DNA from: Gautieria morchelliformis | Lineage: Eukaryota; Basidiomycota; Agaricomycetes; Gomphales; Gomphaceae | Direction of reading: 5' to 3' | DNA: 64,000 nucleotides | Assembly: GCA_015179125.1 (NCBI GenBank) | Contig: WHVA01000322.1 | Location: 1-64,000, forward strand | Part shown: one piece after another, positions 1 to 64,000 of the stretch | Layout of the letters: the number at the start of each line of letters is the position of its first letter | Numbering within the stretch: position 1 is the stretch's first letter | Notes under the pieces: generated by a model | Database searches by the model: none | Seen by the model: only the letters and a program-made list of their open reading frames with translations | What the model was told of the DNA's origin: nothing | Position numbers and translations under genes: made by a program

Positions 1-1
1 C

Positions 2-534
2 AAGCTGCGATGCTAGCTGATCGTGCTTGTGGCGCGTGAGGGTGCTCTGGTGCAGCACATCCTGCACCTGCTTGTTCAGTGCCTCTGCCGTCTCGTTGTC
101 GATGGCGTGAGTTCTCGAGCTCTTGCGACTTGAGCTCAAGTATTCCAAGCCCTGACCGTTGTCTGGGGCTCGCATTCTTTGCCTTCATCCTCCTTCGGGG
201 ACGATCGTCGTCGCTCGCTCTGCTTCGTGAGTGGCAGTTCGAGTTGTGGCTTTGTGCCCGTCTCAATGTTGATGCTCTGCCGTCTGACGATGGCGAGACC
301 TCTCTGCCTTTCCCTTTGTCTCTGGACAGAGGGGATTGGGAGGGCGGCGCCGGCTTGTTGCCTGGCATCGTCTCATCCTGGACCACGCTCGACAAGACAT
401 GGTCGGGATTTTCCTCATCCTCTATTGGGGGGATGAGGGCGGTGAGATCTACGATCTCTCCATCTTCTGGCGTCCTGGACTCTTGGTCCAGGGTAGCGTC
501 AGCCATTGTGTCACTGGGCTGCGTCTGGGGCATG
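2..534 (-). CDS. Partial reading frame open to the window edge, unknown function
   Basis: On the minus strand an ATG at 534 opens a frame that stays open to position 2, about 177 codons, with no stop before the window edge. The first ~60 residues are acidic and Ser/Thr/Pro-rich, followed by a basic Arg/Ser-rich stretch. Near the window edge, an alternative frame (positions ~1-105) would encode a regular, Leu-spaced, Gln/Glu-rich helix that looks like a coiled coil, so a frameshift around position 105 is possible. I do not recognise the family. The ATG lies 17 bp from the LTR that begins at 552, so it could be the N-terminus of a retroelement gag-like protein or a host gene whose upstream region was interrupted. 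Confidence 0.35.
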
Positions 535-551
535 TACCACAAGCTCGACGC

Positions 552-878
552 TGTTATAAACTGGTATATGTTGCTTCATTTCTTTACTACGCCAGCGCCG
601 CCTGTGTTGTGAACCGGCACTTTCCCAGGACTATCCACATTAGGATACACCTATCTAGTTCCCACTCCGCAGTTCCCTGACCGAGTGCTCGCATATCAAT
701 CATTGTATAAGTAGGCAGCGCCATAGTTACAATGAATCCAATGGTTTTAGCCCTTCACTCCCATGAGGAGTCCGGTCGAGCGAGTTAACAGTGTCCTCGC
801 TAGTGTTTCGTCTCTCGCGCATTGTGCTTCGTGTCCCGTTCCGTCTGTCTCTATCTCCCTTCTTATCCCTCAATTACA
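552..878 (+). repeat. 5' LTR of the non-autonomous element
   Basis: Begins TGTTATAAAC and ends CAATTACA. It contains a TATA-like TATAAG near 704, placed so that transcription would run plus into the interior. It differs from the partner at 2670-2996 by about seven single bases, all transitions. Confidence 0.75.
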
Positions 879-2669
879 GATTAAGAGTCTCAGTCTCGCC
901 GACGGCGAGCCCGACCACGCTGTTACACTACGCGCACTATGTTCCACAGACGTACTATTCAAACGATCCCGTGCTCATCGTTTATCAAGCATCGGCGACT
1001 TGTTCCTCGCCGCCTACCCCATCGAACATACTCATCATCTCAAGCTTCAGCACCCTTCATGTATCAAGCAACCATTGCGGCCCCCATTTGTCGCCTTAGA
1101 CTCAGCCGCGTTCCAAGGGGAGCTGTCCCATTTCCATTGTGCCACACATCGCCGGTGCACCTGTCCATGCGCAAAGTCCACGCACCATCGATCCATGGAC
1201 TCACAGGACTCACAGGGGTATGTTACGCAGTACATTGCCATATCCCTGACATCGATCCGACGTCGTACGAGGCATGCCACTTCACGCGCTCGCCGTCAAC
1301 ACCGTCGACGCCGCTGGACTCGCGCAGCCACCGGCAAGCTCACTCAAGGGGAGCTTCGACATTTCTACAGGCACGCAGTGCCTTGTATTCGTTTCTAGGG
1401 ACCCCCAATACGTTTCTAGATATTCCTGGACGGCGCACAAGTCCAAAAAGCCACCCAACATCGTTCATCACCGCATCCGCGCTCCAACTCGCTCCAGGAC
1501 AGTGCGGACGATAGCACCCACTTCAAGGGGTGCACATTCGTCTCTGGGAGCCACCAAGAGGCACCCAGACCCCTTCTTTCGACGCGTGAGCCGCGCCGGC
1601 TGCGCAGCTTTCACTGCCTCGCGATCATGCCCTGAACCGGGCATGTCACCCCGGTCAGGCACCTCACCGCTCCACACCGATCTCTATATTCATGTCAGCC
1701 TCCTGGCCGTCCATTTCCATAGTTTCCATCGTTTTTCCACCCAGAATTGTTTTCCCCATTGAATTCTATTCTTTACCGGCATCCATTACTGTTCCAGAAG
1801 CCACCTAAGCCACGCTGGGCGCGCAACTACATCCAATCGCGCCCGCGGCCCCCACTCACTCCCCTACATCTTTCACGCCTCTATACACGGCCCTTGCACC
1901 TCCCAGATGCCGTACCGACCTCTAGGATCCTGTTCCGCCCACACTGCATTGCCGCCGCCGCTTTCGCCAATCTGAAGCGGCCATTCGTTTTTCGGCACCC
2001 ATATGCTTCAGGATCGCTCCAGGGCCTTCCATCACGCAGAGCCCTGTCCAGGGGACCCTGCCCTGTGTATCCTGACTCCCTAGGTCCATTTCTGTGAGAT
2101 CAGCGCCGTGCGCTCACTCCACGCCATTTCCCTCGCCCATCTGTGCGACGCCGGCGCCGGCCGCCATTTTATCCCTTTGCTAGGCCTCCCGGCGTTCCCA
2201 GGTTTCTCTGCTGACTTCATACCTCAGGACCAGGTCCAGGAGACCCTTCCCCTTGCATCCCGACACTCCGCGTCTGTGTTCGTCAGGGAACTACCATGAA
2301 CCAACCCCTCACACTGTTTATGCTGACGCCACTCTTCTTTCGCCTCCGGCACCGGTCTCTGCATTTCCCTTTGACAACTGATGTCAAACCGATGCTCCAC
2401 ATGTGTGCCCCGCACTGCATCCTTGCCTGCGCCTGCTCCATACGTGTCCACATCGTGCATCAACGTCCCCTCCACTCCTTTGATTCCCCGACTTCTTTAG
2501 ATGATCCGAAGACCCGATTACGTGCGCTCCTGCTGTCACTGACGCCGTCCTCCCATATCGGCCCCGCATCATTTTCCTTATCTTCAACACATCGCTTAAC
2601 GATCTAGTTTCATCCGTGCAAACCTCATCAAAACCTCATGTTTCGGAGTTGATCAGGTTTGAAGGGGTG

Positions 2670-2996
2670 TGTTATAAACTGGTATATGTTGCTTCATTTC
2701 TTTACTACGCCAGCGCCGCCTGTGTTGTGAACCGGCACTTTCCCAGGACTATCCACATTAGGATACACCTATCTAGTTCCCACTCCACGGTTCCCTGACC
2801 GAGTGCTTGCATATCAATCATTGTATAAATAGGTAGCGCCATAGTTACAATGAATCCAATGGTTTTAGCCCTTCACTCCCATGAGGAGTCCGGTCGAGCG
2901 AGTTAACAGTGTCCTCGCTAGTGTTTCGTCTCTCGCGCATTGCGCTTCGTGTCCCGTTCCATCTGTCTCTATCTCCCTTCTTATCCCTCAATTACA
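2670..2996 (+). repeat. 3' LTR of the non-autonomous element
   Basis: Same length and termini as 552-878, about 98% identical by eye. The TATA-like box reads TATAAATAGG here. Confidence 0.75.
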
Positions 2997-3338
2997 GACA
3001 CTCGTGTCCGTCTTCGACTGCATGGAATCATCACGCTCACAGCCGACGAGGGTCTACTGGAGGGTGTCAACGATGTTTAGTCATCAACGCAGCGATCCTT
3101 TTCAAGATTGCTTCAAATCCACAATCGGTTGGTCGTGTGGCAATCAACCACAGGATAGTTCAAAAAGGTGTAAAGATGACGATCTTATGCCTTGTGTCAC
3201 AAGGGCACAACAGAACTTGACCAAGGAGTGGTATTCTGAATGCTACATAGTGACAGTGTAAGGGTAAGATGTGATGGGAACCGCTGACCAGTTCCCACAC
3301 ATAAACTATACAGTGGCTCCCTAAGGGGCCCACTGGGA

Positions 3339-3620
3339 TTATGTAATAACTAGTGTACAGATAGATACATAGGTTATTAACAAGTGGGCATCGATGGACT
3401 GAGCAAGGTTGCAGCTGTCTGCGAGAGTGGTGGGTTTTCTGACATGGGTGATGTCATCCTTGATGTGGGATGGAAGGCCCATGTAGAACTGTTGGTGGAG
3501 TGCGGCTTCTCCCCATTGGATGCAAGGAGTGAGCTGCTGGAAACTAACAATGTATTTAGCTATTTTATGAGTTTCCTCCATACAAAGCTTATCAAGTTCA
3601 TTCTCCGCATCAGCTTCCAT
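3339..3620 (-). pseudogene. Ty3/gypsy-like gag fragment
   Basis: A minus frame of 93 codons reads like the helical part of a fungal LTR-retrotransposon gag: an Asp/Glu-rich helix, a YIVSFQQL-type core segment, then a conserved hydrophobic G-L-P-S-H-I-like motif. It lacks a zinc knuckle and any pol. It lies next to LTR pieces of the gypsy family (3645-3765), which supports a transposon relic rather than a host gene. Confidence 0.5.
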
Positions 3621-3644
3621 GTGTCAATATGGGATTTGGGCATT

Positions 3645-3765
3645 AAAATCGTGTATTAGTGAACATGGCAAATGCCCGAATGGCATGTGCGTTAGGATAT
3701 GTAGTTTGGCGAATAATGTAAAGCCAGTAAAGGTTATGAAGTAAAGGGGTGTCAAGATTGGTTTT
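3645..3765. repeat. LTR fragment of the 4.5-7.6 kb gypsy family
   Basis: Contains the family markers GTGTATTAGTGAACA (about 3651) and TGTCAAGATTGG (3750), also seen at 6737 and 32619 and inverted at 31249-31260. The order is rearranged relative to the longer copies. Confidence 0.5.
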
Positions 3766-4069
3766 TAGGTGTTAATATTTTTGTGATTAAAACGTTAGAT
3801 TGGTGCCTTTAGCAAATAATTTCTATTGCTCAGTGGTTGGGACCGCTATATCTGTCCCTCTCCTGTGTGCTGACTAAGCCTCCCGAGGCGCGTCCGGCAC
3901 TGATTGATGAAGGTCACGTGACCATGTCGACAAGAGAATGGTCTCAATCTAGAGGATAGCTATGTCAAAAGGCTTCACTTTTGAGGTAGTCTAGAGTAAA
4001 CAGTAATAGTGAATTCTCAACGAAGAATTGGAGTAAACTATCGAGATTTAAGTTCTGTAGCTATCAAAC

Positions 4070-4380
4070 AAGACTACAGTGACTTCAAGGGGTGAAACAG
4101 TTGATTCTGGATGATTGATTCATACATTCGTAGTAGCTACTTATACTATACTAGTGGAAACTACTAGTGTTCGAGATAGTGAGTCAATGGGTCAAAAACT
4201 ACATGTAACCAGCGGGGTGACTACTTATAGTCATAAAATCATGGGAGTGATGGGGATAGTGTCAGGGGTGTTAAGCTTCGGAATCGAGTCTTGTACCTAT
4301 CGACACAGACGACAGACACATGACATCATGAACAGCTATCTTATCTATATATTAGATAAGATACAGGGACCGTCGTGAGT
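4070..4380 (+). repeat. Dispersed repeat, partner near 34.15-34.33 kb
   Basis: The stretch around 4135-4230 aligns loosely, including ACTTATACTATA, with the reverse complement of about 34160-34310. A small palindrome CTTATCTATATATTAGATAAG ends the block near 4360. A similar CTTATCTATTGATTAGATAA lies near 33828. No coding function is seen. Confidence 0.4.
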
Positions 4381-4481
4381 GTCCTTCCTATCTTTTTAGT
4401 TGTTTTTTTCTTTTCTTCTTTTATTAGTTTCTTTGTATACATAGATGACTTAAAATAGGATAGTTGCGTATATCACAACAA

Positions 4482-5720
4482 ATATCATGTATTAGTGAAC
4501 ACAGCGAATGCCCGAATATCTTGTGCGAATAAGTGTGCCGTTCGCCAAATAAGGTGAACCAATAAATGTTCAGAAGATAAGAGGGCTGCCCGAACGGGGC
4601 TCACCCTATCTACAGTTGTAATGAAATAGCCTGTGGCACTTGATGTTGTAATGTGCAAGGTGTCACGGAAAGGTTGTTTAAGTAGCAACAATCCTTTCGC
4701 CGGCGAAGGCACTCCTTCGGAGCCCTTTGCCAACAGCGCAGATAATAGTTCGAAGGCTAAGGTAACGAAGGTGAAGTATGAAAACTCACCAGTGGTGCAT
4801 AAGTCTTCCTCTGGTAGAAGATAGAAATCTACAGGAGAGGGCTCAAGGTGATGGTCACAGTGAGGTCAAGGTTTGCACAAGATAGATGTATGATAATTGA
4901 ACTGGAGAATATACATGCGAATGTACACTACTTATACCGAATGCTCATATGATATCAGCTAATAGGAAAGAGGCTGTCATGAGTCAGGGTTGGGTAGGGG
5001 TGCACAGTCAGGATACAGAATAGATGAAACACATATACAATAGAAAGAGGGAGGAGTGTGAATGTGAAACGATGGAGAGAAAAGAGGACGAAGGCACCTA
5101 TGTACAAAAACACACCTCGCGACCTGCATATATGTTACCCTGCATGGACTCTTTGTCTGCTGGGCTGATCCCACAGGATCTACAGTTAGGGCATCCCGCA
5201 AATGCATCCTGGCCATATGAACACCTAAAGGGTTTGCGTCGGGAAGATGATGGGGCCAGTGATGAACCATCACACCGGGTAGAGGATGTCGGTTGTGTTT
5301 GATGGTGTGCCTGCTGGCGAATGATGCGAGCAGCGAATGGATTTGGCGAATGTGCCAAAGGGTGAATGGAGTGATCATAGAGGACGCGTGGTCGAAGGGT
5401 AGGGCGAAGCCGAGTGAACACGGAGGAGGAGTTGTGGGAGGGAAAACAGGGGTAGCTGGGTGCAAGAAATCTTCGAGTTGTGACAATCCAGCCATAGGAA
5501 CATCCAAAGGGGGTTGAGCCAAGGAGGTGATGGGACCAGTGATGAACCATCAAGCCGGGTAAAGGACGTCAATCGTGCTTTGATGGTGTGGCTATGGTGA
5601 ATGACGTGAGTAGCGGAAATCATTCAGCAAACTCGGCGAAGGGCGATCGGAGCGAACATAGAGGTGGAGTGATGAAGCAGAGGACAGAGCTACTGGGTAT
5701 AGGAAATAAACGCGTCATGA
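4482..5720. repeat. Long LTR copy, gypsy family (left)
   Basis: About 800 bp (4482-5340) align in the same orientation with 6760-7600, including the blocks at 4500-4800 and 4860-5030. The copy carries an internal repeat: the ~110 bp at 5230-5340 recur at about 5510-5610, both containing GTGATGAACCATCA. The first bases of the family (TGTCAAGATTGG) are missing on the left side. Confidence 0.65.
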
Positions 5721-5729
5721 CAAGGGGCT

Positions 5730-5890
5730 ACTTGAATGAAATTCGCCCTGATCTACAGTTGAAGTGAAATACACTTGGTGATGTAACATGCAAGGTTTCA
5801 CGGAAAGGTCGTCTAGTAGTAACAATCCTTCTGCTGGCGAAGGTACTCCTTTGGAGCCCTTCCCCCACAGCACAGACAAGAGTTCTTTCA
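5730..5890. repeat. LTR fragment inserted against gag
   Basis: Matches the internal part of the LTR at about 4598-4760, including the CACGGAAAGG block and the GGCGAAGG segment. It abuts the gag relic at about 5895, so it marks a deletion or rearrangement breakpoint inside the element. Confidence 0.55.
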
Positions 5891-5894
5891 GGAC

Positions 5895-6742
5895 ACCCTT
5901 TGCACTTGGTACCACCCTTCCAGGTCATCGAAATCTGGAGCTCCATCCCCAAGCAGTGCGACTTGGTTCTGGAGCGCCAGATCGAGTCCTCATTGGAATT
6001 TGATGACAATTGTCTTGTCATCGTCGTACTCTGCAAGGTTGATGAGCTCCTGGAAGTGATCAATATAGTCATCAACCAGATCCTTGCCCTGATACCAGCT
6101 GGTCCCCTCGAGCTTCATAAAGGCTGTGAGTTGCTCATTTTTTGGGCAGAACAGGCTGGAAAAGGTTTTCTCGAAGGCGTCCCAGTCTCAGAAGTAGTTG
6201 CCCTTGTCCTTTGCTTCATGTTGGATCACCTTGTTTGCAAAACGGGTAGCACCATCCAACTTGAAAAAGGGCAATGCCCAGTGAATCTGAGCCTGGTTGT
6301 TCAGAAAGAGGTCTCCAACAATTGCGAAGTAGATGCTGCATGTGTTGAAGAAAGCATGTCCCTTCTCCTGATCTCCGTCAAAGTCCGCTGGAGTTGCGGG
6401 TTTGACCTTTGCCAACTTCACAGACATCCTCTCTTCTGCTACTTCCACTTTTCCGAAATCCGACTCATCCTGCATTGCATTTCCACCACTTCGTGGAATA
6501 TCGAACTTAGCCAAAATCATTTGTAAGGCTGTTTCAATCACGTCGGTCTTCATTCAGTTCCGCGTCAACTCCTCCTCCATATTCCAAAGACAATCGTCAG
6601 GATCCATGTCAGAAGGAGAAGTATGGGAGAGGATTTCCGGTGTTGGGAGCTCGACATAAGAAGAGGGGCTGTCGTATGCCATGTGTGTGGAAGAGGTTGT
6701 GATCTCCGAGTTGCTATCTCCAATTCCGAACACACCTGTCAA
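5895..6742 (-). pseudogene. Ty3/gypsy gag relic (copy 1)
   Basis: Read on the minus strand, three consecutive segments give one gag: an acidic N-terminus (6554-6742), the VKPATPADFDGD core and IHWALPFFK helix (6188-6553), then a segment with WYQGKDLVDDYID and INLAEYDDDK (about 5900-6187). The same order occurs in the gag at 44237-45586. Three in-frame TGA codons interrupt it, one (5990-5992) at the same site as in the second copy. It ends where LTR sequence begins at 5890, before any zinc knuckle. Not functional. Confidence 0.75.
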
Positions 6743-7600
6743 GATTGGTCTTTAGGCATTAATATCATGTATTAGTGAACACAGTGAATGCCCAAATGAC
6801 TTGTGCGAATAAGTATGCCGTTCGGCGAATAGGTGAACCAACAAATGTTCACAAGATAAGAGGGTTGCCCGAACGGAGCTCGCCCTATCTACAGTCATAG
6901 CGAAATAGCCCGTGGCACTTGACGATGTAACGTGCAAGGTGTCAGGGAAGGGCTGTCTAAGTAGCGACAATCCCTTCGCCGACAGCACAGACAATAGCTC
7001 GGAGGCTAAGGTAACGAAGATGAAGTATGAGAACTCACCAGTGATGCCTAAGTCCTCTTCTGGTCGAAGATAGAAATCTCCAGGAGAAGGCTCAAGGTGA
7101 TGATCACAGCGAGGTCAAGTTTGCACAAGATGGACGACGTATGATAATTGAACTGGGGAATATACATGTGAATGCAAACTACTTATATCGAATGCTCGTA
7201 AGGTATCAGTGAATAGGAAAGAGGCCGTCACGAGTCAGGGTTGGATAGGGGTGCACAGTCGTGATACAACATAGATGAAATAAACATACAATAGAGTGAG
7301 AGAAGAGGGAGAACATGAAACGATGGAGAGTAAAGGTGGCGAAGGCACGTATGTACGAAATCATGTCTTGGGGCCCGCATATACACCGCCCTGCACGGGT
7401 TCTTCATCTACTGGGTTGATCCCACACGACCTACGGGTAGGACGTCCCGTGAACGCACCCTGCTCATATGAACACCAAAAGGGGGTTGGATCGAGAAGCT
7501 GATAGAGCTACTGATGAGCCATCATGCCGGGTAGGGATGTTGATCGTGTTTTGATGGTGTGCCTGCTGGCGAATGATGCGAGCAGCGAATGGCTGTTCGG
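6737..7600. repeat. Long LTR copy, gypsy family (right)
   Basis: Starts TGTCAAGATTGG and aligns with 4482-5340 in the same orientation. With the gag reading on the minus strand it would be the 5' LTR of copy 1. The right end is not clean; family similarity fades near 7600. Confidence 0.6.
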
Positions 7601-7639
7601 CAAAATGCGAGGATGGTGAGTGCTGAGTGTTGTCCCTGG

Positions 7640-8200
7640 CTGTGGACTAGCATAGTATAATACAGGCTCACTGACATTGGGGGTCTTTAGACTTTTCTCT
7701 TCGGATTTCCCCTTGTCAGGTGAGAATCCCCTCTCTGGTATACTCTGTTCATTTATACATACTTTGGCTTTCCCCTTGTCAGCTGTGTGGTAGTGTGACC
7801 TCCACAGCCAGCTAGGGTTGCCCTTACAGCAGAAAAGTCTCCACTAGAAGACCGGCAGTCGTACTGCACGTTGCATTCGCCATAGGTGCTGTCATGACGT
7901 GTTTATTTCCCATACTCAGATGCTCTGTTCTCCCATTCCCCACTCCACCTCCATGTTCGCTCCAATCGCCCTTGCCGTGTTCGGTGACCAATCTTTGCTG
8001 TTCGCTGTTCGCACCATTTACCATAGCCACGCCGTCAAAGCACGATCAACATCTTTGGACCGACTTGGCAGTCATCACTGGGCCTATCACCTCCTCTGCT
8101 CAACCGTCTTTCGATGGTGTTCCTATGATCGGATTGTCATGACTTGTGTATTTCCTGCACCTTGTTATCCCCATTTCCCCTTTCACCACCATGCATCCCC
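7640..8200. repeat. Rearranged LTR pieces, partly inverted
   Basis: About 7860-8200 is the reverse complement of sequence in the left LTR at about 5440-5720 (for example GCCGTCAAAGCACGAT against the GCTTTGATGGTGTGGC region). The part at 7790-7830 contains GGGTTGCCCTTACAGCAG, resembling the start of the second gypsy element near 45600. Confidence 0.45.
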
Positions 8201-8640
8201 CTGACCTGCCTGACCCTTGAGCGACCCTTGATGCCACCTACTACGCAAGTCGCTTGACTCCCAACACTGTTCTGAGAGCGGAAGTTGGAGAGTGGAGTGG
8301 AATTGGCAAGGTGAATGGAACTGGTGGAAGTTTCCCCAGAAGCGGAACCATTTCCGAAAGCGGAGTCGGAAATTGAAGCGGAACTGGAAATGGAGTCGGA
8401 ACTTGGCATGGTGTCAGAACTGGAAAACAGGGTGTCCCCTGACATCATCATTGAGAGTCTACCATTACTATTTACTCTACACTGCCCCAGAAGTGAAAGC
8501 TCTGGAGCCATTGATACTCTGATCCTAACCATTTTATCCTCAACCCAGTCACATGACCAATGACCTTGAGCGCCGCCTGACACACCAGGACAAGCTTAGT
8601 CAGCCCACATACATTCCACATATCAGGGTCTGCAAGGCAG
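8201..8640. other. Low-complexity stretch, no gene supported
   Basis: A GGAACTGGAA-like repetitive tract (8280-8440) gives a Ser-rich frame on the minus strand (8137-8583) and a Glu-rich frame on the plus strand (8315-8563). Both probably reflect the short repeats rather than selection for a protein. No family is recognised. Confidence 0.4.
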
Positions 8641-8719
8641 CACTCATATCCTGAGTGCAGATTAATACATCTATTCTCTTAATCTAATAGGATTACAACA
8701 CCTACTGATATTGCAGCCT

Positions 8720-9069
8720 TCCAAGATCACACAGCCCTCCAATATTATGTGGTCATAAACCCTACGCTTACTCCTTGGGCCATCATTATAAGCGCCCTAT
8801 CTTCAGCGTCGCCCAAGCCTTTAACACACGTGTCTATGACAGCGTGGGTCGAGCACATTCGAGGGAGTAACCCGGATCCCCTCCAAGTGCCAGCGGTTCG
8901 GCTGTTGGACTTCTATCAAGAAATGGCAGATGGCGCTAACGGCCGCCCGACTCTTGGGTGGGAAAGAAGTCTCTGTGTGGCCCCAGAATTGGCGGTGGGG
9001 AGGCCCGATGAGGAACCGATGGCAAAGTATGTGAAGTGGCAAATAGAGCGGCTGGACACCGTTCTATAA
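8720..9069 (+). pseudogene. Reductase fragment A (C-terminal exon only)
   Basis: The plus frame ending at the TAA 9067-9069 matches the last exon of the complete reductase (16340-16744) over nearly its full length, with shared blocks NPTLTPWA, VPAVRLLDFYQ and AKYVKWQI. Relative to that exon a few codons after TDIAA are deleted. Nothing of the A, carrier or NAD-binding parts remains upstream, where LTR debris lies. It is a truncated duplicate, most likely non-functional. Confidence 0.8.
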
Positions 9070-9084
9070 GGTCAACAGTCTATA

Positions 9085-9170
9085 TTTAGATTATTTTTAT
9101 TTTTATTCCGTTTATTATACTGCCACCTTGGGGCCAGGCCCTATATAGGCAGTCTCTACTCGGAACACGG
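9085..9170 (-). repeat. SINE-tail-like fragment
   Basis: A T-rich (TTTTTA)n run followed by CTTGGGGCCAGGCCCTATATAGGC resembles the 3' end of the SINE at 38814-39533, which has TTTTGGGGCAATGCCCTATGTAAG after its T-rich run. No tRNA-like head was found here. Confidence 0.4.
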
Positions 9171-9392
9171 AATAGAGTAATCAAGTTGTACGTTGCCCGC
9201 CCTCCCAACGCTTGCACTATTGACTCCGCACTCGTACCGATACGTGGTGAGTAATGGTGAACGGCACATCATCGTATAATGCTCCCACGTGCATAGGGAG
9301 TCGTTGACATAGGTGTCCGCATCAAAAGCGCAACCACGGGCTTGGCCCTTGTAGCTACTGCTCCCCAATAAACCACTTGCCATTCCATGATT

Positions 9393-11053
9393 TTACCACG
9401 AAGTCGCGGGCGCGATCTTTACAGGCCGCTCAACATGCTTGGTAGACAGATCCTGCATGCGCACATCCAAAACCGGGTAGCCTACGGGATCACTTGGAAG
9501 TGCTGATTTGTGCTCTCTGGACGCTTGTTGAAGCATACTGAGAAGCAGGCGGCTGCCCATAGTGCAAGGCACTGCATACTCAAATCTTGAGATAGTGTCA
9601 GTGTCATCTGTTCGCTTCGACAATTTAAACGACCTACCCAAATCCAACCAGCACAAGAATTTGAGGGGCAAAGAAAATGATCATGCCATTCGTAAACAGA
9701 ACACCAAAGATGCTGGGAGGTAAATGTCATTATGACTTCAGAGCAATCAATATAGCCATTGACCTGGAAAAATACAGTATACTGCGGCCTATATGTTAGA
9801 GCCGCCAGGCTGATAATTAGACTAGAAAACAAGGGTGCTGACCTGTCTTGAATGAGTACCTGCAGTAACAGTGAGCCGTAGTCGTTCTTATATGTTAGCC
9901 ACGCCTTGTAAAGCATGAAGAGGCATAGGATGACTTCGTTCGACATTGTCGGTACCAAAGAATAGGCAAAGAGTCTCGACGTCGTAGAAGATAAGCACCC
10001 GGTTATGCCGTCAATGGGAGGTGGCCCCAGGCCTGTTCATTAATGAGCATGGACTGGGAAGATTATTGTCCGGAGCTTTACCAATCGGAATGTAGAACAC
10101 CCAAAGGGTGACAGTGGCGGCTGTCATTAGCACACGGAAACCAACCATGCCATAGAGAATGTGTTTGTTGCGATTATAAACAGCATAAACCTATAACAAA
10201 TTTTACATCTTAGCACTTTATACGAGGAGAAAGGGCGCGTACACGGATAAGTAGAATGACTGTGGCACTTGTCAGTACTACTTTACAAACCTTTGATTAG
10301 GCGTTCCTTTACCTTCAACGCTATGGTTTAACAGTAAAATGCTGTATTTGTCAATTGCAGTCGAGGAACGCATCCAATAGGGACATACGATATACCCAGC
10401 CACCAAAAGAAACCACTGCAGCTGAGCAATAATATGAAATCAGTGTTATGGTCTAGCATGACCCGATGGTTGCACCTACAACTGTAAAATTAAAATTCAA
10501 TATGCTGTATATCGCAGTGATCTCCGAGAAATGCAAACCTTATTCGTGAGAGAGCGGTGAAATAAGACTTCAGTGCGCCGCCTTTAATAGTTCCTTGGAG
10601 TGGACGGGGCGAGATATATGCGCACCTGTGACCGCCACAATGAGTGCGGCATGTCCGAAGTAACGAGTCTGCGGTGGTTGATAAGGTTATTCCAAGTGAA
10701 TATGTTCGCTCTTAATTGGAGACTGACCCATATAAACAGTGACCTGCTCAGTGAGCGTGGGCGAGTCCAAACATGCTCGACCTGTCGTACGTTAAGGAAA
10801 CATACGGCAAATGAAAATGTAGAACTGACCTCGAGATCGAGGGTGATCACTGAATCAACGTCAGCATGTGGTTTGTATTTGTAGTGTCGCTCTCACAATG
10901 GTCGTACACGATGAGGCACAATGATGCAACCCATGAGTACTTTGTAGGGGTTACTGTATGGAGAAATGGATCAGATCAGAGGTAGCTAGAGCTTGCACAT
11001 TCGGACTTGCGTGCTTGCAATGCTGTAACAATTGACTGAGGGGCGAGGGACAT
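9393..11053 (-). CDS. DUF6533-type membrane protein, copy 1
   Basis: I read a multi-exon minus-strand gene: start MSLAPQS at 11053, then KYSWVAS...YDH, then ITLDLEV, then a TRYFGH segment, VYAVYNRNKHILYG with a following hydrophobic helix, a YKAWLTYKNDYGS loop, and a C-terminal AVPCTMGSRLLLSM exon ending at 9393. This order of hydrophobic segments is that of the fungal DUF6533 family of multi-pass integral membrane proteins, function unknown. The first intron has a GC donor (GCAAGT, 11010). Several joints between 9960 and 10580 were not resolved, so it may be a pseudogene. It is convergent with reductase fragment A. Confidence 0.6.
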
Positions 11054-11059
11054 TCTGGA

Positions 11060-12540
11060 CGCAAGAGAAACAGATGGCCTGTGGATCGTGCGCGCAAGCA
11101 GCGGTTGCATGTTATACTATCACTTGACGCGCATGCCATTGTTTTGACCGGTGCTTCGCGAAGCTGTATCAGTACCTGTGCAAGCGTGGAACCCAGAGAA
11201 CCTGAAATTGATTAATATGCCGCCACAGTTCAAGTTGGGGATAGACCCACAACATGACAACTCACTCCTGAGTGGCAGCCAGAGGGGTCGGCAAGGTCGT
11301 CGAACAGAAGTGGATGAAAAGGTGATAGATGACGGCAGTAAAGCCTGGAATCATATGTAGCAACTTCCTCGTGATCCTACCCCAAATGATGGCGAAAGTA
11401 TAACAAATAGATAAATAGAAGCCCCCGGGCCGCGAGTCGACTATGTAGCACATCTTGAGCATCCTTCAACGTTCAAGTTCGCATTCGGCCCTTCGAGGAG
11501 ACTTTACAACTAGAGACGGGACATGGTGAATACCTGTAGGGGTGAGCCAGCTCTCGAGTGCAAAGCTGACCGGGTCAATAAATATGTCACACCATGCCTA
11601 TGGGTCATTTATGGACACCATCAGGTTCTGTAGACACATAGTACTGTATACGGCGCAGCACCTCCAATCACCAATCACCATCGACATCGCCGGGTCGAAA
11701 TGCGTGGAAAGATCCTGAATCCTGATATTGGCATATAAGTATAAGATGGTATTTGATATAATTTCGCATGTATTACTTACCGTGGGAGTTTGTGATCAAT
11801 GTGGCGTTGTCAGCCACATCAGTACCCTATCGCTTTTCCTGGCGTTTATCTCCTCTTCGGTCTTGTACGTTGGCATACGCACACGAACCCCCTCGCAGGT
11901 CCAGGCGTACCTGCCGCATCGTTCGCAGTGGATTCGAAGTCTTGTGGTGGCGTGAAGCACATAGATATGGTGGGGGAAATACGTCCTGAGCACCATGATT
12001 CCCTACAGTCTGTTCACTAGCAGGCCATCGCTTCTGACTCACGATCGATGTTGTTGAGGGCGCTATGAAGCCAGGCACTATTAATGTTCGGGGAAGGCCA
12101 CGCCGCACGTCGGTTCCCGCGTTGCCGAAGGTATCAACCAGCGTCCGTTACTAGTACCACAGGCGCTGCACGTCCCCTTGCAGCCTTGCTCTGCAAGGGC
12201 TCTCAGAGCAAGGCGTTTGCCAGCGGCGTTGAGTCACCACTACGAGTCTGAGTCATCAGTGGTACTGTAAGTACTCATCGGTTTGTAACTCCCCACAATA
12301 TTACCACGTCGGTATTGCTTCGTCCCCGCGCGTCCCATCTCCACGAAATCCCGCCAGGGTCTGCCAGTATCGGCACATTTCGCTCCTAGCAGTGCTGCCA
12401 TCCGGGCGTTTTGAGTTTATCTATGGCGTCCGGAGCTCACCTGTGCGTACTGTATGTTAAATCAGAGTTCTCCCCGGGCCCCCGGATTGCACGCGGACCG
12501 GTGAATTCAGCCACGTGACTCCCCTTCTTACATAAACCAC
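11060..12540. other. Intergenic, no gene supported
   Basis: The short frames here (largest 93 codons at 11827-12108) overlap on both strands without recognisable motifs. A hairpin lies at 12183-12214. Confidence 0.5.
12183..12214. repeat. Perfect 11-bp inverted repeat, 10-nt loop
   Basis: GCCTTGCTCTG at 12183-12193 pairs with CAGAGCAAGGC at 12204-12214. Confidence 0.7.
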
Positions 12541-12547
12541 TGTCTGG

Positions 12548-12652
12548 GCTAGACTCGAACCAGTCTCTATAATTGTTTCACTCATCTGGTAACCTTTAGA
12601 ACGACCGAAGTATCTTCTAATCACCATAGTGAAACTGGGTTCGAGTCTAGCT
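12548..12652. repeat. Inverted repeat with tRNA T-arm-like ends
   Basis: GCTAGACTCGAACC (12549 region) faces GGTTCGAGTCTAGC (12638-12652), and GTTTCACT (12575-12582) faces AGTGAAAC (12628-12635). Each outer arm resembles a tRNA TΨC arm, one on each strand, but no full cloverleaf folds by eye. Confidence 0.5.
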
Positions 12653-13034
12653 GAGTGCCGAGCCCGCCAGAGTTTTGTTATCACACGTAGTGACGTAAGT
12701 AGGACTGATCCAGTGACTGAGTCTCAAATGCCATAAATATGCCACTTGCGGCTATGCTTAGGTATACTTACTGTATAGACGACTCATGCTGCTCGCGTTC
12801 GGCGGAAAAGCGCCCAGTGCCAATATTGGCAGCCTATGGCCTGCCAGTGGTTACTCCCACGGTACCCACTACTCGAGGACGTCTGATCTTCTTAGAGATA
12901 TTATTGGTGCGGCAGGCGCGGCGCGCCGCCCAGTATTTAACAACCGTTAAAGTCTGCTCATCCGATTGGACGGACTTGATACTCAAGTATCCACCATACT
13001 ACAGACTTATCCTGCTTAGACATATTTCCTTCCT

Positions 13035-16000
13035 ATGGCGGGCACTGATTTCAAGGCTCCTGGGCCGCTATTTGACAAGCCGACCCCGGACCTCTTCACT
13101 CTTATTGCGAAGGAAAACCCTGATCGTAACTTTGTACAGGTCATCCAAGAGCATACGAACGCGCCTGTCGACTGTATTCGATACACTTGGGCACAGGTTA
13201 TACAGCACGCCCAGAATGCCGCGTTCGACATCAGAGCACGATGGGCGTCTCGCTTAAACGAAGAAGATGCAAAACAGAGAGTTGTACTGCCTAGACAGCC
13301 TGGTTCAACCCCTGTCGTTGTTGCAATTCTCGCCAATACCAGTGGATATGAGTTATATATCAATATCATAGCATGCACACTGAATCGCTGGACCGTGAGT
13401 ACGTTGCGCTTCCTTCACGTGGCTGTGATTCTGATGGTTGCATTTGTAGGTCCTGCTTATCTCGCCCAAAAACAGCCCAGCCGCGATCGAGCATCTTCTT
13501 GCAACATCCGCATCGTCACTCCTTCTCGTGGATGGACCTAATGTCGCCCTCAGCCACAAGATGGAACGAAGTATACCTGGTCTCAGGGCCACCCATGCTG
13601 CCACCATCGATACTCTGGAGGGTGACGCCTTTTCATCTCCTCTCTCCCCTCTCACGCCTGAACAACTTAGAGCGGAGATGGATGCTCCCGCTATTCTCCT
13701 ACACACATCTGGATCCACCGGTATGTGACTTAGTAGTTACTACATTTTTCCAAGACCATACGCTCATATGCATGAAGGTCACCCAAAGATAATCACTTGG
13801 ACACACAATTTTATGTTAAGTCCTGTGAGGTTTCACCGGAAAATGGGACAGCATTTCGTCGGACTTCCATTCTACAGCATTGCGCCACTCAGCCATGCCC
13901 TAAGTATATTCGCTAACTTTCAGTATCTGTTCGCTGATGGCTATCTTGTCACATTCGTGACTACGCCAACCCCAATACCACCCTCTGCCGCGGCTCTCAT
14001 CCGATACCTTCCCTTCATTCAGGGTGGTATCATCGTTGTCCCACCCTCAATACTCCAGGAACTGTATAGTTTAGGCCCCGAGGCTGTTAAGGCGGTAGCA
14101 GGGAGCATCACACTGGCAATGTTTGGAGGTGCGCCGCTAAAAAAGGAAGTGGGCGACTCGTTGGTTGCGGCTGGATTGAGCATCGGCACAGGATACGGAT
14201 CGTACGTGTGCAACAATGGGCTGAAAGCCTATGAATTCTCACAGACATTGTTTACAGGACAGAGACTTCTTCGGTAATTAATTTTGTTCGACCAGGAAAA
14301 CCCGAAGATTGGGAATATATTGAACTTCGGGGCGGATATAACTTTATATGGCGTCCTGTTGACAATCACTCAAATCTCAGGGAAATGCTGGTCGCGGTGG
14401 GAACACTCTTTACACTCACTTCACTCCATTTCTCTGACACCTTCCTTATAGCCTAGTGCCACAGATTGTCCTGCAGTGATAAACAACGAGAACCCCAAGG
14501 CATACGCGACAAGTGATATTTGGGAACCTCACCCGAGTGTTCCGAACCTGTGGAAATTCCACTCTCGCATGGGTGATGTCGTGCGTGTGGTCACCTGTTA
14601 ATTGTGGTTGAAGGACTCACAAGGACTTCAGACTGTGCTCAGTAATGGTGAAAAGTCGAACAACAAGCAGATAGGCCAGTTTGTCTTCTCCACAGGTCAT
14701 CAATTTATTGACCCGCTGGAATATGACGGACAGAGGAACTGCTCCTCGAGGACAGACGTATTCATTACGTCCAAGTCTTTGGTTCAGGCCGGCCTATGAA
14801 TGGCGTTATTTTACAGCCTAGGGATAGCTCGATATCGGCTTCAGAATTTCTTTCGCAGATCCAAGCAACCATTGAGCATGCAAACGCTTTGATCCCCAAG
14901 CATTCGCGCCTAGTACGTGAACTGATTCTCGTTGCGCCTGCAGACAAGCCGTTTGCGACAACGGATAAAGCAACTGTCAAGAAGAAGGAGACGCTGGACA
15001 AGTTTCAGCTGGAGATTGAGGCTGCCTATGAAATCATGGAGGAGGGCGGGAACGGTGAGGACTGGGCATTTGAAGGCAGTGTATCCAATGAGAAGGATGT
15101 GAAGAGGTTTGTGCGAAGCGCGATTCACCAAGTGCTTGGCGAGGGTGTCCCGGACGGTGAGGATTTGTTTGAGCATGGTAAGGCCACCCTAGCAAGACTT
15201 CCTGAGCCGAGTTCACCTATCTTTTGTAGGCTTTGACTCTTTATTATCTCTACGACTTCGTTCCGCCTTGCTGTCGGTGTCGAAGAAGACAGTCACTAGT
15301 ACGCAACCTATGCCAAGGAACATCGTGTATACCTACCCGAGCGTGAATGCTCTCGCAGCATACCTCCTCTCGCGATCTGTATCGAATACGTTTGATGTTC
15401 CGGGTGGCGCATCCGAACGTATTCGAGGCACTATAGCGAAGTATTCGACAAATTTTATTCCTCACCAACCTGGCTCCAGACCGGTAGATGGCAAGGTGGT
15501 CGCACTGACTGGCTCCACCGGGAGCGCGGGTAGTTCGATTCTGGCCTTACTTCTGCAGAGGAGTGATGTAAAGCGGATTTATTTATTGAACCGGAAGGGG
15601 AACGAACGCCAGAACGTTCGGCAGGCGAAAGGATTCAAAAAGCGGGGACTGAACGCAGCTATATTGGAAGAGAAGAAAGAGCAAATAATATATCTGGACG
15701 TTGATTTGGCCAGATCGGATCTTGGGCTTGTGGATACGGACTACCTATATGTGAGTATAAACATTATTCGGGAGCGCATCTGACGCGGCGCTCAACAGCT
15801 ACGCGACAACATAACGCACATCATCCATGCTGCTTGGCACCTCAATTTCAACCTCATTCTTGAGAGCTACGAACGTGTCCACATCGCGGGGGTACGGCAC
15901 CTCATCGACCTCGCACTCTCCTCTCCACAGGCACGTCCTCCCCGGCTCACGTTCCTCTCCACCATTGCGGCAGCCGCGATGTATAATGGCGCGTCACAAG

Positions 16001-16744
16001 AGCCCTCGGTAGGTGAGATGGCAGGTCAGGTACTTATCCCTGAAGAACCCATCGACGACCCTTCGATTCCTCTGGACCAGGGTTATGGACAGTCAAAGTA
16101 TGTCTCCGAGCGCATACTCGTGAATGCGGTCGAGGTAGGGTTGAGGTCGACGATAGTGAGGGTCGGCCAGCTCAGCGGGATGACGACCAATGGGGCATGG
16201 TCATCCAGCGAACACGTGCCCATCCTGTTCAAGTCAAGCGTCGCAATAGGAATGGTTCCAGTGGATCTTCCGGTAAAGTCCATTTTCTAGCCTTGTGTGT
16301 GTGAACTTGAATCTTGACACTGAGCTACTCCCGCCGTAGCCTGTCCGATGGGTTCCTACCGATATTGCAGCATCCGTGATTATCAACGAGGCCTTCCAAG
16401 ACGACACACCCCTCCAATACTTTGCTGTCGAGAACCCCACGCTTACTCCTTGGGCAACCGTCGCCGGCGCCCTCTCTTCCGCGTCGCCGAAGCCTTTGAA
16501 GCACGTTTCCATCGCAGCGTGGGTTGAGCATATCCGGAAGAGCAACCCGGATCCAGGGCAGGTGCCAGCGGTTCGGCTGCTGGACTTTTATCAAGGGATG
16601 GCTGGCGGCGTCAATACCCGCTCTGCGCTCGGGTGGGAACACAGTGTGCGTGTTGCCCCCGCATTGGCGGTGGGGAGGCTTGACGAGGAGCTGGTTGCAA
16701 AGTATGTGAAGTGGCAAATCGGGCCGCATACGCACATCGCTTAG
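13035..16744 (+). CDS. NRPS-like adenylate-forming reductase (A-T-R)
   Basis: Ten exons (13035-13394, 13450-13720, 13778-14201, 14258-14396, 14452-14580, 14632-14674, 14734-15177, 15230-15750, 15799-16272, 16340-16744) join in frame to 1,069 aa. The adenylation domain (about 1-560) shows SGSTGHPK (~206) and GTGYGSTE (~352) plus NGEK (~445). The carrier domain has GFDSLLSLRLRS (~604) with the phosphopantetheine Ser. The reductase domain has an NAD(P)-binding TGSTGSAG (~694) and YGQSK (~872) of the short-chain dehydrogenase type. Known A-T-R enzymes activate a carboxylic acid and release an aldehyde; the substrate here is unknown. Two adenylation motifs are unusual (YATSD for YxTGD; a weak GRxDD). 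The sixth intron needs a GC donor (14675). Length and architecture fit the family. Confidence 0.88.
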
Positions 16745-17279
16745 GTACTTACAAGTTCACATGTAATGTAAAGAGAGCAGTACTTACCTTGACGCAGCAA
16801 TTGTTAACCAGCGCTGCGTTCTCACACGCAAAAATTTGCTCGGTGCCATGTGAATGAAATTTGAAATCTCAGGTCGAAATTTAAAATGTCCTTACTAGCA
16901 AGCTTCAAGCACGGAATACTAGAACACATTCCTAAAACACTCGGCATCTAAGGGCCGCGGCAACTAAAATATTTAATGATTACCCCCAGTCAAAACCGCT
17001 GTGCCACTGCTGGCATCTGCATCTGTCGCCGGAGGGGAAAATCTGCTCCCTCAAAAAATGTCCTTCCAGAGCAGATTAGTGACTAGCAGCTGAGAGCAGA
17101 GCGCGGGGAACGTACCACTTTGTGTAACTCAATCTGCCATAGTCTGCGTGACTGTAAAAAGATTTTGACGGGAACAGACCAGCACAGGTTTGAAATGTTT
17201 ACTGGCAGCCGATTAGAACAGATTAGAACATGGGTATTATTATCAAATATAACATTCTAGCAGATTCAGTTCTAGTTAC
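16745..17279. other. Intergenic between the reductase and its broken copy
   Basis: No reading frame or repeat of note. A short direct repeat GATTAGAACA occurs twice in tandem near 17211-17230. Confidence 0.5.
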
Positions 17280-19075
17280 ATAGAGGCGTGCAGCTGATGG
17301 CTTCTCACGTTCGTCAGTCCATCCCTCGATCAAACCGCCATCTGCCGAAACTCTTCTCCAACACCTTCCTTGATGTTCCACCTTCAATACTTGAGGAATT
17401 GCATGAATTAGGCAGCGGGTGGCGTGACCCTCGTAGCGTACGGATTACCATGGTGCCCCGCTGAAAAAGGAAATCGGCGACTCGTTGGTTGTGGCTGGAT
17501 TGAAAATTCACAACGGAGCGTGCGTATCCAATAGGCACACTATTAGCATTCTCAGCGACGATTTACAGGACGGAATTCGGGATAGCTAACTTTAAGCTGC
17601 GGATACTGCACTATCGAGATTGGAAAATAGTATCTTGACCTCAATGACTTGTATACCTATATATGGCTTCCTGTTGACGATCACTCCAATCTGAGGCATT
17701 TATTGGTTGCGGTCTGACTCTTCTTTTGCTACGATTCGAACCACATCTCTGACACAGTCCAATAGCCCAGCTCTATCGGCAGTCCTGTATTGCTTAAAGT
17801 AACATGAGAATCTAAGGCATACACCATATATAGGTGACCTATGGGAACCTCAATCCCGTGTCCCAAACATGGTGGAAATTCTGGGCAACGTCGTCCGTAG
17901 GGTTACATAATTTTAATTCTGGCAGTTGAAGCACTTATAAGCACGTCAGACGGTGCTCAGTAATGGTGAAAAGTCAGACAACAAAACAAATAGGTATGTA
18001 TGGCTTCTCCAAAGAAAATGAATTGGTTGATCGTTGCTGTATGTACAGTATGACGGACAGTGTATCCGATGATAAGGATATGAAGAGGTTTGTGCGAAGG
18101 GCGATTTACCAAGTGCTTGTCGAAGGTGTCCCCGACGATGAGGATTTGTTTGAGCACGTTTGATGTTCTCGGTGGCGCATCCGAATGTATTCGAGGCACT
18201 ATGGCGAAGTATTCGACAGACTTTATTACCAACGTGGCTGCAGACCGGTGGAATGGCAAGGTGGGCTCGACCTGGAGGTAGTTCTATTCTGGCGTTACTT
18301 CTGGAGAGGAGTGATGCCAAGCGGATTTATTTATTGAACCGGAAGGGGAACGAACGCCAGGGCAGTCGGCAGGCGAAAAGATTCAAGGGACAGGGACTGA
18401 ATGCAGCTTGGAGGAGAAGAAAGAGCATATAATATATCTGGACATTGATTTGGCCAGATCGGATTTTGGGCTTGTGGATACGGACTACCAATATGTGAGT
18501 ATAGGAGCACTTCGTGAGCACATCTGACGCGGCGTTCAACAGCTACGGGACAACGTAACGCACATCATCCATGCTGCTTGGCACATCAATTTCAACCTCA
18601 TTCTCGAAAGCTACGAACGTATACATATCGCGGGGGTAAGGCATCCCATCAACCTAGCCCTGCCCTCTCCACACGCACGTTCTCCCCAATCTTACTTTCC
18701 TCTCTACCATCGCGGCAGCCGCGATATGTAATGGCCCGTCACAAGAGCCCTCCGAGGTAGGCGAGATGGCGGGCTAGGTACTTGTCCCTGAAGAGCCAAT
18801 GGATGACCCTTCGATTACTCTGGAGCAAATGGTCAGTCAAAGTATGTTAGGGAGCGCATACTCGTGAATGCGGTTGAAGCAGGGTTGAGGAATTAATGTG
18901 CCCGCAGTTCGATTGCGGACTCTTATCGCGGAATCACAAACATGCCCGCTCGGGGCGGCTCTGATGGGGAGAAACGTTTACGTGTGGCCCCAGAGGCGGC
19001 AGTGGGGAGGATTGACGACGATCCTATCTCAAAGTATGTCAAGTGGCAAATCGGACAACGCTCTATACGTCTAGC
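17280..19075 (+). pseudogene. Reductase pseudogene C
   Basis: Collinear with the complete gene from about residue 310 to the C-terminus, but full of frameshifts and stops. Recognisable blocks: VPPSILEEL (17370 region), LSNGEKS (17955-17980), DMKRFVRRAIYQVL (18078-18118), ILALLLERSD and IYLLNRKGNERQ (18285-18360), YVKWQIG (19035-19055). Introns are retained at equivalent places (for example GTGAGTATAG at 18495), so it is a DNA copy and not a retrocopy. A deletion at about 18159 joins the carrier-domain entry directly to the linker and removes the phosphopantetheine Ser region. The adenylation N-terminus is absent. Confidence 0.85.
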
Positions 19076-20092
19076 TGTTTACAGTAGTCTGGATGCATGT
19101 CTCAACGTAGAAAACTCACTGCGATGAAGCTGGTACATGTCTGTGCAATCAGTGATGGTCAGCGAGTTCTGCCAATGGCTGCGGACGGTCTGAATCACCG
19201 TGTGTGGCTTCGCAGGGATTAAGTATGATTTTGCGTGCGTCAGGTGTCCCTTGGAGAGATAAAGGTTCGAGCACAGGGCGATACTGTAATTGGGTCCATG
19301 ATTGTTACGACTAGTCGGCCAGCGGGCCCCGGGCCACGCGGCCGATCTTGGAGTGACGCTTCTGGCACTAGACCCCAGAGGGCACCGGACCTGCGCTGCA
19401 ACGTCCGCTGCGTCCAAGACTACATCCCGCGCAGCCGTACATCTAACAACGCCGATATGATAAGTGCTCACTCTCATCAACGGTGGTGAGCATAAACTTG
19501 GTTATTATTTGTAAAATGACCTGTAACTCCTATATATGTAATTTCCTGTACGAAGAGGGCCGACCGTTCACGACCTCCCCGCCCTCCCTGCGCTCGGGGG
19601 GTCCCCCGGATCGTTCAGGTGGCACGCTAAAGCCTCGTGCATTCTATAGTAAGAGCACCCGGTGGGATTAAAGCCATCCAATAGCTAACCCAAACTTTAA
19701 AAACCCAGGCCTAACGATAGCCAACCAACCTGCTACTCGATTTCGATGGCGCGGCGCGTGAATACTCCGGGTCCCCGCAGTGCTTCCCGGGCCCTCCTGC
19801 AGCTCAGGCGAACTATACTCGTAGTATACGCAGAAACCAAATCAAGACGACTACAAAGCTTAAGCTTAAGTATCCTCGTCCCTGTTCCATACCTCCAAAA
19901 TCGCGTTACGTATATATATATAAGTAACCCTGGTCCAGAAAATCCACTGAAGTGATTATGTAACGACTCCAGCATGCAATGTATGGCGGTTGGTGTCATA
20001 CATAGCTTACTGTAATTAGCTTCTGCCATATGCCATAAGAACCAGCTTTTATCTGTGCGACAACCCTCTCACCTGTTTCTCTTGTGTCCAGG

Positions 20093-21695
20093 ATGTCTAA
20101 TAGCCCTTTCCGGTTGGCTACCGTTCTGGAAGCAAGCAAGTCCGAACATTCAAGCAAGTTCTTCCGTCTGACTACTTCTGGATGCAGCGATCCCTACCAA
20201 GTATTCTTGGCTTGCAGCGTGGACGTTCATGCTGTATGACCATGGCAAGAATATTCATGATCTAAGTTCAGACCCTTCGCTAACACGTTGCTGCTCCTTA
20301 TAGCGATCACCCTCGATGTCGAAGTCAGTTCCGAATTTGCGTGTCTTAACTTTTGGCTGCCTTCATTGACTATAGTGCACCTCAGGTCGCGCACATTTGG
20401 ACATACCCACTCTCATTTGGCAAGGCCTTGTTTATATGGGTCGGTCGTAACTACCTAATATCGCCTACATTCACCTAGAAAACATACTTTGACAACCACA
20501 GACTCGTTATTTCGGGATCTTTTCCTTCACTGGGGCGGTCGTAGGTGCGTCCGTACCGCTAGAGAACGTACGCAAATCACAAACATGATGGGATGAAGTG
20601 ATGTTTTGCCGATCTCTCTCGGATAAAGTACTTTCCTTGAGATCGCTGATATGCAACCTAATAATCTTGTGATTTTCACAGTTGTAGGTCCTTCTATCAG
20701 GCCAGTGTTACATCACTGCATGATCGCTTCTTCAGCTGCAGTATTTTCTTTTGGTGGGAGGCCATGTGGTAAGTCGTTCTTTAATACATTTATTGACTCT
20801 GATCGATTTGAAATAAAGCATTGTAATTCTAAATACAAGCGTACAAGGTGAATCCACAGCTCGCCAAACGCTATTACAGTCAGACTAAGCAGGCTCATAG
20901 TCATTCTACTGGCCCGTGTATGCTCGCCTTCTCGGGGCGAAACGCGATGACGAGTAATATTTTACAGGTCTATGCTGTCTATAATCGCAATAAGACGCTC
21001 GTTTATGGCGTGGGTGGTCTCCGTTTATTAACGACTACCGCCTCAATCGTGCTCTTGTGGTTATACCTTCCCCCTGGTGAAACAATCTGATGTTAATGTT
21101 CTGCTCAATCTATGCTCATCAGCTCTCAGGACGGGGATTACCTCCCCTTGCCAGCTTGTCTGGATGCGCTTCCTCTACTACGTTGAACCATTTCCTTGCT
21201 TTCGCTTTCGTTCCTCCGATTTTGGACGAAAGCATTCTATGCCTCTGCATGCTTTACAAAGCGTGGATCACATACAAGCACGAATATGGCTCACCATTAT
21301 TGAAGGGACTCATTCAGGACAGGTTAGCTTGGCTTTATCAAGATTATAATGCGGCGGCCCTGACATACATGCAGTGTACGCTATTTTTGCAGGTCAATGG
21401 CTTCATAACTTGCCCGGGTACCATAGTGACACGATCTCCTCACAGCACCTTTGTTGTTCTGTTTGCGAACATCCTTTTTCTGTCGTTTGCGTCTCCAGGT
21501 TTTATGGAATTTGCTCTTGGGTAGGTCATCTGATTTCTGCGACGAACACACAAGACAATGCAACTGTCTTCAAGGTGGGAATATGTAGTACCATGCTGCA
21601 TCGGCGGTCGTCTGCTTCTCAAAATGTTTGAAGAATCTGGCAAACACAGCGATTCACCACTTCACAGCTTCAGGCTGTCGTGCATGCGCACGTAG
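20093..21695 (+). CDS. DUF6533-type membrane protein, copy 2
   Basis: Start MSNSPFRLATVLEA at 20093. Following exons give a KYSWLAAWTFMLYDH segment, AITLDVEV, a short aromatic exon, VYAVYNRNKTLVYG with LLWLYLP helix (20970-21080), FVPPILDESILCLCMLYKAW (21195-21260), a membrane segment around QCTLFLQVNGF and a C-terminal exon WEYVVPCCIGGRLLLKM ending at TAG 21693-21695, shorter than in copy 4. Several hydrophobic segments predict a multi-pass membrane protein of unknown role. Introns 1 and 2 both have GC donors (20136, 20245). It could be expressed or recently dead; not every joint was resolved. Confidence 0.6.
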
Positions 21696-21699
21696 GGAT

Positions 21700-22396
21700 C
21701 TTCCAGGAACTGAGCCAGCTGTGGGACGTCACCGTGTCCGTCACGGTGGCCGGCCGATTTGGTCGGGAAGTAGTATACATATTGGCCAAACCCGTGCTGC
21801 ATAAAAACATATACACGGACTTAGCATATACATGGACTTAGCTAACCATGCACTCTTTTATTCATCCACTCTTTTATTGTAAAACTGCCTCTTCATAGGC
21901 CTACAGGACGGGTCGGGGGAGCTCAAAAAGTTGTCAGTCAAGTGGCCGTGGTGATCGGCCTTCCCTCCCAGTATTTCAATTTTATGTCCCCCATCGACGC
22001 CTTTGTCGTGTAAGGGCACGCGATACCGAACGCACCGAGAACGAAGCGATTTGCACGAGCGATCTTACCTCCATCTGACGCCTCCATGCGTGTGCGGTTG
22101 GAGACGTTGTACGCCGTTCGCGATCATTGGCAATGGTACTGTGTAGCTGCCATAGGTCTCAATGTACGTACGCGGGCTCTACGGTGCAGCATATACATCA
22201 ATTGGTACGTGCCTTATAATGATATTGATAATGCCAATTTGGACAGAAAACCATGTTATGAAATGGGTATGCTGCGCAAAGAGTCATTGATAGCTACATG
22301 ATCAGATGAAGCACGTTCGAACCACGGGTTTGCATTTTGGCATAGCTACCGCTTCCCAGTACTTATATATGTATATAAATCGCTCACTAAATCGTT
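21700..22396. other. Intergenic, no gene supported
   Basis: Short frames only. TATATGTATATAAAT near 22366 is an AT-rich run just beyond the end of DUF6533 copy 3. Confidence 0.45.
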
Positions 22397-22860
22397 CTAC
22401 CACGGAGTGACGGGCACGATCCTCACCGGTGGCTGAATCAGTATGATCGGCAAAGAGATCCCGCAAGTGTATGTCTGAAAACGAGGAGCCTGCAGTGTGT
22501 TCACTTTGAAGTGCTGGGCCGGTGCGCTGTCTTGGAGCTTGTTTAAACATGCTGAGAAGCAAAACATTATCCTGACCCATTCGAAGCAGGCGGGTGCAAT
22601 TAAAGGTATTGCATATTTCCCATTTTGCGACACAAATTCGTTGTCATCTGTTCGTTTCAACAAGATAGCAAATGACTTACCCAAGACTATTACACTCAAG
22701 AGCAAAGAAAAGAACCGGGAAGTCCGTCAGAACAATAAAGATGCCGCGCAGTAGATGTCATGGGGCCGGAATAAGAATGCAGTGAAGGCCTGGAAAAATA
22801 AAGTACACTGCTTGTGTGTCAGAGCTGGTTATAGAGGACTGACTTGACCGGGGGTGCAGG
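22397..22860 (-). pseudogene. DUF6533 fragment, copy 3 (3' exons)
   Basis: Only the last exons remain: the TLFFQ segment at about 22790-22810, then LGKSFAILLKRTDD and a KYAIPL...MFCFSA equivalent of the C-terminal exon of copy 1. The upstream (right) side is replaced directly by reductase pseudogene D at about 22850, so the two truncated copies are fused back to back. Confidence 0.65.
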
Positions 22861-23800
22861 CAGTTCGATTCAGGCGTCGCTGCTCGAGGGAAGGGTCGTT
22901 TATTTATTGAATCGGAAGGGGGACGAACACCAGGACATTCGCTAGGCGAAACGGCTCAAGGAACGGGGACTGAATCCAACTATGTTAGAGCAGAAGAAAC
23001 TAGTAGAATATCTCTGGACGTTGATTTGGCTAGATCTGACCATGGTCTTGCGGATACGGTCTGCATACAAAGATGTGAGTTCCCAACCATTAGGTACACC
23101 TGAGCCGGCGTTGGTCAGCCACGGGAGAACGTAACGCACATCATGCATTGGCACCTTAATTTCAACCCATCCTCGGGAGCTACGAACATGTCCACATCGC
23201 AGGGGTACGACATTCCATCAACCCCCCCAGTCCTCATTACACGCACGTCCTCCCCGGCTCACATTTCACGCCACCATCGCAGCCGCCGCGATGCATCAAG
23301 GACCATCACAGGTGCAGACCCCATCGACAATGCTTCGATTCCTCTGGATGAGGGGTATGGACAGGCAATATATGTCAGCGGGTGCATGGTTGTGAATGCA
23401 GTCGAGGCAGGGCCAAGACGACGATCGTGAGGATTGGCCAGCTGAGCGCGGTGACAACCAATGGGGCATGGTCGTCCCATTTGTTCAAGTCAAGCATCGC
23501 TTCAAGTTTGGGCATGGTTCCTGTGGATCTCAGTCCAGTACAGTCTATTCCCCTGTCCTCAGTGTGTCAGGTTGAAAAACGAAGCAGATTTCCCTCAACC
23601 GACGTTGCTGCTTCTGTGATCACAAAAGAGGTCGTTCAAGTTCCCTTTAAGAACCCGATGGTGACTTCTTGGACCACAATAATCAGCGCCCTCTCTGCAG
23701 TGTCGTGCAAGCCAGTGACAAACGTGTCTATGTCCGTGTGGGTCGAGTGTATCCCCCAGATCCAGGACATGTGCCAGCGGTCGCCGACCAGACTTAGGTA
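22850..23800 (+). pseudogene. Reductase pseudogene D (reductase domain only)
   Basis: Begins with a damaged nucleotide-binding stretch (GAGSSIQASLL), followed by VYLLNRKGDEHQ, a region equivalent to HIIHAAWHLNFN, an intact-looking IPLDEGYGQ (23337-23360; the Lys after Gln is lost), MTTNGAWSS-like VTTNGAWSS and a C-terminal TDVAASVITKE block. Frameshifts separate the blocks. The adenylation and carrier domains are missing. Confidence 0.8.
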
Positions 23801-24034
23801 GTCCGTATGTATCGATATTAGGGAGGAACGGCAGGAGGTGCAGGCAGTAGATGGCAAAGCGTATGGTTGGAAGTATTTGGTAGCACGAACTTGCCAACGG
23901 GTAATAGTATGTAGTAGTTTGAAGGATAGTTACCTTACATAACTGCGTCACACCTGTACATACGGCGTCATACGGGGGTCATTCCCGCCGTCGCCGTCAT
24001 ACGGTCAGATGTGCTCCAGTGAGCGACACGGGTG

Positions 24035-24084
24035 CGGCACCGTAATACGGGCACGTAAGTACGGTTAGTACGGGTACGGTGCCG
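24035..24084. repeat. 10-bp inverted repeat in a TACGG-rich block
   Basis: CGGCACCGTA (24035-24044) faces TACGGTGCCG (24075-24084). The surrounding 150 bp is rich in TACGG words. Confidence 0.5.
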
Positions 24085-24375
24085 AGCCCTAATTATGAAC
24101 CTGATCACCCTAGTTAGGCGTCCGTGGAAAGAAAACAGACACACAGAATATGTGCTGAGAGGATACTTTGGCAAGATAAAGCTCAAGCCCGGTGGCCAGG
24201 CACAGATTGACCTGCCCTAAACTCGACGCGACGCGTTTGATTACACAGTTACACTTCAAAGTCCGCGGGTCGCCTACTCTGCCTCGTGTTTACCTCACGT
24301 CTATCACTAGAGTTACGAAGAGGCCCTTTGCCCACATCTTCCTTTCTCCTTTCTCCTTCATCATCGCCGTATACG

Positions 24376-26069
24376 ATGCACTCCCGCCGGCCCCTGCCAG
24401 CCCTCGCGCTCGTTATGCCCCGCCCCCAATTACCTACTCGTGCCGCATTGTCGCACTTGCCGGCCCCTTCTCCCCACACACCACGTGCAGCAACCCCATC
24501 CACCCCGATCCTATTCCCCAAGCAGCTCATCGCGTCACCTAGGACCAGTACGGACAGCTGGGGGAGCTCAAATGGCAATGGCGAAGACGACGTTCACTGG
24601 GAGTGGAAGCCTGAGCAGACGAATCTCCTCATCCGCGTCAGATCTCTCCTTCCCTCTTTTCCTTTTACTCTCTCACTGTTCCTCATCTTTAGACCCTTGA
24701 CTCTCTTCCGGGCCATCTTTACACTCCTTTCAATGGTCCCGTGCCCCCATCGAATCTTCTCGACAAGATTGCAAGAAGTGTCTCTCAAGCCCAGGGTCCC
24801 CTCGACTGGCCGCACTCTCTCCGTGCAACTCGCGCAAAGGTAGTTGAAATCGCTCGCGCCCGCGGCAAGGACCGCAATAAAGAGAACATGACCATCGATG
24901 AGCAAGACGAGGATGGCGTGGTCGAAGCCCCCCCAGGCCGCCAAAGCAACAAGCCCCTCTATAGACAATCCAGTATGGACTTTTTGCCCTCCAGGGACAA
25001 GGGAAGCGGCAGTGTGAATAGGTCAGTCCGCCCGTCCTCTCTGATTCCCCACAATTTTCATTTGTGGTATCGTAGACTCTCCTCTCGCCTCCAGCGCACC
25101 GACCGTATCATTCAAGCCTATCACCCCTACGCCCGCCCGGCATCACGTTCGCCCTCCCCACCTATGCTCACGCCGCGGTCTGAAGATGGCGAGCGTTGCT
25201 TCCCAGCTACCCCAATCTTCGCCCCCTCAATCCCCCACCACTCTGTTCGCACCCGCACATCCTCCAATTCACTTGGGTCGAGGCCGTCCGAGCCTTTGCG
25301 ACGCTCCGCTTCTACCACGTCTACGCACTCTAATCCCACTCCGAGCTCCACCCTCACAAGGCCTATTAACATCGGTGTTCTGTCCCCCATAAAGCCTGGG
25401 CCCGCGACACGTGCAGGACTTATCCGACGTTCAGAGTCGTATGCTGCGCCGCTGCAGCCATCTCTGAAACGTGCTCCAAGTTTTGGCGCGAGCTCGATTG
25501 TCAGTGGCGCCGCCCCGAAACAGCTTGTTGCCGAGAAGCAGCCGCAGGACCCGGAGTCCGATGACGAGGAGAAGGTGCGGCAGAAGAAGGTCAAGCGACC
25601 CCGCACGCGCTCCACCCATTCTAGCGCGCCAGGCGCCCCAGAGAAGAAGCGGGAGGAGAAGAAGGCCCAGGCGGAGAAGGATGTTACCGGCAGCAAGTCT
25701 GTCAAGTCCACGAGCAAGTCTAGGCCGCAACAGCGCGTGCGCTCCGGGAGTATGTTCGGTGCAGATCTTCCTCAGCCTCAGCCCAGCTCTTCGCTACCCA
25801 CGGCCTCACCAAAGGATCTCTCACCATCCACCACGTCGAATCCACCCCGCCGTGCGTCGGCCTCGCCCCCTCCTAGTGCGGCAGCCGGAGTGAAGACATT
25901 GCGCCGCGTCAAGACTACTGCCTTCAACCTCGGGTCATGTCCTACTGCGCGGAGAATATCGTTTGGCAGCTTGGCTGTGCCAGCTGAGGAACAGGCGCGC
26001 GAGAGCGGGAGTGGATACAGTATGCCCGAGGCCGGGAGTGCCTTGGGAAGCGCATTCCAAATGTCTTGA
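24376..26069 (+). CDS. Basic, largely disordered protein, unknown function
   Basis: Three exons (24376-24636, 24693-25021, 25076-26069) with introns of 56 and 54 nt add up to 527 aa. Residues ~65-165 form a dense block (DVHWEWKPEQTNLL, SLPGHLYTPFNGPVPPSNLL, LDWPHSLRATRAK) that reads like a folded, conserved region. The rest is Ser/Pro/Arg-rich and probably disordered, with a Lys/Arg cluster (KVRQKKVKRPRTRS, ~350) that could be a nuclear localisation signal. The second intron is a multiple of three, so retention would keep the frame; the donor GTCAGT and the intron length favour splicing. I do not recognise a named family; it resembles conserved hypothetical proteins of mushroom-forming fungi. 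Confidence 0.75.
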
Positions 26070-28268
26070 GCGGAGCAGTTGTGCTCCGAGTGATGAGTTG
26101 AACGACTGCCGCCTGAGCAGTTTGGGCACGTCGACACGCCACGAACCTATCCAATCCATCTGCCTGCATCATAAACTCACTCGACATTCTGCAAGAAATA
26201 TATATATCCCTCATTGGATCTACCCATATTACTTATCGCCAACTGCTCCGCTGTCTTTGTCAAATTACTGCATCCCTCCCTGTTCATCTACTGTGCCACA
26301 CTGTCCATCTCCACTCGCCGGTCATTTCTCAGTCCCGGACGTCTACTCTGGACCCTACGCCCACCCCTGCTCCCCCAATTCTTCAGTCACGGGCTGTGCA
26401 CGATGCGTGTCTGTTTTCCTGCACACCCTCACCCCCTGCCAGCGCATTCATCGCTACCCCACCCGCCATTCCAATATATTGGATACTACCATGTCCCACC
26501 ACATTCGTTTCCTACCCTTCCCCTCAAGAACGCGACCGATTTTTTCTTCACCAGCGTGTTCCCGTTTCCCGAGCTTCCACCTCTGCAACAAACTCCTTTC
26601 ATTGTGTCCGACTACTTCCAGTCCCCGTTCCTGCTTTTTTGCTTGTGGTCCAGTTCTTGTCCCCAAAGCACAACCCAGTTCGCGCTACACTCTCTTCTCT
26701 CTAGTTTTCTTTTCGCTCCTCCAGCACCTCATCCCCCTCTCCTTCTCTTAACCAGCCAGTCTATCGCCCCCTTCTTCCGTGCATTTCCACACGTCATCCA
26801 CCCATCCTACCCCATTTCTCCAATCTATCTCGACGATGATATTTTTCACTTCTTTTCGCGCACTCGCCCCTTCCTATCCACACTCTTCTGATTGCTCCTG
26901 TCCAAGCCTCATCCATGTTCAATGCTCACATGCTATCGTCCTGCACTTTCGTTTTTGTGCTCCATCTAGCATGTGATTTTTTTCATCGATGATCTCGTTT
27001 TGGTCCGTCTCATTCCATTCTCATTCTGTGTTTGTCGGGTCTTCCCCCATTCTCTCTTGTCCGTGCTCCGTTCCAAATCTCAGCCCAGAATTCCGAATGT
27101 CTCGGCCTTTTGACTTGCTTCAATTTCCCCAACTCTGTGTAGTACAAATGGGCCCGTTGTGATTGTGATTGTTTTAGGCCGAAAAAAAGGAAAACGGTTT
27201 CGTTGTGTACAAAGGCTCACATGCGCTAGCTAGAACCTACCTACCATCATATGTACATTTCATTTGTCCATTTGATATACTTGCCGTCAAATTCCTGTTA
27301 CCGTACTGTTAGCGCACAGGTTACAAGAAACCATTCATGCTACCAGTTGTTTCTTGATGAAGATATGCAGCACAGAATTAATTACCTTGGTGTAGGTTTG
27401 GCTGATGTGGCGCCTGGGCCAGAATTGAAAGTCAATGTATATGATGCGTTCAAACGAACCATGCAGACACCTGATGTACATGAGGAAAAGATTATCACTG
27501 ATTACATCATGTTGTTTCGTACCGAGATGACCGGTGGCGGAGAGGCCTAGACTCTCCATACAGTCTCGCGACCCACATCCATCTGCCGGCAAAGCGGAGT
27601 CCGCTGATGTATAAATAATTCAGTGGACCAACTAAGTACCCGCAATATGGAAAGAAACTTGCCAAAACAGGTAATTTCACAAACTTGTTTTTCAAAAACA
27701 TTTCCTGCGAGCGCGGCAAGGGCTACAAAAACTCGGGACACACGGGGGAGCAGGCGGCGCACGTACCCAATATTTGCCATACCTCGCACATGCTACAGCT
27801 TCGCAGGCCACACGGACCATTGAAAGACGCAATTACATCTATTTTCATGGCCATTGGTCAGTGACGTGTTAATCTGTGTCGCTGGCTGTCAGTGATGGGA
27901 TCTTAGAAGAGTAGAACGCTTCATTCTATGCCATATCCAGGGTCCGTTGCGCATGTACCAAATTGCAAGGTACGTGTTCTGGATACTAGGCGACTCTGAC
28001 TCTGGCCATTCCAAATCGCTTTCGGATCCCGAACTGGTCCCTGCCAGCAGTTTCTCACCAAGTATGGCTGACATTTGGTGCGTCATTGTAACTAGCCACT
28101 CGGGTTCCATCACCCCTCGATCAGAGACTTCAAATCAATAGAATACCTGCTCTATATGACTGATTTTCTCACCTACTTATCACGCCTAATCAAATCTTCG
28201 CATTTATACCTTTATTGTCCCTTCAGCCCTCAGCCTTATCTCTCTGTGTAGCACTGTACTTGGATGCC
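26070..28268. other. Pyrimidine-rich 3' flank and intergenic region
   Basis: From about 26220 to 26960 the plus strand is strongly C/T-rich, which keeps overlapping frames open (26214-26891 and 25963-26751). This looks like compositional bias rather than coding. A 99-codon frame at 27251-27550 has no recognisable motif. Confidence 0.5.
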
Positions 28269-29717
28269 ATGCCATCCATAGACGAAACCCTCGGCGCACT
28301 GGAGATTGGCATTATACTCTCCATTTTTCTCTTCGGTGTCTTCGTCGTCCAGCTATTCCTCTACAGCCACCAGAACAACAATGATCGGCGATGGCTTAGG
28401 TCTCTAGTGAGCCAGCTTCTCAGTACATATATACATACTTATCACTTATTCTGGCTCGCAAAGATTGTGTTGGTTGGGTCAGCCGCCCACCCTTCTTTAC
28501 GACCGTGCATGACTCAGTTTCGAAAGCAGAGTACTTGAAACCACACACACATTCTGCATCTGTATACTCCTGTACAACATCACGGTGACACGTTATGGGA
28601 TAGTATCCACCATCTCAGATGCTCCTTTCACTTTGGACTTCTCTGGCATTCTAAGCGCATGGATTGGCGCTGTTATCCAAGTACGTTCTCTACGCCGAGT
28701 CCCCGCAAATGACTGACCACTCACTTACGCATGCCAGGCCTTCTTCGCATACAGAGTCAGGGTGATATCTGGCCGACTCCTCATCCCAATCATATCATGG
28801 TCACTTTCTGTTTTGCGGATGGGCTTTGGTGTCATGATTGGCGTTACGGCATTCCGCTCGGGAACACTATTGCGCTTTATTGGGCAGTGGCACTGGCTGA
28901 TCACTACCGAGTTTACAATTTCTGCGGTAATTGACGTATTGAATACGACATCCATTTGCTTTTATTTGTTACGGAGGCGGTCTCAGTTCCACTCGTGAGT
29001 GCACCGTTATCCATCCAACATGTGCCTCTGACGACGGTTGATGTGGCGATGAAATTGGCTCAGGAGCAGCAAATTTGTGGACAGAATTATACTTTTCAGT
29101 ATAGGTGATCATCTTGCCTCCCCGTTACCACATACTCTGACCCGATTCTAAGAAACGGGGTTAATTACCAGGTATCCATCAATTCTTTAAAACCAGGAAC
29201 TCTGACTGACATCAGGAAAGTATCACAGTATTGGCCATGCTAGCATGCGTACGTCCGTTTTTACGTTTTGACTGTTATTCCCTTTGACACAGAATTTGAC
29301 ACATAGGCCTTGGCTATGCCTAATAACTGTATGTCCCATGACTTCCCACTGATAGGGTGATGCAATTTCTTTCTGCTCAGTGATTTACCTCGGCATTTTC
29401 ATGCCTTACGCAAAACGTGAGTTTTTGAGTGCTTCCTGTCTTTCAACACTAATTTCGCATTTGTTAGTATTTTCTAACTCATTCATGACCTCGTACGCTC
29501 TCTTCCACGCGATATCATATTAATTACTCAGTTTCATGTGATATTTTAAACATCAGGCTCAATGCGCGGCAAGACTTACGACAGAAGATCGGAAACAAAG
29601 GCGTTGAAGTACTTCAGGGGACCAGCGGATCTGTGGGGCGAAACACCGGAATCTGTATTCGACCCTTGGAGGTACGTATTGTAATAGAGCTACCGCAGCA
29701 GCTTATCAAAGGGATAG
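28269..29717 (+). CDS. DUF6534-type membrane protein
   Basis: The N-terminus MPSIDETLGALEIGIILS leads into a first helix and RRWLRSL (exon 28269-28406). After two short introns come VLETTHTFCICILLYN and TRYGI (28518-28680), then exon 28738-28994 with AFFAYRVRVISGR, a WLITTEFT segment and AVIDVLNTTSICFYLLRRR, then small exons and a last long one (29557-29671) with LNARQDLRQKIG. These blocks in this order are the signature of fungal DUF6534 proteins, multi-pass membrane proteins of unknown function. The stop is taken as TAG 29715-29717. A 14-nt exon at 28464-28477 and the joints between 28995 and 29556 are uncertain. Confidence 0.75.
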
Positions 29718-30121
29718 CAGCAAAATGGAGCCGTCGCGCTTGAATTAGGGGCTATCGATTCCAACACGGGCAAACCTGTGGGTATTTTCCTACTCTCACA
29801 GTTGTTGTTGTTGAACCTCGTGTCTGGCTTCCCCCCTTCTAGCTTACATCTCCACATCATCCGCCCCACTCTTCACACAGGTTCGAAGACACGGAAACCG
29901 GAAAGCACTACGAAATATAGATTGCTGCATGGTTTCTCTTCTTCGTTGTACTTGTTGTCGAACGTACCTGTACAAAATTGTTACTTTTTGGGCACGATCG
30001 GTGTAATTCCAGGGTTTTACTGTAGCAACTTTGCAAATAAAATAAAATAAAATAAATAGCTACTGTTGTTCAGAAAATCCCATCACTGGAGGCATAGGAA
30101 AGTTTTCCCATGGGGAAAATC

Positions 30122-30803
30122 TGTTAAGACGGGGAGTCATGTATATAGGCTTGGTCCAAGGCATGGACCAAGGCCTAGGTTTGGGAAGTAGGGCTTTGGC
30201 TTCAACATATGTATTGCACCGGCTTCACCAAACAAGGCACAAGTTGGTCAGTCATGGAAACAGGGCTGTGCAAAGCTGTGTAGAGCAATGCACGGCTGTG
30301 GGGTTAGTAATTAGGGGCGGAGGGCCTCGATTGGCTCAGAAAGCATTTGGCAGAGAGCCCCAGAAAAGGAGGGAACTCCCTGGAACCATCAGAATGAGTC
30401 AGATCCTTCTTCCACCTTCCAGCACCTTCTTCCCCTGACCCAGTAATATATAGTAGATTCTACCTGCTTAGTAAGCTCCTGTACAATACAATATAAAAGG
30501 AGGGCATTTTGCCTGCCTTTGAGCAATCAACCAATCTACTGTCTTCTGTCCTACACAGCTTGTGTGACTTGCACAGCTTACTCAAGCTGCTAACCCCAGC
30601 TAGAATACTACTCTTACTTAGAGTAACTATTCTTAATTAAGTAGTTGCTTTACTGCTTAGCCACTTAGACTAACCCCCTGTGTGAAACTCTACAGAGTGA
30701 GGTTGGTAATCAATTTTCTGTCAATTAGCACTCCAATACCCAAGACAAGCTCAGTTGGTTTTCAGGTTCAGTGACTTTCACAAGTCAAGTCAAGTTGTGT
30801 GCA
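30122..30803 (+). mobile_element. Solo LTR with 5-bp target duplication
   Basis: Starts TGTTAAGACG and ends GTGCA, flanked by AAATC on both sides (30117-30121 and 30804-30808). A TATA box ATATAAAAGG lies at 30491-30500. The TGTTAAGACGGGGAGTC start resembles copia-type LTRs. Internal sequence is absent, as after LTR-LTR recombination. Confidence 0.75.
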
Positions 30804-30808
30804 AAATC

Positions 30809-31085
30809 CACTTCACATTACTCTCGACCCAATCCACTTACAAACACTCCTGCAGAGCTTATTCCCTCTTTATTAGAAGGAATATGCTTTGACCCTGAAA
30901 GTGTCCTTGAACATACACATTCTAATAGTTTATTGTTCAGTGCTGCGAAGAAACACATTGCCTTCTAGCTGTGATAACTTGGACAAGTTATTACATGGAT
31001 TGCAATCAAGGTACAAATATTAAATTATTTCCACAGTTGTGCTGGGACATTGAATTGGTATTCTACTACATGTAAATGACACATT
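30809..31085. other. Intergenic between solo LTR and LTR fragment
   Basis: A 65-codon frame (30771-30968) crosses the LTR boundary and is not supported as a gene. Confidence 0.4.
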
Positions 31086-31262
31086 ATGATAGACAGAGGT
31101 TTTAGCCATTACACCAAAGTCTATCTTGTAATCTTTACTGGTTCAGTAATCTTTGCCGAACCACATACCTTGCCCCACAAGGCTTTCAGGGATTCGCTGT
31201 GTTCACATATCCAGTATTTGTTGACAGACACAATATTAACACCCAAACCCAATCTTGACAGT
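31086..31262 (-). repeat. LTR fragment of the gypsy family, inverted
   Basis: The reverse complement begins TGTCAAGATTGGGTT and carries GTGAACACAGCGAATCC, matching the family starts at 6737 and 32619. Confidence 0.6.
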
Positions 31263-32618
31263 ACCATGCAGCCCTTGTACATTGTTGTGGACCTTGACTC
31301 TATCCGAAATGTGTTCAAAATCACTATCAATTCCAATATACACATGGACTGTCGGGGACCACCTATTTCCTTTCCTATTTCCTTTCCTATTTCCTCTGTT
31401 TCCTCTCCTCCTCCTTTGTCATCCATTATTTCCCCCTTCTATTTCCCTACCATGCTTCACCCATTGTGTCCACATCTGGTCAGCCAGTCTGATTATATCA
31501 TCATAGTAGCAGCTATATAGTTTCTTGCTGAGGTAAGGAGTTTGTCATGATTTCTTTATTCTGGCATGACCCACCTCTGTTTAACTCATCACCCTCCAAC
31601 ATGTCCATTCACTTCGTTTGCGATTCAATTAGTTCGTCAAGCTCATTTGCCATTCACATCATTTGCTGCCATTCCCACCATCAGCCATGACCAACCCCCC
31701 CGACCAATGCCATAAGATATCACTATCCCCATCATCCATTGGTCCTGGGCCCACATTGTTAATAGCCTTGCTGGTGTGGTTGCATACGTCTGAGCAGTTC
31801 GTGAGATTCATAGAGAGTCATAGAGAGAATAGAGAAGAGAAAGCCACAACGGTTGTTTGCGCTAACACTGCGTGCAGTGACAACAACACTAGACACTGAC
31901 TGATATATCACCATCCAGTCATAAGCCTCATGGGCTAGAACAAGAGCACAATGGTGGAGATTTACTGCCTAAAGTTCTGTACATATTTCCTAGCTATTTA
32001 ACTAGTTGGAACAAACCTATACTAAGGAAAGGGGTTATGGAGCGAAGTGTTAATGGTGCGCGATGCATGCACCGGTGCCGGAGTTGTACTTAACCATGTG
32101 GAGCTAATATATGTATTAGGACTGATGGAGCGCCCTGCGTGCTCCATCTTGGATCTATTCCTCGGTCGGCCCTGGAACCGGGCTCAGGGTTGAAGTCACC
32201 GGTTAGATGTGCGCGCGAGTGATAGCGCGTGCACACATGATATGCAGTGCTGGCAGTAAGTACATGTGCATCCACGTCCTAGAACAAGCCAGAATGTTGT
32301 TGTGACTTGGTTAGTGGTGCATATGTATGTAAAGATCAATTTTCCTATTCATAACACACATGAGTGTTTGTAGGGTTAAGAAGTGTTTGCACCACACCCT
32401 GCCTGCCATCCATGCAGGATAGGGCCCTTGGGCTGGGATTCAGTGCAGGATAAGAGGCATGGAGGTCATGCTGTCCCGATTTGCTCTTTGCTAGTTCACC
32501 TCTCTGTCGTTTCATGTTTTTACCAGCAGATATTTCTATTGTGTATATTTCTTCTATTGTGTATCTCAGCTCCACACCACCTGTTTGTTCTGTGGCCTCT
32601 CCCCCATTCACTGGTACC
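31263..32618. other. Repeat-derived intergenic region
   Basis: A (CCTATTTCCTTT)n-like microsatellite spans about 31371-31400. The part at 31560-31690 resembles the far end of the gypsy LTR family in inverted orientation. A small GGAGCGCCCTGCGTGCTCC hairpin lies near 32128. No gene is supported. Confidence 0.4.
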
Positions 32619-32900
32619 TGTCAAGATTGGTTTTTTGGGTGCCCGGTGTTTAGTATTGTGTTTCAGTGAATCATGGATATGTGAACACAGTGAATGCCTG
32701 AATGCCTTGTGTGGCGAAGGAGTTCAGTGAAAGGAGCAGAACCAATAAAGATTTACAAGGTACTGGGTGATCTAAGCATAGTACCCTGATCTACAGTTGA
32801 AGCAAATAGCTCACAAAGCTTGGTGATGTGACACATGAGGCTCTGTGGAAAGGCCATCTAGTTGAAAGGGAGATGCTTTCACGCAGAGCTCATGTGAGCA
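32619..32900 (+). repeat. Diverged LTR copy of the gypsy family
   Basis: Starts TGTCAAGATTGG, then GTGAACACAGTGAATGCC and CCCTGATCTACAGTTGAAG, in the order of the copy at 6737. It ends where the KDZ relic begins. Confidence 0.6.
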
Positions 32901-32937
32901 CATAATTCACATTAGCAAAGCTATCAATGTGGATGTG

Positions 32938-33498
32938 TCAGGTGCATATCTCATATGGCTTAGTAACCCACTGTGCTCCCTTTTGAAGATCAACAACTGC
33001 TCCTGGTTGAAACAGACCATGTCTGGTGCAGACAATTGCAACCACACCAGTAATTTCCACAGTCTTAAATTTGGACATTTTTTGCATGGTCACTGCCTTG
33101 AGGTTAGTGCAAGTTGATTTCTGGCCAGAGAAGAGGTCAGCATAATTGACAGAATAAGGTGGAATGACTAGCCTCTGGTGTATTTCCAACAGCCTCCAGA
33201 TAGTCCTTGTATGCTGAGGATTCAGCACAGTAAGCATTGCCTGCGCCAAGAGCTATGTCCTCAGGGTCATCACCCTTCTTTACCTTTTTTGGGCTGAGAA
33301 GTTCCCATTGGCTGAGAGCCAGCACTGGTTGAGTGAGGTGTCACATGCAGCCCAATTTGCTGGCATGTTGAAGTGGGGTTCAGGGCATGCAGGGCATCTA
33401 ATGGTGTGGCTCCCAGAGAGACGGTGAGTTAAAACATTGTCAATCCCATGAGCTTGGCCACACCACTGGCGAGGTAAGTTTCCATGTCCAGGGTGCAT
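32938..33498 (-). pseudogene. KDZ-type transposase relic
   Basis: Minus-strand blocks CPACPEPHFNMPANW, KKGDDPEDIALGAGNAYC, ESSAYKDYLEAVGNTPE, TGVVAIVCTRHGLFQPGAV and VDLQKG match the conserved core of Kyakuja-Dileera-Zisupton transposases as I know them from mushroom genomes. The blocks lie in different frames, so there are at least two frameshifts. Both the N-terminal cysteine clusters and the C-terminal half are missing. Confidence 0.75.
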
Positions 33499-33499
33499 T

Positions 33500-34836
33500 C
33501 AAGGATGGTCACCAACATATACGGTCATTCAGGTATATCCAACGCTTGTGCGTGTATAAGTATCCATGCTCAGCTGTACTTTTTAGCTTCTGTGTTGGGC
33601 CATTGGATACAGGCCACATCCTGGCCTATTCCCCAAATTACGAAGTTGACATGGTGGAGCCATTTCTGAAGTGGGCTCATGCTAAGCTTGTTGTGATAAA
33701 TGATTATGCAGTCATTTTATTATATGGATATAACGAAAAACATGCTAAATATATCTATCAAGACATGAACTACCACAATGACCATGAACCAACACACAAA
33801 CAAACGAACAGATGAACAAGCCTTCCTTATCTATTGATTAGATAATATAACAGTCACCAGTCCCTTGTGGCTGTGTGAGGCACCAGGCCATTGGCAAAAG
33901 ATGAATATATGCTGTAGCACTCACTATGCTGCAAAGTGACTTCAGACCTGATGGGAATTAAAGAACATGGATATATGAAGGTATTTAATGACTTGTGAGC
34001 TCAGGGAGAGTACATGCCAATGGTAGGGTTGAGGGCGAGTACATGCTTGTATGCTGTACCAAAGTTTTATTTCTCTATTGCCACAGACATGTCTTGCTGT
34101 TTACTATCCCCCTATCTTATTGACAGGGGCATTGTATGGTTTCTCATGACTTTAGCTTGAATACTTGTTACTGAAATCAGTATCCACATCATTAATTCTC
34201 CACAATAGCTGCATGTAGCCTCCCCCTTGTCTACATACAATGTTTTGATCCATTTCTTTACTATCCCAAATCCCAGTACTTACTGATATTATAGTATAAG
34301 TACTCAGTACCAAATGTGTGATATGGTAGCCAGAAAACATCTGTCCTCATGCGAATAGTCCCTATATGCATGTCTGATTGCTGTATAGTTCATTTTCCAT
34401 TGATTTACTTCAATACTTGGTTGAGACTACACTATAACTACTTGCTCTCTACTATTCCAAGAATGAAAGCTTTGAAGTTCTCACTCTCTTGCTCAATGAC
34501 CTTTTCTCATTGGCCGTGTCACGTGACTGACTCGGATCATCATGAGGGTCTTCACCCCAAGCTTACAGTGCAAGAAGACATTTTCCAGCAACTCGGATAT
34601 CCAAACCTAACTTTTGCTACAGCCCCACGACAGTTCCATATTTGGGAATTTAAAATATCAGAAAGGCAGTCTATTAACATGTAGATTAATGTGTGCTCAA
34701 CAGAATAATATAATTCTGAGTAAAAAAAAAAAACCTCTCAAAATTTGGCAGTGGGCGCTTAAATACAAAAAACTACATTTTAAGGTATATAAAGCCTATG
34801 GAGATCAATAGAAGTATGTAGAATAGTTCTCTATGG
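33500..34836. other. AT-rich region without a supported gene
   Basis: Frames at 33546-33815 and 34349-34684 are open but match nothing I know. About 34160-34310 is an inverted, diverged match to 4130-4240. A poly-A run (12 A) lies at 34720-34731. Confidence 0.4.
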
Positions 34837-37563
34837 TGGTATTGAGGCGATAATATCAGTGGGGAGCCCAATCTTACGATGAGATTTGTATTTTTTTCAC
34901 AGCAAAATCAGTCTGCTGTGCATTGAGCCCCTTCCTGCAAATGAAGAGTCAGTGACATGACAAGAATGGAACAAAGTGCTTATGAATATGTGTCCATGTA
35001 GAGCCATACCTTGCGGAAGAAACGTCGAATTGTCATGATGTCGCACATGGCAAGGCATTCTGGAACGAGATGCTTCGCAGTGGTGAATTTGCCATCTGGC
35101 GCGAGGCGATAACCTTCAAGAGCTTAAGTATGGTAAATGGGGGGTATATAGATAAATAGGTTCACTTATGATATTTCATAAAGCCCCAAACCATTTTGAT
35201 TGGGTTGAGTTCGCAATGGAACTTTGGCAAAAACATGCAGATGTGTCCCCTGCCTTCAATATAATGCTGCAGCATTGATTTTTTGTTCGCAAAGTCCTCC
35301 TGCAGCAAAAGAACACGATACATGCAGCACCAATCGTTCTTCGATCTGATGGCCTCCGGCTCTTGTGAACGAGCAATGTCCTCTTCAGCCACTGTATCCT
35401 CCTGACCTATTGCCTCGGCCTCAGCCACCCTCCTCTCTGCATCCTTCTTCACTTGTGACTTAGTGCAGTCTTTGCATTTCCCAACCGGAACCTTGCCTTT
35501 GCAATTATCTGTCAACTTATCCCATTCCCATTCTTGCAGCACAACCCTCATGCCTTTAGGCTGTCCACAAAGTTTCTCGTCCATATAATCAGATCGGTAA
35601 ACCATCTGTTGGGTTTGACCTCGCATATTAGGGTGACCGGGTTTGGGAGGAGGGTTGTTGAGGGGTATGATGGTGTCTCGAAGGTGGCTTTGTTTGCCAC
35701 CTGGCCTGACCCCCATATTGTTGACGCTTCAAGCATCTTTTGCAAGACCTTCGTGGGCTGAGGAGCAGTCGAAGAGCCAGATTGCAACCTTATCAGGGTG
35801 CAGATGCTCAAAGATGTCAATGGCATGCTTCATCTGCTCCATCAGCTGGGATAGATCCCACCATGCGTCATGGTTTCTTCCTTTGTCATCATGTTAATCA
35901 TGTCATTCTTCCAACCCTCGCACTTACTGGGAAATCAAGCATCAGTGAGCGCACAGCTATTCAATGGCTGAAAAAGTTGAAGTATACCTGTAAAGATGTC
36001 CGAAAAGGTGTGTACCATGATGGGCATGAACGGCCAGATGTTGTGGAACCCCGAAGGAATTTTCTTGCACAAATGAGTCAGTATGAAAGGTGAACAAAAT
36101 TCGCACATATTATTTACTGCGATAATGACATTGCAACCAGACTCATGACCAAGTATGACAATAGCACCCTCGAACCAATCTCTCTGATGCTGGCACCTGG
36201 TGAGAAAGAGCTTGTACTCGTTGCACAAGAAAGTAATTACACACCAATGACTTGCGCCGCCGAGCCTGGCTGAAAGGGGATCAACAGCCGTTGAAGAAAA
36301 AAGGTAATGGCCGAGGGATTCACATTTGTGGTTGGATCTGTGAGACCACTGGCCACCTGAAACTTTCAGAAGAGCAATTGAAAGCTCAAGCATTGCTCCC
36401 GGAAGATCAACATCTGAAAGTGACCAACTCGACCAAGATCATTTACCTGGGCCAGGGGGTGATGGTGCCAAGTTGCTAGGCTGCCAGGTAATTGCGTATT
36501 GCATGGATAACATTCTCATTATCGAGTAATGTGTATTGTCTGTGTTTAACGTTTGCCTTTGATGGTGGCAATCGCTGGTGTCGAAGAAGGTACACCTCAT
36601 TTTGACGTACTTGGCGTGTGAAGTAAAAGCCTTTGCCCATTCGATGGGCAATTGCAAGACTTGCCTTTAGACATGGTTTCTTGGACCTGCCATGTGCTTG
36701 GTAATGATCTTGAAGCTTCGCATACTCTGATACCGCAGTCAGCTGGGTCATCATCTTCACTGTACGTCCACATTTCAATTTCTTCACATCCTGCAGACAC
36801 CTCTTAACAATTGTGATGATGTCTGCAGGTGTCGGCACATCTTCATCATCAATCTTGAGCCATTCGCGAGCAGCTTCAACTTCAGCTGGGTCCATCTGAA
36901 TGGTCTTGGAATCTGTAACAGAATGATCTGCATCAATTTCAGCGATTATTTCCTGAGAGATCGATAAGTTCGGTTTGGCATCACAATTATCACCACACTC
37001 ACTTCAAATTCATTCTCATCAACCTCCATATAAGACATTATCATTGCATGATCATCTTCTAACTGATCAATGCAGAAATCCAGAATATCCAGCCCAAGAT
37101 CAACCACCATCTCCTCAACTGGATCTGGTTGCAGCATCACATCCTCAATGTTCACATGCAGTTGCAACTTTAGCATCAGCTGCGAGGGTTTTGGCACGAA
37201 GAATGACCCAATATCAGCACTACCCTGTGAGGCTTCTTTCCAGTATTTTTGGCGATGGAAATGTGTCCGTTCAGAGTCATTTCTATAGACCATGGGCCTC
37301 TCACACTTGCCTGTAGCCTATTCCACAGTCAGATAAGCAATTGTTTCAGAATTTTGAAAAAATACCAGTTGATTCCGCAGATGGATTGGAAGCTTCCTTG
37401 AAAATAGCCTCTTGGTGGCCCCTACAGACTCATCCGAGCTGTTATTTGAGCCGTCGTTGTCAGTAGAATCACCACCAATGTCTTTAGCTGCAGAAATAAA
37501 ATGGGTTCCCCCTGTGCTCCATTGTTGCTTGGCTTGAGTGGATTTTTTATTTTGCCGAGGCAT
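34837..37563 (-). pseudogene. Mariner-like DDE transposase with an inverted middle part
   Basis: N-terminal parts read minus from 37563 to about 36447 (basic start MPRQNKKS, EAAREWLKIDDEDVPTP, TLLDNENVIHAIRNYLAA). The C-terminal part reads minus from 35897 to 34837: HDAWWDLSQLMEQMK, AIWLFDCSSAH, GKQ, PKFHCELNPIKMVWG, KFTTAKHLVPECL, IRRFFRK, then after an intron NAQQTDFAVKKYKSHR. The DNA between (35890-36446) carries the missing middle on the plus strand: RTAIQWLKKL, KGVYHDGHERPDVV, THICGW-like and KIIY. So about 557 bp are inverted in place. Stops at TAG (after NYLAA) and TGA (after GLAKDA) also break it. Basidiomycete mariner-like elements carry this transposase. Confidence 0.85.
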
Positions 37564-37774
37564 CTCAAGGTACAGTAGCGTCGGTACTTAAAAATTTCCA
37601 ACCAAAAAATTGGCAGTTTGGGTGCTTATTTTGAAAACTTCTAAAACAGTGTTTTTATGTGTTTAGAGTAATGTACCAGTCACAGAAATGCGATCGGAAG
37701 TCTCAAAAAGCGGCCACAGAGGTGCGGCTTCAGTGCTTCTTGCACTATAGTCAGATAGTGCATACACTCAGGAA

Positions 37775-38172
37775 CACTGGAGGCATATAAAAAATTTCTG
37801 GTCTGAAAAACTGTTCAAAAAACTGTAAAGATATTCCAATTTTTTTTAGTGTTTTTAATGTAAAAAAACTTTAACATAATTTTGTGTTTCTGTTAGAATT
37901 TGTCGAGCAAGAAAATTATAAAAAAGTTTAAAGTTTTTTGCAGGGTTTTTTATGTCTTTTTACAAGTTTCTTTGTGAAAACACAAAGAAACCTATAAAAA
38001 ACCCTGAAAAAAACTTTGAATTTTTTTACAATTTTCTTGCTCAACAAATTCTAATAAAAACACAAAATTTTATTATAGTTTTTTTACATACAAAACACTA
38101 AAAATATTTGGAATATCTTTACAGTTTTTTGAACAGTTTTTTAGACAAGAAAACTTTTATATGCTTGCAGTG
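37775..38172. mobile_element. Foldback MITE with CACTG ends
   Basis: 398 bp that are almost entirely palindromic around a TTTCTTTGTG/CACAAAGAAA centre near 37980. The ends are CACTGGAGGCATATAA and, reversed, CACTGCAAGCATATAA. GAA flanks both sides (37772-37774, 38173-38175), a 3-bp target duplication. CACT(A/G) ends with 3-bp duplications are the CACTA (EnSpm) signature. No coding capacity. Confidence 0.75.
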
Positions 38173-38175
38173 GAA

Positions 38176-38813
38176 GGGATGAATATTGAGACACACTCAC
38201 TCCTGAGTGCTCAATTATTGATATCATTTTTTAATCTAACATAAATCACAAGAAATCTGGTCCCCCCCAAGGGCCCATCCATTCCCATGGTTACCTTACA
38301 TGCAGATGGTACCCCCATCCTGCCAGCTGTTACGTATCGGAAATCCCGGAGGTCGGAACTAGAAAGGACAACGGCTTCAACTTATATATTGTGCCCCTGA
38401 TAAACTACCGTCCTAAGTATTTCGGATTTGACTTCCGGATGTCAGAGAAGATAAAAGTCGGGAAGAGAGTGCTAAGAGTCTGAGGTTGGAGGACAGAGGT
38501 CGGAAGAGGCAGAAGACAGAGTATCGAAGGCAGAGAGAGAGGCAGAGCTTGCAAGACTCACTGTGCTAAGGTGGATGCTCACAACTTTTTATTACCTGTA
38601 GCTTCACCCATTTTATTCTCAGATTATAGAAAAGAAGAGGATGAAAGTACATGCCAATCTTATTGTTGGGATATAAATAAATTTACTTTTGTCCCTCCCG
38701 AGCGGTGGTGAGAAGTAACCAACAACTCAATGGTACCCCTCCTTGAGGGGGGGAGCTATATAATATATGGGAAAGTCACAAAGTCACAGAAGATGTAGGC
38801 TAAAAAACATTTA
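38176..38813. other. Purine-rich intergenic, possible LTR piece
   Basis: From TGTTACGTATCGG (38329) a purine-rich tract with several GGTCGGAA words runs to about 38560, reminiscent of a gypsy LTR, but no second end or target duplication was found. Confidence 0.35.
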
Positions 38814-39533
38814 ATTTTTTATTTTATTTTATTTTATTTATAATCCAAGCTTTACGTCTTTTGGGGCAATGCCCTATGTAAGACGGTAGATACAGCTTCT
38901 ATCTTATGTCTTCTCCTTCTCGCCTTTCATTCTCTATCTCTGCTTGTGCTCTTTGGGCAAGGCCCCGACATTGTCCGTGCCTATGTGGGGCGGGGTGTGG
39001 ATAATCATGCCTTCAAAATGCCAATACTCCCCTCAGCACCCCTTTAAAGCCAAACAGTCCAACCCATAAACCGCATAGTAATCAACCTTCCACGGCTTAT
39101 TTGGGCATGTAATACCCATGTGTAGTTTCAGCTTGTACCCCTCAGCTGCGACACCACCTTGACACCTTTCCCGCACCCCAACGAGTGGCAGCAGCTGCAG
39201 TCTACTGCCGATGTTTCAGCCCAGCCTCTGTCGGTGTGACAAATCATGATAATACGGGTACCCGGCACTCCAATGCGTTGGTTGGATGGATTAGATAATT
39301 GGAGTAGGTGTCATCGTGTTCCTAAAGGGTTGGTTCTGAATTGGAAGGGATAGTTGAGTATACCACCATTCATATTTGGGGCAGGCAATCGGATGTTATT
39401 GGCAATCAGTGTGGCAGAAACCCTTTCCAGAGTGTCTAGGGTGTTATCTCTGGAGGGGCCAGGATTGAATGCTCAGCCTTAGCTTATACGCTCAACCCCC
39501 AGGGCGGGCTTACTACTAAGCTACCACGGCCCC
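38814..39533 (-). mobile_element. tRNA-headed SINE, 720 bp, complete
   Basis: On the minus strand the element starts GGGGCCGTGGTAGCTTAG and carries an A-box-like TAGCTTAGTAG and a B-box-like GCATTCAATCC 50 bp later, as in RNA polymerase III promoters of tRNA-derived SINEs. It ends in an (AAAATA)n-type tail. AAAACATTTA flanks it on both sides (38804-38813, 39534-39543), a 10-bp target duplication. There is no open frame. The body resembles no known gene. Confidence 0.75.
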
Positions 39534-39543
39534 AAAACATTTA

Positions 39544-42500
39544 GTGAAATCAGTGCACTCATCTGTGCAGCACAAGTTAAGTCCAGAACACAAGTTTTGG
39601 TTGAAAACAGTGGAGTATGACCACAGTAAAGGATGTAAACAGATGCAAACAAGAGGTGAATAAGTGACTGAGATTTTTCAAAAAAAAATAATTTAGCAAA
39701 CAAAGACAAATAAAGTGACAATGATTAGTCACCAATGATGACTTAATGCAGCCCTGGTTGGAAGATGACTAACAGGGATTATGTGATATAATTGGTGGTA
39801 GGAATGTTTTAATAACAGTGGAGGTGTGTTTGGAAGTTAATTTTTTCTAAGCATCCAGATCCTCTTTTTATATGATTTGTAGTGGTTGTGCACAGACCAT
39901 GCAAATTTTGTTGTAGACCAATATGGATACCGATATGGATATAGTGAAAAAACCAGACTATGTGATGGAATTTTTTTCTTACAGGGTCATGGACCACTCC
40001 AGATTCAGTGACAGATCTGGGTTTGTAACAGATGGATTTACCGGTCTGTAGGTTACTGTGGGTGTAGTGACAGACGTGGATTTTTGTGACAGAATATTGT
40101 TATGGACAGACATGGGCCAAATATGACAGAATAAAAATAGATTTTTTGTCGCAAAATGTGTGCTTTGTATGTGGGTGTCTAGATGTTCAAAAATTATATC
40201 TGACATGTCATTTCTCGTGACAGTGTGGGTGTTTTGATTTTGTTGAAAATATAATTTTCAGATGAAAGCTATTGTAGCATGTGTACAATTACTGTGTAAA
40301 ATTAAGTGAAGCTTAATCTGTGATTGCTTATATTTCTAGACCTTGTTCTCATATAGAAAACTTTATGTTCGTGGCATCCTGGTATTTATTATACAAAACA
40401 TAACATTCCTCAGGGTTGGTGACAGATTTCTTTTGTGTGTGTGTTTTTTTGGCACGTGATATGTTATCTAAAGCGAGGTTTTTCTTCAGAGACACATATT
40501 TTTGTCTTAAAACCTTCTAAGTTAAATGAGGATATTAAGATATGTATATCTTTTCTTAGTCTGAAAAACCTGAGCTTATCGATGAGTTAGTGGTGCACGC
40601 TTCTTTTATATATGATGCCCATCGATACACATTATTTATATACTGCACCCATCGATGATCTTAACAGATGTCTATGTTTTTTTTATCCCTTCAGCCAACC
40701 GACAATCCTACACCACACATTTCTGCTACAAGTGAGCAGCCTTCGGGGCCATGCTTTTTGGCCTGTCGATGAAGGGGGTGATGGTGTCGGGTTACAAAGT
40801 TGGGCAGGTTGGTGGGGAAAATTGAAATGGTACGGGTCGAAACTGCAGCTTGTGCCGCTTTCAACGATGTGTATGTCTCCAGTACTTTCTTTGTCCTCCT
40901 GTGTAAAGGGGAGATAGTGGATTGGCATGTCAACTCGACCTGAAAGTGGGTCAAAAAAGAGTTTGTGGGGATCAAGGCTGGTTCCCCAGTCCAAGCTGCT
41001 TATGCTCGTCCTGCCAGATTGGTGTCTGTTGTGGGCTGGTGTTGGTGGTCGAACTCGAATGATTGGAATCATAAGGACTGATGATGTTGATATATGAGTG
41101 GAGTACATGGCAGTAGAGCTGATGGCTCAGTTTGGAGTATGATGGTGCTTTGTCTGATAGCTGCGGATAGGTTCCGCGTAGCGCAGTTTTTAGCGGAGTT
41201 ATCTGATTGGTGACATTTTAGATATCTGCCAGGGTTATGGTTTTATTTGGTTAGATTCCATGTAAGTGCGTAGTATCACATGGAGGAATAAGTTGATTCT
41301 TTTATTATGGAAGTAAACACTTTTTGGTGGTTAGATCCATTTAGGTGGTTAGACCTCACCACGGTCTGCAGGTAGTGAAAGTATTTATGGTCTGTTTATT
41401 TGTGAAAATATTGCATATCTAAATGAGATATGTGAAGTCCAACCTAATGTAATAATTTTCTTCATTGTGTATCAGCCATACCAATGGTGTCTTAATGACT
41501 TGCAATGTGGTTGGTTGATAGAATTATTAAATCAGATAGCAGCAGAGGTGGTTTGTTACCTGTTTGCAAGTCAGAATTTGCCATCTATATTTATTGGCAA
41601 CATCTACTATTGTATTATTTTGAGCAAGTCATTTGTACTGTAATGACAGAATTTTTGCAGGATGTTATGCAAGCATATGCACCGAACCTCTATGCCAGGT
41701 AGAGATTGTAGTGACAAAGGGAAAATGTGTTTTCTAGGCAAGCCTAGAGAGCAGTGTCTATGCAATTTCAAAATAACCGAGTGCATAATCAGCGTGTATG
41801 TTATTTTCCCAATTCAGTCAAAGCCACTATTTTTTAAGGGATGGTGGTCTTTAGACTTTGACAGGCTGCTTGAATTCTGAGTTGATAAGAGTGCAGCAGA
41901 CATATATGGCATTATCAGCCAATAGTACATGTCTTTTTTGCATAAATAGTAGTGAGTTTTATACTTGAACTGACATGTGCATGTAGTTTCGCACAGCTAT
42001 TTTTTGCCTTTTGTTTAGGCAGGAGGTGACCCGATCGGCGAGATATAAAAGTATATTTATATCAGATCTACTTGAGTAAAATAAAAACTCCTTGCATTGT
42101 TATGCATGGAACAAACCGAGGCGTTTATTTGACTCTAAAGTATTATATCATTTACGATATGGTGAGAAGGACATGTTTTTGTATAAATCATATGTATGTG
42201 AGGGCTATTCCTTGTTTGACTCAGTCAGACATGTGAATCATAGTCATCTGGTATGAATGGTTTCCAAGCATTCATGTGCAGGCAGTCTAAGCATGCTTAG
42301 ACAGTTAAAGCATATTGCTGTATGACTATAGCAGGGCCATTCAATCGAAGGCCTCTAGGATAGTATTACAGTACAGTGGATAAGTGAATTAACTTTGCCT
42401 GTTTGTGCTGTTGTCAAGAAGATTGATGACACATTTGTGTCGGTAATTTCTTTATCCCCATTCTCTGATACAGAGTCTTTTTTATCTGGAATTCTTTTTG

Positions 42501-42929
42501 ATGTATTTTTTTTTTTTTTTGAATATTGGTTATATAGTTTTTTAGCAGTAGGCTTTTTAAAGCATGTATTTTATTTAATTGTTTATTTGGTATATATTTG
42601 GGGTGGTATGTAACAGGTTACCACTATGAATATTGTTTTCTTTTTTTAGTTTCAATTTTATATATAAAAGTGATAGTAGGATGGTAATAATTATAATCCC
42701 TTCTTTTTTCTTGCTTGTAGTAGCAGAGCAAGTAGTTTAGGAGGTGCTCGGTAGCATATCATCACCGGTGTAGCCATTTTGGCAGGTAGTTCATAGATGT
42801 CTTTGATTGTTTTATAGAACTCATCTAGACTGTTTCTTAAAAACGAATGTGATACAATTGGATTGTACATGATTTTCAGGATGAATGGTACAGATTGGTT
42901 TTTAGGTTTTTGTCTAAGATAGTGTGCTC
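39544..42929. other. AT-rich region without a supported gene
   Basis: The largest frames (40683-41108 minus, 141 codons; 40612-40917 plus) overlap on opposite strands and carry no known motif. The segment 39800-40260 contains repeated GACAGA words. The part from 42480 to 42700 is T-rich. Probably decayed transposon DNA. Confidence 0.4.
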
Positions 42930-44270
42930 TCAGAGGAAGGCTTTGTGAATGAATGCTAAAGTATATCCTCTTCTTTGTAGTCGAAGTTTAAACAGCTGGA
43001 GGATGTGCTCGTCTGACATATCTAATTGCTTCCCCTTTGATAAAACCATTTTTGTTGTGGTTAGGGTGATATGAATGGAAGGGTAGATATGGTCCTTCTT
43101 CTTGATGAAGAAGACCGGGGATGCCATAGGGGACTTAGACGGGGTGATCCTCCCAGTACAGAAGTTTTCCCACAGGAAGTCGTCCAGTTCAATCTGCTCC
43201 GAGGGGGAGAGCGGGTACACCTTGCAGTTCGTCAGCTTGGATCCGGGCTCGAGTTCAATTGCATGGTCCCAGATCTTGCGAGTCGGCAGGGTGTCAAAGG
43301 ATTCTTTGGCGAAGACCTCTTCGAATTCCCGCAGGTACTCTGGGATCTGGGCCTCGGCTTTGGCGTGCTTCTGGGAAGCCTTGGCAAGGCGTTGAGATGT
43401 CATGGTTCCTGCTCGGATAACCTCGGGTTCAGGCTCGGGGGGTAAGTCCACAAAGAGTAAGTGGTCCCCCTCTTGCAGCAGGCTCACGAGGTGGGCTTGT
43501 TCGGGGTCTGTGGCTTCCAAGGGGCCCTCCTCGGCTTCGTCATCGGAGCCGTCACTCTCATCGACGATCGCTGGGTGTGGGCCTGAGCGGCACTTCCACA
43601 GCTTCCTCTCAGCCTGTCTTAGTTCCTTCCGCTCTCCATGCTCCTTGGCTCGGCATGTGTGGCACCTATCCGGGCAGCGACTCATGGAAATCTTGCCGGA
43701 TTGCCAGTTGATCTCTGGGTTATGATCGCGGAGCCAGGGGAAGCTGATGGTGATGTCTTGCACCCCGAGGGAGGCGACTACAAACATAATTCTCTCTGAA
43801 TGCCCATTGAACCGGAGGATGGCATCTACGACTTCAGTAATGGCTCCTGAGGTGTTCGGGCTCCCGTCCTCATTGCGTATGTAGATCGGCTTTTGGAGTT
43901 TCTGTGTACTGAGATGGTTCCTTTCCACATATGCTCAGTCCATGAACATCCCGGTGGCCCCACTGTCAATCAGGGCGGGTCCGGACTTAACCTCCCCCAT
44001 GTCAGTGGTTTGAATTTCCACCTTGACCACTAGGGATTTCATGGTGCTGGTCAAGCCGATCACGCACTGTCTCGGCATTCTTTTCTCCAAGGCCCGAAGA
44101 GGGGGCATGTACGACCGGCGGGTTTTCTGTGTGGCTTCAACTGAGTTCTCTTGCAAAGGTGAGGTGAATGGGGGCATTTCATTCTCAACTTCAAGGCAAG
44201 AGAACCAGTTATGTACAGGCAACAGGGGCACACTCCTCACCCGCTGTGATCCACAAAACCCAACATCGGT
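42930..44270 (-). pseudogene. Gypsy pol relic: protease and start of reverse transcriptase
   Basis: The minus frame begins around 44270 (FCGSQRVRSVPLLPVHN) and contains the aspartic protease active site ALIDSGATGMFMD, followed by an in-frame TGA (43935-43937) and AYVERN. The next frame (42930-43928) continues with the protease C-terminus, a linker with HAIELEPG and the reverse-transcriptase entry SPSEQIELDDFL, SKSPMASPVFFIKKKD. Then the sequence diverges, so the catalytic part of the reverse transcriptase, RNase H and integrase are gone. Together with the gag it is a truncated Ty3/gypsy element. Confidence 0.8.
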
Positions 44271-45586
44271 CCTTCCGCATCCTTCATCACCCCTTGAGTT
44301 GCAGGTTCCTCTCCTGACTCGGAGGCCGCTCGGCTTGCATCAGCTAGGGCAAGGAGCTCCGGGACCATCTCTAGTTTTTCTTCAAGGGTCATGGTTCGAA
44401 CGTTGAAGGCTTGGGGGCACTCTCGGGCATAGTGTCCCGACTTGTGGCATCGGTAGCAAGTTGCCGAGGGGCGGCCGCCTCGGTGTGCAGTGTCTACATC
44501 CATCGGGGCCAGGCCATCTCTCGGCAGGGCTGGGGCTGTGGTTTGCCTCGGCCCACAGAACAGGGGCTCGGGATTGAACACAGGGGTTACGGCAGTCTTT
44601 GGGAAGGTGCTAGTGCCTCGGGTGGGCCTGCCGAAACTTCGGCTTGTTTCGAGGAATGCCTCATTCACGTCTCGGTTTCGGGAAACTCTTTGGGCAGCCT
44701 CGTACCATCCCTCGGGGTCGTCGAAGTCTGGGGCACTATCTCCGAGCAGTGCCACTTTGTTCTGCAGGCTCAGGTCTAACCCTCAGCGAAATTTGATGAC
44801 TTTCATTTTCTCATCATCATATTCTGCTAGGTCCACCAGTTCCTGAAAGCGGTCAATGTACTCATCGATTGGGTCCTTGCCTTGGTACCAGCCCGTGCCT
44901 TCAAGCTTGGTGAGGGCGATGAGCTGTTCATTCCTCGGACAGAACTGGTCTGTGAATTCCTTCTGGAAATCCGCCCAACTTTGAAAGTGCGGGGTTCGGG
45001 TTTTGGCTTTGGTACGTAGGACTCGGTTTGCGAAGCGTGCAGCTCGGCCGGACTTGAAGAATGACAGGGCCCAGTGGATGCGGGCTTGATCTGAGGGGAA
45101 TGCCTCTCCGCTGATTATGAAGTATAGGGTCAGGGAGTTCAAGAAGGCTCCGCCCTGTTCCCGGTCCCTATCGAAATCCAAGGGTGTCGCCGGCTTCACT
45201 TTCCCCTGCTTCAAACCCATCGTCAGTCTCTCGGCTTCCCTTTCCGAGTCTTCAAACCCCTTGAACTCTTCAGTTCGCGCCTCTTCTCTTCTTGGTTCTT
45301 GGGCCGTCAGCCCCGCATCTAATTTGGTCATGATGACATGCAGCAAGTTTGCTATTTCCTCATTCTTCACTTGGCTCACCCGGAGCTCTTCTTCGATATT
45401 CCAGATCCGTTCGGACTGGTCCATCATCATGGAATTCGAAGGAATGCTTGGGGTTGGTGCCGGGGTCGAAGGGACAACTTCGAAGGAGGGGGTGTCAGGC
45501 GCCGTATGCTCCGAGGGCATTCCAAAATCTGACTCAGAATCGCTAAGGCCAAAATTGCCTATGGCTTTACTGTGTGGCCCGACCAC
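44237..45586 (-). pseudogene. Gypsy gag relic (copy 2)
   Basis: Two minus frames, 44783-45586 and 44237-44755, form one gag separated by a single TGA at 44783-44785. The first holds an acidic Ser/Pro-rich N-terminus, VKPATPLDFDRDREQGG, IHWALSFFKSG and WYQGKDPIDEYIDRFQ. The second starts ALLGDSAPDFDDPEGWY and has a CCHC zinc knuckle CYRCHKSGHYARECP (nucleic-acid binding). It overlaps pol in the -1 frame. Aligned with the relic at 5895-6742 it is better preserved. Confidence 0.8.
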
Positions 45587-45589
45587 CGG

Positions 45590-46060
45590 TCCTTGGAGAA
45601 GAGCCTTTCCTGCTGTGAGGGCAACTCTCCCTAGATGGCGGACTCACACGGCCTGGTAGAGGAGGATCCAAAGATATGAATAAAAGCTACCTATATCACA
45701 CACAACTCACCTGGTAGAGGAGGATCCAAAGAGGAAAGGCTAAGGACCTCCACTACCAGTGCGCTACCTATATATCTCGCACCCCTGATCAAAGTCAGGG
45801 ATGTCCGCTCCACTCCTGACACACATCCATGCCCCCATGGCCCTCACCTACCACATGCATCTCAACCCACTACCTTGGCGCCATTCAGGGACGATTCCTG
45901 AAGCCAAGGCTTCGGAAAATCGGGCCCTCGGGTTGTGTTCTGGTTAGGCCCGGATCTCGGGTCAGAGCCGAAGCCGAGGCTAGAAATATCCTCGGGAGGG
46001 GGTTCCCCTGACAGACTCAGGTTTAGGGACATGTCCACGGTTTGATGTATCAACCGTCGA
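45590..46060. repeat. Probable 5' LTR side of gypsy copy 2
   Basis: The gag side ends in TGTGAGGGCAACTCTCCC (45615), the likely LTR edge (TG in plus orientation). CCTGGTAGAGGAGGATCCAAAG occurs twice, near 45652 and 45710. No second LTR was found, so the limits are uncertain. Confidence 0.4.
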
Positions 46061-47819
46061 TCCATGGCTCTTCAGAATGGTGTGGTTGTGGGCTGTGTGG
46101 GTATACGTGGGCTTGGGGAGGCGAGTGTGGGCTGGTAGGGATCAGATGGCTGGTGTGGATGTGTGTATGGAGTGTGGATCAGAGGTGGGAAAGGATTGTG
46201 ATGATTCAGAAGGGCAGTGTACATATTTGTAACACAGCAGACGGCAGCTGTAAAAGAACCCAGAAAACCTACACAAGAGCCTAGTCAAGGAGAAGCCAAA
46301 AGTGTAGAAAGGGCTCGAGTGGAACATGCAGCGACCAACAAAACACGAGAGACTATGTTATCTTTAGCTATAGATGCAGCTCTGGAGGTTGGGTCTGCTC
46401 TAGCTACAGATCAACTACCCTTGATTCGACTTGTGAAGACCACCGAGGGATGGAAAGCATCTGCCAGTGCTCTTCCACATGGTAAACTGCAAGCACAGGA
46501 TACTTCTGGTGACAGCTTGGCGACAAATCATACTCAGAAGACCTCCAACCCTAAGCGAAAGCAAAGCCCTGAAGGAGTCCTGGCACCAGCAGATGTAGGG
46601 CAATGTCTGCGGCCCGAAAATAGTTCATCAAGTAAATCAATGTAGAATTATTAGAAATATGCAGACTGTACTGGCCACAGTGGCTCTCATTAATGTGCAC
46701 TCTATCTACCCTAATAACGCTTGGGGATGGATTTTTCAAGGCTGAGCAGAACATACGGTAGTATTAAGACTGTACAAACACAAAGATTTACTTATAACTG
46801 AATGAACTTTAAAGATATTATGAAAAGGATGATTTTGTCGGAATGTGCAAATGGAAAGATTTCTATTGAGACCCAGTTCATGTTTTTTGGTGGTGTTGGG
46901 GAGTAGGGGCTTACATAATGTTGAGACGGCTGGGTTATATTCGAGGACAGGCGGCTGTTTGGCGGAGACAGAAATGCCTTCCCACGAGACATTATTATGC
47001 CTTGCATGGAAACATGGAAATTCAGTACGGGTCAAATGAGCCGTCCATATCTCTGCGTACTGATCTTCAGCTCTGCGGAACTGAACTTCAGTGCATCCAG
47101 AATTGATATTTCAGTTCGCCAGGTACTGAAGTTCAGGTCCCGCGCTTCCTGCGGTGCATCTTGGCAAAGAATACTCTCGAGCTTGAAGATAGTCGACACA
47201 CGCAAACGAACAACGGTCTGTCCTCCCTCCACAGCGTTCAAAGTTTGCGTTCCCATTCGCTTTTTTGCATTCCGCCTTGTCTTGGCGAAATTGTAGGACG
47301 GACTCACGTACATGACGACTTTCAACGTCTTCCGGGACAGGTCTTCGTCTTTCCCCTTTTTATGACGTCTTCGTCTGCGGTTGTTCGTCAATGAAGGTTG
47401 GGTAGAACTGGCGATCGGATTTGCTTGGAAGTTGTTTGTCGGCGAGTAATCAATTTCGCGCACAGATTCTTGTACTGTACGACAAAGTATCTGAAAATAA
47501 AGCATTCTATTCCGATGTCCTCGACCAAGGGCGGTAACTCCGTTACCTTTGACCAGACAAAAAACAAAGAGGCAGCTTTTGAAAAGTAGTGTACATAAAT
47601 GATTTTAAAAATAAAATAAAACGAAGCCTGGTCAAACATCTCGGACACTAATTTTAAATTCTTTAATATGTAAATCGGACTATTCCTTAAATATAAATTA
47701 GAAATATTCTTAATCATACCAACTGGAATACTTGTTCTTTTTTTTTTACTAAAAGACTGGTCAAACATCTCGGACGTCTTCGACAAGGGCCCCGCCGGCG
47801 ACGCCGGCCTCTAGTTTCC
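46061..47819. other. Region without a supported gene
   Basis: Frames at 46217-46645 (plus, 142 codons, Lys/Thr-rich) and 47032-47505 (minus, 157 codons) match no family I know. CTGGTCAAACATCTCGGAC occurs at 47629 and 47758. A palindromic GGTAACTCCGTTACC lies at about 47532. Confidence 0.4.
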
Positions 47820-49554
47820 TTACACGGTTCCACTCATCCGACGTGACCCTCTAACTTTAGATGTTACACAGGGTACAGCAGGTGCAATATCTATACTGCT
47901 TCCCCGATCGGACACGGCGACCACAGATGGTTCAGTGTTCCTGGAAGATCCCCACATGCGCATGTCTGACAACATGAAGCTGTGAGGTGATGGCTTGGGT
48001 TGTTTACCAGATCGGCCAAACATGCTGAGAAGCAGACGACTGCCGATGCAGCATGGTACTGCATATTGCCACCTTGAAGACAGTGACATTGTCTTGTGTT
48101 CGTCGCATAAATCAGATGACCTACCCAAAAGCAAATGCCATGAACCCTGGAGATGCAAGCGACATTACCAGCAAGTTCGCAGACATAACGACAAAGGTGC
48201 TGTGAAGTAGGTCGTGTCACTGTGGTATCGGGGCAAGTTATGAAACCATTGACCTGCAAAAATACCGTACACTGCATGTATGTCAGCGCCGCCGGATTAT
48301 AACATTGATCAAGCCAAGCTAACCTGTCCTGAATCAGTTGCTTCAATAATGGTGAACCATATTCGTTCTTGTATGTGATCCACGCTTTGTAAAGCACGCA
48401 GAAGCATAGAATGCTTTCGACCACAATTGGAGGAACGAAGGCGAAAGCAAGGAAATGGTTCAACGTAGTAGGGGCAGAGCATCCAGTCAAGCTGGCAAGG
48501 GAAGGTAATCCCCGTCCTGAGAGCTGATGAGCATAGATTAAGCAGAACATTAATATCAGATTGTTTCACCAGCGGGAAGGTATAACCATAAGAGCACTAA
48601 GGCGGCGATAGTCGCTAATAAAGTGAGACCACCCACTACATAAATGACCAGCTTATTGCAATTATAGACAACATAGACCTGTAAAATATTACTCGTCATC
48701 GCGTTTCGCCACGAGAAGACGAGCATACACGGGCCAGTAGAATGACTATGAGCCTGCTTAGTCTGACCGTATTAACGTTTGGCAAGGTGTGGATTCACCT
48801 TCTACGCTTGCATTTAGAATTACAATGCTGTATTTTCAAGTCAATCAGAGTCAAGAAATGTATTATGTAAAGAAGGACGTACGTTATGGCCTGCCACCAA
48901 AAGAAAACACTACAGCTGAAGAAGCAACCATGCAGTGATATAACACTGGCTTGATACATGGACCTACAACTGTGAAAATCACAAGATTAATGTGTTGCAT
49001 GATCAGCGATCTCAAGGAAAGTACTTCATCCGAGAGAGATCGGCGAAACATCACTTCATCCTATCATGTTTGTGATTTGCGTACGTTCTCTAGAGGTACA
49101 GACACACCTGCGACCGCCCCAGTGAAGGAAAAAATGCCGAAGTAACGAGTCTGTGGTTGTCAAAGTACGTTTTCTAGGTGAATGTAAGCAATATGAGGTA
49201 GTTACGACCGACCCATATAAACAACGCCTTGCCAAATGAGAGTGGGTATGTCCAAATATGCGCGACCTGAGGCGTACTATAGTCAATGAAGAAAGCAAAA
49301 ATTTAAACCACGCCAATTCGGAACTGACTTCGGCATCGAGGGTGATTGCTATAAGTAGTAACGTTAGTGAAGAGTCTGAACTTATATCATGATTCTTGCC
49401 ATAGTCATACAGCGTGAACGTGAACGCTGCAACCCAAGAGTACTTCGTAGAGGTCGCTGCAGTCAGAAGTAGTCAGACGGAAGAACTTGCTTGCATGGTA
49501 ATCGAACTTGCTTGATTCCAGAGCGGTAGCCAACTGGGAGGAACTGGTAGACAT
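47820..49554 (-). CDS. DUF6533-type membrane protein, copy 4
   Basis: The best preserved copy. Start MSTSSSQLATALES at 49554, then TTSTKYSWVAAFTFTLYDY, AITLDAEV, AHIWTYPLSFGKALFIW, TRYFGIFSFTGAVA, LIVILLAR followed by VYVVYNCNKLVIYVVGG and a LLWLYLP helix, FVPPIVVESILCFCVLYKAW, TYKNEYGSPLLKQLIQD, a QCTVFLQVNGF segment and the last exon SRWQYAVPCCIGSRLLLSM ending at 47820. Introns of about 50-65 nt separate most blocks; introns 1 (49457-49511) and 2 (49349-49399) have GC donors. The hydrophobic segments predict a multi-pass membrane protein; the DUF6533 role is unknown. Some 5'-middle joints remain unresolved. Confidence 0.7.
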
Positions 49555-49809
49555 TCCGCACACAAGAGAAACAGGTGATCGAGTGCAGATGGAAGCTATA
49601 TGTACCGAGGAGATGCATCGATGACTGGACGCATATACCATGTGATAATCATGAGCTTCAGTAAGCTATGTATGAACTAGGCCATCGAAACTAAGACTTA
49701 GATTGCTGCCCGTTACATAACTAATATAATTTAGTGAGTCCTGGGCCAGAGGTTGGGTGGCGGTATAATGTGAATTTGGATAGGCACGACGCATACTTAC
49801 GCAGCTTTG

Positions 49810-49924
49810 CAGGGTACTTAATGGATTGAAGAGACAACTATTTTCCAGAGATTTGGGGGGAAAATATCGGCCGAAGTTTTGCCTAAAAAGCAGGAATTTC
49901 CGGTCGCTGAGTACCCTGCCGAAG
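49810..49924. repeat. Short element with CAGGGTAC inverted ends
   Basis: GCAGGGTACTTA (49809-49820) faces TGAGTACCCTGC (49909-49920). CAGGG...CCCTG ends occur in hAT-type MITEs, but no 8-bp target duplication is visible. Confidence 0.4.
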
Positions 49925-52839
49925 TGGGACTTCCCACCACGCCATGTCCTTGCAGGGCATAACATTGCTTAAGCTTTGAGGGCGACCCTCCAGCTGTTCA
50001 GGCATAGCACTTATTAGCTTTGCGACCACTGCCATGACTGTTAACTTACGACCGTCTCCTTTCCGCTAGGGGATGGCGTTGATGCAACCCGCTCATGCTC
50101 TAGGTCCCTTCCCGCCCGTATCGACTTGGCGCATAAGCCTGGATTCAGGAGACCAACCCGTGTCTTAATGTTGGAACATCCACGACATGCTACTAGGCTT
50201 GACTGTCCGTCGCCATACTGTGCACAGACTTGAGAATGCCATCGCCAACACCGCATGTGGAAAACTCACCTCACAGGGGTTGGGGTCCGCGTCGGGTGGC
50301 GGTCGCCAAAGTGAGCCATGGATGGCTGCTCAACACGTGGCTGAGATATTCCTGTAGAAGCCAATCGGTCAACACGCACGCACCATGGAAACACGAATAT
50401 AAGGGACGGCCATGAGTTACGTCACGAAAACAGTGAATCGTACAAAGTGCTCGCAAAGCTACTGAATGTGACACCACGGATTCTCGGTGAGTGAATGGGG
50501 AGGGTGGTGATGGGGCAATCTGGCCGACCTGGGTCGGTCGCTAAAATGAACCTGAACAAATTAGCGACGGACTCAAATCGGCCATGTGCCCGACTTCCGA
50601 AGTCGGGCACATGGTATGAGTACACAGAGGGGTCAGAGGGGTTTCCCAAAGAATATTTTTCCGGTGGAGAGTAATGGGGGTTGATGACCTAGCGATCACC
50701 GTGGCGGACGACGACTGGAGGATACGGTTTATGATGACATTACGTTTAGCATACTTTCTCTCCTGCGACTGAACAAGTAAAACGGCGTCGCACCACTCGG
50801 ATTCTACGACTGGTTGGCGGATTCGCGTCGTCGAGACGCCGCGGCGGTAGTGCCGTGGTCTGCTGTGGGGCATCAATAGCTTCAGAAGATAGGTAAGGCA
50901 AGACCGCGGCCGCACAGAGTATGACGAGAGTAAACGCAGAAAGGCACGTCTAAGGATGTAATGACAAAATCAGAGGACTAGCTTGTCGTCGTGTAAGCCA
51001 GCGGTAGGATTGCGCCACGCATGTCCGTCATCGACAACATAAAACTATGCGAAAGCATACTAGTGAAGAAACAGAGGGAGGATAACAGTGTCCGATCCGA
51101 ATAATCGAAATACTCACAGCTGATACTCGAGTTGGGCGGTCCTGGAAGCTGGGTTGGCCATAGTACGGTCATGAGATCGAGGAGCGTGAGCGGGTTGACT
51201 CAGGGGTGCGTCCAGGGCTATGGAACAAGAAATGCGGCGCGAAGAGAGAAATGAGAAGCTGTGGCAAGAGAGTATCTGGGGGCGTAGAACATATAGGCTC
51301 AGCTGCCGCCATCAAACCCCGCGGCAGATTACTAGTATGTAACTTGTTAGGAATTGTCAGTGTGTATGAAACTTACTTATCGACGAATCAGAGAAGAGAG
51401 AAGTCACTGTCGGGAGTGCACTGTGCCTCAACAGTCTCAATCACGGCGTTGGGAACAAAAGCACGTCCCGGGCACGAAGAGCGTGGGGTGAAGAAAAAAA
51501 CACCGCAAAGCATCGTATCGAGATCACAGGAAGTTGCTGGAAATTCATGAGGTGTCACTTGTCAATTCGTTGCCCAGTGTATTGGTGGCACCGGGTGCCT
51601 CCAACACAATTAGTAATTGTTTTGGGAACTACTTACCGGTAATTGTATAGGTCTCCGGGAGCACATCACATCGAACTGCAGCCAGAGGCGCCATATCATA
51701 CTGAGATCCCTGAGGACTCAGTAGATATACTCTCAAACTAGTTTGCAGCTCCAGCTGGTCCAGGAGTGCAGATTTGAGAAGCTTGCGTCGATCATCGGCG
51801 TCTCTAGTGCGCCCTCTCCCACGGTCTTCCTCAAACCGTTGAGTACCGAGTGCAAAGTAAATCACTGACTAACTCTACGATCAAAGGGTCAGTCGCTCTG
51901 GAAATGCCTATTGGCAGCAGACTGCAGAACAATATGACACTCTACAGGACGTTGAAGATATTTCGAACGATCCGGGGGTACAATAGCAGAGCCCTCGTGT
52001 CTCAGAGGTACATTTAACCCTTCGGCAACTGACACTGTCGAACAGGAAGGCTTCTCAAGCTACCGCCATTAGTCGCTGCCTGTCGCTCCCTCCTTAGGTT
52101 GATGCTCGAATGAGTGCTCTCTCCTCTGGCGATGGATGCACACCCAGTCGCCTTGCATAGCGGCTGGAGGTAAGACATAACCCATTCGCAGAAGAAGTCA
52201 CTGCAGTCCAGGAGGCCGTAGCGAGACGGACTACCTCGTAAACCCGAGTAAAACGAAGCAACGTCTTTCCCGAGTGCTTCTCAGACGGGAAGCTGGCGAC
52301 ACAAACTGCATTCAGAAAACGCCTCCAAGACATACGAGGAAACATTTGAGAAGTTGGACAGCTCGTCACCCCCCCTGGTCAGACTTTGACAGCACGGAGG
52401 ACCCTTAAGGTGAAATACCGAGGACTGGGTTACTGTAAGCCGGCACATGTTCAAACCGCATGTCATAGCCCGATCTCTAACAAGTCGCACATTGTCAACA
52501 TTGTATGTAAGGCAATCACGGCTGGACTCTAAAACGTTGAGAAAATTGATACGCGAACGGAGGCTGATAAGGTGGTACAATCACCCACAAACCGCCTCAC
52601 CTGAACGGTGTCGTCAACGGGAAGAATCACCGACGGAAGCATGCGCCAGGGGCTCCTTCATACGGGAGGGAGTTCAGAAACACATCGCGCGAGTCAAGGT
52701 GTACAACACTGACGACAGCGCGCTGGAAATGTAATTCACAACAGGCCTTGTGGATCTGGTTGGTGCGTGACTCATCTCAGTTAGCCGCACTGATTGGCAT
52801 CAATCCATACCTTTCCATCGGTGGCGCACGATGACGTTA
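49925..52839. other. Region without a supported gene
   Basis: Only short, overlapping frames on both strands, the longest 124 codons (50541-50915, minus), none with known motifs. Contains the palindrome at 50582-50614. Confidence 0.45.
50582..50614. repeat. Perfect palindrome, 16-bp arms, 1-nt centre
   Basis: CCATGTGCCCGACTTC, then C, then GAAGTCGGGCACATGG. Confidence 0.85.
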
Positions 52840-53300
52840 CCGTAACCAGTTTCGAACAGCTCTATAAAGCTTGTGACCGTCGCGGCATCGCTAACGTGTG
52901 GCGAGGATGCCACTTGGAGTGTACCCAGGAGAGGTGCGACTCTGTTTTGAATCCACAGTGCCACTTGCTACTGATGAGCGAAAATCCTTGAGCAACAAGG
53001 ATATGCATGCAGGCACGTTCAATATATCTCGGGCGTAGTAGAGCTGTAAACTGGACCGCTCCTCTGCTGATTCACTATTTCTGAATCCGTGGTACGTACC
53101 ATAGGAGGCAAACCAGAAATAACGACTGTTTCAAAACCTACGGGGAACGTATGTGCAGCCAGTGACTGGCCTCCTCCAGAGCTGCCTGGCTGCATGCCAC
53201 ACCGCCCACGATATATCCATACTCCCACGCCACGCGTGTCAAGGTGCACACTTGTGTTGCCAGATACCCAATTAGGCCTTAGGTCTCGACAGGGAACCCA
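52840..53300 (+). repeat. Segmental repeat, copy 1
   Basis: Aligns in the same orientation with 54893-55195. Shared blocks include CTATAAAGCTTGT, GACTCTGTTTTGA, TGATTCACTATTTCTGAAT and the ATTAGG...GGTCTCGAC stretch, with indels between. Confidence 0.65.
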
Positions 53301-53716
53301 AAAGAACTCAAAGCACAGTCGGGTTAGGGACGTCTGCCGGTGGAGGTGTTTACTCGTGTTTCGCTTCGCCACACTCCTTTCACGCCTGATCGATCGTTCC
53401 TTGGAGCGCATAGCAAAAAGGCGTGAAAATCAAGGAGTGTAGCAACGATAGCAAAGATAGCAAGATGAACAATGGGATGAACAATGGATCGCAAAAGCAA
53501 CACATGCAAGAACACAGAAAAAAATAAGAGCATATAAGCGTCATGGGAATCAGGCGTGGCGCTATATATTGGACACCTCGCGGTAGCGTAAGTATCATAG
53601 CGACTAAGTTCTTCTCTTGTCCGTCCGTGAGGAGCTGCGCCGCGGTCGGAGAAAACGCCACGTCGCCTGTTCGCCCCCTTACGACGATGCTACCGCTACT
53701 GCCACCGTGTCAGCAG

Positions 53717-53757
53717 AAGACCTATTGTGTCGAGTTGGCCTCGACACAATAGGTCTT
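53717..53757. repeat. Perfect inverted repeat, 18-bp arms, 5-nt loop
   Basis: AAGACCTATTGTGTCGAG (53717-53734), loop TTGGC, CTCGACACAATAGGTCTT (53740-53757). Confidence 0.85.
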
Positions 53758-54892
53758 TCGTCGTCACAATTCGCTAATACTGTTGGCTCGCGCCGGCGGG
53801 CGAGGCGTCAGCGTCCTCCTTACCTCGTCCACCTGCTATCGCGCTGAGACTTAGTAGACCGTTGGCATTTGACGCCACGTCGCGCACACTGACTGCACCA
53901 GCTTGACTCGCTTGCAATATTACGCTTGTCGCGGTAAAAACTTTTTTTTCAGCCGCAAATGCGAGATTGCGAGCCACACATGTGCGCTGCACAAGCTCGA
54001 TGGGAGGCGGCGGCGGCGGGGGGGGGGGGAGGAGAGGGACACTTGAATGGGGTTGCCGAGAAGCATGGCCAAACTCGAATATTCAAGTGCAACAATTCGG
54101 GCTCAGGAGGGGAAGACCGTCAGAGGAGATGAACTGAACACCCCAGAAACCGGCTTATGGGGATGCTGCGTGATGATATCACTCTAGCGCTGCTCCCGAT
54201 CATACGGGCGTCTGGGGGAGCTGCTCATCCGAGACGGGAAGAAGGCGAACTTCTGCTGTTGCTCTGCTGTCGTTGAGGTTCGAGTTGGGATCGGCGACTC
54301 AGGTCACCCCATGACTCCTTCGTGAATAAGGGATTTCATCCAAAGCACACAGTATCCTCATCCCAGTCGCGTCACTTATGGTCATGCAGTCGGTCTATCT
54401 GAGGGATGATCGCGTTGGCACCAACACTTTCACAATCAGATTAGGCGTACCATTACCCGCGCGCCGCCACTCCCACTCCCTGACTTTCAGGTCGGCGACA
54501 AGGTTTGGCTGGATTCGCGGAATATTAGTCAGACGGCAGATCATCAGAGACTTGGCCTGTACCCCCAATAACGGCTAAGAGCATCCCAATCCACCTCCAG
54601 CACACGAGGTGGATTCAGAGGACAAGTTCGAGATACCGAACTTCCTCGATAACCGCATGCGCCGGAGATGGTTGGGATACCTCGTGGAGTGGAGTACTGG
54701 ATACCAAGACACAGCAAACGCTACACTGCATGGGAGCTTTCGGCGAACATCACCAACGCCACGCGAAAGCTTGCGGGCTTCCATAAGGCCGCATATCCAG
54801 CGAAGCCGCCTCAGGCCAGCCGCCGTGGCCGTAACGATTACAGTAAGTTCCAAAAGTCATCAATTGTATAAATGATTATTATACTATTCTAT
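53758..54892. other. Region without a supported gene
   Basis: A G-rich run at 54002-54038 (GGCGGCGGCG then eleven or more G) could form a quadruplex. Short frames only. Confidence 0.4.
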
Positions 54893-55195
54893 GTAACCAG
54901 TTTTGAACAGCCCTATAAAGCTTGTAACCGTCGCGGCGTCGTGGAGAGGTGTGACTCTGTTTTGACTCCACATTGCCATTTGTACTGATGAGTGAATATT
55001 CCTGAGGAACAAGGACTTATATCTGGCTCTAAACTCGAAAAGGTCCTCTACTGATTCACTATTTCTGAATACGTGGCTATTTCAAATATGCTCACTACCG
55101 ACGTCGATAGTACTCCCACGCTACGGTGCGTCATGATCAGCGTTGCCACAGACCCCATTAGGTCTCACAGGGTCTCGACCGCTAGGAACTCCTGG
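54893..55195 (+). repeat. Segmental repeat, copy 2 (shorter)
   Basis: Starts GTAACCAGTTTTGAACAGC against GTAACCAGTTTCGAACAGC in copy 1. It lacks about 150 bp present in copy 1. Confidence 0.65.
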
Positions 55196-57428
55196 TGTTG
55201 GAAACGGGCGCAGTAGCGAAGGAGTGAGTCAGTGAATAGACAATTTGCTAGCATCCTCCACGTCTCGATATATACACACAACGGTACGTAGAATGGACAA
55301 TCCACGGATATACCTGTCTCGGTCATACATGACCGAAACTACAAATGTCCTTTACTCTAACCGTACGGTCCGCGTCGGACGCAAGGCTGCGTTCCAGGCT
55401 TACGGGACTAAATCCCCACAGCACCACTGGGTATACGGTAGGGCCATAGGGCACATTATGGTTACTATTACTATTACTAAGTATATATATCGTGATGGCC
55501 AGATGTATTCGTATTGGTCGGCACGTGCATGTGCGTGGAGCTAGGCCTGGACCTGTGGAGCTGATGTGGAGGCTAGACCCTGCCATGCTGCGATGGAGCA
55601 AGGCGCCGCGTACATCGGTCTCGTCTGACGGTTGCCTTTTTTCTTACTGGGTCGCTGGCTGTGCTACCACTAGCTCACTCTTGTGCTCTTGCTCTTGCTC
55701 TTGCTCTTGCACCGTCCGGTGCGTCCATGTTCGCTACGCCGCTACCGCTAAGTATGCATGGAACCGTGCTACGCCCGCAATTGACTCTGCAATGGCGCCT
55801 CGGTACGCCCTAAGTTTGAACTGAGCCATTGAACTGGGGGTGGAGCGGGCTGACGCCACTGTCGTGTTAGAGATGATTCGAATACTCAGTCTGGAAGTGG
55901 GTGTGATCTACAATAGATGGTCTTGTGAAAATGGGCATGGGTTAGGTGAGCTTCTAGCTGCACTCCTAGAACACCCGCACATCTCCTACATACCCTTCAC
56001 CCCTCACCAAAGCACCCCGAAGCAGGGGGGCTCTCCCCTCTTCGCCCTACGGACAGGAGGCAAGGACCTCATACTGTGTTGTAACCAATGGCACTGAGAG
56101 TGCGAGAGACACAGGCAGGGGAACGGGCGCGAAGGAACACCCACTGCGCGAACCGCAATCTAGACCCAGCGGTATTACGTCGCATCTCCCGATACTAGTA
56201 GTACAACGTCCCCTGCGACGTCTCCGTACAATGTCGCGTCACGTCCGCGTGCTTGAGTGGCAGTAATCATCTACCTGCATGATTCCGTGCCCCTGGGTTC
56301 TACGAGGGACATGCTGGATGACAAAGTAATCGTTAGGAATTACCGCCTGCGCACGAGTGTGAGTCTGTCTGTGCTCATGCACTCAACCCTTTACTGCGCT
56401 TTGCTGGGGCTTGTGTTGATGTCTCCTACGCGTGCTGTGCGCCTCACTGTTGTGGTCTTACTGATTGCGATATACTAACTGTGCGTGGTGTTGCGTTGCC
56501 AGGGAAGAACAATCATACCATACGCTGTGCACATATGCCCTACGCCCATAGACTCAAGTCCTGAAGTTACACGCACGATCGTTACGGTTGTTCTTATTCG
56601 CGCAGCATCCTTCATGCCCGCACGCAACCAAATCATACCCCTTATCTCGTCAAGCACCGAAGAGCCGTATTTACCACATGCCGTCCCCCTCCTGCTCGTG
56701 GTCAGATACGTGCATTATATGCACCTAGAAACTCGGTGATTCAAATGGGCGAGAGAGGGCGATTATAGAGATGGAGAATGAGTGATAATGATCGAGGAGT
56801 GCACGAAGTAGGTGGAGGACCAGGTAGACGGTGCCTAGGGAGGGGAAAGCAAAAAAGCTGCAGAAGCCGGGACGAACGAGGCGGATTCCTGAACCGATCC
56901 TGCTCCGTTCTTCATGAAACCCAACTCACCCACCTGCCCTCACTCACCATTCTAACTACCAGCTCAACCTCCGCCATTCACCGTCTGCCAAGCCGCATAT
57001 CCCACTTACAACCCCCGGAATATATATTCAGGAGTCCCCAGCTGCCAATCCATCCGCAAAAACCCGCTCATCACATACCGTACACACGGAACAGGCTGAC
57101 AGAGTCTTTGCTGAATACTCACGCACTCAGCTCGCCACTACGGCTCTTTACAGACCCATTGAACACGTGGAACCCACGCAAAAATATATGCCTACTGAAC
57201 ACCCCGGTTCGTCAACAACACTCACGGTCAGGTATCAAGTAGCGCGTCTTATTTATTGACGGTGTGTGTTGCAGTGTGGGTATTGTGTGGTGTGGTGTCC
57301 TTCGGGGCGTCCAGGCTCAGGTGACGATCCGGCTGATGTGTAGTTGCTTCTTGCAGCGTCGTCACTTTGCTTTCAGCTTCCGTATTCTTCAAGGGAAGAT
57401 ACGGATGCAAAGGCAAAGAAGCGGGAAT
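55196..57428. other. Region without a supported gene
   Basis: A (GCTCTT)n microsatellite lies at 55685-55709. Frames at 55492-55824 and 56778-57242 are open but show no recognisable motif. Confidence 0.4.
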
Positions 57429-57518
57429 TAACGTCATGTCTGACGTCACTGCCTGTGTTTGGGTGGGCCCATGTGTGTGACTGCTTGTGTCCGGGGTTGC
57501 CCGTGGGGTATTACGTCA
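57429..57518 (+). promoter_or_regulatory. Cluster of three CRE/ATF-like sites
   Basis: TAACGTCA (57429-57436), the full palindrome TGACGTCA (57441-57448) and TTACGTCA (57511-57518) lie 230-315 bp upstream of the transcription factor start at 57745. Such sites bind bZIP factors of the CREB/ATF type; their use here is inference. Confidence 0.5.
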
Positions 57519-57744
57519 TACATCGTCGCAGTCGGTCGGTTTCCTTTTACTTTCACCTCCAAGCAACGGCTCGACTCGACCATTAACGTCGAACAGGAGT
57601 CGATATTTGATACCAGCGTCGAGGGAGTGACTTATAGGACACATCAGTACGGACGACCGACAACGATACCTACGGAGAAAACGTATACGATACGACAACC
57701 AGCACTAGATACCTACGGAGAGCAGCGAGCAACGAGCAACCAGA

Positions 57745-60700
57745 ATGGCTGGCGATCATAAATGTCCAGTCTGCGCGTCGACTTTTACACGCCCACAACA
57801 TGTCGCGCGGCACATGCGTTCTCGTCAGTATTTCCCGGGTCTTTCAGAAACCGTTTAATGACCTTTTTTGTTTTGTTTTGTTTTTCCGGTTGTTGTACTC
57901 ACCTGTGCTTTTGCTTGCTTCGGGATTTCGTGATTTGCTTCATGGTTGTAGATACCGGTGATCGCCCTTACAAATGTACGCATTGTGGGGATCAGTTTGC
58001 GAGGAGGTGTGTTCGATCATCAATACACTCTGCATCCCCCCATCCTCACCCCCTCCCTTCCTTGCTCTGTCAATCCATAATTCTGACATGCTACCCCCAG
58101 CGACCTCCTCTCCCGCCACGTCAACAAATGCCACGCCGCCGCAAAGCCACCCACCACGACACAGCCCGCGCGTCGCAGGGGCCACGCTGCCCAGCCCGGA
58201 ATCAACGTCGGGGGCGTTCGTGGCCCACCACCCATGTTGAATACGCCAACGAGAGGGCAGGAGGCAGGAGGGAGTTTGGGGAGTTTAGGTGCGGGATTGC
58301 CGGCGCTGTCGAGGGGAATATGCGACGCATGTGTGGGATCTAGGACGCCGACGCAGTGTGATGCCGGACTCCCATGTGGTGCGTGGCGTTCATTCCGTCT
58401 TATTTGCGTTCCTGGTTCCTGATTTTCATTCTTTTGCTCTCATTTCTTTCCGCTGCTTTACCCTTTCTCCCTCGCGGTCGCCCGACATGGACACGTGCCC
58501 TATCTCCACCCTTAGGCAAATGCCTCCAGCGCAACTCCAAATGCACGTACACCAAGGTCTCTGATGCACGTCGCGCCTCCACTTCCTTCATACCTTCCTC
58601 AATCTCTTCCATACCTCCGTCGATCGGCTCGATGCCGGTGGCGCCCTCGTCTACATCACTTGTCCGTTCGCACCCACACCCACACACCCAGCAGCACCAT
58701 GCCCAACATCCACATCCACATCCCCAACATCCCGCACATCAGCACACCCACGAATTGTTTGTGCCACCCACAGTGCCTTCTATGGCCCCCCGCCCCACGG
58801 TAGGTGCTCCTGCTGGCTCCGGGGGAGTTGGTCGTGGTGGTGTGGGCGTAGGCGTCGGGGTATCTGCAAGTGCTGACACGAGCAGCGAGGCTGGGCTGTT
58901 TCCTGAGCCCCTTCATTTCACTGTACCGCTGTATCCACAGGCGTTGGATGTGAGAAGTAATGGATCGGTAGGTCTAACCTTGCAAAATTCAGTTTGATTT
59001 ATTTTTGGTTTTTATTGCCAATATTATCCGCTTTGCACTTCTTTCACTCGATCGTTCACTTTTGTTTTTCGGCGCCTTACCTCACTATGCTGTTATTCGC
59101 TGACTTGCACTTTACAGCCCCAGCACCCTCACGCAGCCTTCACCAAGCACGACCATGACCATGCACACTTACATCAGATCCCACATGCGTCACACCTTGC
59201 CCCATACCCGGACCCTCCAAATAAGGGTTTCGATGCATTTCTCGCTGGGGAGGGGCCAGATCCGGGAGCCTTCGGCACCTCGGGGTTCTTGTATGATGGG
59301 GTCATGGGGGGACAACAGCAGCAGCAGGGGCATCACGGTCAGCTGAGGGAGCAGCAGCAGCAGCACGAGCAACAGCAACAACACGAGCAGCAGCACAACA
59401 ATGTCCACACACACGCTCCAGATTTCGCGTTCGATACCAGCCGAATGTTCCAGTTTGGTGCGTCACCCCAAGGCCAACTACAGCAGCGCGCGGGGGAGTA
59501 TACGTTTTCGGGCCTCGCGCACACGCTCCAGTTCGCGGAGGGATCACAGCAGAATCATAGTACGCTGCATGCCTCACAGCACGGACAACACCACAATCCG
59601 AGCCTCAGCGCAGGAACGGCGGCCCTCGCCCCGCCCGAAGGTGTCTCTAACGCGTTTGGGCTCATGAGTCTTGATGACCCGGTTGTTGCTGCAGAGATGA
59701 ACAAGAGCGCTTCGTTCTTTGCCCCAGGGGCCTTGCCAGGCGGTGCAGGTGCAGGGGCTGAGGGTGTTGCGTTTGAGTTTGGGATGGGTGGAGTGAGTGG
59801 GGGGTTAAGCATGGGGGTGGGCGGAGTGGGGATTGGAGAGGGGGCGACGCCTGGAAAGGATGCGAATATTGCTGAGTTGAGGGATTTCTGGAAGGCATTC
59901 ATGCGGACGCCGGGGGAGAAGACGCCAGGATCGTCGGGGATGGTTAATGCAGGGGATGGGGAGGGTAGCGGCGCCCAAGGCGAAACTCAAGAAGGCACGC
60001 AGGGTCAAGGGAGCGGGCATGATTCTCGCCCCATCGCTGTGCGGCGGTCGCTCCCAAAGACGGCGAGTCTTCCGGACATAAAGACGCCGCCCATGACCCA
60101 GGAGGTTGGCATGGGGGGAGCAGGAGGGGTCTATGGTGTTGAGCCGGGGCATGGGGCGTACCACGGGTTTGGTGGGCAAGCACTCGCCAATGGGCGGGAG
60201 GACCGGGAGGACCTGCGGTCGTATGAGATAGCTGTGATGGCGCGACAGGCGCCAACAAAGTTGACGCTGGCGCCAAGGAAGAGGGCGACGTTCCCGCGGG
60301 AGGGGGGAGGTGCGGGCGCTGCGGCTGGGGCCCAGCAATCTCAGGGAACGCAGCAGTCTCAAACCCAGCAGCAGCCCTTCAACACACATATTTCGTCATC
60401 GTCTCCCTCGTCGTCACCAGCTCTTGGCGCCGCAGTGACGGCCGAAAGCCCCGCCAACTCGTCGCCCTCGGCATCCGTTGCTTCTGTTGCATCGGGTGCA
60501 TCGGGGGGATCAAGCAGGGAGGGCGCGGAGGGGGACAGCGGCAACTCAGCATGGTCACATTCCACCTTCGGAGGTGCAGAGAGGAGCGGGCCCACGGGGA
60601 GTGCAAATGCAAGTGTGAGTGGTGGTTCAGCGACGCACTCCCCGCACCCTGCGAATGCGGTGCGTGCTCAAACCCATCCCACCCCCCAGGCGCATGGCCA

Positions 60701-61235
60701 CGCTGGCGCTCCCGCGGACCACAGTCCCAGCGCACAGCGTCATGCACACTGCCTCGAACGCCCCTCTTTCAAGAGGCTAGCGTCCCAGACCCTGGGGCCT
60801 TTTGAGTCCAAGAGCGCGAAGGTGTCGCACAGGAACAGCGGGGATCGGGATCAGGGGCTGGAGCTGGAGCTGGAGCTCGGGGGGGAAGAGGGTGACATAC
60901 ACAATATGGGTAAGGATTCGGACGAAAAGGTGAATACCATATCCAGCACCGGGAATATCCACGCCGACCCGACCACGCGCAGGACACACCCCGCGGCAGG
61001 GACGCACACCGCGGAGAGCCCGTCCCATCGCGTGAATCATCCCATTGATTTGGATGGGCAACATCCGCATGAGCAGTTGCAGTCGCACGGGCAGCAGGGG
61101 TATGCGCAGGGGGGACAGGCGTATGCACAAAGGCAGGCCTACGCTCAGGGGCAGGCATTCTACCATCAGCACCAGCAACATCGCCGGCTAAGCGCGCCGT
61201 CGCAGGGTGCGGCGAGACCTTCTTTTGGCGTTTAG
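57745..61235 (+). CDS. Zinc-finger transcription factor, C2H2 plus Zn2Cys6
   Basis: Five exons (57745-57823, 57952-58006, 58101-58378, 58516-58967, 59118-61235) sum to 993 codons. Two C2H2 fingers start at residue ~7 (CPVC...HVARH and CTHC...LLSRHVNKCH). A Zn2Cys6-like cluster follows at ~118: CDAC, QCDAGLPCGKC, NSKC, i.e. six cysteines split by the intron 58379-58515. The remainder is low complexity: His/Pro/Gln runs (~165-210), a Gln/His tract (~352-375) and Gly/Ser-rich segments. Fungal proteins with both finger types are DNA-binding regulators in the nucleus. Spacing within the first Cys loop is longer than in typical Gal4-like clusters. Target genes cannot be inferred. Confidence 0.85.
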
Positions 61236-61989
61236 CTGTTGTTCGATAGTGCGTAGGTGCTGTGTCGTGTCGTCTGGCGGGTTCCTGTGCTTGATGACGA
61301 TGGTCCCCCGACGGCCGATACCAGACCACACATTCTAACATAAATGCTCAATTCCGACTTACTGATTTTTCTCGATTGCTTTTCAACCTCCAAATCTGGA
61401 TTGCTCGTGACCTGCTATATACTTCTAGCGGACATTGCGCAATCCTCACCCCCCCCTACAAGCGTACATGGACCCGACATCTAATCCTCTGTCTCAAGCT
61501 ATTGTTCAAACTTACCCACCCGCACAATTGTATAACATGCACGAAACACGCGCCAGCAGTCGTCGTTACCACCTAAAACAAACTCATACCACGGATGCTC
61601 GCAGATAACCGTAGTTTTAGTACCCGTTACTGGCATGCCATGATCTCACCACGTCTTACTACTGATATCAATTCTGATTTTCTATCAAATTTGTTCTGCA
61701 CCTGACATTTGCAATTGCCCTGGCTGGATTTGGAGCTCGACTCTTCATTTGTATATTACACTATAGTAGCGAGAAGAATTTACGTTGCTTTGTACCTTGT
61801 GTGGGTTGATTCCCAGCGAAGCGTGTTCAGTCCTGAACCGGTGTAGTGGCGTTCGACAAACTGTCTTGGCCGATAACGGAATACAAGAACGAGTGCCCAA
61901 GACCACCACTAATGCGAACACCCCTATAATCAATTGATCTGTTGAGCAAAGAACTAAAACCTCGAGCCACAACCTACTTATTTGTCATT
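61236..61989. other. Convergent intergenic region
   Basis: Holds the 3' ends of the transcription factor (+) and the small gene (-). No supported frame. Confidence 0.5.
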
Positions 61990-62746
61990 TCAGTAAGGCT
62001 TCTTCAGGGCTTGTGCAGCCTTGGTCGCTGCTTGAAGGTCTCGGATTCTCTGGAGTTCGTCGGGCGTTACTTTTTTGTTATCTTTGTCTGGCTGTACTTT
62101 CGACTTTGAGATCGCAACAGGGTTGGTGTGGATATGTCCCCACAGCATAAGATTAGCAGCACTGTGGGGAGTACCTCAGCGACAGGTCGACAAGGTTGAT
62201 TCGGTTCAGAGGAAATGGGGGCAATGGTGAGTGTATCTCCGTCTGAGCCATGGGTAACGACGGTTGGGTGTTTCCTCACAATAAATTTCTGTCCTCACAT
62301 TTAAATTACTGTACTTAGTTGGGGCATGTGGAATACTTACCTTAGATTTGGTAGGTTTAGCCTTATCCGAGGGTTGGTCAGGCAATATGTCAGGTTAACC
62401 GGCGTAGAGTACTTACGTTAGATGTGTCAGGTTCAGCCTTATCCGAGGCCTTTGGATCAGGCAACATGGACGTAGTTAGAGCATGTGGAATACTTACCCT
62501 AGCATTGGTAGGTTCAGCCTTATCCGAGGTTTTTGGTCAGGAAATGTCCCTACTTAAGGAAGTAGAGTATTACCTTAGATGTGTCAGGTTCAGTCTTATT
62601 CAAGGTCTTTGGATCAGGCGACATGTCTACAAACGAAGTTTTATAAATGGTTTGCTAAGGAGGGAAGGAGTTTACATACGATGCGCTCTTGCGTGGACGA
62701 TATCGCCATCGCGGACAACCCTAGAGCCTGAGGATGAGTTGGACAT
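61990..62746 (-). CDS. Small hydrophilic protein, 115 aa, with a duplicated exon
   Basis: Four exons on the minus strand: 62680-62746, 62574-62626, 62175-62288 and 61990-62103. They sum to 116 codons including the stop TGA. The start reads MSNSSSGSRVVRDGDIV, exon 2 gives SPDPKTLNKTEPDTSK, exon 3 starts KFIVRKHPTVV and the end is a basic helix (KVTPDELQRIRDLQ, AATKAAQALKKPY). Splice sites are GT-AG and frames agree across all joints. The 285-nt intron between exons 2 and 3 contains three more decayed copies of the exon 2 unit. I do not recognise a family; no membrane segment or signal peptide is seen. Confidence 0.65.
62341..62626 (-). repeat. Four tandem copies of an exon-intron unit
   Basis: Copies at 62574-62626 (the exon used), 62498-62549, 62417-62469 and 62341-62392, spaced 76-81 bp. 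Each encodes a variant of DPKxSDKAEPxxSK followed by a GT donor (GTAAGT in three). The second copy has a frame break leading to a stop, and copies three and four lack an AG acceptor at the equivalent place. Confidence 0.75.
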
Positions 62747-63396
62747 AAGCGCTTAGGAGACTGGGGGTGTCTAAAGCAACTGTAGAGAAAGAGATGCAGC
62801 GTTGTTTAAGTATATAAATAATCGAAGTCAGGGCGTATATTTGGCAGCGGGACTCCGCAATTTTCTATTAGGATTCATTTAGCAGTGAGAGACGTTTCCC
62901 ACAGATATGGAAGGAACAATTGACCTGTCAAGGAAGCCGCGTCAAAACAAGCAAGGGAACGATTGTCAGCCGACTAGTATTGTGTAATACGGGAGTGAGC
63001 ACCGGGCGTGGTCGTTCTTCCCCTGCCTCATGTCCTGAGGTACCGTCCCTGGCATTCTTTTCCTTGTCAAATCGTCAGTCCACACTTGCTTCCGCGCATG
63101 GGCTAGGACCTGGTACTCACGTACTAGTCCGCTTGCTGTCTTACAGAACCCCGGAGGTCTCGTATTGAAGTTGCTCCGTACCCGCCTATCATCATCAGGC
63201 TCTCACCCTTCCGGACATGGCATTATCCAGCTAGTACACCAGGTTGAGAAGCTGAACATCAATAGACAATGAATGAATTACCATCACAGAACGCCCCCAT
63301 CCACTAACACTTAGACGCCTTATGTAATGTTGGACTCAGTTAAGTAAACAGCAGAAGCGGGATAGTTACTTGCTAGCCACCACAAACCATACTGTA
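62747..63396. other. Divergent intergenic region
   Basis: Lies between the small gene (-) and the F-box gene (+), so it should hold both promoters. A frame at 62920-63168 shows no known motif. Confidence 0.45.
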
Positions 63397-64000
63397 ATGT
63401 ATCTGCCCTTTGAGGTCTGGAGCCATGTTTTCTGTCAGTTACCCAATAATTCTCAAACACAACTTATGCGCGTTTGCCAATTCTGGCGGGACATAGCCAA
63501 AGCCACACCCCAACTGTGGACATGCCTCCACATTGGCTATCCACATCAATTTGCTGATCCTACCGGTCTCTGGCAATGGCTCGAAAGATCGGGCGAGTGT
63601 CCACTCGATGTGATCCTCAACATTCCACTCGGAGTCACAGATATGCGGCCGACGCTGGTGCTGTTGCGTGGCCATGTCAGACGATTCCACGTTCTTAACA
63701 TCGAAGTACCCACGCCTGGTATCGCGGACACAATCCTCTCATCTATTGCACTCTCTGAAGGAAAATGCAATGGCAATACCGCTCCACTTCTAGAGGAGTT
63801 GTGCATTACCATTGACGAGATGTCAGACACGCCCGCAGATGAGAACCAGGACTATTTTGAACACGCCTTTTATCCTTCCCCACGGCTTCGGAGACTAACT
63901 ACTTCTCCACTGAGGATGCCCGCTCCATCATCTAAATTGCTTTCCACCGTCTCCTCCCTCATGATCGTCTCTGGGCCTAACGACCAAGTTACGCCTATCC
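63397..64000 (+). CDS. F-box protein, N-terminal part, cut by the window
   Basis: From ATG 63397 the frame is open to the window end (201 codons). LPFEVWSHVFCQLPNN and LMRVCQFWRDIAKATPQLW form an F-box like those in the many agaricomycete F-box/leucine-rich proteins, followed by bl ocks with spaced Leu (LWQWLERSGECPLDVIL, LLRGHVRRFHVL). F-box proteins recruit substrates to SCF ubiquitin ligases through Skp1. The frame is also open for some codons upstream of the ATG, so an earlier start or exon is possible. Confidence 0.75.
   Translation, partial: MYLPFEVWSHVFCQLPNNSQTQLMRVCQFWRDIAKATPQLWTCLHIGYPHQFADPTGLWQWLERSGECPLDVILNIPLGVTDMRPTLVLLRGHVRRFHVLNIEVPTPGIADTILSSIALSEGKCNGNTAPLLEELCITIDEMSDTPADENQDYFEHAFYPSPRLRRLTTSPLRMPAPSSKLLSTVSSLMIVSGPNDQVTPI

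Follow-up and report, generated by a model that had tools for sequence, protein, structure and literature searches.

A tandem array of a short second exon, with candidate 21-nt micro-exons, in a small gene of Gautieria morchelliformis

The window of our analysis, i.e. the first 64,000 nucleotides of contig WHVA01000322.1 of Gautieria morchelliformis, contains a small gene on the minus strand, from 62746 to about 61990, in which exon 2 and the start of intron 2 occur as four consecutive copies, spaced by 76, 81 and 76 bp. The features of this gene and of its neighbour are listed in Table 1; they have been compared with those of relatives from the same genome (122 Mb, 1113 contigs), which are designated by their contig and, where needed, by their position. 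The nearest copy, C981, carries three units (Tandem Repeats Finder, TRF: 2.9 copies of 80 bp, score 250).

Table 1. Features of the small gene and of the neighbouring F-box gene in the window.
Feature	Position	Strand	Description
Exon 1	62680..62746	-	MSNSSSGSRVVRDGDIVHARAH plus 1 nt; kept in C981 and C326:174976
Intron 1	62627..62679	-	53 nt, GTATGT...TTTGTAG; same position and size in C981 (54) and C326 (54)
Exon 2 (unit 1)	62574..62626	-	53 nt, (H)MSPDPKTLNKTEPDTSK; in frame in the window and C981; single exon 2 in two C326 paralogs
Donor of unit 1	62568..62573	-	GTAATA in the window; GTAAGT in C981
Tandem array	62324..62625	-	four 76-81-bp units, types A-B-A'-B'; from TRF, direct repeats, unit distances and shuffles
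Candidate micro-exon, unit 2	62498..62518	-	21 nt, AEPTNAR; putative intron before it 62519-62573 (55 nt); part of an in-frame chain, splicing predicted
Candidate micro-exon, unit 3	62417..62437	-	21 nt, AEPDTSN; putative intron before it 62438-62497 (60 nt); splicing predicted
Candidate micro-exon, unit 4	62341..62361	-	21 nt, AKPTKSK; putative intron before it 62362-62416 (55 nt); splicing predicted
Last intron	62289..62340	-	52 nt, from the unit 4 donor to GAGGACAG; C981 equivalent also 52 nt
Last exon, own frame	62067..62288	-	up to the frameshift-induced stop at 62067-62069
Last exon, remainder past the 1-base deletion	61990..62168	-	family frame to ...QAATKAA, then unlike C981; TGA at 61990-61992
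Divergent F-box gene	63397..64000	+	runs off the window; Pfam F-box-like, 3e-08; 15 places of at least 87% identity, itself included

The F-box gene belongs to a large family (22 places of more than 400 bases) and stands head to head with the small gene in the window, at C326:173-175 kb and at C637:29-30 kb, the arrangement at C981 being a different one; the homology between the window and C981 spans about 61.9-63.1 kb, and the location of the F-box gene on the other side at C981 bears on the question of whether the two copies are alleles. On the other flank of the small gene, positions 58802-59901 have copies of 93-95% identity on four other contigs (C166, C715, C156 and C827), and the region at 59.9-61.3 kb has no match of that kind on other contigs. 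The search of positions 61500-64000 for structured RNA gave no Rfam match at gathering score.

Five further members of the small-gene family have been found by means of the last exon: C981, two copies on C326, and one each on C637 and C517, the last with an E value of 0.23 in the first search and of 4e-7 and 2.5e-25 in later ones; a match on C498 (E 0.79) has been dropped from the family. The member C326:174976, which looks intact from its sequence, has three exons, the single exon 2 being 29 nt long and the introns 54 and 55 nt; it also has, at the C terminus, a charged tail rich in R, K and E (fetched stretch L007, 1750-1941) that is absent from C981. The second C326 member (C326:27646) has the same exon 2, and its exon 1 appears to be split by several hundred inserted bases (fetched stretch L009, 1900-2680); at C637, tblastn found no exon 1 within 1.5 kb upstream, and the C517 member has stops inside the last exon. 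Neither the C981 protein nor the C326 last exon contains a known Pfam domain.

The first, sequence-only reading of the window had proposed, as a check, to compare the number of units at this locus in related species; within the genome, there are four units in the window, three in C981 and none in what was fetched around the other four members: within 3.2 kb at C326 (two), C637 and C517, TRF found no repeat of 70-90 bp and blastn found no match to the array. A DNA search of the genome with the array as query, very common words being skipped, matched the window and C981 alone. These relatives provide the state before the array: four distant paralogs are array-free in the stretches fetched, and in two of these exon 2 is single and 29 nt long.

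The array is far above chance, with a TRF score of 427, whereas 200 dinucleotide shuffles of positions 61990-62746 never exceeded 44, and the minus-strand gene with four units at distances of 76-81 bp, each with a GT donor, has been borne out. The proposed source, exon 2, agrees with the two array-free C326 paralogs, in each of which a single exon 2 occupies the corresponding position, and its amplification by tandem duplication is supported by the seven units of the two gene copies together with these paralogs; homologous exon copies, aligned in all seven units, lie next to each other in one gene, as in tandem exon duplication. The donor is GTAAGT in six of the seven units, the exception being unit 1 of the window: the splice signals claimed for this unit do include a GT, but in the poorest donor of the window. 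The original acceptor is TTTGTAG in unit 1, a TAG with a shifted frame in unit 2, and is absent as a TAG from units 3 and 4 of the window and from unit 3 of C981. The lengths from the CCTGA anchor to the donor are 45, 44, 45 and 42 in units 1-4 of the window, and an internal ATAAG is identical in all seven units of the two copies.

In order to have a scale for introns, we have used 13 introns inferred in conserved genes (actin, tubulin, elongation-factor-like), with sizes of 47-67 nt: nine of 52-67 nt, one of 47 nt (the only new one among eight from a looser run) and three of 47, 49 and 58 nt, which were read by eye and then measured. The script behind the first ten gave a small bonus to CAG/TAG and GTAAGT, and three of the first nine are from near-identical actin paralogs, leaving about 11 independent introns. 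Five introns in the paralogs of the small-gene family measure 54-62 nt; for scale only, the average intron of another basidiomycete, Rhizoctonia solani AG1-IB, is 78 bp (PMC4686921). Within the window, intron lengths derived from consensus motifs alone gave no useful signal over a reversed control.

In each of the five extra units of the window and C981, GGATAAG is retained, followed by 21 nt (seven codons, in frame) and then by GTAAGT. The 21-nt segment has no indel in any of the seven units, while the 19 columns to its left are gapped in four of them; in the unit alignment, conservation over 14 columns is highest at ATAAG followed by GCTRAACCT, the donor being the sole other separate block among the top six such windows, but this block was chosen after the alignment had been viewed, and the absence of indels over 21 columns is weak evidence. 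The location of an in-frame 21-nt segment between the best conserved blocks in all five extra units suggests micro-exons with introns of 52-60 nt, and the splicing of the extra units as 21-nt in-frame micro-exons is the model that we favour, our confidence in it being evenly balanced. The claim that only the first unit has both a good acceptor and a clean frame holds for the original TAG, but overlooks this internal ATAAG, which is in frame in all five extra units.

Under the micro-exon model, the copies would use the AG that is located 30 nt further in (GGATAAG), with the upstream CCTGAY as the putative branch point, CTRAY being a usual form of such sites; each unit would comprise an intron of 55-60 nt and a phase-0 micro-exon of 21 nt, adding a heptapeptide A-E/K-P-x-x-x-x. 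When all of the 21-nt segments are joined in one chain, the frame is kept both in the window (introns of 53, 55, 60, 55 and 52 nt) and in C981 (54, 55, 59 and 52 nt), although the sizes of the array introns are dictated by the unit length and are not independent support for micro-exons. The insert would be AEPTNAR-AEPDTSN-AKPTKSK in the window and AEPAKSE-AKPTKPK in C981, where the predicted gene is open from start to stop, with 156 codons and a stop; unit 3 of the window has an alternative 33-nt form, starting at 62449, that is likewise in frame.

A precedent for the AAG acceptor is found in intron 2 of both C326 paralogs, which must, on our reading, end in AAG in order to hold the frame. On the other side, AAG is a poor acceptor, uncommon in fungi, and the 13 conserved-gene introns all end in CAG or TAG; unit 3 has a nearer AAAG, which in C981 could not follow unit 1 or 2 without loss of the frame; and the first micro-exon of the window is preceded by the weak GTAATA donor. 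In unit 2, the window and C981 have 6 differences over the 21 positions of the candidate micro-exon, compared to 2 of 58 in the intronic parts (Fisher P = 0.004); this gives no sign of peptide conservation, though the change is similar to that of the fast-changing last exon (46/308).

More tentatively than the micro-exons themselves, we propose that the array is a minisatellite in which one repeat corresponds to a whole short intron with a 7-codon exon, one intron and one heptapeptide being gained or lost per exchange without harm to the frame; unequal exchange between units would then alter the number of introns and the number of peptide repeats together.

For the window copy alone, a further reading, which partly coincides with the other models, takes the gene as a pseudogene and the array as a neutral minisatellite; we consider this possible, but less than probable. 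The window lacks one base of C981 near 62169, in a run of C, resulting in the stop at 62067-62069, and gaps of 2 and 1 bases also occur towards the end of its last exon; the G of the first donor has also been lost, the comparison with C981 in the family frame gives dN 0.146 and dS 0.116 (ratio about 1.26), with no sign of constraint, and other members are broken too (C326:27646 and C517). Against this reading, the deletion may, given the C run, be an assembly error instead of a mutation; C981 is open throughout, its upstream region is 92% identical to that of the window over 191 aligned bases, gaps aside, and past the deletion the window holds the family frame, with dN 0.31 below dS 0.82 against C326. 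Divergence from C981 is 56/428 in coding and 26/344 in noncoding positions (P = 0.014, the array being left out), but the spacer between units 1 and 2 (11/32) runs contrary, so this contrast is not relied on. With its weak first donor and its last-exon frameshift, the window copy is probably failing.

The proposed exon end at 62175 is unlikely: C981 has uninterrupted coding sequence at this site, in an open frame of 104 aa, and the window differs from it there by the 1-base deletion. A putative intron running from 62174 to CTCAAAG could lead the window past this deletion without loss of the frame; since GTACTC is a poor donor, a frameshift or an assembly error in the C run is likelier. At the acceptor of the last exon, an additional repeat, of two 20-bp copies, is located at 62273-62312.

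The original interpretation of units 2-4, as decayed exon copies within one long intron 2 with unit 1 as the only exon 2, is possible, but in our view rather unlikely. The missing TAG of units 3 and 4 and the broken frame of unit 2 are in its favour, as are the chain from exon 1 through unit 1 to the last exon, in frame in the window and in C981, and the good CAG acceptor, GAGGACAG; however, it would demand introns of 285 nt in the window and 208 nt in C981, compared to the 47-67 nt of the conserved genes, the supposedly dead units retain GTAAGT while unit 1 of the window has GTAATA, and conservation within the units is highest in the ATAAG and GTAAGT blocks.

Alternative splicing, with units or inner AGs used in varying combinations to give zero to three heptapeptides or an 11-residue form from unit 3, is less probable still. 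It draws on the in-frame chains, 14 in total in the window and five in C981 (introns of at least 40 nt; donors GTAAGT, GTAATA or GTATGT), the additional ones among which also count against the micro-exon model, but such an enumeration concerns possibility, not use, and exon skipping makes up 1% of coding events in the basidiomycete Schizophyllum commune (PMC5034255). The copies do not each have a usable acceptor and donor with equal phase, as mutually exclusive exons do, and mutually exclusive use of whole units is unlikely, with about 25 nt between a donor and the next TAG and no TAG in units 3 and 4; consecutive splicing of whole units would leave introns of only that length.

Concerning the origin of the units, comparison with the array-free paralogs shows that a gene with a short exon 2 gained a tandem array of this exon and about 25 nt of the next intron. 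In the two C326 paralogs, the 5' part of intron 2 is similar to the spacer of C981 unit 1 (score reached in 11/2000 and 2/2000 shuffles). A TAG is present both at the end of intron 1 and, as CTAG, inside intron 2; with the seam placed there, every copy would have been born with a TAG, located too close to the previous donor for a normal intron here. Differences amount to 8/79 positions between the two units 2 and 8/76 between window unit 4 and C981 unit 3; they amount to 15/77 between window units 1 and 3, 14/78 between window units 2 and 4, and 16/77 between the two units 1. C981 unit 3 is a mosaic, its left part having 2/21 differences to window unit 3 and 3/19 to window unit 4, and its right part being similar to window unit 4 (1/23, then 4/34); together with the unit distances, this fits an order in which a single unit first gave rise to A-B and this pair was then doubled to A-B-A'-B', as in the window, with A' and B' being fused in C981, while unit gain in the window lineage may be the alternative.

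Tandemly repeated exons were reportedly the subject of a paper of 1988, which is found among the references of a study on Schistosoma micro-exon genes. Both tandem exon duplication and intron gain by tandem duplication are well described (PMC9013439, PMC2891723, PMC4974935, PMC3629103), and the array represents a variant of them. As in the animal cases, an exon is copied in tandem with flanking intron, and extra copies can be unannotated (PMC9013439); unlike those, the copies here would be 21 nt if spliced at the inner AG, whole-exon copies are about 25 nt apart, and the host is probably fungal. As in fission yeast (PMC3629103) and potato, duplication supplies splice signals; in potato, the duplication crosses an intron-exon boundary and part of the copied exon turns into intron, whereas here the duplication is repeated to three or four units, all of which carry a donor and may contribute a micro-exon. 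The micro-exon genes of Schistosoma (PMC10526429) have short exons, mostly multiples of three, and are only a functional analogy to the candidate micro-exons, with introns of up to 5 kb compared to about 55 nt here. Among the top-ranked, open-licence texts, we found no fungal case of repeated units of intron and micro-exon, which does not prove absence.

The copies with three and four units and the array-free paralogs constitute a before-and-after series of exon and intron birth by tandem duplication in one genome. If the micro-exons are spliced, the array would show how part of a duplicated exon becomes intron, and why the number of units can vary without a frameshift; if the minisatellite reading is true, the number of protein repeats could evolve quickly.
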